Assembly: GCA_011049425.1 (NCBI GenBank)
Contig: DSBM01000107.1
Span: forward strand, 1-59,070
Reading direction: 5' to 3'
Length of the DNA: 59,070 nucleotides
Origin: Candidatus Aminicenantes bacterium
GTDB lineage: Bacteria; Acidobacteriota; Aminicenantia; UBA2199
Below, in pieces: positions 1 through 59,070 of the stretch. A program made the position numbers and the translations under genes. Below the pieces are notes generated by a model. The model worked only from the letters and a program-made list of their open reading frames with translations. It was not told the DNA's origin and did no database searches. Every line of letters starts with the position of its first letter. Position 1 is the stretch's first letter.

Positions 1-126
1 AACCTGCCGTTTGCGTTCGCTTATGCTTTATGCCCTGCGGGTACTCTTCCTCACAACTGCTTACTGATTCCCAATATATGTTTACCCACACGAAACGTAA
101 TAGAACCCAACTTTTCAACTTTTTTT
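1..126 (-). repeat. Dispersed intergenic element, copy A
   Basis: On the minus strand this stretch reads AAAGTTGAAAAGTTGGGTTCT, then GTGTGGGT, then GAAGAGTACCC and GGGCATAAA. The same blocks in the same order occur at 10313-10425 on the plus strand. The AGTTGA block supplies the last codons and the stop of the adjoining YHS-protein gene. No gene is seen in the first 114 bases. Function unknown. Confidence 0.6.
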
Positions 127-378
127 TATTGACTCCAGATATCGGTCCCGGCAGGCCCTGGAGCAGAAATAATAGGTTTCACCGTTGATTTCCGCCTTTT
201 CGGCCTGGGTGATCGGCACCCAGGTGCCGCAAACCGGATCCTGTTTCATCTCTTCCGGAAGGGGCTTGCCCCCTCGGCCCCATTTTCCTGCCTCCCGGCG
301 TCGCCCGGAACGGGGAAAAAGCAAACGCCAGGCCAGGTAGATCGCCAGTGCGAAAAAAAGCAGGCGCAGCCACACCAT
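115..378 (-). CDS. Small membrane-anchored YHS-domain protein
   Basis: An 87-residue protein with one N-terminal membrane segment (about residues 3-21), a basic linker, and a C-terminal YHS-type metal-binding module: DPVCG with Cys50, then YYFCSRAC with Cys72 and Cys76. YHS domains occur in heavy-metal transport and oxygenase-associated proteins and probably bind a metal through the cysteines; the substrate here is unknown. A purine-rich ribosome site (GAGAGGTGAG) precedes the ATG. It follows the acyl-CoA dehydrogenase gene by 35 nt, so it is probably the last gene of that operon. The final residues are encoded inside a dispersed repeat (copy A), so the C-terminus may have been reshaped by repeat insertion. 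Confidence 0.75.
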   Translation of the reverse strand: MVWLRLLFFALAIYLAWRLLFPRSGRRREAGKWGRGGKPLPEEMKQDPVCGTWVPITQAEKAEINGETYYFCSRACRDRYLESIKKS

Positions 379-413
379 GGTTTCTCACCTCTCTCCCGAA
401 CCAGGTGCCATGG

Positions 414-1556
414 TCAGTGTTTGCCCAGAATTTCCAGAGAGATCACATGTTTCTGGATTTCGTTGGTGCCTTCATAGATCTGCAGGAGTTTAGCGTCTCT
501 CATCATTTTTTCCACCGGATATTCTTTCATGTATCCGTAGCCGCCCATGAGTTGGACCGCTTCAACAGTGACATGCATGGCCACATCCGTTGCCAGAACC
601 TTGGCCATGGCGGATTCCTTGGATGCCTTTATGCCTTGGTCCAGCATCCAGGCGGAGCGGTAAACCATCAGACGGGCGCTCTCGATCTGGGTGGCAATGT
701 CGGCCAGTTTAAAGGCATTGTGCTGAAAGTGCGCGACCGGTTGGCCGAATTGGATGCGGTTGCGGCTGTATTCCAAAGCTTCCTCATAGGCGGCGCGCGC
801 CACGCCGACGCCCCCGGCACCCACGGCGGGGCGGGCGTAGTCGAGCGTCTTCATGGCGATAATAAAACCGAAGCCCTCCCTGCGCAACAGGTTGGCAGCC
901 GGGATGTGGACATCGTCAAAAAAGATTTCCGCCGTGTTGGATGCCCGGTGCCCCATTTTGTTTTCGTGTTTGCCCACAGTGACGCCGGGGGCGTCCATGA
1001 GCACGATAAAAGCCGATAACCCGCGGGCTCCACGGGTGGGATCGGTGGAGGCGAACATGACGCCGAATTTGGCCACTCCCGCGTTGGTGATAAAGGTCTT
1101 GGAACCGTTGATCACGTATTCATCGCCATTTTTAACCGCGGTGGTCTTGATGGCGGCATTATCGGAACCCGCTTCCCGTTCGGTCAATCCGAAACAGGCG
1201 AAAGTCATTTCGCGGGTCATGGGCTCAAGCCATTGCCGTTTCTGCTCATCCGTGCCGAACAGGACAATTGGGGTTGTGGCCAGGGTGTTGGCCATCATTG
1301 AGGTGTACATGCCGGCACAGCCCCATGCCAGTTCTTCGCATACCACGGCGTTGGTAAGGCTGGAGAATCCCGTGCCGCCGTATTCTTCGGGGATTCCGGA
1401 GGTCAGGAATCCGACGGCGAAAGCTTTCTCCATGACTTCCATGGCAAACTCGTTCTTTTCGTCGTATTCTCCGGCTACGGGGCGGATCTCATTGCGGGCG
1501 AATTCCCGCGTCAATTCCTGCAATTCAAGTTGCTCTTCGTCCAGGGAAAAATCCAT
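414..1556 (-). CDS. Acyl-CoA dehydrogenase
   Basis: A 380-residue FAD-dependent acyl-CoA dehydrogenase, the usual length for the family. It oxidises an acyl-CoA to the 2,3-enoyl-CoA and passes electrons to electron-transfer flavoprotein. Visible motifs are FGLTEREAGSD near residue 125 (flavin and substrate contact), a GGYGYMKEYPVEKMMRDAK segment near the C-terminus, and YEGTNEIQ with Glu362 at the usual catalytic-base position. The start has a GGAGAGGG ribosome site. It lies 19 nt after the kinase-TPR gene and is probably co-transcribed with it. Chain length or branched-chain specificity cannot be read from sequence alone. Confidence 0.93.
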   Translation of the reverse strand: MDFSLDEEQLELQELTREFARNEIRPVAGEYDEKNEFAMEVMEKAFAVGFLTSGIPEEYGGTGFSSLTNAVVCEELAWGCAGMYTSMMANTLATTPIVLFGTDEQKRQWLEPMTREMTFACFGLTEREAGSDNAAIKTTAVKNGDEYVINGSKTFITNAGVAKFGVMFASTDPTRGARGLSAFIVLMDAPGVTVGKHENKMGHRASNTAEIFFDDVHIPAANLLRREGFGFIIAMKTLDYARPAVGAGGVGVARAAYEEALEYSRNRIQFGQPVAHFQHNAFKLADIATQIESARLMVYRSAWMLDQGIKASKESAMAKVLATDVAMHVTVEAVQLMGGYGYMKEYPVEKMMRDAKLLQIYEGTNEIQKHVISLEILGKH

Positions 1557-1575
1557 GATTCCCTCTCCTTTTTGA

Positions 1576-3936
1576 TTATTGGGTGTGAAGGGTTTTGATT
1601 ATGTTTAACACTTCCTGTGCACTTTGATATCGTTCTTCGCGTTTCTTGGCCATGCATTTTTCAACCACCTCTTCCAGGCGGTCGGGGGTATCGGGCCGCA
1701 ACTGCCGCATGGATGGGACGCCTTCGAAAAGGTGCTGATAGAAAACATTTTCGCCCTTAAAGGGCACTCGACCGGTGATCAGGTGAAACACGGTGGCCCC
1801 GACTGAGTAGATGTCGGTGCGGTGGTCGGTGGGCTGTCCCTGAATCTGTTCAGGAGACATGTAGTAGGGGGTTCCGGTAATAATGCCGCTTTCACCCTTT
1901 TTCATATCGCCGCGGATCACGGCCAGTCCGAAATCCATGATCTTGATCTCTTTCTGACGGGTGATCATGATGTTGTGGGGCTTGATGTCGCGGTGGATAA
2001 TGCCCTTGCGGTGCGAATAATCCAGGGCTTTGAGGACCTTGATGGTGATATACAACACCTGGGGAATAGAGAATTGGCGGTTGTTGCGAATCAGGGACAT
2101 GAAGTTTTCACCTTCAATGAACTCCATGGAAATAAAATGATCGTCTCCCAGTTGTCCCACGTCATAGACAGTGACGATATTGGAATGGGAAAGAGAGGCC
2201 GTAGAGCGGGCTTCCGTGTAGAACCGTTCCAAGCTGCGCTTGTCCTTGATCAGGCTGGCATTCAGGACCTTGAGTGCCACAATGCGTTGCAGAACCGTGT
2301 CTTCGGCTTTGTACACGGTTCCCATGCCGCCTTCACCCACTTTGCGGATAATTCGATACCGCTGGGAGGAATCCTCTTGTACCAGGGCCATCTCTTTGTA
2401 TTTCTGGATCAGGTTTTCTACGTCTTTGAGCCGCTGGTGGACATCTTTGTAGGAGTAATTCTCGCTGAGGACCATCTGGTAGATGGAGTGGGCTTTCTTG
2501 AAATCACCGGCATTTTCTTCCGCCTGTCCCAACAGGTAATACCAGTCGATGTTTTTGGGCGAGATGGTTTGGTCGGCAAGCAACTTGCCGAGTTTTTCAA
2601 TCACCAGTTGGTGCTTGCGATGTTTCAGGAAAATGGTCGCCATCTGGGTGATGGAGGCCAAGTAATCCGGTGAGTTGGGGTGAACCTGCTGGAAGTTTGC
2701 CAGGGCGCGTTTCTCATCGTCCACTTTGAGGAAAGATCCCCCCGCCTTAAAATATTCCCCGGCTTTTTCAAAGAGTTCTCCGGCTTTCTGGAAGCGTTTG
2801 TATTTCAAATAGATGTCCGCGGCGGGCTTCCACTGATGTGCCATTTCGAACATCTTGGCCGCTTCCTCTTCCTTTTCCGCTTTCAGGTAATTTTCCGCAG
2901 CGGCCGCAAAATTCTGGTTCATGAAATAGCAATATGCGGCTTTCTCAAAACTACGATCCCATTCAAACAGCTCCGCGGCCCGGGTGTAATCTTCTCCCTT
3001 CAGGTACCATTCCGCGGCTTCCCGGGTATTTCCCCGGGCAAAGGAATCCTCTCCCCGTAGCTGGTACGCCACGCGGTGCTGACCTAGTTTTTCGTACAGG
3101 TCGGCCGCGCGTATGGGCATCTGGGCTTTCTCGTACAATTTGGCGGCTTCTTCAATCCGCTCCATCTTTTGCGCCAGTTCAGCGGCTTTGTCGAACTTGT
3201 CCTGCTGCACCAGCAAGTTAAATGCCCGTTCGTTTTCTCCCACCCGGGTATACAGTTCCACCGCCTTCATGAGGTCCTGTTCCAGGCGCGAATCCTTATG
3301 GAAACCTCCGCTTGTGTCCGCGTTGGAGAGGAACCATTTCTCGAAGTTTATGGCCGCACGTTTCAGGTTGCCGTCTTTTTCGTAAATATAGGCCGCTTTT
3401 TTAAAAAAACCTTTGCGTTCATAGATTTGGGCGGCTTTCTCAAACCGTTCATAGTTGTAATAAATCTCAGCAGCTTCCTGAAAGCGGTTGTTGGATTCCA
3501 ACAGGGAACAGGCCGCTTCGATGTTGCGGCGTTTCAGGTACAAGCGGATAATGCCGTCGAGGTGGCCGATCCGCTTGTAAATTTCAATGGCCTGGGTTTC
3601 GCGGTTCAGGCGTTCGTTTAATTCCCCCATTTCGGTAAACAGCTGTCCGTCTTCATATGTTTTCAGCGCTTTGCGAAAATCTCCAATCTCTTCGTAGATT
3701 TTTCCGGCTTTAAGGAAATTGCCTTCTTTTGCGGTCTTTCTTGCCTGGGAAACGAGGTAGTATCTGCGAAAAAGCATGGAATAGAGGGCATCAAAAAAGG
3801 ACTTGTCTTGCACATTGAGGATTTTTGCGATCTTTAGAAGTTCATAGACGAGTTTTAGCGCTACCACCACAGCGATCAGGATCAGGACGAGTTTGATCTC
3901 TCGGTGGTTCTTTATTGTGTCCAGTATTGCGTCCAT
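1576..3936 (-). CDS. Membrane-anchored TPR protein with C-terminal Ser/Thr kinase
   Basis: A 786-residue protein with an inverted architecture. A single N-terminal membrane helix (about residues 15-31) is followed by about 450 residues of TPR-like helical repeats (recurring A-x-x-YEK pairs) and a C-terminal protein kinase domain from about 530. The kinase has GEGGMGTVY (glycine loop), VALKVL (ATP lysine), HRDIKPHN (catalytic loop), DFGLAV (magnesium) and GTPYYMSPEQ, so it should be active and cytoplasmic. The ATG at 3936 is preferred over the upstream TTG at 3975 because a TTGATT-17-TATACT promoter (3954-3982) lies between them. The targets of the kinase are unknown. It is divergent from the Clp/LpxC operon across about 235 bp. 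Confidence 0.9.
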   Translation of the reverse strand: MDAILDTIKNHREIKLVLILIAVVVALKLVYELLKIAKILNVQDKSFFDALYSMLFRRYYLVSQARKTAKEGNFLKAGKIYEEIGDFRKALKTYEDGQLFTEMGELNERLNRETQAIEIYKRIGHLDGIIRLYLKRRNIEAACSLLESNNRFQEAAEIYYNYERFEKAAQIYERKGFFKKAAYIYEKDGNLKRAAINFEKWFLSNADTSGGFHKDSRLEQDLMKAVELYTRVGENERAFNLLVQQDKFDKAAELAQKMERIEEAAKLYEKAQMPIRAADLYEKLGQHRVAYQLRGEDSFARGNTREAAEWYLKGEDYTRAAELFEWDRSFEKAAYCYFMNQNFAAAAENYLKAEKEEEAAKMFEMAHQWKPAADIYLKYKRFQKAGELFEKAGEYFKAGGSFLKVDDEKRALANFQQVHPNSPDYLASITQMATIFLKHRKHQLVIEKLGKLLADQTISPKNIDWYYLLGQAEENAGDFKKAHSIYQMVLSENYSYKDVHQRLKDVENLIQKYKEMALVQEDSSQRYRIIRKVGEGGMGTVYKAEDTVLQRIVALKVLNASLIKDKRSLERFYTEARSTASLSHSNIVTVYDVGQLGDDHFISMEFIEGENFMSLIRNNRQFSIPQVLYITIKVLKALDYSHRKGIIHRDIKPHNIMITRQKEIKIMDFGLAVIRGDMKKGESGIITGTPYYMSPEQIQGQPTDHRTDIYSVGATVFHLITGRVPFKGENVFYQHLFEGVPSMRQLRPDTPDRLEEVVEKCMAKKREERYQSAQEVLNIIKTLHTQ

Positions 3937-3953
3937 GCCGGCCTGGGCTGAAA

Positions 3954-3982
3954 AGTATAGCAAAGGCCCAATCAAAAATCAA
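3954..3982 (-). promoter_or_regulatory. Promoter of the kinase-TPR gene
   Basis: -35 TTGATT (3982-3977), 17-bp spacer, -10 TATACT (3959-3954). The expected start site leaves only about 10 nt before the ATG at 3936 and no ribosome-binding site is visible. Confidence 0.6.
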
Positions 3983-3987
3983 TTGAA

Positions 3988-4016
3988 TTGACATTCGCCG
4001 GCTGAACTCATATAAT
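3988..4016 (+). promoter_or_regulatory. Consensus sigma70 promoter of the clp-lpxC operon
   Basis: A perfect match: TTGACA (3988-3993), 17-bp spacer, TATAAT (4011-4016). It drives the ClpC-like gene and the LpxC fusion with a leader of about 150 nt. Its -35 box lies only 5 bp from the -35 box of the divergent kinase promoter. Confidence 0.8.
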
Positions 4017-4023
4017 GAAAGCC

Positions 4024-4040
4024 AATTCCAGCCTGGAATT
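4024..4040 (+). promoter_or_regulatory. Palindrome at the clp-lpxC transcription start (putative operator)
   Basis: AATTCCAG-C-CTGGAATT is a perfect inverted repeat with 8-bp arms and a 1-nt centre. It begins 7 nt after the -10 box, exactly where transcription should start. The position fits a repressor operator; the binding protein is unknown. Confidence 0.5.
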
Positions 4041-4171
4041 TCTGCGCCGCTATCTTTGATGAGTGCGGGAAACAGGATGGAACAGCCATGTTCCCGTAGC
4101 CGGGGACTTTACCTCCGTTGCGGCTGCGCAAACGTCGTGGCCGGCAGGTATTCGGGACAGCGGGAAAGACG

Positions 4172-7120
4172 ATGACGCTTCAAGTCAGTCAACTGAAAAA
4201 CACCAACGAATTCCGCCAGGTGTTTTTCCCGGATCTGAAACTGGATGATCGCACCCTGAACTGGGAGACCACCGAGGAGTTGCTCCAATATGATATCCAC
4301 ATGCTGGATGCCCTGATCCGGGCGGAGAGCCTGCATAAACTCAAGCATTACGCGGTGAAAGAAGGCGTGGCCCTTTTTGATCCGGACCCGGTATCCGCGT
4401 TGGCCAGAATTCGCAAATATCTGGCCCGGTTCGATTCCAAGTTGTTTCTGTTTGGTCGCTCGGAACGCCAGACTTTTGGGTTTGTGCTGGAGAATCTGGG
4501 CGAATATCTCTATCGGCGAGACAGGGTCGGCAGTGACCGTGAGCGGCAGCAATTATTCCGTGACTACCGTTTCTGGGCGGAAAACTTTTTTACCATTCTG
4601 GATCAGAAGCTGACGGGCATGATTGTCCAGGTGGATGATGAAGAGGAGATCGAGACCGAAAGGCCATACCTGCGCTTTGAAAGTGATGCCATCCGCATTC
4701 CCCTCTATCCCTTTGTGCTGATACGGGATCAACGCCGCCTGTTTCTGGAACGGATGATTCCCGGGGGATTGGAATACCTGGATATCACGGAGGGCCATCA
4801 CCGCCGGTTTACCCGCAAAGATCTGGATATCCCCGTGTTTACCTACCTGTGTTCGCTCCTGGATATCGAGAGTGCCCGCCTGGTGGCGTCGCGGTTGACT
4901 CCCGGGGACCACGAACTGACGGATAAACTTGATCTGCTGGAGCGGGCAATCAGCCTGTATGCAGACCGGGCTTTTCCCACCTGCCTGGAAATTCTTGAGC
5001 GTTTGTCACCGGAACGCATGCACTACCCGCTCCTGGTGCTGATGAAAGCGCGCTGTCATCTTGCCTTAAAACAATTCGCCGAGATGCGGCACCTGCTACA
5101 GAAGTTCGTGCTGTTTTTTCCCTTTTATGCCGATACCTTTGAGTTAATGGGGGACGCATCGCGCCTGGAAGGAAAGTTCGAACGGGCGGTTGGTTTCTAC
5201 GAAAAGTTTCTGCGTCTTTCCCATTCAAACAGTGTGACCGAAAAGGTGAAAGCCGTTCGGGAACGCATGAAAACGGAGCAGCCGAAGGAACCCCGTCCGG
5301 ATGAACCGTTCCTGGAGATCAGTCCGTCGAGCGAGACGGCGTTGCCCGATTTGGTGGGGCGTGAGCGGGAAATCCGCCAGATGATGGAGATCCTGATTTC
5401 CGGCAGCCGCTCCAATATCCTGCTGGTGGGAGAGAGCGGAGTCGGTCGCAGCGCCCTGATCTCGGCATTATCCCGCCGCATGGTTGATGGTGATGTCCCG
5501 GGCATGATAGAAGCCCGGGGGATGCGGGAGATCAATTTTCTGCACCTGTTGGCCGGCGCAAAGTATCGGGGCCAGTTCGAGGAAAAGGCGCTGAAGTTGC
5601 TCAACGATTTCTCTCGCTGCAACGACATCCTGGTACTCGAGGATATCCATTTAATGATGTCTCCGGGCGGAGCTCGGGGGACTTCACTGGATCTGGTCAA
5701 CATTCTCAAGCCATTCCTGCGCGACGGTTCTATCCAGGTCATCGCCACCACCAATTACGAGGAAATGAAAAACACGGTGGAGAGGGATCATACCTTAATG
5801 GGTTATCTGCAGAGTGTCCAGGTTTCTGAACTCTCCAACAAAGACATACAAATAATTCTGCGCCGCAGAGCGGATGCGGCGGCCCGGGATCTGCGTATCG
5901 ACGTAAAGGACGGCGTTCTTGAAATCGTGGCGGAGAGCGCCGGACGCCACTTGAAGTCCCGGCGTTTGCCCTTGTCCGCGTTGCTTTTGCTGGAACGTTG
6001 TTTCGCCAAGATAAAACTCAAAGTCCATGCCGGATACTCCCGGCGCATGGAGTTGACCGAGGACGACGTCACTGAAGCCCTGGCGGATATACTCAACCTG
6101 CCCCAGAGCCGGCTTTCCGTCTCTATGAACCTCGTGCTCTCCGACCTGCCAAATCGCTTAAGCCGGCAGATTGTTGGCCAGGATAACGCATTGCGGCGAC
6201 TTTCCGCCGTGGTGACCATGAACAAGCTGGACCTGGGAGTGAAATCCCGCAGACCCGACGGCGTGTTTCTTTTCGTGGGTCCCACCGGGGTAGGAAAAAC
6301 TGAGACCGCGCTGGCGTTGGCGCGGGCCCTTTACGGTTCGGAAGATCATCTTATCCGCATTGACATGTCGGAATACATGGAGCGTTTCACCTATTCACGT
6401 TTTGTGGGCGCCGCGCCGGGGTATGTGGGTTACCAGGATACGAACCAACTCACCGACCGGGTACGCCAGAACCCTTTCTCTATTATCCTGTTGGATGAAG
6501 TAGAAAAAGCGGATGCCCAGCTGCTGAATATCTTTTTGCAGGTCTTTGACGCCGGTCGCCTGACGGATGCCCGGGGCAACGTGGTGGATTTTTCCCATAC
6601 CACGTTTATCATGACATCCAACATCGGCACCTCGCTTTTCCAGGCGGAACGCCTGGGTTTCCAGGGGGATTCCTCCGGGCGCGGGGTTTCGCGAGCGGCA
6701 CGGGAGAAAGCGTTGCGGCGTTTCTTTACCCCGGAATTTTTGAACCGTGTGGACGAAATCGTCTATTTCCGCCACCTGGACAAGGCAAACATCCTGCGGA
6801 TTATTGAACTGCAACTGGAACCCGTGCGCCGGCAGTTGCAACGCCAGGGCAAGTGCCTGGTGGTCGAAGACGGTGTGCTGGAAGTTCTTGCCGCCGAAGG
6901 ATATTCCCTGGAGTTTGGTGCCAGGAACCTGACACGGGTGATCCAGAATCGGTTGTTGGAGCCCATCTCCCGGGTGGCACTGGGAGCGGAGTGGGCAAAC
7001 GCCGGCAAGGTGGAATGCGTGTTACAAAAAAATGAGATTGTGGTTAATGTGGGGATAAACGCGGCCGAAGAAGCCGTGGATAAGCATTCCCTGGTTGAGA
7101 AGGAGTCGGTAACAACATGA
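4172..7120 (+). CDS. ClpC/ClpB-like AAA+ unfoldase with novel TPR-containing N-terminus
   Basis: A 982-residue double-AAA+ protein. Residues 1 to about 390 are not a Clp N-domain; they include TPR-like helices around 280-350. D1 has a degenerate Walker A, GESGVGRS near residue 418 (Lys replaced by Arg), a keyed pore loop AGAKYRGQFEE, and an ILVLEDIH Walker B variant. D2 is intact: GPTGVGKT near 703, pore loop GYVGY, ILLDEVEKA, and sensor region MTSNIG. An LGF tripeptide after the MTSN motif sits where ClpC carries its ClpP-docking VGF loop, suggesting it can feed a protease (inference). ATG 4172 is preferred; an in-frame TTG at 4118 is a less likely start. Its TGA overlaps the next gene's ATG, so translation is coupled to the LpxC fusion. 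Confidence 0.88.
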   Translation: MTLQVSQLKNTNEFRQVFFPDLKLDDRTLNWETTEELLQYDIHMLDALIRAESLHKLKHYAVKEGVALFDPDPVSALARIRKYLARFDSKLFLFGRSERQTFGFVLENLGEYLYRRDRVGSDRERQQLFRDYRFWAENFFTILDQKLTGMIVQVDDEEEIETERPYLRFESDAIRIPLYPFVLIRDQRRLFLERMIPGGLEYLDITEGHHRRFTRKDLDIPVFTYLCSLLDIESARLVASRLTPGDHELTDKLDLLERAISLYADRAFPTCLEILERLSPERMHYPLLVLMKARCHLALKQFAEMRHLLQKFVLFFPFYADTFELMGDASRLEGKFERAVGFYEKFLRLSHSNSVTEKVKAVRERMKTEQPKEPRPDEPFLEISPSSETALPDLVGREREIRQMMEILISGSRSNILLVGESGVGRSALISALSRRMVDGDVPGMIEARGMREINFLHLLAGAKYRGQFEEKALKLLNDFSRCNDILVLEDIHLMMSPGGARGTSLDLVNILKPFLRDGSIQVIATTNYEEMKNTVERDHTLMGYLQSVQVSELSNKDIQIILRRRADAAARDLRIDVKDGVLEIVAESAGRHLKSRRLPLSALLLLERCFAKIKLKVHAGYSRRMELTEDDVTEALADILNLPQSRLSVSMNLVLSDLPNRLSRQIVGQDNALRRLSAVVTMNKLDLGVKSRRPDGVFLFVGPTGVGKTETALALARALYGSEDHLIRIDMSEYMERFTYSRFVGAAPGYVGYQDTNQLTDRVRQNPFSIILLDEVEKADAQLLNIFLQVFDAGRLTDARGNVVDFSHTTFIMTSNIGTSLFQAERLGFQGDSSGRGVSRAAREKALRRFFTPEFLNRVDEIVYFRHLDKANILRIIELQLEPVRRQLQRQGKCLVVEDGVLEVLAAEGYSLEFGARNLTRVIQNRLLEPISRVALGAEWANAGKVECVLQKNEIVVNVGINAAEEAVDKHSLVEKESVTT

Positions 7121-8445
7121 AAAAGGTTCTGGTGGTTGATGACGAAAAAAACATCCAGGTTTCCCTGGCGTCCATTCTGGAAGACGAAGGATACCACACT
7201 TTTTTTGCTTCTTCCGGAGAAGAGGCGGTGGAAAAAATCGCCAACATCAATCCGGATGCGGTTCTTCTGGATATCTGGCTGCCCGGCATAGACGGTCTGG
7301 AAACCCTGGACCGCATCCTTACCCTGGATCCATCCCAGATTGTGATCATGATTTCCGGCCACGGCAGTATCACCACCGCCGTGCGTGCGGTGAAAATCGG
7401 GGCCTATGATTTCCTGGAAAAACCCCTGAGTCTGGACAAGGTGATCTTTGTACTCAAACGCGGGCTGGAGCACAAACAGGTTCTGGAAGAAAACATCAAA
7501 CTCAGGTCGATGCTTGAGAAACAATCGGGAAAAGTGGAGCGGGAGCCGGAAGATCCCGGACGCAAGCGTGAAAGTTCAGGTGTGTTGACCTTTGACTATA
7601 CGGATCCGGATGTTTCCCGGCCCCAGCGCACGGTTCGGGAGTCCGGGATTTTTTACGGCATTGGTCTTCATTCCGGGCAAAAAACCGGCATGGTGATCAA
7701 ACCGTTGCCACTGGGCAAGGGCATCCGCTTTGAGAACATCTCGGAAAAGGGGTATGTCCCCGCCAGGGTGGAGTACCTGGATTCAACCAACCATGCCACG
7801 TCGGTAAAAAAGGACCGCCTCGAAGCGCGGACCATCGAACACCTGATGGCCGCCTTGCACGCATTCGGAATCACCAACCTGGCCATCAAGATCAACAAGG
7901 AAGTCCCGATCGGGGATGGATCGGCCTCGGCGTTCTGCGATTTTATTCGCAGCAGCGGTGTGGTGGACCAGGAAGGATTTATTCCCGAAGTCGTGATCGA
8001 CCGGCCCCTGGTGGTTGGAGAGGAATCACCGGAGGGACGCTATATCCGGGTGGATCCCGCAGATCGATTCGAAGTGCACTACACCCTGATCTATCCAAAA
8101 CCCCTGGGGCGGATTTTTCACCACTTTGTTCTCAACAGCCCCGAGAGTTTCGAAAAGGAGATTGCTCCGGCGCGCACGTACGGCTTTGTCCACGAAATGA
8201 ACGAGTTGTCTCAACTGGGACTCGCCGAAGGGGGACGCATGAACAACTTCATCCTTATCGACAAGGGAGAAGTCATCAACACGAAACTCCGTTTTCCCGA
8301 TGAGTTGGCGCGCCACAAAATCCTGGACATCATGGGTGATTTTTATCTGTTGGGGCGGCCCATCCGCGGCCGCATCACGGCCCAGAGAACCGGCCACGCG
8401 GACAACGCCCGTATGGTCAACCTGATCCGCGAAAAGTTCCTGTAA
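7117..8445 (+). CDS. lpxC: Response-regulator receiver fused to LpxC deacetylase
   Basis: A 442-residue fusion. Residues 1-120 form an NtrC-like receiver with Asp8 and Asp9, phospho-acceptor Asp52, Ser80 and Lys102. A linker (120-170) leads to a complete UDP-3-O-acyl-GlcNAc deacetylase (171-442), the committed zinc enzyme of lipid A synthesis. LpxC signatures are GIGLHSG (181-187), TIEHLMAAL with Glu241 and His242, DGSAS (267-271), ARTYGF, RHKILDIMGD with His400 and Asp404, and GHADN with His427. These match the zinc ligands (His79, His238, Asp242), base (Glu78) and His265 of E. coli LpxC, so the enzyme should be active. The normal family length is about 300; the extra N-terminus is the receiver. 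Start overlaps the clp stop (ATGA). Phosphorylation may control activity or stability (inference). Confidence 0.95.
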   Translation: MKKVLVVDDEKNIQVSLASILEDEGYHTFFASSGEEAVEKIANINPDAVLLDIWLPGIDGLETLDRILTLDPSQIVIMISGHGSITTAVRAVKIGAYDFLEKPLSLDKVIFVLKRGLEHKQVLEENIKLRSMLEKQSGKVEREPEDPGRKRESSGVLTFDYTDPDVSRPQRTVRESGIFYGIGLHSGQKTGMVIKPLPLGKGIRFENISEKGYVPARVEYLDSTNHATSVKKDRLEARTIEHLMAALHAFGITNLAIKINKEVPIGDGSASAFCDFIRSSGVVDQEGFIPEVVIDRPLVVGEESPEGRYIRVDPADRFEVHYTLIYPKPLGRIFHHFVLNSPESFEKEIAPARTYGFVHEMNELSQLGLAEGGRMNNFILIDKGEVINTKLRFPDELARHKILDIMGDFYLLGRPIRGRITAQRTGHADNARMVNLIREKFL

Positions 8446-8664
8446 ACTGGGGACGGTGCTTGTAAATATGTAAATACGGATTTTTGGATAACGAAAAGAG
8501 AATGCAGGTAAATGGCCAGTGGCAAGAGGTTAAGGGACTACCAAAGCAGTTGGGGGTTGGGAAGTTCTTCTGGTAGAAACCACGGAACACACTGAAAAAA
8601 TACCCGTAACAAAAGATTCGGCGTATAATGCTGGACTGGGCGAACTGGGCCGGTGCATTGATTT
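8446..8664. other. Convergent intergenic gap with a dispersed repeat
   Basis: About 220 bp between two convergent genes. It holds a GTAAATATGTAAATA short direct repeat near the start and one copy of a ~45-bp dispersed repeat at 8580-8632. No open frame with family resemblance is seen. Confidence 0.6.
8580..8632 (+). repeat. ~45-bp dispersed intergenic repeat, copy 1
   Basis: It contains ACGGAACACA, TGAAAAA, CCCG and AACAAAAGATTCGG in order. A second copy lies at 17331-17376 with the same blocks and small differences. Function unknown; no flanking target duplication is evident. Confidence 0.65.
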
Positions 8665-9660
8665 CTACTCGCTGCGTTCTCCGGCCAGGGAGGAAAGAAA
8701 CCCTTTGCGAATGCCGGCCGGGTCATCGCAATGCCCCAGTAAAAACATCAGCTTGGTGATGCTGGCGGCAAAGGTCATGTCACCGCCGTGAACGGCCCCG
8801 GCATCCAGCAGGCGCGCCCCTGATTCGTACAAGCCGGGATCCAGTCGCCCGGCTCCGGATTCGCTCAGGATCACCACCAGACGGCCTTCCCGGTGCCACT
8901 GTTTGACCCGGTCAATCAGGTTGCCGTTTTTAAGAGAAACGTTTCCGGCGCCGAAAGCCACCAGCACCACGGCCCGGGTGTCCTGGCCGGGTGTAAAAGA
9001 AGTGGTACGGCAGCCCGGGAAAAGGCGGTAAACGTCAATGGAATTATCCATTTCCGTCATGATGTGAAATAATCCTCCGGCGGTGGAAAGCAGGTTGCGG
9101 TGGTAGATTTCGATGTCCATGCCCACTCGCGCCAGCAGGGGGTAGTTGGGTGAGGAAAAAGCGTCAAAGTGGTTGATATGGCTCTTTACGGTGCGGTTCC
9201 CCCGCATCAGGCGGTGGTCGAAAAGGATGGCTGTTTCACGGATTTCAGACAACGCCAGCTCCACCGCGTTGATGAGGTTGGAGCGGGCATCGCTGCGGAT
9301 TTCACTCAAGGGTTTTTGCGCCCCGGTCAGGATAACGGGAAAAGGCGGATTTGCGAGCATGAACGACAGGGCGGATGCCGTGTAGGCCAGGGTGTCTGTT
9401 CCGTGGGTGATCACCACGCCTTCAATGTGGTTGTGGTTGGCGTGGATCAATTCGGCCAGGACCTGCCAGTGTGTTGATGTCAGGTCGGAACTGTCCAGCA
9501 GGAAAGGGATCTCAATCTGGATGTCCGCCAAGTGCTTCAACTCAGGGATGAAACCGGTCAGGCTGTCGTAGAGGAGATCGGGTTTAAGCACCCCGCTGGC
9601 CTGGTCCCGCACCATGCCGATGGTTCCGCCGGTATGGATCAACAGCAGGCGTCGGGGCAT
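8665..9660 (-). CDS. Cytoplasmic (type I) L-asparaginase
   Basis: A 331-residue asparaginase/glutaminase-family amidohydrolase hydrolysing L-asparagine to aspartate and ammonia. The nucleophile motif HTGGTIG places catalytic Thr13. The second conserved loop is THGTDTLAYTA with Thr88 and Asp89. A LTGAQKPLSEIRSDA segment is also typical. There is no signal peptide, so it resembles the cytoplasmic type I enzymes. It is the last gene of a three-gene minus-strand unit (zinc ribbon, PC4-like, asparaginase) with gaps of 29 and 21 nt. No ribosome site is evident before the ATG. Confidence 0.93.
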   Translation of the reverse strand: MPRRLLLIHTGGTIGMVRDQASGVLKPDLLYDSLTGFIPELKHLADIQIEIPFLLDSSDLTSTHWQVLAELIHANHNHIEGVVITHGTDTLAYTASALSFMLANPPFPVILTGAQKPLSEIRSDARSNLINAVELALSEIRETAILFDHRLMRGNRTVKSHINHFDAFSSPNYPLLARVGMDIEIYHRNLLSTAGGLFHIMTEMDNSIDVYRLFPGCRTTSFTPGQDTRAVVLVAFGAGNVSLKNGNLIDRVKQWHREGRLVVILSESGAGRLDPGLYESGARLLDAGAVHGGDMTFAASITKLMFLLGHCDDPAGIRKGFLSSLAGERSE

Positions 9661-9681
9661 GGGTGCGGTTTGTTTCCGGGT

Positions 9682-9984
9682 TTATGCGTCCGTTTTCAGG
9701 ACCACGGAAAGGCTTTCAAGGATGCCCTGGAAATCGTTGAAGAGTTCAAGATTCAGGTGAATTCCCTTCTTGGTCGGCTTCCATTCTCCCGACTGGTCCT
9801 GGAACCAGGTGCGAATATCCAGGTAGTCGCGGTTGCGAAACTGGGAAACCGAGAAAATCAGCTTCTGAGTGGCGGAAAGGTCGATGAACCCGATGTTGAC
9901 GTTTGTATCCGTATTTTGAATGAATTCAGGTTTTTCCGTGTTCATCTGCGTGGCGATGCGTTTTTTCAATTCGCTAAATTCCAT
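9682..9984 (-). CDS. PC4/YdbC-like single-strand nucleic-acid-binding protein
   Basis: A 100-residue protein. Residues 45-95 have the PC4 (transcriptional coactivator p15) signature: a YLDIRTWFQDQSGEWKPTKK strand-turn unit followed by a C-terminal amphipathic helix with spaced leucines. PC4 homologues bind single-stranded or distorted DNA and dimerise through that helix. The ATG at 9984 is chosen over an upstream TTG because TTGGAGGAAA stands 8 nt before it. It sits between a zinc-ribbon gene and the asparaginase; a link with asparagine metabolism is not implied by sequence. Confidence 0.75.
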   Translation of the reverse strand: MEFSELKKRIATQMNTEKPEFIQNTDTNVNIGFIDLSATQKLIFSVSQFRNRDYLDIRTWFQDQSGEWKPTKKGIHLNLELFNDFQGILESLSVVLKTDA

Positions 9985-10013
9985 GGGTATTTCCTCCAAG
10001 GGGAAGGGCGGGG

Positions 10014-10277
10014 TCAGGATTCCTTTCCCGGATCTCTTTTGAGTTGCTCTTCAAACAGGCGGGCCGCTTTTTCTTTTTTGGCTTTCTCCAGTTCCCTGGC
10101 CTGGGAAAAGCGCAGGTCGGCTTTTTGCTTTCTTTCTCTTTCTTTTTCCAGCAGGTCCGCCAGGTCGGCCGGATCCTTGCGCACGGCTTTCTGATGCTGG
10201 ACTACCTGGTGGGTTTCCAGGTCGATCCACAGCCTGGACTTGCAGAACGGGCAATCCACTTCAATCAATTGTGCCAT
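10014..10277 (-). CDS. Small zinc-ribbon-like protein with charged coiled tail
   Basis: An 87-residue protein. The N-terminus has a single CPFC pair (Cys9 and Cys12) in a half zinc-ribbon, followed by a strongly charged, Lys/Glu-rich helical tail (about residues 36-80). There is no second CxxC pair, so a metal site would need a partner or a dimer. The family is not recognised. The gene has its own promoter with a -10 box 6 nt before the ATG and looks leaderless. Confidence 0.7.
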   Translation of the reverse strand: MAQLIEVDCPFCKSRLWIDLETHQVVQHQKAVRKDPADLADLLEKERERKQKADLRFSQARELEKAKKEKAARLFEEQLKRDPGKES

Positions 10278-10283
10278 GCGGGC

Positions 10284-10312
10284 ATTGTAACCAAAAACCG
10301 TTCAGGATTCAA
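10284..10312 (-). promoter_or_regulatory. Promoter of the zinc-ribbon/PC4/asparaginase unit (leaderless)
   Basis: -35 TTGAAT (10312-10307), 17-bp spacer, -10 TACAAT (10289-10284), then 6 nt to the ATG at 10277. Transcription would start at or next to the start codon. Confidence 0.6.
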
Positions 10313-10425
10313 TTAAAGTTGAAAAGTTGGGTTCTCTTCCATTTTGTGTGGGTTTGCACGTCACTCTGGTTTAAAAAGGGAAAGGCTTTTGAAGAGTACC
10401 CTTTCGGGCATAAAAGGGAAGATGT
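10313..10425 (+). repeat. Dispersed intergenic element, copy B
   Basis: Blocks AAAGTTGAAAAGTTGGGTTCT, GTGTGGGT, GAAGAGTACCC and GGGCATAAAA follow in this order over about 110 bp, as in copy A (1-126, opposite strand). The middle is diverged. A CCCTTTCGGG mini-hairpin lies in the right part. Shorter relatives of that right part appear near 41227 (GCCCGAAAGGGTA) and 51050 (CCCTTTCGGTACTC). Confidence 0.6.
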
Positions 10426-10436
10426 TTAAAAAGCAG

Positions 10437-10456
10437 GGGCGGTTCGCGAACCGCCC
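10437..10456. repeat. 20-bp perfect palindrome
   Basis: GGGCGGTTCGCGAACCGCCC is a perfect palindrome able to form a strong stem. A near copy with G-U-tolerated changes lies at 51204-51223. It lacks a T tract, so it is not an ordinary intrinsic terminator. Confidence 0.7.
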
Positions 10457-10510
10457 GTACACTGTCTCCTGTCTCCTACCTCCTGCCACCTTATACACTA
10501 AGGAGTGTTG

Positions 10511-10699
10511 GTGATGATGAATCCGGCCAGGCAGCTCAGTTCAGAATCGCCTGTCCGAAATGTGATGATGCGCTTACAAGTATTGTGATGATGATACATG
10601 CCAGTAGGCTATGTGATGGGTTTTTATCACCATTCCTGGGGAGTTCTCATCACAAGTTCTCCCGAGTCCCCATCACCAGCGCCCAAAATTCCGCATCAC
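10511..10699. repeat. 23-bp-period GTGATG array, locus 1
   Basis: On the minus strand GTGAT recurs at 10699, 10676, 10653 and 10630, exactly 23 bp apart. On the plus strand it recurs at 10511, 10562, 10585 and 10613, so the locus is an inverted array. Only about 6 bases of each unit are strongly conserved, with a weaker GAACTC/GGGACTC. Related units occur at 24383-24400 and 51120-51171. The 10278-10733 gap has no gene. Confidence 0.6.
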
Positions 10700-10733
10700 A
10701 AGAACGAAGAAGGCACGACTTCCAACTCCGGTT

Positions 10734-13622
10734 TTAAAAATCAAACCCGATCCAGAAGTTGAACCCGTAGTAATACGATTCGCGGAAATCCCAGCGGCGC
10801 ACCCACTCAAAATGCATGGGAACCCCAAAAAGGAACGCCTGGATGCCGAACCCGTAGGACGAGATCCCATCTTGCAACTGCAGACCACCGTCCGGCTTGA
10901 AGAGGCGGAAGTCCTGATCATTGTACCAGGCGCCGCCCAGGTCGAAAAAGAACACTCCGCGGACGGGACCAATCAGTCCCAGGGGAGTGGCGGCCAGGTG
11001 AATCAATGAAAAACGGAACTCCGCGTTAAAGTGGAATCCGTGGTTGCCGGTGATACGGGCGTACTCCGAGGAACGAATGGTGTTGTCGCCGCCCATCCAG
11101 AAGAGCATTGGGTTCTCTCCGCCTGAGGTGAATCCCCGCAAGCGGAATGCCAGCAGGGTCTGGGTATCCAGATGCAGGTACTTGCGGAAGTCGGCGGTCA
11201 GGGTATAGGCGTCTTGAAAAGAATCGCCTATATTAAGGAATTTCTGGAACGTGATGTCAAAAGTGTGCCCCATGAGGGGGCCGAAAGCGGCGAAGCGGGT
11301 GGTTTCCCCGGTAAGCGACAGGGTGAGTGGCATGGCGTAGCCGGAAAAATACTGTCCATAAGGCAATTTGCGCTGCAGGTAGATCAGGTCGGAATCCTCT
11401 TCCTGGCGGTAGAAAGAAGCTCCCGCCGTCAGGCGCGTGGAACGGCTGAATGGATACAGGATGCCGAGGTCAAGGCCGAAGCGTTTGCGCAAAGAGAAAT
11501 AGGAACGGGTGGTATAGTAGTAGTAGCCGTCGTTCCAGGAAAAAAGGCTGGCATAGTACTGAAGGCGGTGGGTCAGGTTCATGTAGGACATGCGAAATGA
11601 ACGATATCCGTACTGGGTGGCCAGGAACAGGCTCAGGTTGTGGTCGCCCATCAGGTCGCTGGCCTGGAGGTAGGTGTATCCCAGGAAGTTGCCGTCTGTG
11701 GAATAACCCACCCCGATATTCGGCAAAGAGTCGATATAGAGCTCTTTGAACGGCTTGTAGTCGCCTTTCTCTTCGATCTCGATTTCCGGGGTGCGGAAAG
11801 CCGGACCGAGCCGCGATGTGTAGATGGTTCCCCGGTCCGTGTCCTCGTCACCCTGGCTTGCCGGCGGCGACGGGTCCGGTAGGGGCTCCTGCTCCAGGCT
11901 GACGGCGATGTTTTTGCGATAGAGGGTAAACAAGCCTTTATGAAAAGATGAAATCACCACTTCCGCGGGGCTTCCCGGGATCTGGATGGGAAAGAAGTTG
12001 CCGGTGCGCACGTCGCTGTAACGGTGCCGAATGCGGGTGACGCGATCAATACCGCAGATGTTGAAGGCTTCCCGGTCGTCGGAACTAAAGTAAATGAACC
12101 TGCCGTCTTCCGAAAAGAAAGGGGAGATGTCATTGGATTTCCCCCGGGTCAACTGCACGGGCGCGGACAAATTGTTTAGCTTGGCCGTGTAGATGTGGAA
12201 GTGTTGCCCTGAGCGTGCCGAGAAAACGACTTCTTTGCCGTCTTTAGAGATGTCCAGCGCGCGGATGAAGAGGCTGTTGTCGGAAAGCGGGCGGGGAACG
12301 CCTTTTTCGATATTGATTTCGTAAATCCGGGCAATGGAGTCTTTGACCGCGGTGAACCAGATGGTGCGGTTGTCGGGCAAAAACGTGGGGGAAGAGGGGG
12401 CGTCGATTTCCGGTAGGGGCAACTGGGAAATCAAGTCTCCGCTGGCGGCATCCATGACCACCAGATAGTTTTTGAATTCCTTGCGGGCAAAGAACGCGAG
12501 TTTTTCTCCGCGGCGATCCCAGGTAAAGGATGGCCCATCCGCGGGATCGAACTGGTACTCAATGAAATCGTATCTTGACGTGAATCCGGGCGTGATATTT
12601 TTGATCACCTTGCCGTCTTTCATGGAGACCAGCACCATCTCCAGTTTGCGGCGTTTCATGTGGGCGGTCAGCACGGCCAGGAGTTCGCCGGTGGGCGAGA
12701 TACGGTGGGAAAACGCGTACGCATAAGGGGGGTATTCCGGCCCTATGGGGAAGCTGTAATCTTCGGGGTTTTCGCGGTTCATGAAGTCGCGGAACCGGTC
12801 CCGGGCGAACTTCTTGAATTCAAAGTTGAACTCCTTGGAAGAGGTGCCGAAAAACTTGAAGGGGTCGCGCCGCTTTCCGAGCAGGGAACCGGGACGGATC
12901 GATTCCAGCAGGTTGCGTATGGCCCGTTTGCCATAGCGGTGTTCAATGAATTCGTATATAAGGTGTCCCATGTCGTAGGGAGTACGCCCGGTAGCGCTGG
13001 CGGACTTCAGGTTCCAGTCTTTCTCCAGTTCCGCGATGTTGTCGTTCAGCACGGAATCCCGCACGGTCATCAGGCTGAAGCTGTTCCAGTTTTCGGTGAC
13101 GTATTCAGAGAAACCTTCCATGATCCACAGCGGCGGCGCACGCAGTGCCCTTGAGGAATGGGTCACTCCCTTGAACAGGATCTGAAATTCAAAGATATGC
13201 CCCAGTTCATGGGTAATGGTGCGCGCCAGTTCTTCGGGAGCCATATCGCCGTGACACACCACGCGCTGAGCCACGGGTTCGGCAAAGGCCTGAACCCCGA
13301 TGGGCAGGAAGCCGGGGAAAAGATTGGTTTGCTCGAAATCGATGTGAGATCGGTAAAAAATAAGCGGGATTTTGTCTTCAACCTGGACGTTTAGAAACTT
13401 TGAGATGCGGCTGTAGGCGCCTTCAGCGGAGCGGGTGATAAAGCGAATCAGATCCAAACGTTCCGTATAGTAATATACGCGGAAATTTTCCGATTCCACG
13501 TACTGCCAGTTGAATTGGGAGAGCCTCACCTTGTTTTTTCCATAGTATCCGTATTGAGCGCAAAGACCGAGTGCGAAGGCCACAAACCAAACCAAAAAGA
13601 CAGCTGTTTTGCCTTTTTTCAT
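10734..13622 (-). CDS. Outer-membrane metalloprotease-like protein: gluzincin, beta-propeller, Omp85-type barrel
   Basis: A 962-residue exported protein with three parts. A signal peptide covers residues 1-22. Residues 45-280 resemble peptidase MA/M1-type gluzincins, with HELGH at 138-142 and a downstream MEGFSEY giving Glu169 as third zinc ligand. Residues about 300-570 carry TolB/PD40-type propeller blades (repeated S-x-DG-x-x-I/VVFSA/YFSS patterns). From about 640 to the end, alternating aromatic strands and GGDNTIRSSEYARITG followed by VFFFDLGGAWYN resemble the C-terminal barrel of surface-antigen/BamA proteins. It ends in Phe-Asp-Phe, fitting Bam recognition. The substrate is unknown. 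It is the last gene of a unit with two lipoproteins (9-nt gap). Confidence 0.82.
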   Translation of the reverse strand: MKKGKTAVFLVWFVAFALGLCAQYGYYGKNKVRLSQFNWQYVESENFRVYYYTERLDLIRFITRSAEGAYSRISKFLNVQVEDKIPLIFYRSHIDFEQTNLFPGFLPIGVQAFAEPVAQRVVCHGDMAPEELARTITHELGHIFEFQILFKGVTHSSRALRAPPLWIMEGFSEYVTENWNSFSLMTVRDSVLNDNIAELEKDWNLKSASATGRTPYDMGHLIYEFIEHRYGKRAIRNLLESIRPGSLLGKRRDPFKFFGTSSKEFNFEFKKFARDRFRDFMNRENPEDYSFPIGPEYPPYAYAFSHRISPTGELLAVLTAHMKRRKLEMVLVSMKDGKVIKNITPGFTSRYDFIEYQFDPADGPSFTWDRRGEKLAFFARKEFKNYLVVMDAASGDLISQLPLPEIDAPSSPTFLPDNRTIWFTAVKDSIARIYEINIEKGVPRPLSDNSLFIRALDISKDGKEVVFSARSGQHFHIYTAKLNNLSAPVQLTRGKSNDISPFFSEDGRFIYFSSDDREAFNICGIDRVTRIRHRYSDVRTGNFFPIQIPGSPAEVVISSFHKGLFTLYRKNIAVSLEQEPLPDPSPPASQGDEDTDRGTIYTSRLGPAFRTPEIEIEEKGDYKPFKELYIDSLPNIGVGYSTDGNFLGYTYLQASDLMGDHNLSLFLATQYGYRSFRMSYMNLTHRLQYYASLFSWNDGYYYYTTRSYFSLRKRFGLDLGILYPFSRSTRLTAGASFYRQEEDSDLIYLQRKLPYGQYFSGYAMPLTLSLTGETTRFAAFGPLMGHTFDITFQKFLNIGDSFQDAYTLTADFRKYLHLDTQTLLAFRLRGFTSGGENPMLFWMGGDNTIRSSEYARITGNHGFHFNAEFRFSLIHLAATPLGLIGPVRGVFFFDLGGAWYNDQDFRLFKPDGGLQLQDGISSYGFGIQAFLFGVPMHFEWVRRWDFRESYYYGFNFWIGFDF

Positions 13623-13631
13623 GTTCTTTAC

Positions 13632-14264
13632 CTATTCCACAAGTAGAAAACGGTCGTGCCGGCGTTCCTCTGAAGTCAGCCGGTTGACGAAGCGGTCGGT
13701 GACCTGGTTGTACAATTTGCGGTAGTTGAACTCAATGTCGGTGTTCTCTACTCCTCGCAACTCCCGCGCGGTGGAAAATTCGGCCACTTTCTCTCCGGTT
13801 TGCGTATTGGTCAGGATCACATCCAATTGCATGCGCCAATTCTGAATGTCCTTGAACTTGCGAATGGTGTCTCCGTAGCGGCCGCGGGTTTCATCTATCA
13901 CATTGCGGCGGTTGAATTTGGTCTCCAGGCTGCCCGTGATTAAAAGCGCGGGCCCGAAGGTGCCAAGGCGTGATGATTCAGGGGTTAGCTCCGGGAGGAG
14001 TTCCACCGGTTTCTGGATCAGTGTCGCCACATCCCGGGTAAAGAAATCCTGAATGTGAACGGTTGGCGCGTAGTTTTCCGGCTCCACGATTTCCTTGAAT
14101 TCTCCCAGAATAATACGGGAGTATTGTCTGAATGGCAGGGGTTCTTCCAGGGGCATGGGCACGGAAACGCGCACAAACCGATCCATGCATCCGCTCACGG
14201 CGATAAAGAGAATCAGGCTAGCGCCCAGTACCCGTTTCCGGGGAAGATTGTTGCGGTTTTTCAT
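13632..14264 (-). CDS. Predicted lipoprotein of unknown function
   Basis: A 210-residue protein with an N-terminal signal and lipobox AVSGC (Cys26). The mature part is mixed alpha/beta with ILTNTQTGEKVAEFSTARE, reminiscent of lipoproteins that assemble or stabilise outer-membrane complexes, but no family is recognised with confidence. It overlaps the preceding TPR lipoprotein by 47 nt and precedes the outer-membrane protease gene by 9 nt, so the three products probably work together at the outer membrane (inference). Confidence 0.75.
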   Translation of the reverse strand: MKNRNNLPRKRVLGASLILFIAVSGCMDRFVRVSVPMPLEEPLPFRQYSRIILGEFKEIVEPENYAPTVHIQDFFTRDVATLIQKPVELLPELTPESSRLGTFGPALLITGSLETKFNRRNVIDETRGRYGDTIRKFKDIQNWRMQLDVILTNTQTGEKVAEFSTARELRGVENTDIEFNYRKLYNQVTDRFVNRLTSEERRHDRFLLVE

Positions 14265-14595
14265 CTTGATCCTCCGGTTCGCTTGAGTCCGGGTTTTTGA
14301 AGCGGTTGAAATTGCGCTGGATCATCGTGTTGTTTGGAGCCAACGCCAATGCTTTGCGGTACAATTTTTCCGCCTGTTCGCGTTTGCCCAATTGTTCCAT
14401 GGCAACAGCCAGGTTGTTGAGCAGTGCCGGGGACTCCGGGTTCTCTCTCAATTGTTTTTCCCAGCGGTAACGGGCTTCGTCCCACAGGTCTTCTTCCGCC
14501 AACCGGTTCGCGAATTGCATTTCTGTGCGCGGGGTCGGGACGGAACAGGCCGTGGCCAGTAACAATACGGCAATCAACAAGGTGACGCTTTTCAC
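14218..14595 (-). CDS. Small TPR lipoprotein
   Basis: A 125-residue lipoprotein. The signal peptide ends in LLLATAC with Cys17 as the lipidated residue, followed by one to two TPR units (ALLNNLAVAMEQLGKREQAE) and a disordered acidic tail. GTG 14595 is taken as start because GGAGG stands 5 nt before it; the in-frame GTG at 14601 abuts the ribosome site. A TATAAT box lies upstream at 14643-14638 on this strand. It opens the unit with the lipoprotein and barrel-protease genes and may serve as a periplasmic adaptor (inference). Confidence 0.78.
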   Translation of the reverse strand: MKSVTLLIAVLLLATACSVPTPRTEMQFANRLAEEDLWDEARYRWEKQLRENPESPALLNNLAVAMEQLGKREQAEKLYRKALALAPNNTMIQRNFNRFKNPDSSEPEDQDEKPQQSSPETGTGR

Positions 14596-14736
14596 ATTCA
14601 CCTCCGGTCTTTATTCTTTCAGGTGCGCCTTGCTGTCATTATAACTCAAAACAGACAGATTTCTCTTTTCGCCTTTTTCGTAGCATGGCAATTGCCGTTG
14701 ATTGGACGTGTTCCCGCCCCATTTGGATGACAGGGG

Positions 14737-14765
14737 TGGAGTCGTCGGCAAGCTTGAGATATAAT
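14737..14765 (+). promoter_or_regulatory. acpS -10 box, leaderless arrangement
   Basis: TATAAT at 14760-14765 ends 6 nt before the acpS ATG; the -35 region (TGGAGT at 14737) is poor. No ribosome-binding site exists between them. Confidence 0.45.
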
Positions 14766-14771
14766 CAAACA

Positions 14772-15146
14772 ATGGCTGTGCGCGGATTGGGAATGGACAT
14801 GGTTGAGGTCCGGCGTGTACGGGAGGCCCTGGAGCGCAATCCCCGTTTTGCTGAGAGGCTCTTTACCGCGGATGAGATCAGCTATTGTGAATCGATGGCC
14901 AGGCGGGAAATCCACTATGCCGCTCGGTTCGCGGCCAAGGAAGCGTTCTTTAAAGCTTTGGGAACCGGCTGGCGGCTGGGAATGGGCTGGCATGAAGTGG
15001 AAGTCCGCCACGATCCGCTGGGCAGGCCGGAATTGGCGCTGACGGGCAGGACGGCCGTGGAATTTCAACGCCGCAACCTGTGCCACTTGCACCTGTCAAT
15101 CTCTCATGAGCGCAACCAGGCGGTGGCGGTTGTGGTGGTTGAGTAA
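14772..15146 (+). CDS. acpS: Holo-[acyl-carrier-protein] synthase
   Basis: A 124-residue AcpS, transferring 4'-phosphopantetheine from CoA to apo-ACP for fatty acid synthesis. The N-terminal GMDMVEV gives the magnesium ligand Asp9, and RFAAKEAFFKALGTG gives Glu57. A C-terminal HLSISHE is also typical. ATG 14772 fits the family length; an in-frame start further upstream would lie above the TATAAT box. The gene is monocistronic or leads into the partner-switch operon 64 nt downstream. Confidence 0.93.
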   Translation: MAVRGLGMDMVEVRRVREALERNPRFAERLFTADEISYCESMARREIHYAARFAAKEAFFKALGTGWRLGMGWHEVEVRHDPLGRPELALTGRTAVEFQRRNLCHLHLSISHERNQAVAVVVVE

Positions 15147-15210
15147 TGTGATCGCAATCCCCGGGCCAATTCATTACAATGGCCGCGGACAGCCGGTTTG
15201 AGGTGAATCA

Positions 15211-15555
15211 ATGAAGCATTTTCAACTGAGATCCCAGACTCTGGATCAAGTTGCCGTGATCTACCCGCGTGGTCACCTGGACGCCCATCACGTGGAGCGT
15301 TTTGAGCAGGAGATCCGGCGCATTTTGGAAAACGGAGTCCTGCGGATTGTGATCAACTGCGAGAACCTGGACTATATCAGTTCCGCCGGAATGGGCGTTA
15401 TTATGGGATACCTGGATGAAATCCGGGAAAAGGGGGGAGACATCAAACTCTGTTGCGTCAACAGCCAGGTGTACGATATCTTTGACCTGGTGGGTTTTAC
15501 CGATATCTACGATTTTTTAAAGGACGAGAATACGGCCCTTCAGGCGTTTGCATAG
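15211..15555 (+). CDS. STAS-domain anti-sigma factor antagonist
   Basis: A 114-residue SpoIIAA/RsbV-like protein. The signature DYISSAGMGVIMGY holds the phosphorylatable serine (Ser58, or Ser57). In partner switching, the unphosphorylated form binds the anti-sigma kinase and frees its target. GAGGTGA before the ATG is a good ribosome site. It heads a three-gene unit with an RsbW-type kinase (start 1 nt after its stop) and a SpoIIE-type phosphatase. Confidence 0.93.
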   Translation: MKHFQLRSQTLDQVAVIYPRGHLDAHHVERFEQEIRRILENGVLRIVINCENLDYISSAGMGVIMGYLDEIREKGGDIKLCCVNSQVYDIFDLVGFTDIYDFLKDENTALQAFA

Positions 15556-15556
15556 T

Positions 15557-15994
15557 ATGTTTAAAGCTGAAGCGGATCTGATTGCCACCATCCCATCCAG
15601 CACGGAACTGCTGAAAATGGTGGTGGAGTTGACCCGGCATGTGGTCGGAATCCTTGAGTTCCCCGACAAGGAAGTCCAACAGATCGCTTTGGCTGTTGAC
15701 GAGGCAATCACCAATGTGATCAAACACTCTTACCGCTATGAGAAGGGCCGGGATATCCGCATCGAGTTTTTTACCGCGCAGGCCGGGTTGAAGATCCGCA
15801 TCATCTATGCCGGCATTGCCCCCGAGCTGGATCCGGCGACGGTGAGCGTTGAGCGGCTGATCAAACAGAAACGCAAGGGCGGATTGGGCGTTCAGCTGAT
15901 GCGCAAAATCATGGACTCCGTGGAATACTCTACCAGCAACGGACTTAACATCTGTGAAATGATCAAATGGAAGAAGCGGGAAACGGTCGGCTGA
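15557..15994 (+). CDS. RsbW/SpoIIAB-like anti-sigma serine kinase
   Basis: A 145-residue GHKL-ATPase. The N-box is DEAITNVIKHSY and the G-box is KGGLGVQLMRKIMDSVEY. The family phosphorylates its STAS partner and sequesters a sigma factor or another target. ATG 15557 is taken as start; an in-frame TTG at 15548 lies inside the STAS gene. It overlaps the phosphatase gene by 28 nt. No matching sigma factor is encoded next to it, so the output of the switch lies elsewhere or is not a sigma factor. Confidence 0.9.
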   Translation: MFKAEADLIATIPSSTELLKMVVELTRHVVGILEFPDKEVQQIALAVDEAITNVIKHSYRYEKGRDIRIEFFTAQAGLKIRIIYAGIAPELDPATVSVERLIKQKRKGGLGVQLMRKIMDSVEYSTSNGLNICEMIKWKKRETVG

Positions 15995-17217
15995 TCCGCG
16001 AGCTCAAGCTCAAGCGCCTGCAATTCAATTCCATATCGGAGTTCTCTTCCACCCTCTATTCCTCTTTTGATATCGACCATATTATCAGGGTCTTTTTCTC
16101 TACCATCATGGGCCAGCTGGGGGTTTCTCGTATTTTTCTTTACGATCGGGAGAACGACATATTCCGCAAGCGCGGTTTTTCCTTATCCGGAGAGAAAGAA
16201 GCCCCATTCGCTATCGGGTTGAATGGATTAAAACTGAAAAAAGAAGTTCAGCGGGTAGAGGAGTTGCCGGAGAAAACAGCGGTCCGGGAAAAACTGCTGA
16301 AATTCCGGATTCATTACCTGATTCGGGTTGAGTCTGGAGGGGAAACCGTGGTCATGGGTTTGGGTTTGCGTTTCAATCGCCATGACCTCGGCAGCGAAGA
16401 CCTGGACCTGGCTGCTTTTGTCGCCCGCTTTGCCATGATTGCCGTCAACAACACCATCATGGTCAACCGCATCATAGAAAGCCAGCGTATTGAGCACGAG
16501 ATCGGTATCGCACGCGATATCCAGCATTCCCTGCTGCCACAAGAGATCCCCCCGCTGGAAAATTTTGACCTTTGTGTTGAGTACCGCCCCATTCACGAAG
16601 TGGGAGGGGATTACTACGATATCCTGCGACGACGCCGGGACGGTTGCCCCATCCTGATCGCCGACGTTGAAGGCAAGGGGTTGCCGGCGGCTTTGCTGGC
16701 CGCGTCTTCACAAGCGGTTTTTCACGTGGTAAACGACCTTTTTCTTTCGTCTTCTTCGCGGTTTATGGCCAAAGCCAATTCGCTGATCTGTGATTTCACC
16801 CATTGCAACCGTTTCATTACCGTGTTCTGGATGTTGGTGGACGGTGCGCGTCGCCGGGTAACCTATGTCAATGCCGGTCATGAACCACCTTTCCGGGTTG
16901 ATGCCCGGGGCCGCGTTCACCACCTGTCATGCGGCGGATTTCTGGCCGGATTCATGCCGGACGCTGAATACGAACAGGAAGAGCTGGAGATGCAGCCGGG
17001 TGAAGTGATCGTTGCGTTTACGGACGGTGTGGTTGAAGTTGAAGACGCGGCCGGCAACGAATTCGGCCGCAAACGCTTGGAAGAGCTCACGGCCGCCAAT
17101 CGCACGCTCTGCGCCCGGGATTTGACTGATCGTATCCTTGCCGAAATAGACGTTTTTGCCGGCGGTTGTGCCTACCGGGACGATTTCACCCTGCTTGTGC
17201 TCAAAGCGCACGAATAA
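15967..17217 (+). CDS. GAF-containing SpoIIE/RsbU-type PP2C phosphatase
   Basis: A 416-residue protein. Residues about 15-160 form a GAF-like sensor, a short helical linker (about 165-185) follows, and the rest is a PPM/SpoIIE phosphatase. Metal and core motifs are GGDYYDI, ADVEGKGLPAAL, NAGHEPPF, FTDGVVEVEDA and YRDDFTLLVL, all intact. It should dephosphorylate the STAS protein encoded two genes upstream in response to an unknown signal. It is cytoplasmic, with no membrane segment. An 8-bp minisatellite starts 13 nt after its stop. Confidence 0.93.
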   Translation: MEEAGNGRLIRELKLKRLQFNSISEFSSTLYSSFDIDHIIRVFFSTIMGQLGVSRIFLYDRENDIFRKRGFSLSGEKEAPFAIGLNGLKLKKEVQRVEELPEKTAVREKLLKFRIHYLIRVESGGETVVMGLGLRFNRHDLGSEDLDLAAFVARFAMIAVNNTIMVNRIIESQRIEHEIGIARDIQHSLLPQEIPPLENFDLCVEYRPIHEVGGDYYDILRRRRDGCPILIADVEGKGLPAALLAASSQAVFHVVNDLFLSSSSRFMAKANSLICDFTHCNRFITVFWMLVDGARRRVTYVNAGHEPPFRVDARGRVHHLSCGGFLAGFMPDAEYEQEELEMQPGEVIVAFTDGVVEVEDAAGNEFGRKRLEELTAANRTLCARDLTDRILAEIDVFAGGCAYRDDFTLLVLKAHE

Positions 17218-17230
17218 TGATATGTGTAAA

Positions 17231-17254
17231 GTTGAAGAGTTGAAAAGTTGAAGA
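17231..17254 (+). repeat. 8-bp minisatellite GTTGAAGA/GTTGAAAA
   Basis: GTTGA recurs at 17231, 17239 and 17247, an exact 8-bp period, just after the phosphatase gene. The same repeat type occurs at 37835, 41087-41275 and 59042. Confidence 0.65.
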
Positions 17255-17330
17255 GGGAAGAAGTCTAAAGGGGACAGATGACAGGAAGGCAGGATGCAGT
17301 TGGAGGGGTGGAAAGTGCTTTCGGGAATTC

Positions 17331-17376
17331 TACGGAACACATTGAAAAATCCCGAAACAAAAGATTCGGAGCATCT
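17331..17376 (+). repeat. ~45-bp dispersed intergenic repeat, copy 2
   Basis: It matches 8580-8632: ACGGAACACA, TTGAAAAA, CCCG and AACAAAAGATTCGG in the same order. Confidence 0.65.
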
Positions 17377-17398
17377 TACTGACTGTCCCCACCTGCAC

Positions 17399-17425
17399 GC
17401 ATTGTCTCAAACAGCATTGTCTCAA
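17399..17425 (+). repeat. Direct repeat abutting the rpmH promoter
   Basis: GCATTGTCTCAA occurs at 17399-17410 and 17414-17425, a 15-bp period, ending 2 bp before the -35 box. It could be a tandem activator site (inference). Confidence 0.5.
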
Positions 17426-17427
17426 GC

Positions 17428-17456
17428 TTGACAAAACGCACGCTTTTCAGTAATAT
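17428..17456 (+). promoter_or_regulatory. rpmH operon promoter
   Basis: TTGACA (17428-17433), 17-bp spacer, TAATAT (17451-17456). The leader to the GTG at 17490 is about 25 nt and contains GAGAGG. Confidence 0.8.
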
Positions 17457-17489
17457 AAACTCTTACAATCGCAGGATTGAGAGGTAATT

Positions 17490-17624
17490 GTGAAAAGAAC
17501 ATACCAGCCGAATAACTTGAAGCGGAAAAAGACCCATGGTTTCCGGATACGCATGGCCGCTCGGGGGGGGCGGGCCGTTCTGAACAACCGCCGCCGCAAA
17601 GGACGCAAACGGCTGGCGTTGTAA
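17490..17624 (+). CDS. rpmH: Ribosomal protein bL34
   Basis: A 44-residue, very basic protein of the large ribosomal subunit. It begins [19 protein letters not shown] and ends with a basic GRKRLAL-type tail, the invariant bL34 pattern. It starts with GTG after a GAGAGG ribosome site. It carries a run of 8 G inside the codons for Arg-Gly-Gly but stays in frame. It opens the rpmH-rnpA-yidD-yidC-khpB-mnmE-mnmG cluster; its stop overlaps the presumed rnpA ATG. Confidence 0.95.
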
Positions 17625-17973
17625 TGGAATCGCGCCGTTTGCCTCGTTGCCGGAGAATTCATCGCGGGGATGAATTCCGTTGGATGCTGAAGCATGCCCG
17701 CCGGGCGCGGAACCAGATTTTTTTTTGTACTACCTGCGGAGTTCCCGGCCTTATCACCGCTTTGCCGTATCGGTAAACCGACGGGTGGGTACCGCGGTAC
17801 AACGCAATTATACAAAACGCGTCATGAAGGAGTTGTTTCGGCATCACGCTGGATTGCTTGAAGTTCCCTATGATTTGTGGGTTGTCATCAAGAAGCGGTT
17901 CAATCGTGATGAGAGAGATAAGGTTGAGCGTCTCTATGTCGACGCCCTGATCAACGCCAATTACCGCGAATGA
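17624..17973 (+). CDS. rnpA: RNase P protein component, reading frame interrupted at a T9 run
   Basis: The protein subunit of RNase P, which matures tRNA 5' ends with the RNA subunit. The N-terminal part ([18 protein letters not shown] onward) reads from ATG 17624, overlapping the rpmH stop. The C-terminal part, with [20 protein letters not shown] and KRVMKELFR, reads in another frame. The switch falls at nine T residues (17718-17726). Ten T would give one 116-residue product with the normal RnpA layout ([18 protein letters not shown]). The gene is essential, so either the run is miscounted or slippage on the T run makes the full protein. The other frame alone would start at TTG 17680 and lack the conserved basic N-terminus. 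Confidence 0.85.
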
Positions 17974-18218
17974 AAGCTCTGTTACTGACTGTTCTGAAAG
18001 TGTACAAACGAGTCTTGTCGCCCGTCATGGGGCGGCATTGCCGGTTTGTGCCGACTTGTTCAGAGTACGCGGCCGGCGCCATTGAGCGATTCGGTGCCCT
18101 GCACGGCACCTGGTTGGCCCTGACTCGTTTGCTCAAGTGCCACCCTTTCCATTCCGGCGGGTTTGATCCCGTTCCCGAGAAAATTGAGGTGAGTCAAACA
18201 TGGATACAAAACGACTGA
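17970..18218 (+). CDS. yidD: Membrane protein insertion efficiency factor YidD
   Basis: An 82-residue YidD: short amphipathic N-terminus ([18 protein letters not shown]), then [11 protein letters not shown] and a [14 protein letters not shown] tail, which are family hallmarks. It assists YidC-dependent membrane insertion. It overlaps the end of rnpA by 4 nt (ATGA) and the start of yidC by 19 nt. Confidence 0.95.
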
Positions 18219-20002
18219 TACTGGCGATTGCCCTGTCGATTATCGTGATTTCGGTTTACCAGTATTTCCTGGGTCCGAAACCCCCGGTAAGTGGACCGGT
18301 GGAGTTGGACCGGTCCGCCGCTCCCGGTGAAACCGCACAGGCGTCCCCTGACGGCGCCGCCGCCGTCCCCGCGGAACGCGAAGCGCGCAGGAATGGTGAT
18401 GTTTCTTCCCTGTTCGCCAGGGAAAAGAAAGAGGATCCCACCGACCCGGAAAAGAATCCCTTACCGCAGGTTGAGGCGGATATCCGCGGCGGAGTGGAAA
18501 GAGATGTCGTCGTGGAAAACGATCTCTTTTCCGCGGTATTCACCTCTCGCGGAGCGGCCCTGAAGTCACTGGTGTTAAAGAACTACATGGATGATGAAAA
18601 GAAACCCCTGGACCTGGTGGCCCGTAGCGCGGATCGTTTCAGTATCTACCCTTTCCATTTTGAGCCCTTTTCCGGGGACGAAATGTTCCGGCGGTTGAAC
18701 AACGAAATATACCGGGTATCCAACCCGGCGCCGGTCCGCGTGGGCGCGGAAGGCCATGAAGTGGTTTTTGAATTTGCGGAAACCGCTGCCGGTATCTTCG
18801 TGCGCAAAACCTTCCGGTTTCAGCCGGATACTTTCGTGATTGATTTGGACATTCAGGTGGTGCGCAACGGCAAGATACTGGACGTGCCCCTGGTGTTCGG
18901 CCCGGACCTGGAAAATGAACGCGATCCCGACCGTGCCATGCAGGCGGGCCTTAAAATCGGCGCTTACGACGGTTCCGACATCACCTCGGTGGTGTTCGCC
19001 AAAGAGAAAGCCCTTCCCACCACGGACAACCCGAAGATCGAAACCGCACAGGGGGTGTTGAACGGCCACTATTATTGGACGGCCTATGAAACCACCTATT
19101 TTGCCGCTATTTTTGATACCTCCAGTAAAGATTCGGAGGTTCGCTGGAACCTGATCCGCGATCGATCCGATAAGGAGCAACCAATTCTTTACGCCTACAT
19201 GACCGTGGTCAATCCCGGCCCGGTTTACATGGGGCCCAAGGATGAAGAAATCCTGGCCGGCATAACCGACCGGTTTTATCACGCCAACAAGGTTATTGAA
19301 TACGGCTGGTTTGGATCAATCGCCAAGATCATGCTCAAAGGCATCAACCTGGTCCACGGTTTCGTGCCGAACTACGGTTGGGCCATCGTAATCTTTACTT
19401 TTTTCCTCAAGCTCGTGCTTTTCCCCCTCACCTATTCTTCCAGTGTATCCATGGCCAAGATGCAGACATTGCAACCCAAGATCAAGGCCATCAAAAAGAA
19501 ATACCGCAATCCCAAGGATCCGGAACAGCGCCAGAAAATGAATGTGGAAATGATGGCGTTGTACAAGCAGGAGAAAGTCAATCCCGCCGGCGGGTGCCTG
19601 CCCATGCTGTTGCAACTCCCGATTCTATGGGGATTGTTTCGACTCCTGGCCGTATCCATCTCGGTGCGACATGAACCGTGGATCTTATGGATTCGCGACC
19701 TTTCTTTAAAAGATCCGTATTACGTTTTGCCGATTTTGATGGGGGTCACCCAGATCATTCTGCAGAAGATGACGCCATCCACCGGTGAAGGTATGCAGAA
19801 AAAGATGATGTACATCATGCCGGTGGTGATTACCATTTTCGTGGCCAATCTTCCCAGCGGCCTGACCTTGTATTGGGCGGTTTCGAACGTCCTTCAACTG
19901 GGACAACAGCGTTTTATCAACAAGTCGATTTACGCCCGCAAAAAAGAGGAAGAGCACCAGCAGAAAGCATTAAAACGCAGGAAAGGAACGAAAAAGAAAT
20001 GA
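18200..20002 (+). CDS. yidC: Membrane protein insertase YidC
   Basis: A 600-residue Gram-negative-type YidC. An N-terminal membrane helix (residues 5-25) is followed by a linker rich in Pro, Glu and Lys, a large periplasmic beta-domain (about 95-350), and the conserved five-helix insertase core from about 355 with [36 protein letters not shown] and [20 protein letters not shown]. The basic C-terminal tail (KRRKGTKKK) can contact ribosomes. The large periplasmic domain again indicates a diderm cell. Confidence 0.97.
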
Positions 20003-20610
20003 GTGAAAAAAAGGAGTTTTTTGCCCATACGTTGAAAGATGCCTTGTTGCAGGCCTCGATTGATCTTGGTGTGCCTGAAGAGGATCTGAAGTACGAGATC
20101 GTGACGGAAAAGACACGCTTTTTCGGCCGCCAGAAACGGGAGATATGCATCCGTGCCTGGGCGGTGGAAGAACAGGCGTTGCCGAATCTGGAACGTTTTG
20201 TGCAACGGATGCTTGACGCCATGGGTCTGCAACTGAAGTTCACTGTCCAGGAGTTCGATGGGCACGTCTTGGTGCATTTCACCGGGCGGGATTACCGTTT
20301 AATGCTCTACCAGAACGGCAACCTGCTCAATGCCGTCCAGTACCTGTTGAATCGCCTTTTCTCGGATGCCGTAGAGAAAAAGATATTCTGCGAATGCGAG
20401 AACTTCCGTCGCCAGCGTGAGCGCGAACTCACCCAATTGGCCCATCGATTTGCCAGGGAAGTAAAGAGCGCCGGACAACCGTTGGAACTAAAAGAACTCA
20501 ACCCCTTTGAGCGACGCATTGTGCATATGACCATCAACAAGTACGCTGACCTGGAATCGATCAGCAACGGTGACAACTTCCTGAAAATCATCACCATCCG
20601 TCCCAAGTGA
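19999..20610 (+). CDS. khpB: KhpB/Jag RNA-binding protein
   Basis: A 203-residue protein with three parts: a Jag-N region (FAHTLKDALLQASIDLGVPE, residues 6-50), a KH-type domain (about 75-145) and a C-terminal R3H domain (FERRIVHMTINKY, carrying the R-x3-H pair). KhpB homologues bind RNA with KhpA and affect cell envelope growth. It overlaps yidC by 4 nt and mnmE by 4 nt, as in many bacteria. Confidence 0.92.
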   Translation: MSEKKEFFAHTLKDALLQASIDLGVPEEDLKYEIVTEKTRFFGRQKREICIRAWAVEEQALPNLERFVQRMLDAMGLQLKFTVQEFDGHVLVHFTGRDYRLMLYQNGNLLNAVQYLLNRLFSDAVEKKIFCECENFRRQRERELTQLAHRFAREVKSAGQPLELKELNPFERRIVHMTINKYADLESISNGDNFLKIITIRPK

Positions 20611-21989
20611 CGCAAGAAGTCGATCCCTGGCTGGATAGTGACACCATCGTGGCATTGTCCACGCCGCCGGGGATCGGGGGGCTTGCGGTAGTACGGATTT
20701 CCGGGCCGCGGGCATTAGCATCGGTCCGGTCTTGCGCCCCCGGTCTGCCCCGGGTCCCGCCGGTCCGCCATGCCGGCCTGGTCGAGTTGAAAATCCGCGG
20801 AGAGCTTCTGGATCGCGGCTTGGTGACGGTTTTTTCTGCGCCAAAGTCTTATACAGGCGAAGATGTGGTGGAGATTTCGTTACATGGATCCCCGGTTCTG
20901 GTGGATCGGTTGATCGCGGCCTTGTGTGCGGCCGGCGCACGCCGGGCGCAGCCGGGGGAATTCACCTTGCGGGCTTTTCGCAGTGGACGCATGGATCTCA
21001 TGCAGGCGGAAGCCGTAAACGAGTTGATCCATTCCCGAACTGTGGAGGGCGCCCGCATGGCGTTTTCCTCTATGGAGGGGGCGTTGTCGCGGCGCATGCA
21101 ACGCTTGCGCACACACCTGGTGGAACTGGGGGCGGTACTGGAAACCGAGATCGAATTTGGCGAAGATCAGCATATCGGGGAGGTTGTGGATGCGGGCGCA
21201 GTGAAATCCGCTTTGAACGAAATCCATTTGATTCTTGAACATGCCCGCTTCAACGAGATTCTCAGTCGCGGATTGAAGGTGGTAATCGCCGGGCGTGTCA
21301 ACGTGGGGAAATCCACCCTTTTCAACGCCCTGCTGGGGCATGATCGTGCGCTCGTCTCTTCACAACCCGGCACCACCCGGGATTTTTTAACCGACACCCT
21401 CTACATTGATGGTTTCCCAGTGGACTTGACGGATGTGGCCGGCTGGGACGCCGGGCCTCAGAATGAACTGGAATCCAGAGGAATCCGCCGCGGTGTTGAG
21501 CGCCTGAACTCGGGAGACGTTGTGCTTTTCCTGGTGGACGCATCGCAGCCGCTGACCGAGGCGGACCATGAGGTGGACACATTGACCGCCGCGCACTGCC
21601 GGCTGGTGGTGGCAACCAAGATGGATCGGGCTGATGCCGGTACCCTGGAGCGGATTCGCAAACGCTATGCCCGAGAAGAATATTGTGAAGCAAGTGCACT
21701 GGGTGAGCCCGACTTGCCTGAAATCCGGGATTACCTGCGGCGCCGCGTGCATGGATTGACCCACAGAAAGAGCGACTTTGCCGTGTCCGCGCGACAACGG
21801 GAGTTGCTGCGTGAGTTAAAAGAGCGGTTAACCCGGATTTGTGGCGGTCTGGAAAACACAAAACCCGAAGCGGAGTTGCTGGCCGAGGAGTTGCGCCAGG
21901 CGATGGACTGCATCGGTCTTTTGACCGGTGGAATCACATCCGCGGATGTTCTGAACGCGGTGTTCTCCCGCTTTTGTATCGGTAAATAG
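20607..21989 (+). CDS. mnmE: tRNA modification GTPase MnmE
   Basis: A 460-residue MnmE that with MnmG installs the carboxymethylaminomethyl group on U34 of certain tRNAs. The N-terminal folate-binding domain starts [21 protein letters not shown]. The G-domain has [16 protein letters not shown] (G1), [10 protein letters not shown] (G2), DVAGWD (G3; usually DTAG) and ATKMD (G4; usually NKxD). The C-terminus is FCIGK, the catalytic Cys motif. Starts with GTG at 20607. The G3 and G4 variants are unusual but keep the key Asp residues. Confidence 0.96.
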
Positions 21990-21991
21990 CC

Positions 21992-23839
21992 ATGGAACGG
22001 CCTGAAACCCTGGTGGTGATCGGCGGCGGTCACGCGGGCGTTGAGGCCGCGGCGGCCGCGGCCAGGATGGGAATCTCCACGGTGCTGGTCACCCAGCAAT
22101 TGGAGAGCATTGGCCAGATGTCCTGCAACCCGTCGATTGGGGGTATTGCCAAGGGACATCTGGTACACGAAATTGACGTGTTCGGCGGCATCATGCCACG
22201 GGCCGCCGATGATACCGGCATCCATTTCAAGGTACTGAACCGCAGCCGGGGGCCGGCGGTGCGGGCGACCCGTACCCAGAACGATCGCAATGCCTACCGG
22301 GAAGTGGTTCGGCGCAGACTGGAACGTATTCCGAACCTGTCTTTGTACCAGGCAACCGTGCGTGAACTGGTGGTGCGCAAGAATAAAGTGGTGGCGGTGC
22401 GATTGCAGGAAGGGGATGAAATCAACTGCGGGGCCGTGTTGGTGGCGGCCGGCACTTTTTTGGAAGGAAAAATTACCATTGGGGAAAATGTGTTCTCCGC
22501 CGGGCGGGCAAATGAGCCGGCATCCCTGGACCTGGCGCGGCAAATCCGCGAAATGGGTTTCGAGGTGCTGCGTTTGAAGACGGGGACCCCCATGCGCCTG
22601 CACGCGGATTCCATAGACTACGGTTCTTTTTCTCTCCAGCCCGGAGATGAACCGCCGCTTCCCTTTTCCGCGCACACGCGGCACAAGGTTCGCAATCGGG
22701 TGGTCTGTTACCTGGGCCACACCAATCGCGATGTTCACCGCGTAATTCGAAAGAACCTTTATCGTTCTCCGCTCTATTCCGGTCAAATCAAGGGCATCGG
22801 TCCCCGCTACTGCCCGTCCATTGAAGACAAAATCGTTAAGTTTCCGCAACGCGATGCGCACCACATTTACCTGGAGCCGGAAGGAGTGGATACCCGGGAA
22901 GTGTATGCAAACGGATTGTCTTCCAGTCTGCCCGTGGACGTGCAACGGCAATTTCTTGCTCTAATTCCCGGGCTGGAACATGCCGTAATGATGCGCCCGG
23001 CATATGCCATCGAGTACGATTCCCTCCAGCCCACCGAGCTCAAGCCCAACCTGGAGTCCAGAAGGGTTGCCGGACTTTTTTTTGCCGGCCAGGTGAATGG
23101 AACTTCGGGATATGAAGAGGCTGCGGCCCAGGGCTTATTGGCCGGAATCAACGCCGTGGCCTACATTCGTGGTGAACCGGAGGTCGTGCTGAGGCGGGAT
23201 CAGGCCTATATCGGTGTGATGATCGACGACATCGTGCGCAAAGGGGTGGATGAACCATACCGCCTGTTTACTTCGCGGGCGGAATACCGCCTGCAATTGC
23301 GCGAAGATAACGCTTTTGAACGCTTGGGGGGTCTGGCCCGGAAACTGGGGCTGGTGGAGGAACGCCATTATCGCAAACAAATCCGGCGCTTGCGGCGCTT
23401 GCATGCCCTGGTGAGCAAAATGGCGAACAGCCGCGTCCATTTCAAAGGAGAAAGCCGCAGCCTAATCCAATTGCTCAAGCAACCGGAAATGGGATTCCAG
23501 CAGGTGGAATCATTGTGGAACGAACCCCTGCTCAAGCCCTTCAATCTAACGGATGCCTCCTATATTGAAGCGGTTGTGAAATACGAAGGTTATATCCACA
23601 TCCAGAAAGAAGAAGCCCTGCGCCTGGCGCGGGTGAGGTCACAACCGATCCCCGGGGATTTGAATTACGCCGCGGTTGAAAGCCTGTCCACCGAGATCCG
23701 GCAGAAACTGCAACATGCCCGGCCCGTCACCTTGGGTGAGGCCATGGATATTCCCGGGGTTACGCCGGCGGCGGTTACGGCGATTCGTATTCACCTGGCA
23801 CTTCAAGACAGGGGAAAAAAAACCGGGACGGTTTTGTAA
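21992..23839 (+). CDS. mnmG: tRNA uridine-5-carboxymethylaminomethyl modification enzyme MnmG
   Basis: A 615-residue FAD- and NADH-dependent partner of MnmE. The N-terminus has the dinucleotide site [17 protein letters not shown], then [20 protein letters not shown], a later [19 protein letters not shown] and the C-terminal tRNA-binding helical domain. It starts 2 nt after mnmE, so the pair is co-translated. Its last codons lie in the stem of an inverted repeat acting as terminator of the convergent gene. Confidence 0.97.
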
Positions 23840-23851
23840 ATCGTCCCGGTT
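23815..23851 (-). terminator. Intrinsic terminator between convergent genes
   Basis: AACCGGGACG (23821-23830) and CGTCCCGGTT (23842-23851) form a 10-bp stem with an 11-nt loop. On the minus strand the stem is followed by eight T residues (23822-23815), a textbook intrinsic terminator for the lipoprotein gene at 23864. It overlaps the 3' end of mnmG and may also stop plus-strand transcripts, with a weaker T tract. Confidence 0.85.
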
Positions 23852-23863
23852 TGTTAATAAAGC

Positions 23864-24286
23864 TCAGTTTTCAATGGTACTCATCATTTTTTGCAGACGT
23901 TCCTGGGCTTCTTTAACCGCCGTGTCTTCGCCGTATTGCATCATCTTGCCCATGACTCCCATGAAGCGCGGGCCCAGGGACTCGAACCGTTCTTTGAACA
24001 TCTCGAAGCTTTCCGGCAGTTCATTTCCCTTCATGCCCTTTAATTCCGGATGTGCCTCCATCATGGCTTTCATGCGCGGGGCCAGCGCTTCAATGCGGTC
24101 GGTATAGTTGTTGGTGGCTTTAACCACGTCATTGGCGCTTTCCGATTTCTCCATTTCATCCACATAATTTTCGGTTGCGGTCAGGTAATCTCCCGTCACG
24201 GCTTTGGGGTCGTTGCTTTTGCCCCCGCAGGCCTGGAAAGCCGGTAATGCCAAAAACAGCATGCTCACAATCAGAATCCGTTTCAT
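23864..24286 (-). CDS. Helical lipoprotein of unknown function
   Basis: A 140-residue protein with a signal peptide ending ALPAFQAC (Cys20 lipidated) and an all-helical mature part containing YLTATENYVDEMEKSESAND and regularly spaced Met and Glu residues. No family is recognised. ATG 24286 is chosen because AGGAGGAGATC precedes it; an upstream in-frame start at 24352 lies beyond the promoter (24320-24348). Monocistronic, convergent with mnmG. Confidence 0.8.
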   Translation of the reverse strand: MKRILIVSMLFLALPAFQACGGKSNDPKAVTGDYLTATENYVDEMEKSESANDVVKATNNYTDRIEALAPRMKAMMEAHPELKGMKGNELPESFEMFKERFESLGPRFMGVMGKMMQYGEDTAVKEAQERLQKMMSTIEN

Positions 24287-24319
24287 GATCTCCTCCTTGT
24301 TGAAAACCGGGTAACCATG

Positions 24320-24348
24320 ATTGTATGCTCTCCCCGTCAACAAGGCAA
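24320..24348 (-). promoter_or_regulatory. Promoter of the helical lipoprotein
   Basis: -35 TTGCCT (24348-24343), 17-bp spacer, -10 TACAAT (24325-24320), leader of about 30 nt with a ribosome site. Confidence 0.5.
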
Positions 24349-24382
24349 GCATCCGGAGACCAGGATTTGGGATAGAAATGTC

Positions 24383-24400
24383 CAGTGATGAGAACTCCAG
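24383..24400 (+). repeat. Single GTGATGAGAACTCC unit
   Basis: AGTGATGAGAACTCCAG matches one unit of the 23-bp-period array at 10653-10636 (minus strand). Confidence 0.5.
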
Positions 24401-24456
24401 TTTTTATCTTCCCCCTTGCCAATAGCCACTCGCCCTTAATTGAGTTTTCCTCATCC

Positions 24457-24485
24457 TTGAAAAACCGTTTTTTTGTGGGTATAAT
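24457..24485 (+). promoter_or_regulatory. murA promoter (leaderless)
   Basis: TTGAAA (24457-24462), 17-bp spacer, TATAAT (24480-24485), then only 8 nt to the murA ATG. No ribosome-binding site is present. Confidence 0.7.
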
Positions 24486-24493
24486 GGCTTTTC

Positions 24494-25765
24494 ATGCAAT
24501 CTCAACTGATCCGAATCCAGGGGGGAAGACCCCTTCGCGGCAGTGTGACTGTTGCCGGCGCCAAGAATGCCGCGTTGCCGGAACTCGCCGCCGCGCTGCT
24601 GACCGAAGATGCTTTGATGCTGAATAACGTGCCGGATGTGGCGGACATTCATGTCATGCTGCGCGCGTTGGAGGGTCTGGGGGCAGAAGCCGAATTCGAT
24701 GCCGGCAAAGTTTCGCTCCGCCTTCCCTCTGTTGCGTCAAGCCTCGTTCCCCCGGAAATTGTTCGGACCAGCCGCGCTTCGATTCTCTTACTTGGCCCTT
24801 TGTTGGCAAGAGCCGGCGAAGCCAGGGTCTCTCTCCCCGGCGGTTGTCCCATCGGCGACAGGAAGTTCGATTTTCACCTGATTGGATTGGAGCGCATGGG
24901 GGCTGAGATCCGTATTGAAAAAGATCATATAGTCGGCCGCACTCAGAGGCTGAAAGGCATCGACTTCAGTTTTCCGGGCGTTACGGTTACGGGAACGGAA
25001 AATCTTCTCATGGCCGCCGTACTGGCTGAAGGTGACACGCAGTTGCGTAACTGCGCCCGTGAGCCCGAGGTGGAAGACCTGATCACCCTGCTGCGTTCCA
25101 TGGGGGCTCGAATCGAGAGCGATGACGGTGGACGTTGCCTGCGGGTTCGGGGAACCGGACGCCTTTGCGGTGCATCTCACCGCGTGATCGCCGATCGCAT
25201 TGAAATGGGGACCTACCTGATCGCCGGAGCCCTGGGAGAGAATGACATTACCGTGAAAGGCGGAGATCCCGGTCATGTCATGAGCCTGTTGGGCACATTG
25301 GAGCGGGCGCAAATCCCGTGGATACAGGATGAAAACGGTATTCGCGTCAGTGCGGCGGCCTCGCCTCGTCCCTTGGATGTGGAAACCCTTCCGTTTCCGG
25401 GGTTTCCCACCGACCTCCAGGCCCAGATGACCACTTTGTTGACCCAGGTTCCCGGCGTGTCTCGCGTAAAAGAAAACATTTTCGACAACCGTTTCCAACA
25501 TACCGTTGAACTGTGTCGCATGGGAGCGGATATTTCCGTAAACGGTGATACCGCACAAATTCACGGTTCAACCCCCCTGAAGGGATGTTTCATGCGCGCA
25601 ACGGACCTGCGGGCATCGGCCGCCCTGGTACTGGGTGGACTGATAGCTTCAGGTGAGACGGTTGTGGGGAATGCCAAGCAGTTGTTTCGCGGCTATGAGC
25701 GCTTGCCGGAGAAACTTGCCGGTTTGGGGGCGTTGATTCGCGTGGAGGAAAGTCACCATGGATGA
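24494..25765 (+). CDS. murA: UDP-N-acetylglucosamine 1-carboxyvinyltransferase
   Basis: A 423-residue MurA catalysing the first committed step of peptidoglycan synthesis, enolpyruvyl transfer from PEP to UDP-GlcNAc. AGAKNAALPELAAALL gives Lys24 and Asn25. SLPGGCPIGDRKFDFHL places the catalytic Cys118 that PEP analogues such as fosfomycin alkylate. The start is fixed by family alignment and by the -10 box 8 nt upstream. It overlaps the HIT gene by 8 nt. Confidence 0.97.
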   Translation: MQSQLIRIQGGRPLRGSVTVAGAKNAALPELAAALLTEDALMLNNVPDVADIHVMLRALEGLGAEAEFDAGKVSLRLPSVASSLVPPEIVRTSRASILLLGPLLARAGEARVSLPGGCPIGDRKFDFHLIGLERMGAEIRIEKDHIVGRTQRLKGIDFSFPGVTVTGTENLLMAAVLAEGDTQLRNCAREPEVEDLITLLRSMGARIESDDGGRCLRVRGTGRLCGASHRVIADRIEMGTYLIAGALGENDITVKGGDPGHVMSLLGTLERAQIPWIQDENGIRVSAAASPRPLDVETLPFPGFPTDLQAQMTTLLTQVPGVSRVKENIFDNRFQHTVELCRMGADISVNGDTAQIHGSTPLKGCFMRATDLRASAALVLGGLIASGETVVGNAKQLFRGYERLPEKLAGLGALIRVEESHHG

Positions 25766-26087
25766 TTGTCTTTTTTGTCGCATTGCAAAGAGCGAAATGG
25801 GAACGGAGTTTGTGATTGAGAACCCGGACGCCGTGGTTTTTAAAGACATTTCACCCCAGGCCCCGGTCCACCTCCTGGTGGTTCCACGCCGACATGTGGC
25901 GGATATCACCGCGGCTTCCGCCGAATTGCTGGGCCGGCTTTTTCAAACCGCCAATACCGCCGCGGAAGTTGCTGGGTTAAAACAATTCCGCTATGTGATC
26001 AATACGGGCGCGGAAGCGGGACAGAGTGTTTTCCATCTTCACATCCACTTGTTGGGTGGGCGGCCCATGACCTGGCCGCCGGGCTGA
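25758..26087 (+). CDS. HIT-family nucleotide hydrolase (HINT branch)
   Basis: A 109-residue histidine-triad protein with the triad HLHIHLLGG (His93, His95, His97) and an N-terminal CLFC pair (Cys4, Cys7) seen in HINT proteins. The family hydrolyses nucleoside phosphoramidates such as AMP-lysine. GGAGGAAA precedes the ATG. Overlaps murA by 8 nt. Confidence 0.93.
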   Translation: MDDCLFCRIAKSEMGTEFVIENPDAVVFKDISPQAPVHLLVVPRRHVADITAASAELLGRLFQTANTAAEVAGLKQFRYVINTGAEAGQSVFHLHIHLLGGRPMTWPPG

Positions 26088-26098
26088 AGTCTGCACCC

Positions 26099-26575
26099 AT
26101 GCCGTATGTGATTGACGGAAACAACCTGATCGGCAGTTCTCCAGACATCTCTTTGGCTGAAGAGGGCGCCCGGCAGAAGATCCTGCATGTCTTGCTGAAA
26201 TTTCAACAAAACCGCAAGAGCAAGGTTATCGTGGTTTTTGACGGTGAACCCGAAGGCACGGCGCACAGACAGGAGATCAGTCCGAAATTTCTGGTTTTGT
26301 ATCCCCGTTATGGGCGCAGCGCGGATGATGAAATCAAACGAATCCTGAATGCGTACAACGATTTTCGTGATGTAATACTGATTACTTCGGATCGCGAACT
26401 GAAATCCTTTGCCCGCAAGTTGGGCGCCAGAACCGTCAACTCCATTGAGTTTTATTTTAAGCTGAAACGGGAATACCGGGAAACGGGAAAAAAGGAAGAA
26501 ACCCAGAAACGCATCGACACCCGTCTTTCCGATCAGGAAGTGGATCAGTGGATGAAGATTTTTAACGGTGAGTAG
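26099..26575 (+). CDS. NYN-domain RNase-like protein (YacP-like)
   Basis: A 158-residue NYN/PIN-like nuclease. Acidic active-site residues are visible in VIDGNNLIG, VVFDGEPEG, SADDEIKRIL and LITSDRELKSFARKLGA. Related proteins act in rRNA or mRNA turnover. It follows the HIT gene by 11 nt and its end overlaps the convergent birA gene by 14 nt. Confidence 0.85.
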   Translation: MPYVIDGNNLIGSSPDISLAEEGARQKILHVLLKFQQNRKSKVIVVFDGEPEGTAHRQEISPKFLVLYPRYGRSADDEIKRILNAYNDFRDVILITSDRELKSFARKLGARTVNSIEFYFKLKREYRETGKKEETQKRIDTRLSDQEVDQWMKIFNGE

Positions 26576-27347
26576 TTGAATTGTTGCCGGGATCAGTCAT
26601 TTCTACTTCACCGCTGTAAAAAATCATTTTTTTGCCTTTTTTCGTCACCAGGATCATTCCCCCATCCGTGGCGATTCCCTTGAACCGGCCTTGATGGCGA
26701 TTTTTCCCTTGGTGAAATTCCATATTACCGGATCGCATCCAGCTTGTGAAACGACGGACCCGGGCGCGCAAACCACGGATCCTTTGCTTTTCAAGGTCGT
26801 CGACAACCCCTGTCAAGCGGTTCAGGGTCAGGGTCAACAACGTTTCAGGCGAGGGATATCTGTTGCAACTCAGGCGCATGGATGTGGCCGATTGCGCCAG
26901 ATCCGGGGGGAAATCCGTTTCCAAATGGTTCAGGTTGATGCCGATTCCGCAGATACAGATGGCGCCTTCCGGGGTGAGGCGGCTCTCACTTAGGATGCCG
27001 GCCACTTTACGCCCTTTGATGAGCACATCGTTGGGCCATTTGAGTCGGACCGTTCTTTTGCCGCAGTAGGTTTCCAGGAGTTCCGCGACCACCACACCCA
27101 CGGCCAGGGGAACCCAGGGCAATGATTTTTTTTGTCGCAGCCGGAATCCCCACGACAGGTACAGTCCGAGACCGGGGGGGGAATGCCAAGAACGGTTCTC
27201 GCGTCCGCGTCCCCCGCTCTGGTGATCGGCGGTGACGCAAACAGGAAGCCTTGGCAACCATTCGTCCAGGTGATTAGAGAGGTAATCCTGCGTGGATGGG
27301 CATGTGGCCAGGTGAACACATCGGATTCCGGCGACTTTGGGTTTCAT
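26562..27347 (-). CDS. birA: Biotin--[acetyl-CoA-carboxylase] ligase
   Basis: A 261-residue class I (no DNA-binding domain) biotin protein ligase. Motifs are GGRGRENRSWHSPPGLGLYL (biotinyl-AMP loop) and KWPNDVLIKGRKVAGILSE. It attaches biotin to carboxylase carrier domains. ATG 27347 overlaps the stop of the ValRS-like gene (ATGA), so an apparent longer frame to 27446 is not used. The C-terminal region is short but contains the usual small beta-domain. Confidence 0.92.
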   Translation of the reverse strand: MKPKVAGIRCVHLATCPSTQDYLSNHLDEWLPRLPVCVTADHQSGGRGRENRSWHSPPGLGLYLSWGFRLRQKKSLPWVPLAVGVVVAELLETYCGKRTVRLKWPNDVLIKGRKVAGILSESRLTPEGAICICGIGINLNHLETDFPPDLAQSATSMRLSCNRYPSPETLLTLTLNRLTGVVDDLEKQRIRGLRARVRRFTSWMRSGNMEFHQGKNRHQGRFKGIATDGGMILVTKKGKKMIFYSGEVEMTDPGNNSTTHR

Positions 27348-28675
27348 CTTTTTCTCATGGTTTCGGACTGGGGTGCGGTCAACATGCCGAGGGTGCGGAT
27401 AACCCGCTCCCTGCGGCGCAGGTCTCGCCGCAGGCGTGTTTTCCACCGTCGGGCCGTATCCGTGCGAATGGAATCCATAAAGCCTCGATTCCCGAGCTTG
27501 TGCTGCATGCGAAGAATACGGCGGCTGAGATCATCTTTCTCTTTTAGCAGGCTAACCCGAATGGAGTCGTGAATTCGGGAATCATCCAGGAGAATAGAGA
27601 TCGACCAGGAGCGTGAAACGGTTCTGATGGCATGGCCGGGAGGGGGATCATCCAACCTCATGTTGCTAATTCCGGCCAGGTGGCAGATATCTTCCGCATG
27701 GGCAAGAATCAGGCGCTGTATTTCCGGCTCGTTGCTGGTCAATATCACGGTGATGCGACTGGGGGCGGGGATAAAATGCAGACCCATGAGGCTGCGAATG
27801 CTATGAACCAGTTTGCGGAGCTGTTCCACCCTGCGCGTGGCCTGAGGAAAGATCAACTCACTGCGGAATTCCGGAAATGGGTGTTGAAGGAACAGTTTTT
27901 GTGGTGAGGTCGACAGCCGAAAAAATGTTTCCTGGGTGATATTGGGCATCAGGGGATGAAGCAGGTGGGCGATGTGCAGCATGACGTAGCGGACACACTG
28001 GCGTGATGCCGGATTGCCGATGTGGAGACGGATCGATTCCAGGAACCATCCACTCAGATCATGCCGGACCAAGTATTGCAGTCGTGCGCAGGCCGAGGAC
28101 AACTGGTTGCGCTCAAAATGCTCGTTCAATTGCGCCGTGGTGGTGTTGAGCCGTTGCAGGAACCAGCGTTCCATGTCCGAGGAACTGCGAAGATCCGGTG
28201 ACAGGGGTTCATCACCTTGCAAATGCATGCAGGCAAAGCGCAGGCAATTCCAGAATTTGTTGGCCAGGGTAAGGGCCCCTTGCAGGCGACTTGGACCAGG
28301 GGGCCATCCCGGTTGCATGGCAATGGCAAAGCGTAGTGCATCCGTACCGTAAATCCTCAGCATATCTTGGGAATCTGAATCAGCGTCGTCGCAAGCGCCA
28401 AAGGGCAATAAGAGAGAAAAATCCAGCAACTTGCGCCCGTTTTCGCTGTACATTTCTTTGGTGAGGGGTGGTGCCCCGCCTGTTTCCTGTAAAGAGATTT
28501 CCCGCATAATGCGGTGTCTTAAGAGGATATCTTTGTGAATGCATGTCGACAAGTCCCCAGGTTTGATATCTTCTCGAGTTGCCGGTTGTGAAGAGTCGAT
28601 TTGTCTCCAGACATTCCCCCACCGGCTTTCAAGCGCATGATGATCGCAATGCTTCGGCAACAGGAAGCGGAACAT
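27344..28675 (-). CDS. Valyl-tRNA-synthetase-derived protein lacking the catalytic core
   Basis: A 443-residue protein; ordinary ValRS is about 880-950. The first 30 residues (LPKHCDHHALESRWGNVWRQ) match the ValRS N-terminus. The HIGH region and editing domain are missing. Residues about 45-90 resemble the end of the catalytic fold, but KMSKS is replaced (NGRKLLDF instead of GRKMSKS). From about 105 the helical anticodon-binding domain is intact (YGTDALRFAIAM, LANKFWNCLRFA), and the C-terminal tRNA-arm coiled coil (about 365-435, MQHKLGNRGFMDS) is kept. It should bind tRNA but cannot activate valine. The open frame suggests it is a maintained paralogue; recent decay is the alternative. Coupled to birA. 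Confidence 0.8.
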   Translation of the reverse strand: MFRFLLPKHCDHHALESRWGNVWRQIDSSQPATREDIKPGDLSTCIHKDILLRHRIMREISLQETGGAPPLTKEMYSENGRKLLDFSLLLPFGACDDADSDSQDMLRIYGTDALRFAIAMQPGWPPGPSRLQGALTLANKFWNCLRFACMHLQGDEPLSPDLRSSSDMERWFLQRLNTTTAQLNEHFERNQLSSACARLQYLVRHDLSGWFLESIRLHIGNPASRQCVRYVMLHIAHLLHPLMPNITQETFFRLSTSPQKLFLQHPFPEFRSELIFPQATRRVEQLRKLVHSIRSLMGLHFIPAPSRITVILTSNEPEIQRLILAHAEDICHLAGISNMRLDDPPPGHAIRTVSRSWSISILLDDSRIHDSIRVSLLKEKDDLSRRILRMQHKLGNRGFMDSIRTDTARRWKTRLRRDLRRRERVIRTLGMLTAPQSETMRKR

Positions 28676-28694
28676 GCGATTGCCGGCTCGATGA

Positions 28695-30137
28695 TCAGGT
28701 CTCGCCGGATTCGACCTCGGATTCCAAACGGCGGATCTCTGCTTTGATGATCTTTTCGGCCAGTGGAGGAACCACTTCCCAGAGAATTTCTTTGACTGCG
28801 ATACTCAGCTTGTCTTCCAGACGATGGGTGAGTTGTTGGGGATCAATGGCGCCGGTCTGAGGCTCCGATTCTCCCTCATCCTGGTCTTTGTTTGCGGTTG
28901 CCGTGTCTTCTGTGGGCTTTGTTTGCGCGGATAGTTTGTCTAAATCGTCCAATATGCGTTCGGCATCGGTGTCGGCGTCGATTGAGTAAGTGGGTTCTTC
29001 CGTATCGGATTGAAAAGTGGGTTCAATTTCAATGGGAGTCGTTGGCTCCGGTTCCGCAGGCGGTTCCGGCTCCGGAATCGGGGGCGGAGTTTCTGACTCG
29101 GGCTCAGTTGTCTCAAGCGGTGCGAAAATATCGTCTCTCTGGCGCGGTTCCGGCGCTTCGGCGAATGCCTGGGCAAGTTCGGCTTCAGAAAGTGTATCGG
29201 GACTGCCGGACTGTTGGGGCGAGGGTGGTTCCGCATCCGCCCCGGATTCGTCCACGGATGATGGCTCCGGCTTTTCTTCCTCAACCCCGGTTTCTGAATC
29301 CTCGGCTTCTTTATGCAAAGAGTCGGCGGGTTCCATGGGCTCGAAACGGAACTCGCCCGTTTGCGGAGCGCCGAAATCGGGCTCATCTTGATGGGTTTGG
29401 CGTTCGCGTTCGATTTCTTTTTCCAGCAATTCGTCGATATCGCTTTCCCGCGAGTTTTCCTGGAACGGATTGGGGATCTCTTCCGCGTTGTCGTCAGGTC
29501 TTAGTGAGTCATCGCGTTCAGGCTGGGCTCCCTGGGTAATCTCTTCTGAAGGGACGACCTCGTCACGTATGAAATCATCGGTGTCCGAGGTGTCGGATTT
29601 CTGTGCCACCTTGGGTGCCTGGTCCGAGGAAACCTCATCACTGACATCTGAAAAGCTGATATCTTCGACGGATTCCTCTTCAAAGCCTGAAATCTCCGGC
29701 AGGTCTTCGGGAAATGAGTCGGAGATGTCCGCTTCTTCTCTTGGCGCCGGAGCTTCGGGACGGTCTTCTTCCAGGATCTCTTTGACCGCTTTCACCAAAG
29801 CGTTGGAATCAAAAGGTTTGGTAATGATTTCCTGATACTCCAATTCTTTGAGCAGCTCTTCGTTGATGGGTTCGAACCCCCCTTTTAAAAGGAAAACGCG
29901 GGTGTGGGCAAGGGCTTCGCTCCCATTGACAAACTTGCAAACCTGGTAACCGTTGAATTCGGGCAGGCGGATGTCCACCAATACAATATGGGGAGTCAAC
30001 TCGAGTAATTTTTCCCGCAAAGGAGTGCCACTTTCAAACGTGATGAGTTCTATATCGGATTCCTCAGAGAACGATAATTCAACGATCCGGCGGATGGTAT
30101 AACTGCTGTCAGCCAGTAAAACTCTGTATTTGCTCAT
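28695..30137 (-). CDS. Receiver-domain protein with long acidic linker and C-terminal helix
   Basis: A 480-residue protein. Residues 1-120 form a receiver with Asp10, phospho-acceptor Asp55 (VLVDIRLPE) and Lys in TKPFDS. Residues about 125-430 are low-complexity, rich in Glu, Asp, Pro and Ser, probably disordered. A conserved-looking C-terminal segment (about 435-475, HRLEDKLSIAVKEILWEVVP) forms an amphipathic helix. There is no DNA-binding or enzymatic output domain. Similar receiver-plus-acidic-tail proteins occur in gliding and polarity systems, but no assignment is made. AGGAGG precedes the ATG. It lies 19 nt upstream of the ValRS-like gene. Confidence 0.85.
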   Translation of the reverse strand: MSKYRVLLADSSYTIRRIVELSFSEESDIELITFESGTPLREKLLELTPHIVLVDIRLPEFNGYQVCKFVNGSEALAHTRVFLLKGGFEPINEELLKELEYQEIITKPFDSNALVKAVKEILEEDRPEAPAPREEADISDSFPEDLPEISGFEEESVEDISFSDVSDEVSSDQAPKVAQKSDTSDTDDFIRDEVVPSEEITQGAQPERDDSLRPDDNAEEIPNPFQENSRESDIDELLEKEIERERQTHQDEPDFGAPQTGEFRFEPMEPADSLHKEAEDSETGVEEEKPEPSSVDESGADAEPPSPQQSGSPDTLSEAELAQAFAEAPEPRQRDDIFAPLETTEPESETPPPIPEPEPPAEPEPTTPIEIEPTFQSDTEEPTYSIDADTDAERILDDLDKLSAQTKPTEDTATANKDQDEGESEPQTGAIDPQQLTHRLEDKLSIAVKEILWEVVPPLAEKIIKAEIRRLESEVESGET

Positions 30138-30161
30138 TCATCCTCCTGTGACCCTGATTTT

Positions 30162-30190
30162 TGTGTATCAAGTTTGATTCAGAAAGTCAA
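30162..30190 (-). promoter_or_regulatory. Promoter of the receiver-domain gene
   Basis: -35 TTGACT (30190-30185), 17-bp spacer, -10 TACACA (30167-30162), leader about 20 nt with AGGAGG. Confidence 0.45.
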
Positions 30191-30240
30191 GTTAACGCAT
30201 GCGACTGAGCCCGGAAACGCAGACATAAGGCGTAAAGTGG

Positions 30241-30269
30241 TTGACTTTTGATTTGATTTGTTGTATTGC
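30241..30269 (+). promoter_or_regulatory. Promoter of the M23 peptidase gene
   Basis: TTGACT (30241-30246), 17-bp spacer, weak -10 TATTGC (30264-30269); 11 nt to the ATG at 30281. No ribosome site. Confidence 0.4.
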
Positions 30270-30280
30270 GTGTAATTGGT

Positions 30281-31195
30281 ATGCGAAAAAAGGACAAGGT
30301 CTACTCCGTTATTGTGGTTTCCGGAGCGACCACTTCCAGCAGGGAGTTCTCGGTATCGGGACGTTTTCTGCGTAACGCCGCCGTGGTTGTTCTGGCGCTT
30401 TTAGCCATATCCGGATTCGCCATCTTTGGTTACCTCAATACCGTTTCGGATCAGCGCGAGTTGAGTCAGTTAAAAGTGGATATGGTTGAAAAAGACCGCC
30501 TGATTGACGATTTAGGCAAAAAAGTCGAAACCCTTGACCTCAGTATTCAGCGCATGGAGATCTACACGGACCGGATCCTGGTGGCGGCGGGGCTGAAATC
30601 TCCATTGGCTTTACGGGAAGTGGGTAGTGGAGGTCCGGTGGAGTTTCGCACGGATCCCATCCTTCCCGCCGCAGAGCCTGTGACTGTTCCCAGGAGCAAA
30701 GACATCCTTGGGCATGCCACTCAACTCAACACCAAGTCCCGGGAATTGGAAAACACCCTGAAGTACGTCCGCAGCGTGATAGATAAACAAAAGATGCGTT
30801 TGGCATCCACGCCTTCCATATGGCCGACCCGCGGATATTTGACCGACGTTTTCGGACAGCGGCGCCATCCCATCACGGGCAAACGGGATTTTCATTATGG
30901 CCTGGACATCGCGACCCAACTGGGCAACAGGGTGATCGCCCCGGCAAACGGCCTGGTGTTGTGCGCGGAGAAACGTTCCTTCTACGGCAACTTGATCATC
31001 ATTGATCACGGTTACGGGTTCACCACCCGTTATGGTCATCTCGCTTCCTTTAACGTTCGCGAGGGCCAACGGATCAAGCGGGGGGATGTTATTGGTTACG
31101 TTGGCAACACGGGGATGAGTTCGGCGCCCCACCTGCATTATGAAATCCGGGTTTTCGGGAAACCCCGCAATCCCCTCAATTACATGATCGATTGA
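30281..31195 (+). CDS. Membrane-anchored M23 metallopeptidase
   Basis: A 304-residue peptidoglycan hydrolase-like protein. A membrane helix (about residues 30-52), a coiled-coil stalk (about 60-100 and 155-180) and a C-terminal LytM/M23 domain. Zinc ligands are in HYGLDIA (His and Asp) and HLHYEI. The catalytic groove GNLIIIDHGYGFTTRYGHL is also present, so the enzyme is probably active in cell-wall remodelling. The start at ATG 30281 fits the promoter; an in-frame TTG at 30266 lies inside it. Confidence 0.92.
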   Translation: MRKKDKVYSVIVVSGATTSSREFSVSGRFLRNAAVVVLALLAISGFAIFGYLNTVSDQRELSQLKVDMVEKDRLIDDLGKKVETLDLSIQRMEIYTDRILVAAGLKSPLALREVGSGGPVEFRTDPILPAAEPVTVPRSKDILGHATQLNTKSRELENTLKYVRSVIDKQKMRLASTPSIWPTRGYLTDVFGQRRHPITGKRDFHYGLDIATQLGNRVIAPANGLVLCAEKRSFYGNLIIIDHGYGFTTRYGHLASFNVREGQRIKRGDVIGYVGNTGMSSAPHLHYEIRVFGKPRNPLNYMID

Positions 31196-31220
31196 CACCC
31201 CCTGCGGAGGGGGCTATCCA

Positions 31221-32501
31221 TTGGCGAAAACGCGAGATAAACTGGATCGACTGGATCAATCCATCCGCAAGCAGTGGACGAGGCTGGAATCGGAACCCGC
31301 GTTAACCACCCGCGAGAAATTGGACCGTCTTATTCGTTCCCGCATTCCGGACAAGGCCTGCCTGGCCCATCCTCTCGAATCCCCCGCGGTTTTCCCCCGC
31401 GAGATTCCGCCTTTCATGGAACGGGAGTACTTCTATGCGGATACAACCCGGCTGGGCCGGTTTACCATCGGTGATTTGCGCAAAGTCCGATCCGGGGAGC
31501 TGGAAATCCTGGCTGGAGACTCTGCCTGGAGAAAAATTAATGCTGAAGGCATGCTCTTTTTTGATACCGAAACCACGGGCCTGGCCGGGGGGACCGGTAC
31601 AGTGGCCTTTATGCTGGGATTCGGTTTCCTGGCGAATGGAGGCTTCCAGGTCCGTATCTTCGTGCTCTCCGATTTGAACCGCGAGAATGAGTTCCTGGAG
31701 CGTGTGGACGATTTTCTGCGGGAACGGTCTCCTATCGCCGGGGTGACGTACAACGGCAAGTGTTTTGATTACCCGCTGATGGAAACGCGTTACATCCTGC
31801 AAAGGCGAAGATTTCCCCTGCTTTCTCTGCCGCACCTGGATTTTCTTTATCCCGCCCGCACGCTGTGGCGCCACACTTTTCCATCCCGCAAGCTGGGGTA
31901 TCTGGGAGATATGCTGCTGGGGTTGAGCCGGGAAGAGGATGTGGACGGATCGGAGATCCCCCGCTTGTACTTTGATTTCCTGCGCACCGGAGAGCTTTCC
32001 ATTCTGGATGCGGTAATGGAACACAACGCCCTGGACCTTCTGGGATTGGCCATGCTGGTGAACCTGGGCGCGCGATGTCTTGAGGATGTTTCCCATACCC
32101 GGGATGAAGGCGAAATCCTGGGTAGCGCGCGCTTGCTGGAAAATGCCGGCGACCTCGATAAAGCGGCGGAACGCCTGGAAACCATTCGGGCTACAGCGGA
32201 GCGCTTGGATGTTCAGGCACTGGCCTTGAGGCGGTTGTCGCGAATTCGCAAGAAAAAGAAGCTATACAACGAGGCCCTGACCATATGGGAGGAATTGCGG
32301 CAAATGGGAGACCCGCGGGCCGTTCGTGAGTTGTCGATTCACTACGAGCATCGGGAAAGGGATTTTCTCCGCGCCCTGGGCCTGGTGCGCGACGCTTTAG
32401 AGACAAGCGATTTGTCCGCCGTCCAACAATTGGATCTCGAGCGGCGCCTGCAGCGCCTGACCCGCAAACTCGCCCACCTTGAATCCGAGGATGGGCCTTG
32501 A
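31221..32501 (+). CDS. YprB-like ribonuclease H-fold exonuclease with TPR tail
   Basis: A 426-residue protein. Residues about 105-280 form a DEDD-type exonuclease fold: FFDTETTGL (first acidic pair), VTYNGKCFDYPLMETRY, and NALDLLGLAML. The C-terminal 120 residues are TPR-like helices. YprB-type proteins are poorly characterised. The start is TTG with a GGAGGGGG ribosome site. The 3' end overlaps the -35 box of the rpsU promoter. Confidence 0.88.
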   Translation: MAKTRDKLDRLDQSIRKQWTRLESEPALTTREKLDRLIRSRIPDKACLAHPLESPAVFPREIPPFMEREYFYADTTRLGRFTIGDLRKVRSGELEILAGDSAWRKINAEGMLFFDTETTGLAGGTGTVAFMLGFGFLANGGFQVRIFVLSDLNRENEFLERVDDFLRERSPIAGVTYNGKCFDYPLMETRYILQRRRFPLLSLPHLDFLYPARTLWRHTFPSRKLGYLGDMLLGLSREEDVDGSEIPRLYFDFLRTGELSILDAVMEHNALDLLGLAMLVNLGARCLEDVSHTRDEGEILGSARLLENAGDLDKAAERLETIRATAERLDVQALALRRLSRIRKKKKLYNEALTIWEELRQMGDPRAVRELSIHYEHRERDFLRALGLVRDALETSDLSAVQQLDLERRLQRLTRKLAHLESEDGP

Positions 32502-32526
32502 CATACCTGCCTCTTTCAGGTATATT
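32498..32526 (+). promoter_or_regulatory. rpsU promoter with operator-like inverted repeat in the spacer
   Basis: TTGACA (32498-32503), 17-bp spacer, TATATT (32521-32526). ATACCTG-7-CAGGTAT (32503-32523) is a perfect 7-bp inverted repeat lying exactly between the two boxes, an ideal place for a repressor. Confidence 0.7.
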
Positions 32527-32562
32527 GACAACGGAATTTTCCACATAAGGCAGGTGATACCT

Positions 32563-32766
32563 TTGGCGTATGTTGAAGTAAATGCCAACGAGTCCGTAGA
32601 AGGCGCATTGCGGCGTTTCAAGCGCAAGGTACAGCAGGAAGCCATTATCAAGGAAATCAAGAAGCATTCCGTGTACCTCAAGCCGGGCGAAAAGCGCAGA
32701 TTGAAAGAAGCCCAGGCCAAGAAACGTATGCGCAAACGGCTTAAACGCGAATTTTCGGACTTGTAA
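32563..32766 (+). CDS. rpsU: Ribosomal protein bS21
   Basis: A 67-residue small-subunit protein: start LAYVEVNANESVEGALRRFK read with TTG as initiator, then EAIIKEIKKHSVYLKPGEKR and a basic C-terminus. TTG 32563 is fixed by AGGTGA 5 nt upstream and by family length; there is no in-frame ATG nearby. Its own promoter carries an inverted repeat, so it may be separately repressed. Confidence 0.93.
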   Translation: MAYVEVNANESVEGALRRFKRKVQQEAIIKEIKKHSVYLKPGEKRRLKEAQAKKRMRKRLKREFSDL

Positions 32767-32812
32767 GCCATCGCATCGAACCACCGTCCGTAGCTCATAC
32801 ATTCGGGATTGC

Positions 32813-32886
32813 CGGGGCGTAGCGCAGTCTGGTAGCGTATCGGTTTTGGGAACCGAGGGTCGGAGGTTCAAATCCTCTCGCCCCGA
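32813..32886 (+). tRNA. tRNA-Pro (TGG)
   Basis: The acceptor stem pairs CGGGGCG with CGCCCCG, discriminator A. The anticodon arm is TCGGT-TTTGGGA-ACCGA with anticodon TGG. The T arm has GGAGG-TTCAAAT-CCTCT. CCA is not encoded. Confidence 0.95.
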
Positions 32887-32898
32887 TGTCCCGAGAAT

Positions 32899-32971
32899 GC
32901 TCCCGTAGCTCAACGGACAGAGCAACTGACTTCTAATCAGTAGGCTGGGGGTTCGAGTCCCTCCGGGAGCG
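32899..32971 (+). tRNA. tRNA-Arg (TCT)
   Basis: The acceptor stem pairs GCTCCCG with CGGGAGC, discriminator G. The anticodon arm is ACTGA-CTTCTAA-TCAGT with anticodon TCT. CCA is not encoded. It lies 12 nt after tRNA-Pro, so the two are probably co-transcribed. Confidence 0.95.
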
Positions 32972-33074
32972 TTTTCCTTTTGGAAAGGGCCCCTCCTGTT
33001 CAGCCGCCCCAAGTCGCCTGGTGTCGCATTTCACTCCCGACAGTTTTTCACATGAGGGTTTACCATGGCCCGAC

Positions 33075-33103
33075 TTGACTCATGGCCGGCTCCTATCTAT
33101 AAT
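33075..33103 (+). promoter_or_regulatory. Promoter of the Ser/Thr kinase gene
   Basis: TTGACT (33075-33080), 17-bp spacer, TATAAT (33098-33103). It lies inside the longest possible open frame (from ATG 33065), which argues for the downstream ATG at 33161 as the true start. Confidence 0.6.
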
Positions 33104-33160
33104 AGAAACTCTTTTAGCGAAAGCCCTTACGGTAACCGATTCAACAAACAATTTGTCGGC

Positions 33161-35971
33161 ATGAAGCGTAGCCAGGATGACTCTCAATCCGTCCTTACCG
33201 GGCGTACCCATGCAGAAGACCATGAATTTGTATCCCTGCCGGCCGGCACGCGCATCACCAAGCGTTATCGGGTGGTGCGCTTTCTGGGGAAGGGCGGGTT
33301 TGCCACCGTGTATGAGGCGGTTGATGAGATTCTGAATGAAAAAGTGGCGCTCAAGGTATTTCACCAGGGCGTTAACCTTGATCGCAACAGCATGCTGCGC
33401 ATCAAGCGTGAGATCAGCCTTTCACGGCGCATTGCCGACCCCCGGGTGGTCAAGGTTTTCTCTCTGGACCGCTGGCTGGACCGCTGGTTCCTGGTTATGG
33501 AGCTGGTTGAAGGCGAGACCCTGAAACAACGCCTGGACCGTGAGGGAGCCGGGTCATGGCAGGCGTTCCAGCCGGTTTTCCTGGAAATCCTGGCCGGGAT
33601 CTCGGCCTTGCATGCCCTTCACTTTGTTCACCGGGACATCAAGCCCTCCAACATCATGCTGGTTCAAGGCGGGGGAGTCAAGATCCTGGATTTCGGATTG
33701 GCCAAGGACTTGGGTGACCCGGAACGAAGTTTCAATTTGAATGAAGTGGTTGGAACTCCCCGCTATCTTTCTCCGGAGCAGCTCCAGGGTGTGGAAGTGG
33801 GTGTTCGCTCCGATGTGTTCCAGTTGGGTTTGTTGCTGCAGACGGTACTGCGTGGTTCTTCGCCCCTGGAGGGCATGGACACGCTTTCCGTTCTGGCCCA
33901 CCGCATGGGCAGAACTCCGGTCGCGCTGAGATTGGAGGGACTGCGGGTTCCCACGCAGGTAAGGCTGGGACTGGAGCGATCTTTGCGCAGGTTGCCCGGG
34001 GGCAGATTCCGCGACGCCGCGGCCATGCATGCCTATTTCTCTTCTTCCCGGGTCGGTCGCCGCGTGATTTGTACCTGGTTGCGCAAATTGGCTCCCGGTG
34101 CGGCCTTGTTGCTCATGCTGGGAGTCGCGGCCGGAGCCTTGTTCTGGACTTCGCGTGAGCCCGCCATTCCCGCCCGGGTGCGAATCGAGGGCAATCTCCT
34201 GAAACTGCTGGATGAGCGGGGCGCAATCATGTGGGCCAAGGATTTCAGCCCCCGTTCGATTTACCGGGCCGTGCTGCAGCCATGCCGCCCGCCCTTGCAA
34301 TTGTTTCGCAGCAATCATGCCATCCATCACCTGGTAACCGTGTTTTTTTCCGCGGAAGCCGGAATGGATCAGGACAGCCAACCCACTTTGGGAAGCACCG
34401 AGAGTGATGCGCGCATGATGCAGATTGATACCGCGGGCAATGTGATACTGGACCGTCCGCTATCTGTCTTTATTCGGGCCGGTGATTACGGTTTTATTCC
34501 CCGGAGTTACATCGAGGAGTTCCAGACCCGGGACCTGGACGGAGACGGTTCAGTCGAAACCATTGCGCGCGTGATTCACGCCAGGGGCATGTTTCCCTCC
34601 GCATTTTTGTTCTTGACCAACGGCCGGTTGGTTTGGATAAATTCTCCCGGCCATATCGGCAAATGGACCGCTGTGCCGGAAGAAAACCACAGATGGCGCT
34701 TCTTTTTTTCCGGCAGGGCGAACCGCATGGGGCATCTTGATTTCGTTGCCCGTATTGTCTTTGACTTTGGTAAAGATTCGCGTGGAGGACATATCGGGCT
34801 GATTCCCCATTTAAACGAGGACAAAATAGAAATCGCGCATCAACTAAACCTGCTTGCGTATTTTCCCCAGGGTTTCCTGTACGAAGACGAAGGTTCAATG
34901 CCGCATCAGGGGCCGATCGAAATGGTCAATCGTTCAGGTGTCCGATTGCGCATTGAAGAGGACGGTACCATGCGGTTGGGAACAGGTGTTGAAGCGCAAG
35001 TGTTTGTGGACCCGCCGGAAAGGTTGCGGCATGTGTACACAGAGATCCAGAAAGCCCGGATCGCCTGCGACCTTCATTCTCAAATGGAAGAAGCGGCCGC
35101 ACGCCTGGAACGCGCCGCTGAGTCGGGTGTTGAAAATCCCTGGTTGCAATCGGTTATTGCGCTTTACAGAGGAGACGTGGAAGTGCGCCGCGGGCGGTAC
35201 GCCAGCGGGCGGCGCCTGTTGCGCCGTGCCCTGGGCCTGTATCCGCAAAGCAATGATGCGGTCCTGCGACTGCTGGAAACCGCCTTTCTTGAAAAAGGTC
35301 CGGAAGAGGCATTGCACCTGATCGAGGCGGAATTTCGAAAATTTGACCGGTTCTGGGGACTGACCAGGGGGAGGGATTTCTTTAAAGCTCTGTGCCTGCT
35401 GCAGAAGGGAGACTTTGAGTCCGCTCGGCTGTTTTCCCAGCGCATGCAACAGGACGAGCCCCGAAACGCCGCATTGCTGCGTTCACTGACCGGGCTCATG
35501 TGCGGCGATGCCATTGTCGCGGACCTTCCCCGCGACAACGGGAATATGTCTCTGCTCTATACCTGGGAGGAATACCGCCTGCTGGAGGGCCGGGCCCATT
35601 TGCTGGCCGGAGACGGATCCGGTCGGGGCGAGTTCTGTTTCCATGATGTAAATGCCTATTCACGAGTACGGCGGCATCTGGCCGCCATGTCCCTGGCCTG
35701 GTACACGCTGAAAGACAATCGCAGGCACGAGGCGGAGCGCATGGCCAGTGAAGCGTTCACGGACCTCGAGAAACGAATCCGGGGTGATATGGAAGCCCGT
35801 TTCTGGTGGTTTTACGACGCCTGGGTGTATGGACGCGTCATGGATGAACTGGGTCGGCGCGAGGAAGCCCGCAGGGGCTACGAAGCCTGCATTGCCGCCA
35901 ATCCCCATACGGCCCTGGCCGCCGCGGCCCGGCAACGCCTGGCCGGCTTACAGGTAGCCCAGGGTTTTTAA
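33161..35971 (+). CDS. Transmembrane Ser/Thr protein kinase with sensor and TPR regions
   Basis: A 936-residue receptor-type kinase. The cytoplasmic kinase domain (about residues 35-280) has GKGGFATVYEA, VALKVF, HRDIKPSNIML, DFGLAK and GTPRYLSPEQ, so it looks active. A membrane helix (about 308-328) follows. The outer part contains DLDGDGSVE, a calcium-type FG-GAP/VCBS signature, in a beta-rich region (about 335-640), then about 270 residues of TPR-like helices. Ligand and targets are unknown. Start 33161 is preferred because of the internal promoter. Its 3' end overlaps the convergent sulfatase gene by 24 nt. Confidence 0.9.
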   Translation: MKRSQDDSQSVLTGRTHAEDHEFVSLPAGTRITKRYRVVRFLGKGGFATVYEAVDEILNEKVALKVFHQGVNLDRNSMLRIKREISLSRRIADPRVVKVFSLDRWLDRWFLVMELVEGETLKQRLDREGAGSWQAFQPVFLEILAGISALHALHFVHRDIKPSNIMLVQGGGVKILDFGLAKDLGDPERSFNLNEVVGTPRYLSPEQLQGVEVGVRSDVFQLGLLLQTVLRGSSPLEGMDTLSVLAHRMGRTPVALRLEGLRVPTQVRLGLERSLRRLPGGRFRDAAAMHAYFSSSRVGRRVICTWLRKLAPGAALLLMLGVAAGALFWTSREPAIPARVRIEGNLLKLLDERGAIMWAKDFSPRSIYRAVLQPCRPPLQLFRSNHAIHHLVTVFFSAEAGMDQDSQPTLGSTESDARMMQIDTAGNVILDRPLSVFIRAGDYGFIPRSYIEEFQTRDLDGDGSVETIARVIHARGMFPSAFLFLTNGRLVWINSPGHIGKWTAVPEENHRWRFFFSGRANRMGHLDFVARIVFDFGKDSRGGHIGLIPHLNEDKIEIAHQLNLLAYFPQGFLYEDEGSMPHQGPIEMVNRSGVRLRIEEDGTMRLGTGVEAQVFVDPPERLRHVYTEIQKARIACDLHSQMEEAAARLERAAESGVENPWLQSVIALYRGDVEVRRGRYASGRRLLRRALGLYPQSNDAVLRLLETAFLEKGPEEALHLIEAEFRKFDRFWGLTRGRDFFKALCLLQKGDFESARLFSQRMQQDEPRNAALLRSLTGLMCGDAIVADLPRDNGNMSLLYTWEEYRLLEGRAHLLAGDGSGRGEFCFHDVNAYSRVRRHLAAMSLAWYTLKDNRRHEAERMASEAFTDLEKRIRGDMEARFWWFYDAWVYGRVMDELGRREEARRGYEACIAANPHTALAAAARQRLAGLQVAQGF

Positions 35972-37282
35972 GTCTCGCTTTTCCTTTTCCGATAATTCGG
36001 GGGCGGGTGCTTTATTTGCACTGTTCATATAGCCGTGACGTGAGAAATAGGCTTTGTATTCCTTGGACAACGACTCGGCCAGGTTGCTGAAATCGGCGAC
36101 GAGGTTCTCTTTTTCATACGGGTCTTTGAGGATGTTAAAGATGTATTTTGGCTCTAATCCCAACTGGCGTTGCAATTGTGGCATAACTTCGATGTAGTGG
36201 AAATGACCGGCCACCATGCCGAAAGTACCCAATTGGCCAAAGAGCTTCAAGCGACGCTGGGTGCGGTCCGTGAACAGGTTGCGTCCCTGCATGGGATATT
36301 TGGGAGCGGGTATGTCCAATGCGTCAAACAGTGTGGGTGTGATGTCCATTATGCTGACGACCCTGCGCACGCGGCGCGGTGGTTTGCCCGGCCAGCGGAT
36401 CATGAGGGGAACCCGTGACGCGGCATTGAAAGTCAGGGGCCCGTGATTAAAGTAAAAATTGTTCTCGCCCAGGTCTTCGCCGTGATCAGCGGTGACAATA
36501 ATGATTGAGTTCTTGAGTAAACCGGATTGTTCAATCTGGTCCAGGACGCGGCCGACCTGGCTGTCCACGTAGTGAATGGAACCGTCGTAGAGGGCGGTGA
36601 AGTGGCCTTCATGAAAATGACCTTTCTGGTTCATTTCCCGCTGCATGCCGGCGACCAACCTGGGTTTGACCTCGCGGATATCGCGTCCCTGTGGTCGGGG
36701 TTGAATGTGCTCCTGGGGAGGAATGTAGGGAGTGTGTGGGTCGATATAGTTGAGCCAAATGAAAAAGGGCTTCCCGGGGGGGGTTTTCAGAAAATCAAGG
36801 ACTCTTTTTGTTATGAAGGGGGCTGTTTCCTCTTTGGTTTCGACCTCGTTCCAGACTTCGGTATAGTTGGTAAAACCCTGGTCGAATTGGAAAACCCTGG
36901 CCAGGTTGGCATTCGCCACCACGGCCTCGGTATGATAACCCTTGGCTTTCAGGGCCTCGGCCAGGGTAATCAGCTTTGCGTTCACGGTACCGCGGTTTGG
37001 GGCGCATTTGTGGATAAAGGGATGGAGGCCGGTCAGCATGGAGCAGAAAGCGGCTGAAGTCTTGGGGATGGGGGTGTAAGCATATTCAAACAATGTTGAT
37101 TGCGCTGCGAAGCGGTTAATGTGGGGTGAAGTTTCGTATTCGTAGCCGTAACAATGCAGGTGGTCGGCTCTCAGCGTGTCGAGGGTAAGTAAAATGATAT
37201 TGGGGAGTTCCTTTTTAGATGAATGGTCGCCGCAACCAAACAGCAACAGCGACAAGGCGATCAGAATCAAGGTTTTTTTCAT
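35948..37282 (-). CDS. Sulfatase-fold lipoprotein with Thr at the nucleophile position
   Basis: A 444-residue alkaline-phosphatase-superfamily hydrolase, lipid-anchored (LLLFGC, Cys17). Metal motifs are LTLDTLRADHLHCYGY near residue 35 and VTADHGEDLGE. At the sulfatase signature C-x-P-S-R-x3-L-T-G the sequence is TSAAFCSMLTG: Thr75 replaces the Cys/Ser that becomes formylglycine. The closest chemistry is therefore a Thr-nucleophile phospho-hydrolase or transferase, not a classical arylsulfatase (inference). The -10 box is 6 nt before the ATG, so the message looks leaderless. Confidence 0.85.
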   Translation of the reverse strand: MKKTLILIALSLLLFGCGDHSSKKELPNIILLTLDTLRADHLHCYGYEYETSPHINRFAAQSTLFEYAYTPIPKTSAAFCSMLTGLHPFIHKCAPNRGTVNAKLITLAEALKAKGYHTEAVVANANLARVFQFDQGFTNYTEVWNEVETKEETAPFITKRVLDFLKTPPGKPFFIWLNYIDPHTPYIPPQEHIQPRPQGRDIREVKPRLVAGMQREMNQKGHFHEGHFTALYDGSIHYVDSQVGRVLDQIEQSGLLKNSIIIVTADHGEDLGENNFYFNHGPLTFNAASRVPLMIRWPGKPPRRVRRVVSIMDITPTLFDALDIPAPKYPMQGRNLFTDRTQRRLKLFGQLGTFGMVAGHFHYIEVMPQLQRQLGLEPKYIFNILKDPYEKENLVADFSNLAESLSKEYKAYFSRHGYMNSANKAPAPELSEKEKRDLKTLGYL

Positions 37283-37288
37283 GGCAAG

Positions 37289-37317
37289 ATTTTACCAAGC
37301 CTGTTCCGCTTTATCAA
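37289..37317 (-). promoter_or_regulatory. Promoter of the sulfatase-fold gene (leaderless)
   Basis: -35 TTGATA (37317-37312), 17-bp spacer, -10 TAAAAT (37294-37289), then 6 nt to ATG 37282. Confidence 0.65.
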
Positions 37318-37327
37318 GAGGGGATGT

Positions 37328-37738
37328 CTATTGCCAGCGTCGCATCCGCTCCACCTGGCGACGCTCTTTCTTGGTGGGGCGGCCGCTTCCGGGCGGGCGT
37401 CCAGCCACGATGAAGCCCACGGGATCACGGCGAAAATCGGCCAGTTTCCGGAGCTCCTCGGCCGGGGTGATCTCTTCGGCTAATTCCGCGGCCCGTCGGG
37501 CGGACACGCGCTTGACGGCCGGGGCCAGGACCCGCCAACAGCGGGTAATGGGCGGCATGCGAACGTCGACCTCATCGCCCGGAGTCACGGGTTGGCTGGC
37601 CTTAACCGTGCGCTTGTTGACTTGTACGCGGCCGTTGCGGCATGCCTGCGTGGCCTGCGAACGGGACTTGAAAATGCGGCTGGCCCAGAGCCAACGGTCG
37701 ATCCGGGCTTCAATTGCAATGGGGCTGGACTCCGGCAT
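37328..37738 (-). CDS. hslR: Hsp15-like S4-domain RNA-binding protein
   Basis: A 136-residue protein. The S4 domain (about residues 12-62, RIDRWLWASRIFKSRSQATQ, then VQVNKRTVK and PGDEVDV) is followed by a basic tail ending RPTKKERRQVERMRRW. Hsp15 homologues bind stalled 50S subunits carrying peptidyl-tRNA. TATACT lies 6 nt before the ATG (37750-37745), with no good -35 box. Confidence 0.9.
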   Translation of the reverse strand: MPESSPIAIEARIDRWLWASRIFKSRSQATQACRNGRVQVNKRTVKASQPVTPGDEVDVRMPPITRCWRVLAPAVKRVSARRAAELAEEITPAEELRKLADFRRDPVGFIVAGRPPGSGRPTKKERRQVERMRRWQ

Positions 37739-37744
37739 GAAATC

Positions 37745-37750
37745 AGTATA
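37745..37750 (-). promoter_or_regulatory. hslR -10 box
   Basis: TATACT with 6 nt to the ATG; the region 17 bp upstream does not resemble a -35 box. Confidence 0.35.
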
Positions 37751-37834
37751 CCATAGCCTGTTTGCAACCGGGTAAGGAGTTCCGCGTGCGGGGAACCAAC
37801 TTGATCCACCTGGGGGTGGTGGTGGAGCTGTGAA

Positions 37835-37871
37835 GTTGGAGAGTTGGAAAGTTGGAAGGTTGGAGAGTTGC
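37835..37871 (+). repeat. 8-bp minisatellite GTTGGAGA
   Basis: GTTGG recurs at 37835, 37843, 37851 and 37859, then GTTGC at 37867, with an exact 8-bp period. It lies between the hslR promoter and the 3' end of the glycyl radical enzyme gene. Confidence 0.7.
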
Positions 37872-37902
37872 AGAGAAAGAAGGGGACATGAGGCACAATG
37901 GT

Positions 37903-40266
37903 TCAGAATCCCTGGTACTCGGTGCGTTGGATGATTTCATCCTGAAGGTCGCGGCCGAGATTGTTGAAATAGTCGCTGTAACCGGCCACACGCACGATGA
38001 GATCGCGGTGCTTTTCCGGTTCCCTTTGCGCCTCGCGCAGGGTATTCGCGTCCACCACGTTGAACTGGACGTGATGTCCTCCCAGGCGGAAATAGGCGCG
38101 TACCAGGTAGAGAACCTTTTCCAGGCTCTCGGGGTTCTGCATCAGGTCCGGGGAAAACTTCTGGTTCAGAAGGGTGCCGCCGGTGCGCTGGTGATCGATG
38201 CGTGCGGCTGAACGGAGCACCGCGGTAGGTCCGTTTCGATCGGCACCCTGCACGGGTGAAATGCCTTCGGAAAGGGGTGTTCCGGCCCGGCGTCCATCGG
38301 CGGTGGCCCCGGTTATGCTGCCGAAGTAGACGTGCGAAGTGGTGGGCAGCAGGTTGATGCGATGAACCCCGCCTCGGGAGTTGGGGCGGCCGTCGACCGC
38401 CGCAAAAAAGATTTCAAACACTCTGGTTGCCAGCCCGTCGGCTGCGTCGTCATCGTTGCCCCAGCGCGGGGTTTGGTCTCGCAGGCGCTGGCGCCAGTGT
38501 TCGTGGTCCTCGAAGTCACGCTCCAGCATGCAGGTCAATTCTTCGAGGGTGACGGCGCCGGTCTCGAATACGTGGCGACGGATCGCGGACAGGGAATCCG
38601 TGATGGAGCCCAGGCCCACGCCCTGGATATAGGAAGTGTTGTAGCGCGCGCCCCCGCTGTGATAGTCGCGGCCGCGGGTTACGCAATCCTCGATGACCAG
38701 CGATAGAAACGGCGCCGGCATGTTGCGCGCATAGAGTTGTTCAATCAGGTTGTTCCCCTGGATTTTCAGGTCTGCAAAGAAAGCCACCTGGCGGGAGAAA
38801 GCCTGTATCAACTGCTTGAAATCACTGAAATCGCCGGCTTTTCCCGTCCGCGGCCCGAGTTGGATCCCCGTGCGCGGATCCCTGCCGTTATGCAGGGTCA
38901 GTTCAAGGATCTTGGGAAGGTTGAAATAACCCGTCAGGAAATAGGCTTCTCTGCCGAAAGCGCCGGACTCGACGCAGCCGCTGGCGCCGCCTTCGCGGGC
39001 GTCTTCCAGGCTTTTTCCCTGGCGCAACAGTTCAGAGATAATGGTCTCGGTGTTGAACATGGAGGGCTGGCCGAAACCGGTGGCCACGATCTTCAGGGCC
39101 CGGCGCACAAATCGATCCGGGTTCTTGCAACTGATCTGCACCATGGAGCTGGGCTGCAGGATGCGCATTTCCTCGATTACGTCCAAGATCATGTAGGTCA
39201 ATTCATTGACCCCGTCTTTTCCATCCCGTGTCAGCCCTCCCAGGTTGATCAAACAGAAATCGGTATAGGTGTTGCTTTCCTGGGCGGTAACCCCGACTTT
39301 GGGCGGGGCGGGCTGGTTGTTGAACTTGATCCAGAAGGCGCACAGCAACTCTCTGGCGCGCTCCGGGGTCAAGCGCTTTTCCGCCAGGTCGCGGCGGAAA
39401 AAGGGAAGCAGGTGCTGATCCAATCGACCGGGATTAAAGGAATCCCAGGTGTTGAACTCGGTGATCACTCCCAGGTGAACAAACCAGTAGTGTTGCAACG
39501 CTTCCCAGAAAGTTCGTGGCGCCTGTTCCGGAACCCGGGAACAGATGACGGCCATTGTCTGCAATTCCTGGCGGCGCGCCGGATCGCTTTCTTTTTCTGC
39601 CTGCTTTTTTAACAGGTCGGCGTAGCGTTGGCCCAAAGCAATGATTCCCAACGCCGCCTGTTCCATTCCCTGCAGGTTCTCACGGGTCTCCAGGGCGCGC
39701 GGATCGGTGACGAAGTTTAGTTGCTCCAGGTTGGAGCGGATCTCGCCAAGAATATCCAGAAAGCCTTTTTCAAATATGCGGGCGCCACCGGCGGTATGTC
39801 CCGGGGCGCGCTGTTCCTGGAATTCGGTAAAAACGCCGGCTTCATATGCATGGCGCCATTCAGAAGAAAGTTCCTTGAACATGCGTTCGCGCAACGAGCG
39901 CCCCTTCCAGAACGGGATGATCTGTTTCTCGTACACGCGCCGGGTTTCACTATCCACCGTGAACGAGACTTTGGGGCGGGAATGCAGTGTATCAAGGTCT
40001 TGAAGAGAGTGCAGACAGATTTCAGGATAGGTGGGGGTGGCCCGGGGAAACGGACCCCGTTCCCCCACAATCAGTTCCCCCTTGTCCAGAAAAAGGGTTT
40101 TGTTTTCCATGATGTGGCGGAAAGCGGACCCGCGCAGCACCGCGGCCGGCATTGCCGCGTGCATGGGATCGGCGCAAAACTCTGTGAGCAGGCGGGCGCG
40201 TTCCGTAGAAATGCAGGGGTGTGTGCGTTGGCTTTGTCTGCGCAGGCGGCGGATGCGTTCATTCAT
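37903..40266 (-). CDS. hypD: Glycyl radical enzyme, trans-4-hydroxy-L-proline dehydratase type
   Basis: A 787-residue glycyl radical enzyme. The thiyl site is GASGCVESGAFGREAYFLTGY with Cys431 and the base Glu433, and the radical motif is RVAGYSDYFNN with Gly762. Long stretches (NNQPAPPKVGVT, PTTSHVYFGSITGA, TGGTLLNQKF) resemble the hydroxyproline dehydratase group, which converts trans-4-hydroxyproline to pyrroline-5-carboxylate; the exact substrate remains inference. ATG 40266 is chosen because TTGGAGG stands 5 nt before it. It starts 1 nt after the activase stop. Oxygen-sensitive, so expressed without oxygen. Confidence 0.85.
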   Translation of the reverse strand: MNERIRRLRRQSQRTHPCISTERARLLTEFCADPMHAAMPAAVLRGSAFRHIMENKTLFLDKGELIVGERGPFPRATPTYPEICLHSLQDLDTLHSRPKVSFTVDSETRRVYEKQIIPFWKGRSLRERMFKELSSEWRHAYEAGVFTEFQEQRAPGHTAGGARIFEKGFLDILGEIRSNLEQLNFVTDPRALETRENLQGMEQAALGIIALGQRYADLLKKQAEKESDPARRQELQTMAVICSRVPEQAPRTFWEALQHYWFVHLGVITEFNTWDSFNPGRLDQHLLPFFRRDLAEKRLTPERARELLCAFWIKFNNQPAPPKVGVTAQESNTYTDFCLINLGGLTRDGKDGVNELTYMILDVIEEMRILQPSSMVQISCKNPDRFVRRALKIVATGFGQPSMFNTETIISELLRQGKSLEDAREGGASGCVESGAFGREAYFLTGYFNLPKILELTLHNGRDPRTGIQLGPRTGKAGDFSDFKQLIQAFSRQVAFFADLKIQGNNLIEQLYARNMPAPFLSLVIEDCVTRGRDYHSGGARYNTSYIQGVGLGSITDSLSAIRRHVFETGAVTLEELTCMLERDFEDHEHWRQRLRDQTPRWGNDDDAADGLATRVFEIFFAAVDGRPNSRGGVHRINLLPTTSHVYFGSITGATADGRRAGTPLSEGISPVQGADRNGPTAVLRSAARIDHQRTGGTLLNQKFSPDLMQNPESLEKVLYLVRAYFRLGGHHVQFNVVDANTLREAQREPEKHRDLIVRVAGYSDYFNNLGRDLQDEIIQRTEYQGF

Positions 40267-40267
40267 G

Positions 40268-41038
40268 TCAACCTCCAATGCGTACTTGCGGATGTACCTC
40301 TTTCAGCCGATTCGCAAGGGCCAGAACACTCGCTTCGGGCAAACTTGGAACCTCGCGCATGGGATTCCTGATTTGCAGGCGCCGGTACTTGTGGGCTGCC
40401 GCCGGGTGAAAAGGCAGGATGGAGACGCGTTCGATGCGATCCGCCCAGGCGCGCACCCGGTCTCTAAGCGCGCTGAGATTATCGGGCGTGTCCGTGTAGC
40501 CGGGGATCAGGGGAAACCTCAACCACAGGCGGGAACGGCCGGCCATCAATTGCTCCAGGTTGGTAAAGATGTAACGGTCTGTCGCGCCGCAATGGCGAAG
40601 CAGGTCGCGAGAAAAGAAAAACTTGATGTCAAAAAGAACCAAGTCGGCGCGGAGCAAGAGGGGCAGGGCTTTTTGCGGGGGGGCATGTCCGCAGGTGTCC
40701 AGGGCGGTGTGCAGGCTCCTTTCACGGCAATCTGCCAGCAGGGCATCGAGGAAGCGGGGCTGAGAAAGGGGGTCACCCCCCGAGAAGGTCACGCCCCCGC
40801 CGGATTCCTCGAAAAAGACCCGGTCCCTTTCAACCCGGCTGATCAGTTCAGCGGCCGTTAACTGTCGCGCGCCGGGCGGTACGGGCCGGCCGCGACGGAT
40901 AAGGGGCACGGATTCCGGGTTGTGGCACCAGGGGCAATGCAGGGGGCAGCCCTGAAAAAAAGCCGTGGTGCGAATTCCGGGCCCGTCGTGGACGGCAAAG
41001 CGTTTTGTGTCGAAAATCCAACCGGTTATTGAGGGCAT
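40268..41038 (-). CDS. Radical SAM glycyl-radical-enzyme activase
   Basis: A 256-residue PflA-type activase. FAVHDGPGIRTTAFFQG leads into CPLHCPWC (Cys31, Cys35, Cys38), the 4Fe-4S site. GGVTFSGGDPLSQ is the SAM-binding motif. It generates the glycyl radical of the dehydratase encoded just downstream. It lacks the extra ferredoxin-like cysteine insert of many activases and so resembles the short PflA form. ATG 41038 is used because the promoter (41049-41077) covers the upstream in-frame start at 41077. Confidence 0.92.
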   Translation of the reverse strand: MPSITGWIFDTKRFAVHDGPGIRTTAFFQGCPLHCPWCHNPESVPLIRRGRPVPPGARQLTAAELISRVERDRVFFEESGGGVTFSGGDPLSQPRFLDALLADCRERSLHTALDTCGHAPPQKALPLLLRADLVLFDIKFFFSRDLLRHCGATDRYIFTNLEQLMAGRSRLWLRFPLIPGYTDTPDNLSALRDRVRAWADRIERVSILPFHPAAAHKYRRLQIRNPMREVPSLPEASVLALANRLKEVHPQVRIGG

Positions 41039-41048
41039 TCTGATATCT

Positions 41049-41077
41049 GATATATCAACTGGCGGAAGAACTGTCAA
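41049..41077 (-). promoter_or_regulatory. Promoter of the activase-hypD operon
   Basis: -35 TTGACA (41077-41072), 17-bp spacer, -10 TATATC (41054-41049), then 10 nt to ATG 41038. TGATATATCA (41048-41057) is a palindrome on the -10 box and could be an operator. Confidence 0.65.
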
Positions 41078-41086
41078 GGAAAAACA

Positions 41087-41275
41087 AGTTGAGGAAGTTG
41101 AGGGAGGAAAGTGAAAAGTAATGCCGGCGAATGGCTATTGGGGAGAGGCTCTCCTCAACTTCTCAACTGCTTTCCCTCCTGATAACTGCCACCCTTTTCC
41201 AACTCTTTCAACTTCTTCCCTCTTGTGCCCGAAAGGGTATTTCAACTCTTTAGCTTTTCAACTCTTCAACTTTTT
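41087..41275. repeat. Intergenic cluster of CAACTCTT/CAACTTTT repeats
   Basis: The gap is filled with GTTGA or its complement CAAC, often 8 bp apart (41156 and 41164; 41243, 41259 and 41267). A GCCCGAAAGGGTA block near 41227 matches the right part of element copies A and B. The repeat runs directly into the stop codon of the VWFA-related gene. No gene is seen. Confidence 0.6.
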
Positions 41276-42847
41276 TTATTCTTGGGATTTGGGCACGACA
41301 ATCCGTTGGCTGCGCGAAACGGACAGTCCGGTGTGGCGATCTTCGGCCGAGAAGTAGATGCGATAGGGACCGGGTCGCGGGAATTTCAATGCCAGCGACA
41401 CATCCAGCAGGGGATCCGGGACGGAAAAGCGGCGCTCGAATTCAAGGGTTCCTCCCCCCAGGGACTCCGCGGTGAGCCAGACCTGGACGGAGGAGTGAAG
41501 TACGCCGTTATTCATGCGTACCGCGTATCCGGAGAGCACGAAATTCAGGCGGTCGGGGCGGCACTGGAAATCCACCAGTTTAATTTCGTCTATTTCACTG
41601 AGCAGGAGACGTTCCTGGTGAAATACCTCCAGGGTTTCATTTTGAATGCGCACGTCGATTTGCCTGAGGTCACGGACCTTTTCTGTTTCCATGCGTTGGG
41701 GGGCATACGTAATGCGATAATATACATCTTCCGCGTTTACCAATCGCGCCAGGGCCCGGTCGGCCTGGTTGTCGCTGACAATCCGGCCTCCGGTGGCGCG
41801 GGCGATGCGCTCGAAAGCCCATTTCCAGTCCGAAAACACATCCCGAATGACCAGGTATTGAGAATGGTCGACGCCACGGGAACGAGAATCCATTTTTACC
41901 AGTTGGTAAGTGGCCCCGGCCTGGATGAATGCCTGCTCAATATCGGCCAACTGCGTGGTGGTGTTGCGAGGGCTGTTCATGGCGCGAATCATTTTCTGGG
42001 CGAATCCACGCAACTGGTTAACGTAATCCGGGTTTTCAAAGCGCATCATCAGGTTTGCATAGGGGTGCAGGGCCGGAAAAACCGGCTGCTGGAAAAAGAC
42101 CAGGGCCCATTTTTCGTTTTTCATGGATTTGAGGGCATTGGCCAGATTGCCCAGCCTGCGTTGACCGGCTTCCAGGTGGCGTTGCTGAAAGCTGCGCCAT
42201 TCCGTCTCAATGCTGTTTGTGAATTCGTTAAATACGCGTTGGAAGGTCAGGGATTCGGGTTCGTCCGAACCCTGGCGGCTGCGGAACTTCGGCACAAAGT
42301 CATCGCACAAAGCCTTAAAATGACGGGCCGTGGCGGTGATGTCCTGCTCAATGCGCCGGGTCCATTGCACGACATGCTGATTGAATGTCCCCAGGGCTTG
42401 CGCCGCCTCATCCCGATTGTTAATGATTTGGGATACCGTCGGCAGCATCAGTATGACGGTGTCTCCGTCACGGTATACGTGTTCAAACAGGTAATTCAAC
42501 GATTGGGTCAGCGAGTCGTTTTGCTGCCAGATCCAGAAGTAGACCAGTATCACCCGGGGGGCTTTTTTCTGAAATGCATCGTTGCCGGACAGGTCGACCG
42601 TACCCAGGCGCCGGCGGATTTCCGTGCAACTGGTTATGGGTACGGGTCTTTTGTACTCAAAGACTGTGAAATCCTCTGCTTTCAGGCCGGCCCTGGGGAT
42701 ACCGTCCCGGGTTAAGGCGCGAACAATCAACTCCATCCGACTGACCCGGACGTATTCCTCTATTTGATCGCTGTCGGTCACAGGCACGCGTGCCGTCGAC
42801 ATTATGGTCAGCATGACCAACAGGACAGGCAAGCGGACAATTTTCAC
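41276..42847 (-). CDS. VWFA-related exported protein, paralogue 1
   Basis: A 523-residue exported protein of the VWFA-related type common in Acidobacteriota. A signal peptide (about 1-19) is followed by a motif EYVRVSRMELIVRALTRDG (about 31-49), a VWA-like region from about 90 (VILVYFWIWQQND), and a C-terminal beta-rich domain. The MIDAS DxSxS motif is replaced by YFWIWQQND, so metal-dependent ligand binding is doubtful. It starts with GTG after GGAGG and overlaps paralogue 2 by 4 nt. The two share layout and many motifs and arose by tandem duplication. Confidence 0.85.
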   Translation of the reverse strand: MKIVRLPVLLVMLTIMSTARVPVTDSDQIEEYVRVSRMELIVRALTRDGIPRAGLKAEDFTVFEYKRPVPITSCTEIRRRLGTVDLSGNDAFQKKAPRVILVYFWIWQQNDSLTQSLNYLFEHVYRDGDTVILMLPTVSQIINNRDEAAQALGTFNQHVVQWTRRIEQDITATARHFKALCDDFVPKFRSRQGSDEPESLTFQRVFNEFTNSIETEWRSFQQRHLEAGQRRLGNLANALKSMKNEKWALVFFQQPVFPALHPYANLMMRFENPDYVNQLRGFAQKMIRAMNSPRNTTTQLADIEQAFIQAGATYQLVKMDSRSRGVDHSQYLVIRDVFSDWKWAFERIARATGGRIVSDNQADRALARLVNAEDVYYRITYAPQRMETEKVRDLRQIDVRIQNETLEVFHQERLLLSEIDEIKLVDFQCRPDRLNFVLSGYAVRMNNGVLHSSVQVWLTAESLGGGTLEFERRFSVPDPLLDVSLALKFPRPGPYRIYFSAEDRHTGLSVSRSQRIVVPKSQE

Positions 42848-44448
42848 GGTCTTTCGCCTCCAGTAGGTTCGACGAGGCGCTTGTCGGGCAGGATGACCTG
42901 GATTACCTGATTCTCTTCCACGTTGTGGCCGGTGAATCGATCTTCCGCGTGAAAATGGAGCCGGTAATGGCCGGACCGGGGGAAATGGATGGCCATGGAA
43001 ACCTGCAGAAAGGGTTCAGCAGTATTGAAATCACGCGTAAATGTCTGGATCTCCTTTTTCCCGGATTCAGCGGTGATGCGAACCCGGACATCTGATTGCA
43101 AATGTTCGCCTTCCAGGCGCACGGCGTATCCGGTCAGTATGAATTTGAGGCGGGTGGCATCGCAGTGGAATTCTGCCAGGCGGATCTCTTCCACTTCGCT
43201 CAAGCGTATGCTGCGTACATGGTGGATGCGGACCCGGGGGCGGCTGGAAGTGATGACCAGGCGGCGTTGATCCTTATCATTTTCGTTTCCCTCCAGGGCG
43301 GGACGGTAAGTCAGGCGGTAGTAAACATCCTCGGCATCCGCCACTCGCCGCAGGCCGCGGTCGGGGATGTTGTCGCTGATGATTTTTCCGCCGGTGGCCC
43401 CAACCAGGCGTTGAAATGTCCATTGCCGATCCGAAAAAACCTCTCTCAAGGTCAGATCCGGATAAGCGTCCGCTTTATCGTTGTGGGTGTCCATGCGAAT
43501 CAGGTGAAAAGTGGTGTTGCAGCGGAGGAAAGCCTGTTCAATGGCCTGGAGCTGGACTTCCGGTTCATGGGGTGAGTTCATGGTGCGAATCATCTCATTT
43601 GAGAAATTTCTCAGTTGTTCGGCCTGTCCGGGATCTTCAAACCGGGTCCAGATCAGCGCGTTGGGGTGCATGGTGGGGAATGTGGGGGGCTGAAGAAAAA
43701 CGATGGCCCATTTCTGGTGCTTGATGCCGTGCATCAGTTCGGCCAAACGCTTGAAATTGCGGTTGGGGATATTCAGGAAACTGCCGCGGAAAAATTGCCA
43801 ATCACCCAAAACCGAGTTTCTGAATGTTTCGAAAGCGCGCCTGAATCCCCAATCGCTGTCCGCCGTCCGCATGAGCCTTTCATTCTCGACTAAATCGCGA
43901 AGCAGGCGGTTCAGGTTGGCGACAATGCTTTCCAGGCTCCGTGAGCGCTGCCGGGTCCATTCCTGCAGGTCACGTTCGAACTCTTTGCGGATAGCTGGAA
44001 TATCATTGCGATGCTGAATCACGCGGGTAGTGGTGGGCAGGGAAAGCACCAGGGTATCCCCTTCGCGATAGATCTGATCAAAGATGCTGTCCAACGCTTT
44101 GGCATACACTTCGCTGTCCTGCCAGACCCAGAAGTAGACGAGAAAGAAGCGGGGAGTTTGCGGAAACCGGCCGATTGCGGTTGAATCACTGTTGATGCGG
44201 CGCTTGACTTCAACGCAACTGGTAATGGGGACGGAAAGACCGTTCTCGCTGATGGCAAAGTCCTTTTTCGTTAATCCGGACAAGGGAGTTCCCCGGGGAT
44301 CAATCACCCGTACGATTAATTCCAGCTGGTTGACCCGGACATACTCGCGGATCTGTTCCTGAGGGAAAGCGGCGCCGGTGGTGATCATTAGAATGAGAGA
44401 GAAAAACAACAGGATATCGAGCCGACGGTGGCGAAAAATTGCGTTCAT
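42844..44448 (-). CDS. VWFA-related exported protein, paralogue 2
   Basis: A 534-residue protein with the same domain order as paralogue 1: signal peptide (about 10-30), EYVRVNQLELIVRVIDPRG, then FFLVYFWVWQDSE in place of the MIDAS, PITSCVEVKRRI, EDVYYRLTYRP, and a C-terminal beta-domain. AGAGG precedes ATG 44448. It belongs to the sigma-factor operon. Its function is unknown; the strong conservation of the VYFWxW segment in both copies suggests it is functional. Confidence 0.85.
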   Translation of the reverse strand: MNAIFRHRRLDILLFFSLILMITTGAAFPQEQIREYVRVNQLELIVRVIDPRGTPLSGLTKKDFAISENGLSVPITSCVEVKRRINSDSTAIGRFPQTPRFFLVYFWVWQDSEVYAKALDSIFDQIYREGDTLVLSLPTTTRVIQHRNDIPAIRKEFERDLQEWTRQRSRSLESIVANLNRLLRDLVENERLMRTADSDWGFRRAFETFRNSVLGDWQFFRGSFLNIPNRNFKRLAELMHGIKHQKWAIVFLQPPTFPTMHPNALIWTRFEDPGQAEQLRNFSNEMIRTMNSPHEPEVQLQAIEQAFLRCNTTFHLIRMDTHNDKADAYPDLTLREVFSDRQWTFQRLVGATGGKIISDNIPDRGLRRVADAEDVYYRLTYRPALEGNENDKDQRRLVITSSRPRVRIHHVRSIRLSEVEEIRLAEFHCDATRLKFILTGYAVRLEGEHLQSDVRVRITAESGKKEIQTFTRDFNTAEPFLQVSMAIHFPRSGHYRLHFHAEDRFTGHNVEENQVIQVILPDKRLVEPTGGERP

Positions 44449-44483
44449 GGTACCTCTCTTGGTTATGGTCTCCAGAGCCCCTT

Positions 44484-45497
44484 TCATGGTTGATCTGTAG
44501 CTTCACGGCCGGTTGAGCCGGATCCGGGTAAACGGTTCAGCCTTTGCAGCCAGTATTCGGCTTTGGCCCTCACCATGGAATCCGGATCCACCCGAACGAT
44601 GCGTTTGAGTTCGGGAACGGCCCGGCTGGAATGGAAACGCGTGATCAGCACGAGAAGATCTCCCCGCAGTTTCGCCGACTCGGTGGCGGCGAATTCCCGC
44701 AGCAATGCTTCCCAGGCGAACCCTGGTTTTATGCTGGTGAGGATTTCAATGGCGGCACGGCGAACGTGGGCGTCGCTTTCCAATGCAGGATCCGCGGCGT
44801 TTATCAAGTGCTTCAGGTGCTTGCGATCACCGGCGCGGATCTGATCGCACCAAAGATCCAGACGCAAGACACGGGCATCATCCGACCAGGGCCCCTCAGC
44901 GTAATTTTCCAGCAGGCGGCTGAGCATTGTCAGTGCCCGCCGGCGCATGACCGACGCCTCGTTCCGTTGATTCCTGGAGCGGCGGAAACAGGCATAGGCA
45001 TTCCAGAAAAGAGCTTCTTCCAGCAGCGGGCTTTCAATGAAATTCATAATGAAAAAATCAAGCGCCTGTTGCGCCGATTCCCACTGGTGGTTGTACAGGT
45101 GGACTTTGCCTTCAGCCAGGATATCAGGCGCTTTGATCTCCAATTTTAGAACGACCGGCATCAACTCTCTTTTATCTTGTTGCCATGATATGGTCAGGTG
45201 GTAGATCTCGGACAAGGCGTTGGGATTCACGGCCTGGATTTTCCACTTGCCTGGTTTGACCTGGCGAAACCGCCATTCCCCAAGCGTGTTTGACCGCGTC
45301 TGGCGGGGATTGGCAGCTGAACCGGAAGCGCTCAGCAGTATGACCCGGGCGCCGGTTACGGCCGCGCCGTTGGCGTCTTCCACCCGGCCGCGAAGATCAA
45401 ATGCAACCCGCGGTTCCGTGGCTGGATTCGTAACGGCGGTTGCCAGCACGGATCCAGATAAAATTGAGATGGCGATAAAGCTAGATAACCGGTGCAC
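44484..45497 (-). CDS. Exported carboxypeptidase-regulatory-like and HEAT-repeat protein
   Basis: A 337-residue exported protein. A signal peptide (about 1-20) precedes a carboxypeptidase-regulatory-like beta-sandwich (FDLRGRVEDANGAAVTGARV, about 30-115), then helical TPR/HEAT-like repeats to the end. GTG 45497 is taken as start because GGAGG stands 6 nt before it; the open frame extends to 45698 inside the anti-sigma gene. It overlaps the anti-sigma gene by 17 nt and precedes paralogue 2 by 35 nt. Confidence 0.8.
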   Translation of the reverse strand: MHRLSSFIAISILSGSVLATAVTNPATEPRVAFDLRGRVEDANGAAVTGARVILLSASGSAANPRQTRSNTLGEWRFRQVKPGKWKIQAVNPNALSEIYHLTISWQQDKRELMPVVLKLEIKAPDILAEGKVHLYNHQWESAQQALDFFIMNFIESPLLEEALFWNAYACFRRSRNQRNEASVMRRRALTMLSRLLENYAEGPWSDDARVLRLDLWCDQIRAGDRKHLKHLINAADPALESDAHVRRAAIEILTSIKPGFAWEALLREFAATESAKLRGDLLVLITRFHSSRAVPELKRIVRVDPDSMVRAKAEYWLQRLNRLPGSGSTGREATDQP

Positions 45498-46203
45498 GTT
45501 CAGCCTCCAAACGGGAATCAGGGCCATCGCCGGATAACAACAGGCGGATGCGTTCCAACATGCGTCGCTCGGCAATGATTCGTGGCAACCACTCCGGATC
45601 CCACTGGAATGTCGCGGAGTGGTTACGGATTTCCTGCAACAGCAGGGATGTTTCTTCCAGTATAAGTTGCGCTTCCGGGGAGATGTGTTCAACTCCACTC
45701 AAGCAACGGTTCTGAAACAACAGGCGGTCGAGTGTTTGTTTTCCGGGTACGGATGCGACAGTGACGGGAAGTCCCTTGTTTCCAGTGTCCAGGAGCAGGA
45801 GTTCCAGGTCCCCGAGGTACTGGTTCCATTCACTCCGGGTCACGACCGCTTGAGGCAGTGTTGTCGCTGACGGGGGAGCCTGCCGGCGGTTCAACCAGAG
45901 CCCGGCTCCCAAACCAATGGCGAAAATCAAAAAAGCGGCCGCCAAACGCAGCAGGTGGATGGGCCGGGTTTGTAGCGGCTTTTCCAGGTTTGCCCGGATC
46001 CGCCTCCAGGTGGCGTCTCCAGTGACGGCGCGGGGTTCCATGAGCGCCTGTGTCAGTTCATGCATCAGGTGTCTGGTGTGCGTGTACGCTTTGGCGCATT
46101 GTGCACAATCGCGCAGGTGTTCGCTGATCCTTTCCCTCTCATTGGCGGAAATCTCACGGTAGTAGAACAAATGCATCCTGCGGCGGACGGCATTACACTT
46201 CAT
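45481..46203 (-). CDS. Zinc-binding transmembrane anti-sigma factor
   Basis: A 240-residue anti-sigma factor. The N-terminal zinc module has Cys3, His29, Cys33 and Cys36 (EHLRDCAQCAK). A membrane helix spans about 85-104 (AAAFLIFAIGLGAGLWL). The periplasmic part is helical. It overlaps the sigma-factor gene by 11 nt, the classic arrangement, and should hold the sigma factor at the membrane until a signal releases it. Confidence 0.9.
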   Translation of the reverse strand: MKCNAVRRRMHLFYYREISANERERISEHLRDCAQCAKAYTHTRHLMHELTQALMEPRAVTGDATWRRIRANLEKPLQTRPIHLLRLAAAFLIFAIGLGAGLWLNRRQAPPSATTLPQAVVTRSEWNQYLGDLELLLLDTGNKGLPVTVASVPGKQTLDRLLFQNRCLSGVEHISPEAQLILEETSLLLQEIRNHSATFQWDPEWLPRIIAERRMLERIRLLLSGDGPDSRLEAERAPVI

Positions 46204-46867
46204 CGGTATCTCCAGGGCTTGTGATCTCCCGGCGCAGCCGCCGGACAGCGCGGTAAAGGTGGCGTTTAACCGTTCCTTCCGTGCATTTCATGATAACGGC
46301 GATTTCGCGGATGGGCAGGCCGTTGAAGTGTTTGAGGACCAGGGCCATGCGTTGCTTGGCCGGCAGGCGGGTCAAAGCGGCACGCAAAAGCTTTCGTCTC
46401 TGCTCTGTTTCGGCCAGGGATTCCGGGGAATCGAAGCGATCAGATACCTGTTCGGAATCAAGCAGATAGAACTCTTCCATATGGATGCGACGGGTTTTGC
46501 GGCGGCGCATGGAATCCAGGCAGGCATTGGATACGATGCGATACAACCAGGTGCGGAATGAGGCCCGTTCCGCCCGGAAAGAGGCTATATTGCGGAAAGC
46601 CCTTAAAAACGCTTCCTGGATTAAGTCTTCACTTTCCGCACCGCCACCGGTGAAACGCCAGATCAACGCCTGGACCATCGGGCGATGAATGCTGTACAAT
46701 TGTCTCATAGCCTGGTGATTTCCGGCTTTGGCTAGATAAACCAATCCGGCGACCTCCTCTGTATTGTGATCATAGTTTGGACGCGATGAAGGGTCGTTGG
46801 GTTGACTTCCCGGCTGCGGCTTGTTTCGCTCGGATGGATTCATGCGCGTTGCTCTTTGAACGGACAT
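46193..46867 (-). CDS. ECF-family RNA polymerase sigma factor
   Basis: A 224-residue sigma-70 ECF factor. Region 2 is at about 50-115 (SEDLIQEAFLRAFRNIASFR and FRTWLYRIVSNACLDSMRRR), and region 4 at about 150-215 (LTRLPAKQRMALVLKHFNG and CTEGTVKRHLYRAVRRL). The N-terminal 40 residues are an extra polar tail. It probably controls this operon and other genes. The region between it and the TPR gene holds two hairpins. Confidence 0.94.
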   Translation of the reverse strand: MSVQRATRMNPSERNKPQPGSQPNDPSSRPNYDHNTEEVAGLVYLAKAGNHQAMRQLYSIHRPMVQALIWRFTGGGAESEDLIQEAFLRAFRNIASFRAERASFRTWLYRIVSNACLDSMRRRKTRRIHMEEFYLLDSEQVSDRFDSPESLAETEQRRKLLRAALTRLPAKQRMALVLKHFNGLPIREIAVIMKCTEGTVKRHLYRAVRRLRREITSPGDTDEV

Positions 46868-46879
46868 TGCGGTGGGGTT

Positions 46880-46915
46880 GTGAGTGATGGCTCACTCCGA
46901 TCCCACGAGTCGTGG
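46880..46915. promoter_or_regulatory. Two hairpins upstream of the ECF sigma gene
   Basis: GTGAG-TGATGG-CTCAC (46880-46895) and CCACGA-G-TCGTGG (46903-46915) lie between the TPR gene stop and the sigma start. They could be an operator or attenuator; there is no T tract. Confidence 0.4.
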
Positions 46916-46919
46916 CGGT

Positions 46920-49409
46920 TCATGGTGCGCCATCTCCTTGATCCACCGGCTTTTCGGCATGCAAGCGCCGCAGTTCACGTTGGAGTTCCGTGATGCGCCT
47001 TTTTAAAGCCGGGAACAGGGGCGGGGCATCAGACTCCGCCTCATTCAGGATTTGGTTGTAGACTTCAAGGGCAGCGTGGGGTTTTCCCGCATTTTCCAAA
47101 GCCTGGGCGGCGAAAAGGAAAGGGATCGGATCATACGGAACCAATTTTCCTCCGGCCAGGTACGCCCTTACGGCTGCTTCCGTTTCGCCGGCGATAAGGT
47201 GGGCGTTGGCCAGGGAGAGATGATAGGCCGCCTCTTCCGGAACCAGGTTCACGGCATGCAGGAAATCCCTTTTTGCGGCCGCGGTGTGACCGGACACCAG
47301 GAGTACGATGCCGCGGAAATGGCCGGCCTCATGATGGTCCGGTCGGATCTGCAGCACCCGGTTGAATTGCATTAGGGCCGATTGATTTTCCCCGGCCAGG
47401 AAATGGGTCAATCCCAGTTGAAAAAGCGGTTCGGGTAGACCGGGTGATCGTTCAACCGCTTTGCGGATGTGAATGACCGCCGCCTCGTATTGATGCATCC
47501 AGCGGTGAATCAAACCACTGACCATCCAGTAATGGGGATTGTCTGGCTCGCGTGCCAGGGCGTGTTTCAGGTCGGAAACAGCTTCCGGAAGACGCTGCTG
47601 CATTGCACGGGCCATGGCTCGTCCAGCCCAGGCCTGTACTTTTCCCGGGTCCAATGCCAGTGCGCGGGTAAAATCCGCTTCCGCGACTTCGGGATCATTG
47701 GTTTCCAAAGAGACTTTGCCGCGCATGATAAGGGGCTCGGGGTTGAGGGGAAGGCGTTTGATCAGGAGGGAAAAGTCACTCTTCGCGGACGGCAGGTTCC
47801 CCATGTGGAATCGGGCCCGTCCGCGGTCGGACAAGGCGCTTGAATCACCCGGGTCGACTTTGAGAATTCGGCTGTACTCTTGCGCGGCCCGGGCAAAATC
47901 ACGGTTCAGGTAGAAGGCCGCCGCCAGTTGACGGCGTGAATCACTTCTTCGCGGGTGTCGGGCCAGCGCGCGGTGGAAAGAGCGGATGGCCATGAAAAGG
48001 TTGCCCTGTCGGGCATACACCACTCCGAGATCGTGCAATGCGCTGGACCAGGTGGGTTTCAGCCGTACGGCGCGTGTCAGGTCCCTTTGCGCCGAGATCG
48101 GATTGTTGATGTGAAAATGGCAGACACCCCTGAAATACCAGGCGTCGCCGGCATCTGTTTCGTTGTCAATCGCGCGGGTGAAAAAGCGTATCGCCGTGCG
48201 CCATTTTTCCTGGAACATGACGATGACGCCTTGATTAAACAGCGAATCAACATGATGCGGATCTCGCTCTAGTGCGGCCGCAAAGGATTGGCCGGCGGCA
48301 TCGATTTTTCCTTTGACGGCCAGAACGATGCCTCGGTTAACAAGCGGCTCCGGCCAGGCGGGATCGATTTCTTTTGCCCGATCCAAACATTGCAGCGCCG
48401 TCCCGTGATCCTTTTGCAGGGCGGCAATAACACCCTGTTGATTCCAGGTTTCCGCAAGTTGCGGGGCTCTGGAAACCGCGTCCATGGTGTCTGTTCCCGC
48501 TTGACGAGCCCGCGCCAGTGACAACAGGGCATTGCCGCGGAACAGGGTGATCATTCCATTGCGTGAAGGCGGTGAATGCCTCAGTGCCGTACTCCATGCC
48601 GGGACGGCCCGGCGTGGGCGATGCTGCAGAAAATGGCAGATCCCGCTTGTGAAAAGCGCCAGGTCACGGCAATGTTGTTTCCAGTCGGATTGCAGGGTGA
48701 AACGTCCCGGAAGAGGGCATGTAGCCGGCCGCAACTGTTTGTGGAGACGTTGCTTTGTTGCGGCAGTGCGGATGGTGTTTTCGGCAAGGCGTACGTGCAT
48801 GACCACGACGACCGCGTCTGCTGTTGCCCCGTACCAGCCCCAGATAACCATGTCGGCTCGATGCCGCCTCAACAGGGTGCTGGCTGAATCGCCGTCCAGG
48901 TTCTCGGCGATCGGTTTGTCGAGGTGGATGAGGCGGATATTCGGCTGGTCAATGGTTTCGCGCCTGATGTGATCCATCAGAACGGCGGATACCGGGTAGA
49001 GTTCCGGGCTGGGTCCTGTAAACCCCGTCACCACAATACGAAACGCATTGGTGCTCCTTTGGTGCAATGCGTGGTAAAACTGGAAACCTGCCGGCACCAG
49101 CAGGGCAAAGATCAGGATCAGGGCGTGAACTTTCGTCCAGAGTTTCAAAGGCCGGTCGCAGAGAAAACGGGAATGGTGGATGAGGGGAGAGTCGGTATCT
49201 ACCACAATGGCAAACAGCCAGCAGGCAGCGGCGAGAAAAAACTGCAGAACAAAACGTCTGCAACTGAGTGGGGTAAACACAATGGGAGCGGCCGCCGCCA
49301 ATCCGGATAGAAACAACAGTGCGGCGATGATCCGCAGAGATGGCTTGCGGCGAAACCACACATCTCTGCGCAGAAAGAATTTCGTGCGCAGCAATGGATA
49401 CCTGTTCAT
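46920..49409 (-). CDS. Multi-TPR membrane protein
   Basis: An 829-residue protein. Three hydrophobic helices lie between residues about 25 and 110 (IIAALLFLSGLAAAA, LQFFLAAACWLFAIVV, HALILIFALLVPAGF). A small alpha/beta region (about 120-215, with DMVIWGWYGA) follows, and then about 15 TPR units from 265 to the end (repeated A-x-x-x-FxxALxxxP-x-x-x). It probably scaffolds a complex. ATG 49409 is preferred over 49427 because the latter lies inside the -10 box and AGAGGT precedes 49409. It lies 52 nt upstream of the ECF sigma gene and may share its transcript. Confidence 0.82.
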   Translation of the reverse strand: MNRYPLLRTKFFLRRDVWFRRKPSLRIIAALLFLSGLAAAAPIVFTPLSCRRFVLQFFLAAACWLFAIVVDTDSPLIHHSRFLCDRPLKLWTKVHALILIFALLVPAGFQFYHALHQRSTNAFRIVVTGFTGPSPELYPVSAVLMDHIRRETIDQPNIRLIHLDKPIAENLDGDSASTLLRRHRADMVIWGWYGATADAVVVVMHVRLAENTIRTAATKQRLHKQLRPATCPLPGRFTLQSDWKQHCRDLALFTSGICHFLQHRPRRAVPAWSTALRHSPPSRNGMITLFRGNALLSLARARQAGTDTMDAVSRAPQLAETWNQQGVIAALQKDHGTALQCLDRAKEIDPAWPEPLVNRGIVLAVKGKIDAAGQSFAAALERDPHHVDSLFNQGVIVMFQEKWRTAIRFFTRAIDNETDAGDAWYFRGVCHFHINNPISAQRDLTRAVRLKPTWSSALHDLGVVYARQGNLFMAIRSFHRALARHPRRSDSRRQLAAAFYLNRDFARAAQEYSRILKVDPGDSSALSDRGRARFHMGNLPSAKSDFSLLIKRLPLNPEPLIMRGKVSLETNDPEVAEADFTRALALDPGKVQAWAGRAMARAMQQRLPEAVSDLKHALAREPDNPHYWMVSGLIHRWMHQYEAAVIHIRKAVERSPGLPEPLFQLGLTHFLAGENQSALMQFNRVLQIRPDHHEAGHFRGIVLLVSGHTAAAKRDFLHAVNLVPEEAAYHLSLANAHLIAGETEAAVRAYLAGGKLVPYDPIPFLFAAQALENAGKPHAALEVYNQILNEAESDAPPLFPALKRRITELQRELRRLHAEKPVDQGDGAP

Positions 49410-49425
49410 CGGTTTGACCTCTGGC

Positions 49426-49455
49426 ATTTTAGTCCAGGGCGCTTTGGGATTGCAA
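49426..49455 (-). promoter_or_regulatory. Promoter of the multi-TPR gene
   Basis: -35 TTGCAA (49455-49450), 18-bp spacer, -10 TAAAAT (49431-49426). Leader about 10 nt. Confidence 0.4.
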
Positions 49456-49552
49456 CCGCAGACGCAAGCCGAGTTCGGAATTCACGTTGCTTTAACCTGA
49501 TTTTCACAAGAAATTCATCAGACTGTTTTAGGTTTGGTGTGTGAGGACAAGT

Positions 49553-49759
49553 ATGACCGGTTATGCAAACAATCTTGAAAACGGTTTACCGGCTGAATAC
49601 TACAGCGATCTGGATCAATACCTGGCGGGGCGTCGCTTGCCCCTGAAGCTGGATGAGTTCATGGGTCTGGAATTCAGTTATTTTCTGAGTTGGCGGCACA
49701 ACCAGACCCCGATGAGGAGCCAACCACATCGAAAGAACCAGGCAACCGGAACGCGGTAA
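49553..49759 (+). CDS. Small hypothetical protein
   Basis: A 68-residue open frame beginning MTGYANNLENGLPAEYYSD with GAGGA 5 nt before the ATG. The N-terminal half looks protein-like (ordered acidic/hydrophobic mix, DQYLAGRRLPLKLDEF); the C-terminal 20 residues are polar and odd. No family is recognised. It could be a spurious frame; only the ribosome site and composition support it. Confidence 0.35.
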   Translation: MTGYANNLENGLPAEYYSDLDQYLAGRRLPLKLDEFMGLEFSYFLSWRHNQTPMRSQPHRKNQATGTR

Positions 49760-49811
49760 CCGTTTTCTCTCAGCTTGAATCATGTGAGTATATCGCTTTT
49801 CCCCTCCGGCA

Positions 49812-49840
49812 TTGATTTTTCTCAAAGGAATTGCTATAAC
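49812..49840 (+). promoter_or_regulatory. Promoter of the pilin-like lipoprotein gene
   Basis: TTGATT (49812-49817), 17-bp spacer, TATAAC (49835-49840), then a leader of about 40 nt containing GGGGAGG. Confidence 0.6.
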
Positions 49841-49888
49841 GTGGACTTTGAGGCGGAGAAAATTTACAAACCCGTCCGGGGAGGTTGC

Positions 49889-50776
49889 ATGAAATGGATG
49901 CGTGGCGGTGCGATCTGGTGGACTGCCGCGGTGTTATTGATGGTTGCCGGATGTCGCAATCGCACCCTGGACGTGGAGCGCGTAGAGAACCTGCTCGAAG
50001 ATCAGAGCATCCTGATTCAAAAATACATCGACGGCATTCAGATGGCCGGCAAGCTCGAGGATGTGACGGATCGCATGCAAGAATATTTATCCGGCATTCA
50101 TCGCCTTACCCCGGATATAAACCTCCATCTTGATGCGGCACGACGGTCCGGAAATGCATTGAAGGATCCACAGAAAAACGCTCTGGCCAGAATGGTCAGC
50201 ATTCTGAGGCTCATGGAGCATCTTGTTCAGATGGAGCTTCAGCGTTTTGGGAACCATTCGCGCATTGCCGAAATGCAGACCGCGCTGGTGGAAGCCTATC
50301 AACAAATCGATGTCGCGGATCTGCCGGTAAAGGAAGAACGGATTCGTCAGGCCTATAACGATTTGCTGGAAGGGCGAATCCACGGAGATGGCGCGCTGGC
50401 AAATCTATCTCGCCACCTGGGCCGGGCCAGCCTGACATCCAAGTTGAAAATCACCATGCACACCCTTACCGAACTGGGTAAAGCGCTGGCTCAATATGTT
50501 GAGGAATACGGTTACGCCCCGGAGATTGATTCCATAAATGACTTGCACCTCTACCCCCGTTTTGCCCCCTATTTTCGGAACCTGATAATCAAGGACGCCT
50601 GGGGGAATGATCTTTACTATCGGTCCGACGGGGCGCGCTTCTGGATTGCCTCAGCCGGAAGTGACGGCAAATTCCAGGGTTTTGATCAGGAAGGTGTGTA
50701 TCGGGATTACTTTGGCCGTGACCTCATTTTTTCCGGCAAACGGTTCGTGTTCTGGCCGGATTTTCGCCGATCCTGA
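49889..50776 (+). CDS. Lipoprotein with C-terminal GspG-like domain
   Basis: A 295-residue lipoprotein (lipobox LMVAGC, Cys22). Residues 25-190 are helical. The C-terminal 110 residues resemble the soluble part of type II secretion major pseudopilins (KDAWGNDLYYRSDGARFWIA followed by SAGSDGKF), but there is no pilin methylation site or N-terminal pilin helix. Thus it may be a detached pseudopilin fold used in another role. GGGGAGG precedes the ATG. Confidence 0.75.
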   Translation: MKWMRGGAIWWTAAVLLMVAGCRNRTLDVERVENLLEDQSILIQKYIDGIQMAGKLEDVTDRMQEYLSGIHRLTPDINLHLDAARRSGNALKDPQKNALARMVSILRLMEHLVQMELQRFGNHSRIAEMQTALVEAYQQIDVADLPVKEERIRQAYNDLLEGRIHGDGALANLSRHLGRASLTSKLKITMHTLTELGKALAQYVEEYGYAPEIDSINDLHLYPRFAPYFRNLIIKDAWGNDLYYRSDGARFWIASAGSDGKFQGFDQEGVYRDYFGRDLIFSGKRFVFWPDFRRS

Positions 50777-50789
50777 CCTGTTTTTCCAA

Positions 50790-51015
50790 TTATCGGGCCT
50801 TGCAGGCGGGCTGCGATCTCCATGTGATCCGATTGGGGGAAGTTGTCGATTAAGGCGCATTCCATCAGGACAAATCCCCGCTCAAGCAGGAATCCCAGGT
50901 CTCGGCTGAATGTGGCCGAGTCGCATGAGAAGATGACCATTTCCACGGGAGGGGCACAAGCGAGCGCGTTGAGTACCCGGGCGGGGATGCCTTTGCGGGG
51001 AGGGTCCGCCCACCA
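50790..51015 (-). pseudogene. Remnant of a TrmA/RlmD-family RNA m5U methyltransferase
   Basis: On the minus strand ADPPRKGIPARVLNALA, then EMVIFSCDSATFSRDLGF, then NFPQSDHMEIAARLQ are readable. These are the C-terminal DPPRxG, SCDxxTxxRD and FPxxxHxE motifs of uracil-5 methyltransferases. Upstream of DPPRKG the frame meets a stop (TAG at about 51018), while EVLVV is readable one frame over, so the 5' part is lost or frameshifted. A run of repeats replaces the rest. The remnant's open frame runs on into the lipoprotein gene to 50707. Confidence 0.65.
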
Positions 51016-51040
51016 CTAGCACCTCCCCCTCGCCACTGGC

Positions 51041-51171
51041 CCCTTTCGGTACTCGTAGAAGGTAGAAAAAATCACGGTTTTTTTATTCGTTCTTCCTTAT
51101 TCGTTATTCCTTGATTTTCATCACAGAACCCGGAAGATCCCTCATCACCAGGACCTCAAGAACTTCATCAC
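51041..51171. repeat. Composite repeat island, locus 2
   Basis: It starts with CCCTTTCGGTACTC (51051), which matches the right part of elements A and B. The 23-bp-period array follows: minus-strand GTGAT at 51171, 51148 and 51124 (spacing 23 and 24). A TTCGTTCTTCCTTATTCGTT tract lies between them. No gene is seen. Confidence 0.6.
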
Positions 51172-51203
51172 AGGAACGAGTCAGAGACAGGCGACAGGGG
51201 TAG

Positions 51204-51223
51204 GGGCGGTTCGCGAGCTGCCC
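51204..51223. repeat. 20-bp palindrome, imperfect copy
   Basis: GGGCGGTTCGCGAGCTGCCC differs from the 10437 copy at two positions; both changes are tolerated as G-U pairs in RNA. It ends 1 nt before the rfaE2 stop codon on the minus strand, so it would form a hairpin at the transcript's end. Confidence 0.6.
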
Positions 51224-51224
51224 T

Positions 51225-51692
51225 CTATGCGCGGCCCAGTTTGGAGAGGATATTCGAGGTGGAGTTCCGGGTGCGGATGGGAAAGAGCAACAGCCGCCCT
51301 CCCCGCGCTTCGACTTCCCGGTATTCCGATACTTCCCGGGCCGGATAATCTCCGCCCTTGACCAGGACATCCAGCCGGGGCATGGATCGGATCAAATCCC
51401 GGGGAGTATCCTCTGCAAAATGGACTACCCAAGAAACCGGCTTCAGCGCCGCCAGGATCTCCATGCGTTCTTCAAGGGGAAAAACCGGACGGGAAGGCCC
51501 TTTCAGCCGGCGCACCGACTCATCGTCATTGACCCCCACCACCAGGATGTCTCCCTGGCGGCGGGCAAACCAGAGCAATTCGATGTGGCCGCCGTGCAAC
51601 AGGTCAAAAACTCCGTTGGTAAAAACCACCCGCGCCCCGGCGTTCTTCTCTATTCGGCGCGCGAGTTCATCACGGCTTTTCAGGATCTTCAT
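51225..51692 (-). CDS. rfaE2: D-glycero-beta-D-manno-heptose 1-phosphate adenylyltransferase
   Basis: A 155-residue nucleotidyltransferase equal to the C-terminal half of HldE. FTNGVFDLLHGGH is the HxGH-type active site, VNDDESVRRLKGPSRPV follows, and VKGGDY lies near residue 120. It makes ADP-heptose for LPS core assembly. Its start overlaps the end of the wzt gene by 23 nt. The kinase half (RfaE1) is not in this window. Confidence 0.93.
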   Translation of the reverse strand: MKILKSRDELARRIEKNAGARVVFTNGVFDLLHGGHIELLWFARRQGDILVVGVNDDESVRRLKGPSRPVFPLEERMEILAALKPVSWVVHFAEDTPRDLIRSMPRLDVLVKGGDYPAREVSEYREVEARGGRLLLFPIRTRNSTSNILSKLGRA

Positions 51693-52977
51693 TTTCCATC
51701 CGGGGAGTAGAATTCCCGGTTTTCAGCAGAATGTTGTCGCTGAAACTCCACTGGTGGGGAATACGCACCACGCCTACGTCGCGGTGGGTCGATGTCACGC
51801 GGAAGGTGTACTGGAAATGGTGATAGTCAAACGGATATCCGTCACGCTTGTGCACCGCCACATCCAGGAAATAGGTGCCGTTCACGAGATCGATGCGGGG
51901 AATACTCACCCGGACCTTTCCCCGCCCACGAAATGACTTGGATACGAACCGCTCGATCACGGTATTGGTTCCGTAACAGCAGGTGCCTCCGGCATCAAAA
52001 ATGCCGATACCGAATGCAAAATCGGTCTGGGCTTCGGGAGACGTCACCTCGAACACCACTTCGCACCCTTCTCCGGCCTCGTAGATGTATTTTTCACATC
52101 CTTTCGCGTCCAGCATGCGCACATTCGAGATTTCAACCTCTCCCGATCCCCAGCGCTTTTCGATTCCGGCAGTCGGCTCTTCTGCGGCTTCCGTCTCCGC
52201 CTGGTGCCGTTCTTCCGCCTTTTTTTCATCCTTTTTACCGATATATTGCAAGTAGGCGTCCACCACCCGCTTGGGGTAACCGCGCATGCTGATGCGGCCG
52301 TCCTTCAACCAGATCACTTCATCGCTGATCCGCTCCACCGTATCCAGGTCGTGGGAAACAAACACGATGGTCTTGTTTTTGCGACGGAATTCGTTGATCT
52401 TGTCCAGGCACTTGGGTACGAATGAGGCATCGCCCACGGCCAGGACTTCATCGATCAGGAGAATATCCGGATCCACGTGGGTGGCGATGGAAAAGCCAAG
52501 CCTCATGTACATGCCGGAAGAGTAGGTTTTTACCGGGCTGTCGATAAAATCCTCCAGCTCCGCGAACGCCACGATTTCGTCGAACTTCTCCTGGATTTTG
52601 CGCTTGGTCAGGCCCAGGATGATGCCGTTTATAAAGATGTTTTCCCGCCCGGAAATCTCGGGGTGGAATCCCGCCCCCAGTTCAATCAGGGCGGAAATAC
52701 GTCCGCGGGTGATCATCTCCCCCATCGAGGGTTTGCTGATCCCGGACAGGATTTTCAGCAAGGTGCTTTTGCCGGAGCCGTTTTCGCCGATAATGCTGAG
52801 GGTATGGCCGGACGAGACTTCGAAATCGACCCCGCGCAGGGCTTCAAAATGGTCCTGGCTGCGCAATTCCTGCAGCAATGTACGGTTGACCAGGGCGCTC
52901 TTGAGGGTCAGGAACTTGTGGCGGTTGGCATAGCGGCGGTAGAACTTGTGAATGTTGCGGGCCTCGATGGCGTTCAT
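51670..52977 (-). CDS. wzt: Polysaccharide ABC exporter ATP-binding protein with Wzt C-domain
   Basis: A 435-residue Wzt-like protein. The ATPase (residues 1-260) has GENGSGKSTLL (Walker A), YSSGMYMRLGF (signature), ILLIDEVLAVGD (Walker B) and VSHD (H-loop). The C-terminal domain (about 285-425) is a beta-sandwich of the type that reads the terminal residue of O-antigen chains. ATG 52977 immediately follows the wzm stop; the longer open frame to 53358 is not used. It powers export of a polysaccharide across the inner membrane. Confidence 0.93.
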   Translation of the reverse strand: MNAIEARNIHKFYRRYANRHKFLTLKSALVNRTLLQELRSQDHFEALRGVDFEVSSGHTLSIIGENGSGKSTLLKILSGISKPSMGEMITRGRISALIELGAGFHPEISGRENIFINGIILGLTKRKIQEKFDEIVAFAELEDFIDSPVKTYSSGMYMRLGFSIATHVDPDILLIDEVLAVGDASFVPKCLDKINEFRRKNKTIVFVSHDLDTVERISDEVIWLKDGRISMRGYPKRVVDAYLQYIGKKDEKKAEERHQAETEAAEEPTAGIEKRWGSGEVEISNVRMLDAKGCEKYIYEAGEGCEVVFEVTSPEAQTDFAFGIGIFDAGGTCCYGTNTVIERFVSKSFRGRGKVRVSIPRIDLVNGTYFLDVAVHKRDGYPFDYHHFQYTFRVTSTHRDVGVVRIPHQWSFSDNILLKTGNSTPRMENEDPEKP

Positions 52978-52979
52978 GA

Positions 52980-53804
52980 TCAGACCTCTTCCACGAATGT
53001 GTCCCGCAACTTGTCGAACACGGTGTAACCGACCCAGAGCAGTATCAATCCGACCAGCAGTGTTACCGGCAATTTCTTCCAATGGGGCAGCGAACCAAAC
53101 ACAAAGGTATAGTGATAGGCCTCGATGATGTGGGTCATGGGATTGAGCGAGAGCACCATCACCAGGGGTTTGTGTTGCTGGATGGCCGGGATCATGAAGG
53201 GATAGATAATGGGGGTGGCAAAAAACCATAAAGTCAAGAGGTTGGAAAGAATGTCCTTGAGGTCGCGGAAATGCACCGTCAGGGCCGCCACCAGGAAGCT
53301 CATGCCCAGCGTAAAGACCAGTTGGACCAGCACGGCCACGGGCAGAAACAACACCCACCAGGTCAGGGGCATGTCTTTGCCGAAAAACAGGATGAACAGC
53401 ACCAGGATGGGCAGGCCCAAGAGAAAGTGGATCAGGTTGGTAAGCACCGTGGTAATGGGCAATACTTCCAGGGGGAACTTGATTTTCTTGATCAGGTTGC
53501 TGTTGATAAACAACACGTTGGCCGATTCCAGCACCGAGGAGTTGAACCAGATCCAGGGCAGCAGGCCGGTAAAAAGGAAAATCGAGTAGTTCATCCCCGT
53601 AATCATGGTGTTTTCCACCCGGCCGCTGCTGGTGGGCAGAATCACCCCGAACACAATCGAATACACCGCCAGCAGCAATAGCGGGTTGAGAAAACTCCAG
53701 AAAAAACCGAACACCGTGCCCCGGTAGCGCGCTTTCAACTCGCGGCTGACCAGGGTGACGATCAACTGGCGATATTTAGCCAGTTCCCGAATCTTGTTTA
53801 TCAT
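52980..53804 (-). CDS. wzm: Polysaccharide ABC exporter permease
   Basis: A 274-residue ABC-2 type permease with six membrane helices (for example SFLNPLLLLAVYSIVFGVIL and LLVGLILLWVGYTVFDKL) and the N-terminal ELKARYRGTVFGFFWSFLNP motif of O-antigen/teichoic acid exporters. ATG 53804 is taken as start; an in-frame extension to 53984 lies within the methyltransferase gene. It overlaps the trmN6-like gene by 29 nt. Confidence 0.93.
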   Translation of the reverse strand: MINKIRELAKYRQLIVTLVSRELKARYRGTVFGFFWSFLNPLLLLAVYSIVFGVILPTSSGRVENTMITGMNYSIFLFTGLLPWIWFNSSVLESANVLFINSNLIKKIKFPLEVLPITTVLTNLIHFLLGLPILVLFILFFGKDMPLTWWVLFLPVAVLVQLVFTLGMSFLVAALTVHFRDLKDILSNLLTLWFFATPIIYPFMIPAIQQHKPLVMVLSLNPMTHIIEAYHYTFVFGSLPHWKKLPVTLLVGLILLWVGYTVFDKLRDTFVEEV

Positions 53805-54537
53805 AGTCACGTCCAGAAAGAAGAGACTCCATTTCACGGGAATATTCACCCTCGGAGCGGAAAACCACCAGGGGCGGCAGAAGGTCGATGTCTCCCCGAT
53901 GACGTTCCAATTGTACCAGAAAACGCCCCGGCTTGTCATGCGCAAAGGAGTGGACGCGCCGCAGTCGACGTGGAAACAGGCCAAGTTGTACTCCCAGGTC
54001 CATCAGTTCCTTTTCCCGCAGGGCCGGAAGAATGAGGCACGCCTTGCCCTCGCCGGACAGCAGCGAAGCCAGCGCCTCCATGAAGTCAGCCAGGGAGAGG
54101 CGCGTTTCGAAACGGGCGTCCCGGACCTCTTCCACGGCACTCAACCGCCCCCGTCCCAGGGGAAAATAGGGAGGATTGGAGAAAACCAGGGCTTGAGGTT
54201 CGAGCCCGTCGCGCATTGAGAGGAAATCCCCGCAGATCACCTGCATGCGTTCGTCGTACCCGTTCAGGCCTGCGTTTCGAACCGCCAGGTCACACAACCG
54301 GGGCTGCACTTCGATCGCCCGCACGCTGCGGAAACGCCCCAGCGCCAGTCCCATTAAAGAGATGATGCCGCATCCCGTGCCCACCTCAAGGGCGGCGGTT
54401 GTCGGCATCAGCGGCAGGAATCCCGCCAGCATGGGCGCGTCCAGGGAAAAGCGGTAACCACGGCGCGGTTGCAGGACCGTCAGTTTGCCGCGAAAAAAAT
54501 GGTCCCGCGTGAATTGGTCGGCATCATGCCCTTCCAT
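53776..54537 (-). CDS. TrmN6-like tRNA/DNA adenine methyltransferase
   Basis: A 253-residue class I SAM methyltransferase. EVGTGCGIISLM is the SAM site (about 52-63), EVQPRLCDLAVRNA the acidic loop, and SNPPYFP the adenine-N6 catalytic motif. Layout and N-terminal RGYRFSLDAPMLAGF match TrmN6, which methylates A37 of tRNA-Val. It overlaps cinA by 14 nt. Assignment to the exact tRNA is inferred. Confidence 0.85.
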   Translation of the reverse strand: MEGHDADQFTRDHFFRGKLTVLQPRRGYRFSLDAPMLAGFLPLMPTTAALEVGTGCGIISLMGLALGRFRSVRAIEVQPRLCDLAVRNAGLNGYDERMQVICGDFLSMRDGLEPQALVFSNPPYFPLGRGRLSAVEEVRDARFETRLSLADFMEALASLLSGEGKACLILPALREKELMDLGVQLGLFPRRLRRVHSFAHDKPGRFLVQLERHRGDIDLLPPLVVFRSEGEYSREMESLLSGRDYDKQDSGTG

Positions 54538-55765
54538 CCAGATACTCCCGAATCATGTTGAGGGCGTAATGCACGCTGCGGACTTTGATCACCCCGCGGT
54601 CTCCCGTCATCAACCGCCGCTGTCCCACATCCCCGTCAGCGGCATGCAGGTGAAAATATACCAGGCCCACCGGCTTTTGCGGCGTGGCGCCACCGGGCCC
54701 GGCGATCCCGGTTATGGACACGGCGATATCCGCACCGGTTCTTTCCCGTACGCCCCGGGCCATTTCCGCCGCCGTTTCCGCCGAAACAGCGCCGTACCGG
54801 CCCAGGGTCGCTTGAGATACTCCCAGAAAATCCCGCTTCAGGGCGTCATCATACGCCACCACCCCGCCCATAAAAGACCGGGAACTTCCAGGGACATCGG
54901 TCAGGCAATCAGCCATTTTCCCCCCGGTACAACTCTCCGCCACGACCAGGGTCAGCCCCTTTTCCCGCAGGCGGCGCAGCATGGCCGCAGCAAAGGATTC
55001 CTCTTTTTCGGTGACCAGGTGCCGGGCAAATTCGTTGCGGACACGCTCGGCGGCAATGGTCACCGCTTCTTCCGCTTCGGCCTTATCTTTTCGCGACCTT
55101 CCCATGAGACGGATCTCAATCAGCCCGGGGCTGGCCAGGATGGTGACATCCAGGTTGGCAACGCGGCCCAGCGCGGCCGTCAGGCGCGCATCCGCTTCAG
55201 ACTCCGACAGGCCGGCGATGCGCATGACAGCGGAGCGGACGTGGAAACGGGAAAGAGGTCCGATGCGCGCCTCGAGCACGGCATCGAACATGGGCTGAAG
55301 CTCCGCCGGCGGACCGGGCAACAGCAGAACCCGGCAGGGTTCAGTGTCCAGGAACAATCCGGGGGCCGTACCCACCGGATTGGGCAACACTTCCGCCCCC
55401 TCAATCACAAACCCCTGGCGCGTGTTGGTTTCGGGCATGGCCATGCCCATCAGGCGGAAACGTTCGCGGATGGTCGCCACGATCTCTTCCCGGAAGATCA
55501 TCTCTTTGCGCAGGGCTTCAGCCACGGCTTCCCGGGTCAGGTCATCCGCGGTGGGTCCCAATCCACCGGTGGTGATCACGATCTGGGCGCGTTTGCATGC
55601 CTGGCGCACAACCCAGGAGAGGTATTCCCGGTTGTCACCCACCACCATTTTCATATCGGTGAGAATTCCCTTTTCGCGTAGCCGGCGGGATATGTAGAGG
55701 GAATTGGTATCCAGGCGCTCCTGGTTGAGCAACTCACTGCCCACGGCGATGACGATGGCTCTCAT
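54524..55765 (-). CDS. cinA: CinA-like protein with C-terminal nicotinamide-mononucleotide deamidase
   Basis: A 413-residue CinA. The N-terminal molybdopterin-binding-like domain has GSELLNQERLDTNSLYISRR and TTGGLGPTADDLTREAV. The C-terminal domain (about 250-410) has VAESCTGGKMADCLTDVPGS and SITGIAGPGGATPQKPVG, the PncC-type NMN deamidase. ATG 55765 has GGGAGG 4 nt upstream. It follows the MBL gene by 54 nt. Confidence 0.93.
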   Translation of the reverse strand: MRAIVIAVGSELLNQERLDTNSLYISRRLREKGILTDMKMVVGDNREYLSWVVRQACKRAQIVITTGGLGPTADDLTREAVAEALRKEMIFREEIVATIRERFRLMGMAMPETNTRQGFVIEGAEVLPNPVGTAPGLFLDTEPCRVLLLPGPPAELQPMFDAVLEARIGPLSRFHVRSAVMRIAGLSESEADARLTAALGRVANLDVTILASPGLIEIRLMGRSRKDKAEAEEAVTIAAERVRNEFARHLVTEKEESFAAAMLRRLREKGLTLVVAESCTGGKMADCLTDVPGSSRSFMGGVVAYDDALKRDFLGVSQATLGRYGAVSAETAAEMARGVRERTGADIAVSITGIAGPGGATPQKPVGLVYFHLHAADGDVGQRRLMTGDRGVIKVRSVHYALNMIREYLDGRA

Positions 55766-55819
55766 CAGGCCTCCCGGTGCCAACGGCCCTCGGCCGGGTT
55801 TTTCCGGAACGGAATCATG

Positions 55820-56707
55820 CTACGAAGCCCCAACTTCCCGCTCTACCGCCAGGACCATGGCCCGGAGGTTGATAATCAGGGCTTCCCGGGGCCCCATAAC
55901 CGTGGGCCGGGGAAATTCTTCCGCGTACAGCACATCGGCGATCTCTTCCCGCTCCATGCCGGCATCCAGGCGCTGCCGGATCACGTCTCGAACCTGCCGG
56001 GTGCGCTCCAGGGACGCGGCCAGAAAGCTCTTTACCCGCTCTTTGCCCCGCAGCACCCGGTTGTGGGCAAAACACAGACATTCCGCATCCAGTTGCCCCA
56101 GCTTTTCCAGCGAAGCTTCGTATGCTCCGTAGTCAGACAAAAACAGGGGCTTGATGGAACCGTCGCGTTCCACGACACCCACGGCATCGCCGGGGAAAAG
56201 GACCTTTTCCGGATACAGCAGAAACGCCAGCGAACAACGGGTATGTCCCGGCGTTTCATACACCTGTATCCAGTGTTTGTCATCCAGGTCCAGGCGGTCG
56301 TTCTCTTTCAACGCCTCGAGCCTTTTGAGCGGTTCGTAGGGCGCCGGAGGCTCGGCTCCGTTCTGGAGTGCGTGTTCGCGGTTCAAGTGGTGGATAAATT
56401 CACGCACCCGCGGCTTCTGCAGCAACTCCACGGCGCGATGGGAAGCTTTTACCGAAAAATTCATTTGCGGTTGCAGTTCAAAGGCTCCGCCCGCGTGGTC
56501 CCAATGGGAATGGGTCAACAGCAAAGTGTCCAAGTCCGTTTCGGGAAGCAGCTCCTGTAATGCTGTACTCAGGGTGGAGACACCGGTGGTAATGCCGCTG
56601 TCGACAAGCACTGAGCGATCGAAGCGGAGCAGGTATACGGGAAACGAAGGAATCTGAATGCTGATCACGCCCAAAGAAACCGGTTGGATTAAACGGGATT
56701 GCACCAT
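55820..56707 (-). CDS. Metallo-beta-lactamase-fold hydrolase
   Basis: A 295-residue MBL-fold protein. THSHWDHAGG (about 66-75) is the zinc motif, YETPGHTRCS carries the next His, and FPGDAVGV the bridging Asp. A C-terminal helical domain (about 200-290) resembles that of glyoxalase II-like or RNase-like MBL proteins. Substrate unknown. It has a promoter with the -10 box 8 nt before the ATG and heads the cinA/wzm/wzt/rfaE2 unit. Confidence 0.9.
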   Translation of the reverse strand: MVQSRLIQPVSLGVISIQIPSFPVYLLRFDRSVLVDSGITTGVSTLSTALQELLPETDLDTLLLTHSHWDHAGGAFELQPQMNFSVKASHRAVELLQKPRVREFIHHLNREHALQNGAEPPAPYEPLKRLEALKENDRLDLDDKHWIQVYETPGHTRCSLAFLLYPEKVLFPGDAVGVVERDGSIKPLFLSDYGAYEASLEKLGQLDAECLCFAHNRVLRGKERVKSFLAASLERTRQVRDVIRQRLDAGMEREEIADVLYAEEFPRPTVMGPREALIINLRAMVLAVEREVGAS

Positions 56708-56715
56708 TATTCCGC

Positions 56716-56744
56716 CTTATACCACACCCCTTCCGGGGGATCAA
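56716..56744 (-). promoter_or_regulatory. Promoter of the MBL/envelope operon (leaderless)
   Basis: -35 TTGATC (56744-56739), 17-bp spacer, -10 TATAAG (56721-56716), then 8 nt to ATG 56707. Confidence 0.6.
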
Positions 56745-56752
56745 GAAAGCGA

Positions 56753-56781
56753 TTGACTTTGCGGTTCCCTTTTGGCAGAAT
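56753..56781 (+). promoter_or_regulatory. Promoter of the SPFH/GYF gene
   Basis: TTGACT (56753-56758), 17-bp spacer, CAGAAT (56776-56781), leader about 30 nt with AGGGAG. Its -35 box lies 8 bp from the divergent promoter's -35 box. Confidence 0.6.
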
Positions 56782-56818
56782 GGTGCCGGAAAACGAGAAT
56801 GCACTAAGGGAGAAGACC

Positions 56819-57934
56819 ATGGGCCTGATTAAGAAGATCCGCGGGGAGTTCATTGACATTGTTCAGTGGCTGGATGACTCTCCGGACACCCTGTTGTACC
56901 GCTTTGAACGGTACGAAAACGAAATCAAGTACGGCGCCAAGCTGGTAGTCCGGGAATCCCAGATAGCCGTGTTCGTCAACGAAGGACAAATCGCCGATTT
57001 GTTCTCACCGGGAACCTACACCCTGGAAACCCAGAACATGCCCATCCTGACCACGTTGAAGGGCTGGAAATACGGTTTTCACAGCCCGTTCAAGGCGGAA
57101 GTCTATTTCGCCAACACCCGGCAGTATACAGACCGCAAATGGGGCACCAGCAATCCGATCATGATGCGGGATCCGGAATTCGGCCCCATCCGCCTGCGGG
57201 CTTTCGGCAACTACGCCCTGCGCGTCAAGGACCCGGCCGACCTGATCCGCCAGGTGGCGGGCACGGAAAGCCGCTTCACCTCCGATGAAATCACCGAGCA
57301 ATTGAAAAACATCATTATCACGCGGTTTTCCGACCTGCTGGCGGAAAGCGCCATCCCCGCTTTCGATCTGGCCACCCAGTACGATGAATTGTCGGCCCTG
57401 GTCCATAAAAAGATCGCCGCGGAATTTGAGGAATACGGCATTGAATTGACCAAGTTCCTGGTTGAAAACATCTCGTTTCCCCCGGAAGTGGAAGAAGCCA
57501 TCGACAAACGCAGCAGCATGGGCGTGATCGGCAACCTGGACCGCTACATGCAATACCAGTCGGCCAACGCCATGGAGAGCGCGGCGGAAAACCCCGGGGG
57601 AACCGCGGGAGAGGGCATCGGACTGGGAATGGGCTTTGCCATGGCCAACCAGATGGTCAAAGGTTTTCCCCAGCAGATGGGAGGCGGCTCGCAGGAAACC
57701 CCGCCGCCGATCCCCGGAGAAACCAAGGTCTACATGGCGCTAAAAGGCGAACGCCAGGGACCGTTCAACAGCGCAGAACTCCAGGCAAAGATCGTGTCCG
57801 GAGAACTCACCAAAGACACGCTGGTCTGGAAGTCCGGCATGGAGAACTGGCGCAAAGCCGGGGAAGTCCCCGAAATTGCCCGTATGTTCGCGGCCGAACC
57901 GCCGCCCATCCCCGAGCCCGAACCACAGAGCTGA
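56819..57934 (+). CDS. SPFH-domain protein with C-terminal GYF_2 domain
   Basis: A 371-residue cytoplasmic protein. Residues about 20-250 form an SPFH/band-7 domain of the YdjI type (GAKLVVRESQIAVFVNEGQI and FGNYALRVKDPADLIRQ). A Gly/Met/Pro-rich linker (about 270-310) leads to a C-terminal GYF_2 domain (about 312-360, KGERQGPFNSAELQAKI, TLVWKSGMENW), which binds proline-rich ligands. ATG 56819 has AGGGAG upstream. It precedes a zinc-ribbon membrane protein by 25 nt, the pairing often seen with virion-core or membrane-stress YdjI/YdjH-type proteins. Confidence 0.9.
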   Translation: MGLIKKIRGEFIDIVQWLDDSPDTLLYRFERYENEIKYGAKLVVRESQIAVFVNEGQIADLFSPGTYTLETQNMPILTTLKGWKYGFHSPFKAEVYFANTRQYTDRKWGTSNPIMMRDPEFGPIRLRAFGNYALRVKDPADLIRQVAGTESRFTSDEITEQLKNIIITRFSDLLAESAIPAFDLATQYDELSALVHKKIAAEFEEYGIELTKFLVENISFPPEVEEAIDKRSSMGVIGNLDRYMQYQSANAMESAAENPGGTAGEGIGLGMGFAMANQMVKGFPQQMGGGSQETPPPIPGETKVYMALKGERQGPFNSAELQAKIVSGELTKDTLVWKSGMENWRKAGEVPEIARMFAAEPPPIPEPEPQS

Positions 57935-57959
57935 GTTTTTTCCATAACTGAAGGCAACC

Positions 57960-59036
57960 ATGAGCGAGTCGCCCCCCGAACCGGCATCATCTCCAACGCT
58001 GACCTGTCGCGGCTGCGGCGCTCGCCTGGCCTTCCTGCCCGGAACCCGCTCGCTCACGTGCGAGTATTGCGGCATGCGTAATCCCATCCAGGACAGCGCC
58101 GAGTCCCTTGTCGAGATCGACTACGAGAGCTTCCTCCAGGAGCAATACGAGACCGAAGAACGGATGGAGGTCGTAGCCGTCCGCTGCGACGGCTGCGGCG
58201 CCACGGTCAGCCTCGACCCCCTGGTTACCTCCGACCGCTGCCCCTATTGCTCTACCGCGCTGGTGGTTGCCGGCGGCAGTTCCAGCAGCCTGCTCAAGCC
58301 GCGCGCCCTGGCCCCTTTCCAAATCGACTTGAAAAAAGCCCGGGCTGCATTTCAAAACTGGTTGCACGGCTTGTGGTTCGCGCCGTCCGACCTTAAGCGC
58401 AAATCCCAACAAGACAGGCTGACCGGAGTCTATGTTCCGTACTGGACTTTTGATGCCGAAACGGCCAGTGATTACAACGGTGAACGCGGCGATCATTACA
58501 CAGACACGGAGAGCCGCGCCTCAAGTGCGCAAAGACAGGCACGCCGCACCCGCTGGACACCGGTTTCCAACCGCATTCAACTTCACTTCGACGATGTGCT
58601 GGTACCCGCCACCCGGTCCCTGAACAGCGCCCAGGTCCGCTACCTGGAACCCTGGAACCTGGGTGAGCTGGTGCCTTTCCAGGAAGATTACCTGCGGGGG
58701 TTCCGTACCCAGGCTTACGAAGTCGAGCTCACGGAAGGCATGAAGAGGGCCCGGGGCATCATGGAAAAAGAGATCCGTGACGCGGTCCGCCGCGACATCG
58801 GCGGCGACGAGCAGCGCATCCACTCCCTGGAAACCACCATGCGGGACGTCACCTTCAAGCACATACTACTGCCGATCTGGGTATCCTCTTTCCGCTACAA
58901 CGGTAAGATCTTCCGTTTCCTGATCAACGGCCAATCCGGCGAAGTCCAGGGCAAACGCCCCGTCAGTTGGTTCAAGGTCATCCGCTTGCTGCTGGGGATC
59001 GCGGCGGCCATATTCATCCTGGTGGTTGTTTTGTAA
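57960..59036 (+). CDS. Zinc-ribbon protein with C-terminal membrane anchor
   Basis: A 358-residue protein. Two zinc ribbons lie at the N-terminus: CRGCG with CEYCG (about 16-38) and CDGCG with CPYCS (about 76-99). A middle domain has TGVYVPYWTFDAETASDYNG, typical of the YdjH-like family paired with SPFH/YdjI. A single C-terminal membrane helix (about 340-358) anchors it with the ribbons in the cytoplasm. Function unknown. GAAGG precedes the ATG. An 8-bp minisatellite starts 4 nt after its stop. Confidence 0.88.
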   Translation: MSESPPEPASSPTLTCRGCGARLAFLPGTRSLTCEYCGMRNPIQDSAESLVEIDYESFLQEQYETEERMEVVAVRCDGCGATVSLDPLVTSDRCPYCSTALVVAGGSSSSLLKPRALAPFQIDLKKARAAFQNWLHGLWFAPSDLKRKSQQDRLTGVYVPYWTFDAETASDYNGERGDHYTDTESRASSAQRQARRTRWTPVSNRIQLHFDDVLVPATRSLNSAQVRYLEPWNLGELVPFQEDYLRGFRTQAYEVELTEGMKRARGIMEKEIRDAVRRDIGGDEQRIHSLETTMRDVTFKHILLPIWVSSFRYNGKIFRFLINGQSGEVQGKRPVSWFKVIRLLLGIAAAIFILVVVL

Positions 59037-59041
59037 ACAAA

Positions 59042-59070
59042 GTTGGAGAGTTGGAGAGTTGGGAAGTTGG
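59042..59070 (+). repeat. 8-bp minisatellite GTTGGAGA at window end
   Basis: GTTGG recurs at 59042, 59050, 59058 and 59066 with an exact 8-bp period and runs off the window edge, just after a gene stop. Confidence 0.7.

Follow-up and report, generated by a model that had tools for sequence, protein, structure and literature searches.

The fusion gene and its surroundings

The window analyzed here is a stretch of 59,070 nt from an Aminicenantes genome. At positions 7117..8445 on the forward strand, it carries a gene with an ATG start that encodes a 442-aa protein in which a response-regulator receiver is joined to LpxC. A Shine-Dalgarno-like AAGGAG (7100..7105, +) lies 11 nt before the ATG, and the start of the gene forms an ATGA overlap with the upstream gene (4118..7120, +), which encodes a TPR protein with a ClpA/ClpB-type two-AAA unfoldase. 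On the other side of the Clp-type gene, divergent to the fusion gene, is a TPR Ser/Thr protein kinase gene (1576..3975, −) that is conserved next to the fusion in many genera of the family to which the window belongs (family f1). Further away, the window encodes a SpoIIE-type phosphatase (15967-17217, +), a second Ser/Thr protein kinase (33065-35971, +), a pyruvate formate lyase-like glycyl radical enzyme (37903-40278, −), and an ABC ATPase whose C-terminal domain is of the Wzt type found in O-antigen export (51670-53358, −).

The fusion protein has four parts, all encoded on the forward strand. The first is the receiver (aa 1-119; 7117..7473), which matches PF00072 over aa 4-110 with 96.9 bits (Pfam cut-off 30.2). 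Its characteristic residues are encoded by the codons at 7138-7140 (D8), 7141-7143 (D9), 7270-7272 (D52), 7276-7278 (W54), 7354-7356 (S80), and 7420-7422 (K102). The second is a long alpha5/linker helix (aa 106-136; 7432..7524), assigned by DSSP in an AlphaFold model and resembling the dimerizing linkers of NtrC/NtrX-type proteins. The third is a variable linker (aa 137-165; 7525..7611) of low confidence, with pLDDT <50 at residues 136-147 and 153-156. The fourth is the LpxC catalytic domain (aa 166-442; 7612..8442), which matches PF03331 over aa 170-437 with 254 bits (Pfam cut-off 27) and the lpxC equivalog model TIGR00325 with 207.5 bits, above its cut-off of 187.25. Alignment to Aquifex aeolicus LpxC (2ier) spans aa 170-439 and places the zinc-binding and catalytic residues at codons 7837-7842 (E241/H242), 8176-8178 (T354), 8314-8316 (H400), 8317-8319 (K401), 8326-8328 (D404), 8338-8340 (D408), and 8395-8397 (H427). 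The AlphaFold model as a whole (mean pLDDT 83, pTM 0.64) has the receiver followed by the long helix and, after a long disordered linker predicted with low confidence, an LpxC fold; it gives no fixed interface between receiver and LpxC. Foldseek searches with this model retrieve LpxC structures, with a target-normalized TM score of up to 0.93 (A. aeolicus LpxC, 1yh8).

Two other protein families were considered. The LpxC-FabZ bifunctional model (NF009667) gives 191 bits, below its cut-off of 465, and Pfam detects no FabZ domain in the protein. The full-length NtrX model gives 131.6 bits against a cut-off of 600 and covers aa 1-135 only, the window protein having no AAA+ domain. The sequence-only reading had described a complete receiver fused to a complete LpxC without a DNA-binding domain. 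The PF00072, PF03331, and TIGR00325 matches bear this out, the residue numbers it gave (D8, D9, D52, S80, and K102; E241, H242, H400, D404, and H427) are all right, and both the AAA+ and the HTH parts of NtrX are gone from the protein. An assembly or frame artifact was rejected because the frame is intact in ~23 genomes of the window's family and in many distant genomes.

The assembly to which the window belongs (2.62 Mb, 96% complete) has a single PF03331 match, the fusion. A second, unfused lpxC alongside an inactive fused copy would have spoken against a role for the fusion; no such gene was found in this assembly, and the one LpxC it encodes has all of its catalytic residues. The genome also encodes LpxD, LpxB (split in two, with one piece at the edge of a contig), and LpxK. 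Their presence makes lipid A synthesis plausible here, with the fusion as its sole detected putative deacetylase.

Distribution, conservation, and origin of the fused protein

Other receiver-LpxC fusions, which the sequence-only reading had suggested looking for, do exist, and they form one clade spread over at least four phyla. Within family f1, the fused frame is intact in ~23 genomes and represented by fragments in a few, and six genomes give no match. Other families of the class Aminicenantia have an unfused LpxC of ~275-307 aa, or none. A wider genome scan, for which the query was the LpxC part alone with the receiver left out, recovered fused proteins from Deltaproteobacteria/Thermodesulfobacteriota, Nitrospirota, Nitrospinota, and Holophagae with 40-54% identity to the query; in the same scan, unfused LpxC scored about 35-41%. 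Outside Aminicenantes, no LpxC other than the fusion was found in 16 of the 18 carrier genomes, for which completeness figures are not given. Genome G298 has the fusion and a second, partial, weak LpxC match. G286, a Syntrophobacterales chromosome, has two LpxC copies, both of them receiver fusions (L117 and L037) and each preceded by a coiled-coil-like protein. Within f1, G018 has a second, very divergent LpxC (L237:2739-3677) that retains the EH and RHKMLD motifs and adjoins an LpxD-like gene. G006, an f1 genome with no fused LpxC detected, has an unfused LpxC (L236:3466-4368; 28.6% identity) that is unlike f1 LpxC and may be a contaminant or a replacement. A plasmid search returned no record spanning 80% of the fusion protein.

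A tree built from 69 LpxC domains places every fused protein in one clade (support 100/99), with f1 as a subclade within it (100/100). No unfused protein belongs to the fused clade in this tree, even though the database was scanned with just the LpxC part. Thus, the fused clade appears to have a single origin. The unfused LpxC proteins of other Aminicenantia families are placed outside this clade; since f1 lies inside it, the fused type probably reached f1 by transfer.

Is the receiver still under selection? An alignment of 35 fused proteins from several phyla has D8, D9, D52, S80, K102, E241, H242, H400, D404, and H427 invariant. In a wider set of 31 fused receivers, S80 is replaced by T in two, and D8, D9, D52, and K102 do not vary. 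Among the 35 proteins, the receiver and LpxC have mean pairwise identities of 56.7% and 56.6%, and the linker 20.8%. Among 12 close pairs, omega is 0.01-0.12 for the receiver (where computable), 0.03-0.35 for LpxC, and mostly higher for the linker; in nearly all of these pairs, the receiver value is lower than or similar to that of LpxC. Low omega together with identity equal to that of LpxC led us to reject chance conservation of the receiver. These data also bear on the idea that the receiver is a passive relic of the fusion event, kept for folding only. Given the one apparent origin of the clade, inheritance alone would account for the presence of a receiver. However, inheritance does not sit easily with a domain that is conserved like an essential enzyme, has a low omega and an invariant pocket, and has never been lost in the sampled clade, and we regard the relic explanation as very improbable.

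The linker gives a clue to how the fusion may have arisen. At four loci (L034, L036, L047, and L051), its position is filled by a degenerate NtrX AAA+ region. The order at L034 and L036 is receiver, sigma-54-type AAA+, lid, and then LpxC; their AAA+ region keeps Walker A and is without GAFTGA and the Walker B acids. At L047 and L051, the AAA+ region is more decayed. The L034 protein matches the NtrX model across its entire receiver-AAA+ part, with 267 bits. The simplest reading is an ancestral fusion of NtrX to LpxC, followed by loss of the AAA+ region in most lines.

NtrX character of the receiver and the candidate kinase

The sequence-only reading had called the receiver NtrC-like. The receiver class stands, and the generic label can be refined to NtrX-like. 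The tryptophan of a DIW motif, two residues after the phosphorylatable aspartate, occurs in 31/31 fused receivers, in 5/7 NtrX proteins encoded beside NtrY, and in 0/7 other regulators. The fused receiver is 48-55% identical to the receivers of full-length NtrX from sister families. The receiver tree is poorly resolved, and in it the fused receivers and NtrX do not form one clean clade. A response regulator at L213 was considered as the missing NtrX and rejected, because it is found across the class together with NtrX and has no DIW motif.

Which kinase might act on such a receiver? An NtrY-like kinase gene lies directly upstream of the fusion at L034, L036, L039, and L041; Pfam detects HAMP, PAS, HisKA, and HATPase domains in these kinases, and NtrY_N in two. 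L040 and L044 have ORFs of the same size at this position, known by size alone, and counting these, a kinase is upstream of the fusion at 6 of 18 non-f1 loci. At the other 12, one of which is cut by a contig end, no kinase gene was seen adjoining the fusion, so pairing with NtrY is unproven there. One kinase of the window's genome stands out clearly as an NtrY ortholog, on contig C75 (L181:6989-9160; 31-34% identity over ~615 aa); it scores 321-375 bits against the fusion-adjacent kinases, compared with 115-125 bits for the next-best kinase. In its neighborhood on contig C75, no response regulator adjoins it. NtrY is likewise alone in three other f1 genomes (G004, G015, and G018), and in a fourth (G010) a different regulator lies 2 kb away. 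In seven sister-family genomes, NtrY is followed by full-length NtrX, and two other Acidobacteriota families have the gene order lpxC-ntrY-ntrX with an unfused LpxC. The solitary NtrY also bears on a reversed flow of information, in which LpxC would report substrate or flux to NtrY by altering how readily the receiver accepts or drains phosphate. Some enzymes do double as signaling sensors, and NtrY would then have another output; yet there is no adjacent alternative output for NtrY in most f1 genomes examined, and we give this idea very little credence.

The sister family f4 has neither LpxC (0/8) nor NtrY (0/8) in its eight sampled genomes (G036, G053, G055, G056, G058, G059, G261, and G269), and is possibly a lineage that gave up LPS. 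Three further genomes (G034, G048, and G052) have NtrY with no LpxC found, so either NtrY also serves other functions or their LpxC escaped detection. In genus g6 (L031 and L049), a PilS/PilR-type kinase and regulator lie ~1.5 kb upstream of the fusion. PilS/PilR was set aside as a partner of the fusion because the window's genome has its own pair on another contig.

Proposed control of LpxC and its implications

Taken together, it is fairly likely that NtrY phosphorylates the fused receiver and thereby controls LpxC in cis. The membrane NtrY-family kinase, encoded elsewhere in the window's genome and immediately upstream of the fusion in several relatives, would phosphorylate D52. The resulting state of the receiver would then be relayed along the alpha4-beta5-alpha5 face and the linker helix, by dimerization or docking, and would change the amount of LpxC activity in the cell. 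The LpxC enzyme would have replaced the old NtrX output, the AAA+ and DNA-binding parts. Two-component control of LpxC had been proposed by the sequence-only reading. The comparative evidence favors it: selection on the receiver equals that on the enzyme, the fusion has been retained across phyla since an apparently single origin, NtrY-like kinases adjoin it at several loci, and NtrY is an orphan in the window's genome. Phosphotransfer, receiver-enzyme coupling, and the sign of control are predicted parts of this scheme. The sign is perhaps inhibitory, by analogy with Rhodobacter sphaeroides, in which NtrYX lowers lpxC transcripts (PMC7240162).

There are two other ways in which a functional receiver could serve LpxC. 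First, it could be a tether, with NtrY binding placing LpxC at the inner membrane and phosphorylation itself hardly affecting the enzyme. In favor of this, NtrY (HAMP/PAS, NtrY_N) is a membrane kinase, and the linker is long and flexible. A pure tether would not need the phosphorylation pocket, however, and the whole pocket is invariant, which makes this option quite unlikely. Second, the receiver could set the lifetime of LpxC, with phosphorylation exposing or hiding a degradation signal for an AAA+ protease and the TPR-Clp unfoldase of the window as partner. LpxC of Escherichia coli is controlled by FtsH proteolysis, and RssB is an example of a receiver-type protease adaptor. The Clp-type gene overlaps the fusion gene in the window and adjoins it in several f1 genera, some Clp-type copies have an LGF-like loop in the second AAA (D2), and the fusion protein has no long C-terminal tail, ending just past the LpxC fold. 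On the other hand, the Clp-type gene is absent beside the fusion in four f1 genomes (G003, G009, G010, and G015) and was not seen there at the loci examined outside f1, and the loop varies among copies, being LGF in the window and MGY, LGY, or VGY in relatives. Control of lifetime therefore seems unlikely to us, if less so than tethering. The Clp unfoldase as an obligatory partner is unsupported, since it is missing beside the fusion in several f1 genera, and it is an accessory neighbor only.

How does control of LpxC by NtrY through a fused receiver compare with known systems? The fusion shares with NtrY/NtrX the receiver type (the DIW motif and the alpha1 sequence SLxxxLEDEGY), the linker helix, and a candidate NtrY-like kinase partner. 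NtrX is a DNA-binding transcription regulator, whereas the output of the fusion is LpxC, with the AAA+/HTH parts gone or, at the four loci described above, degenerate. The fusion has all the zinc ligands, the catalytic residues, and the fold of canonical LpxC of the Raetz pathway, but differs in its N-terminal receiver and in forming a separate clade that is 36-40% identical to unfused LpxC; we know of no receiver in the control of E. coli LpxC. In CheB, PleD-type GGDEF proteins, and HD-GYP proteins, a receiver likewise governs an enzyme in cis, but those outputs are signaling enzymes, whereas the fusion has an essential biosynthetic enzyme in this position. Enzyme outputs of receivers are thus already known; an essential biosynthetic one, LpxC included, was not found in the literature searched, and no description of a receiver-LpxC fusion was found in the open-access literature.

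Links between two-component systems and lpxC have been described at the level of transcription. For example, loss of NtrYX in R. sphaeroides raises the lpxC transcript 8.8-fold and LPS ~2-fold; the region upstream of lpxC showed no NtrX site (PMC7240162). According to a 2025 review, the same NtrYX-lpxC link exists in Caulobacter crescentus (PMC12444477). In Desulfovibrio vulgaris, lpxC is the single mapped target of the response regulator DVU2934, and in Syntrophobacter fumaroxidans lpxC is directly upstream of a response-regulator operon (PMC3333781). DVU2934 resembles the fusion in tying a two-component response regulator to lpxC; it differs in acting by transcriptional control of an unfused lpxC, whereas the fusion joins the receiver to the enzyme.

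What would such control mean? First, the fusion bears on how LpxC is controlled outside the FtsH/LapB system of E. coli. Second, a clear direct connection from NtrYX to LPS genes has been lacking despite the association of NtrYX with the envelope; the fusion joins both parts, offering a testable direct link from an envelope sensor to LPS synthesis. Third, the genomes compared here form a series, from separate lpxC-ntrY-ntrX genes, through NtrX-LpxC with a decayed AAA+ region, to the plain receiver-LpxC. Because the fusion is the sole LpxC detected in nearly every carrier genome, the envelope sensor probably controls outer-membrane synthesis directly rather than via a gene regulator. On the comparative evidence, the balance is moderately in favor of the NtrYX envelope-sensing pathway having dropped transcription in several phyla and instead using phosphorylation to act directly on the enzyme that catalyzes the committed step to lipid A. 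If true, this would be a widespread post-translational control of LPS output that is new to the literature searched.
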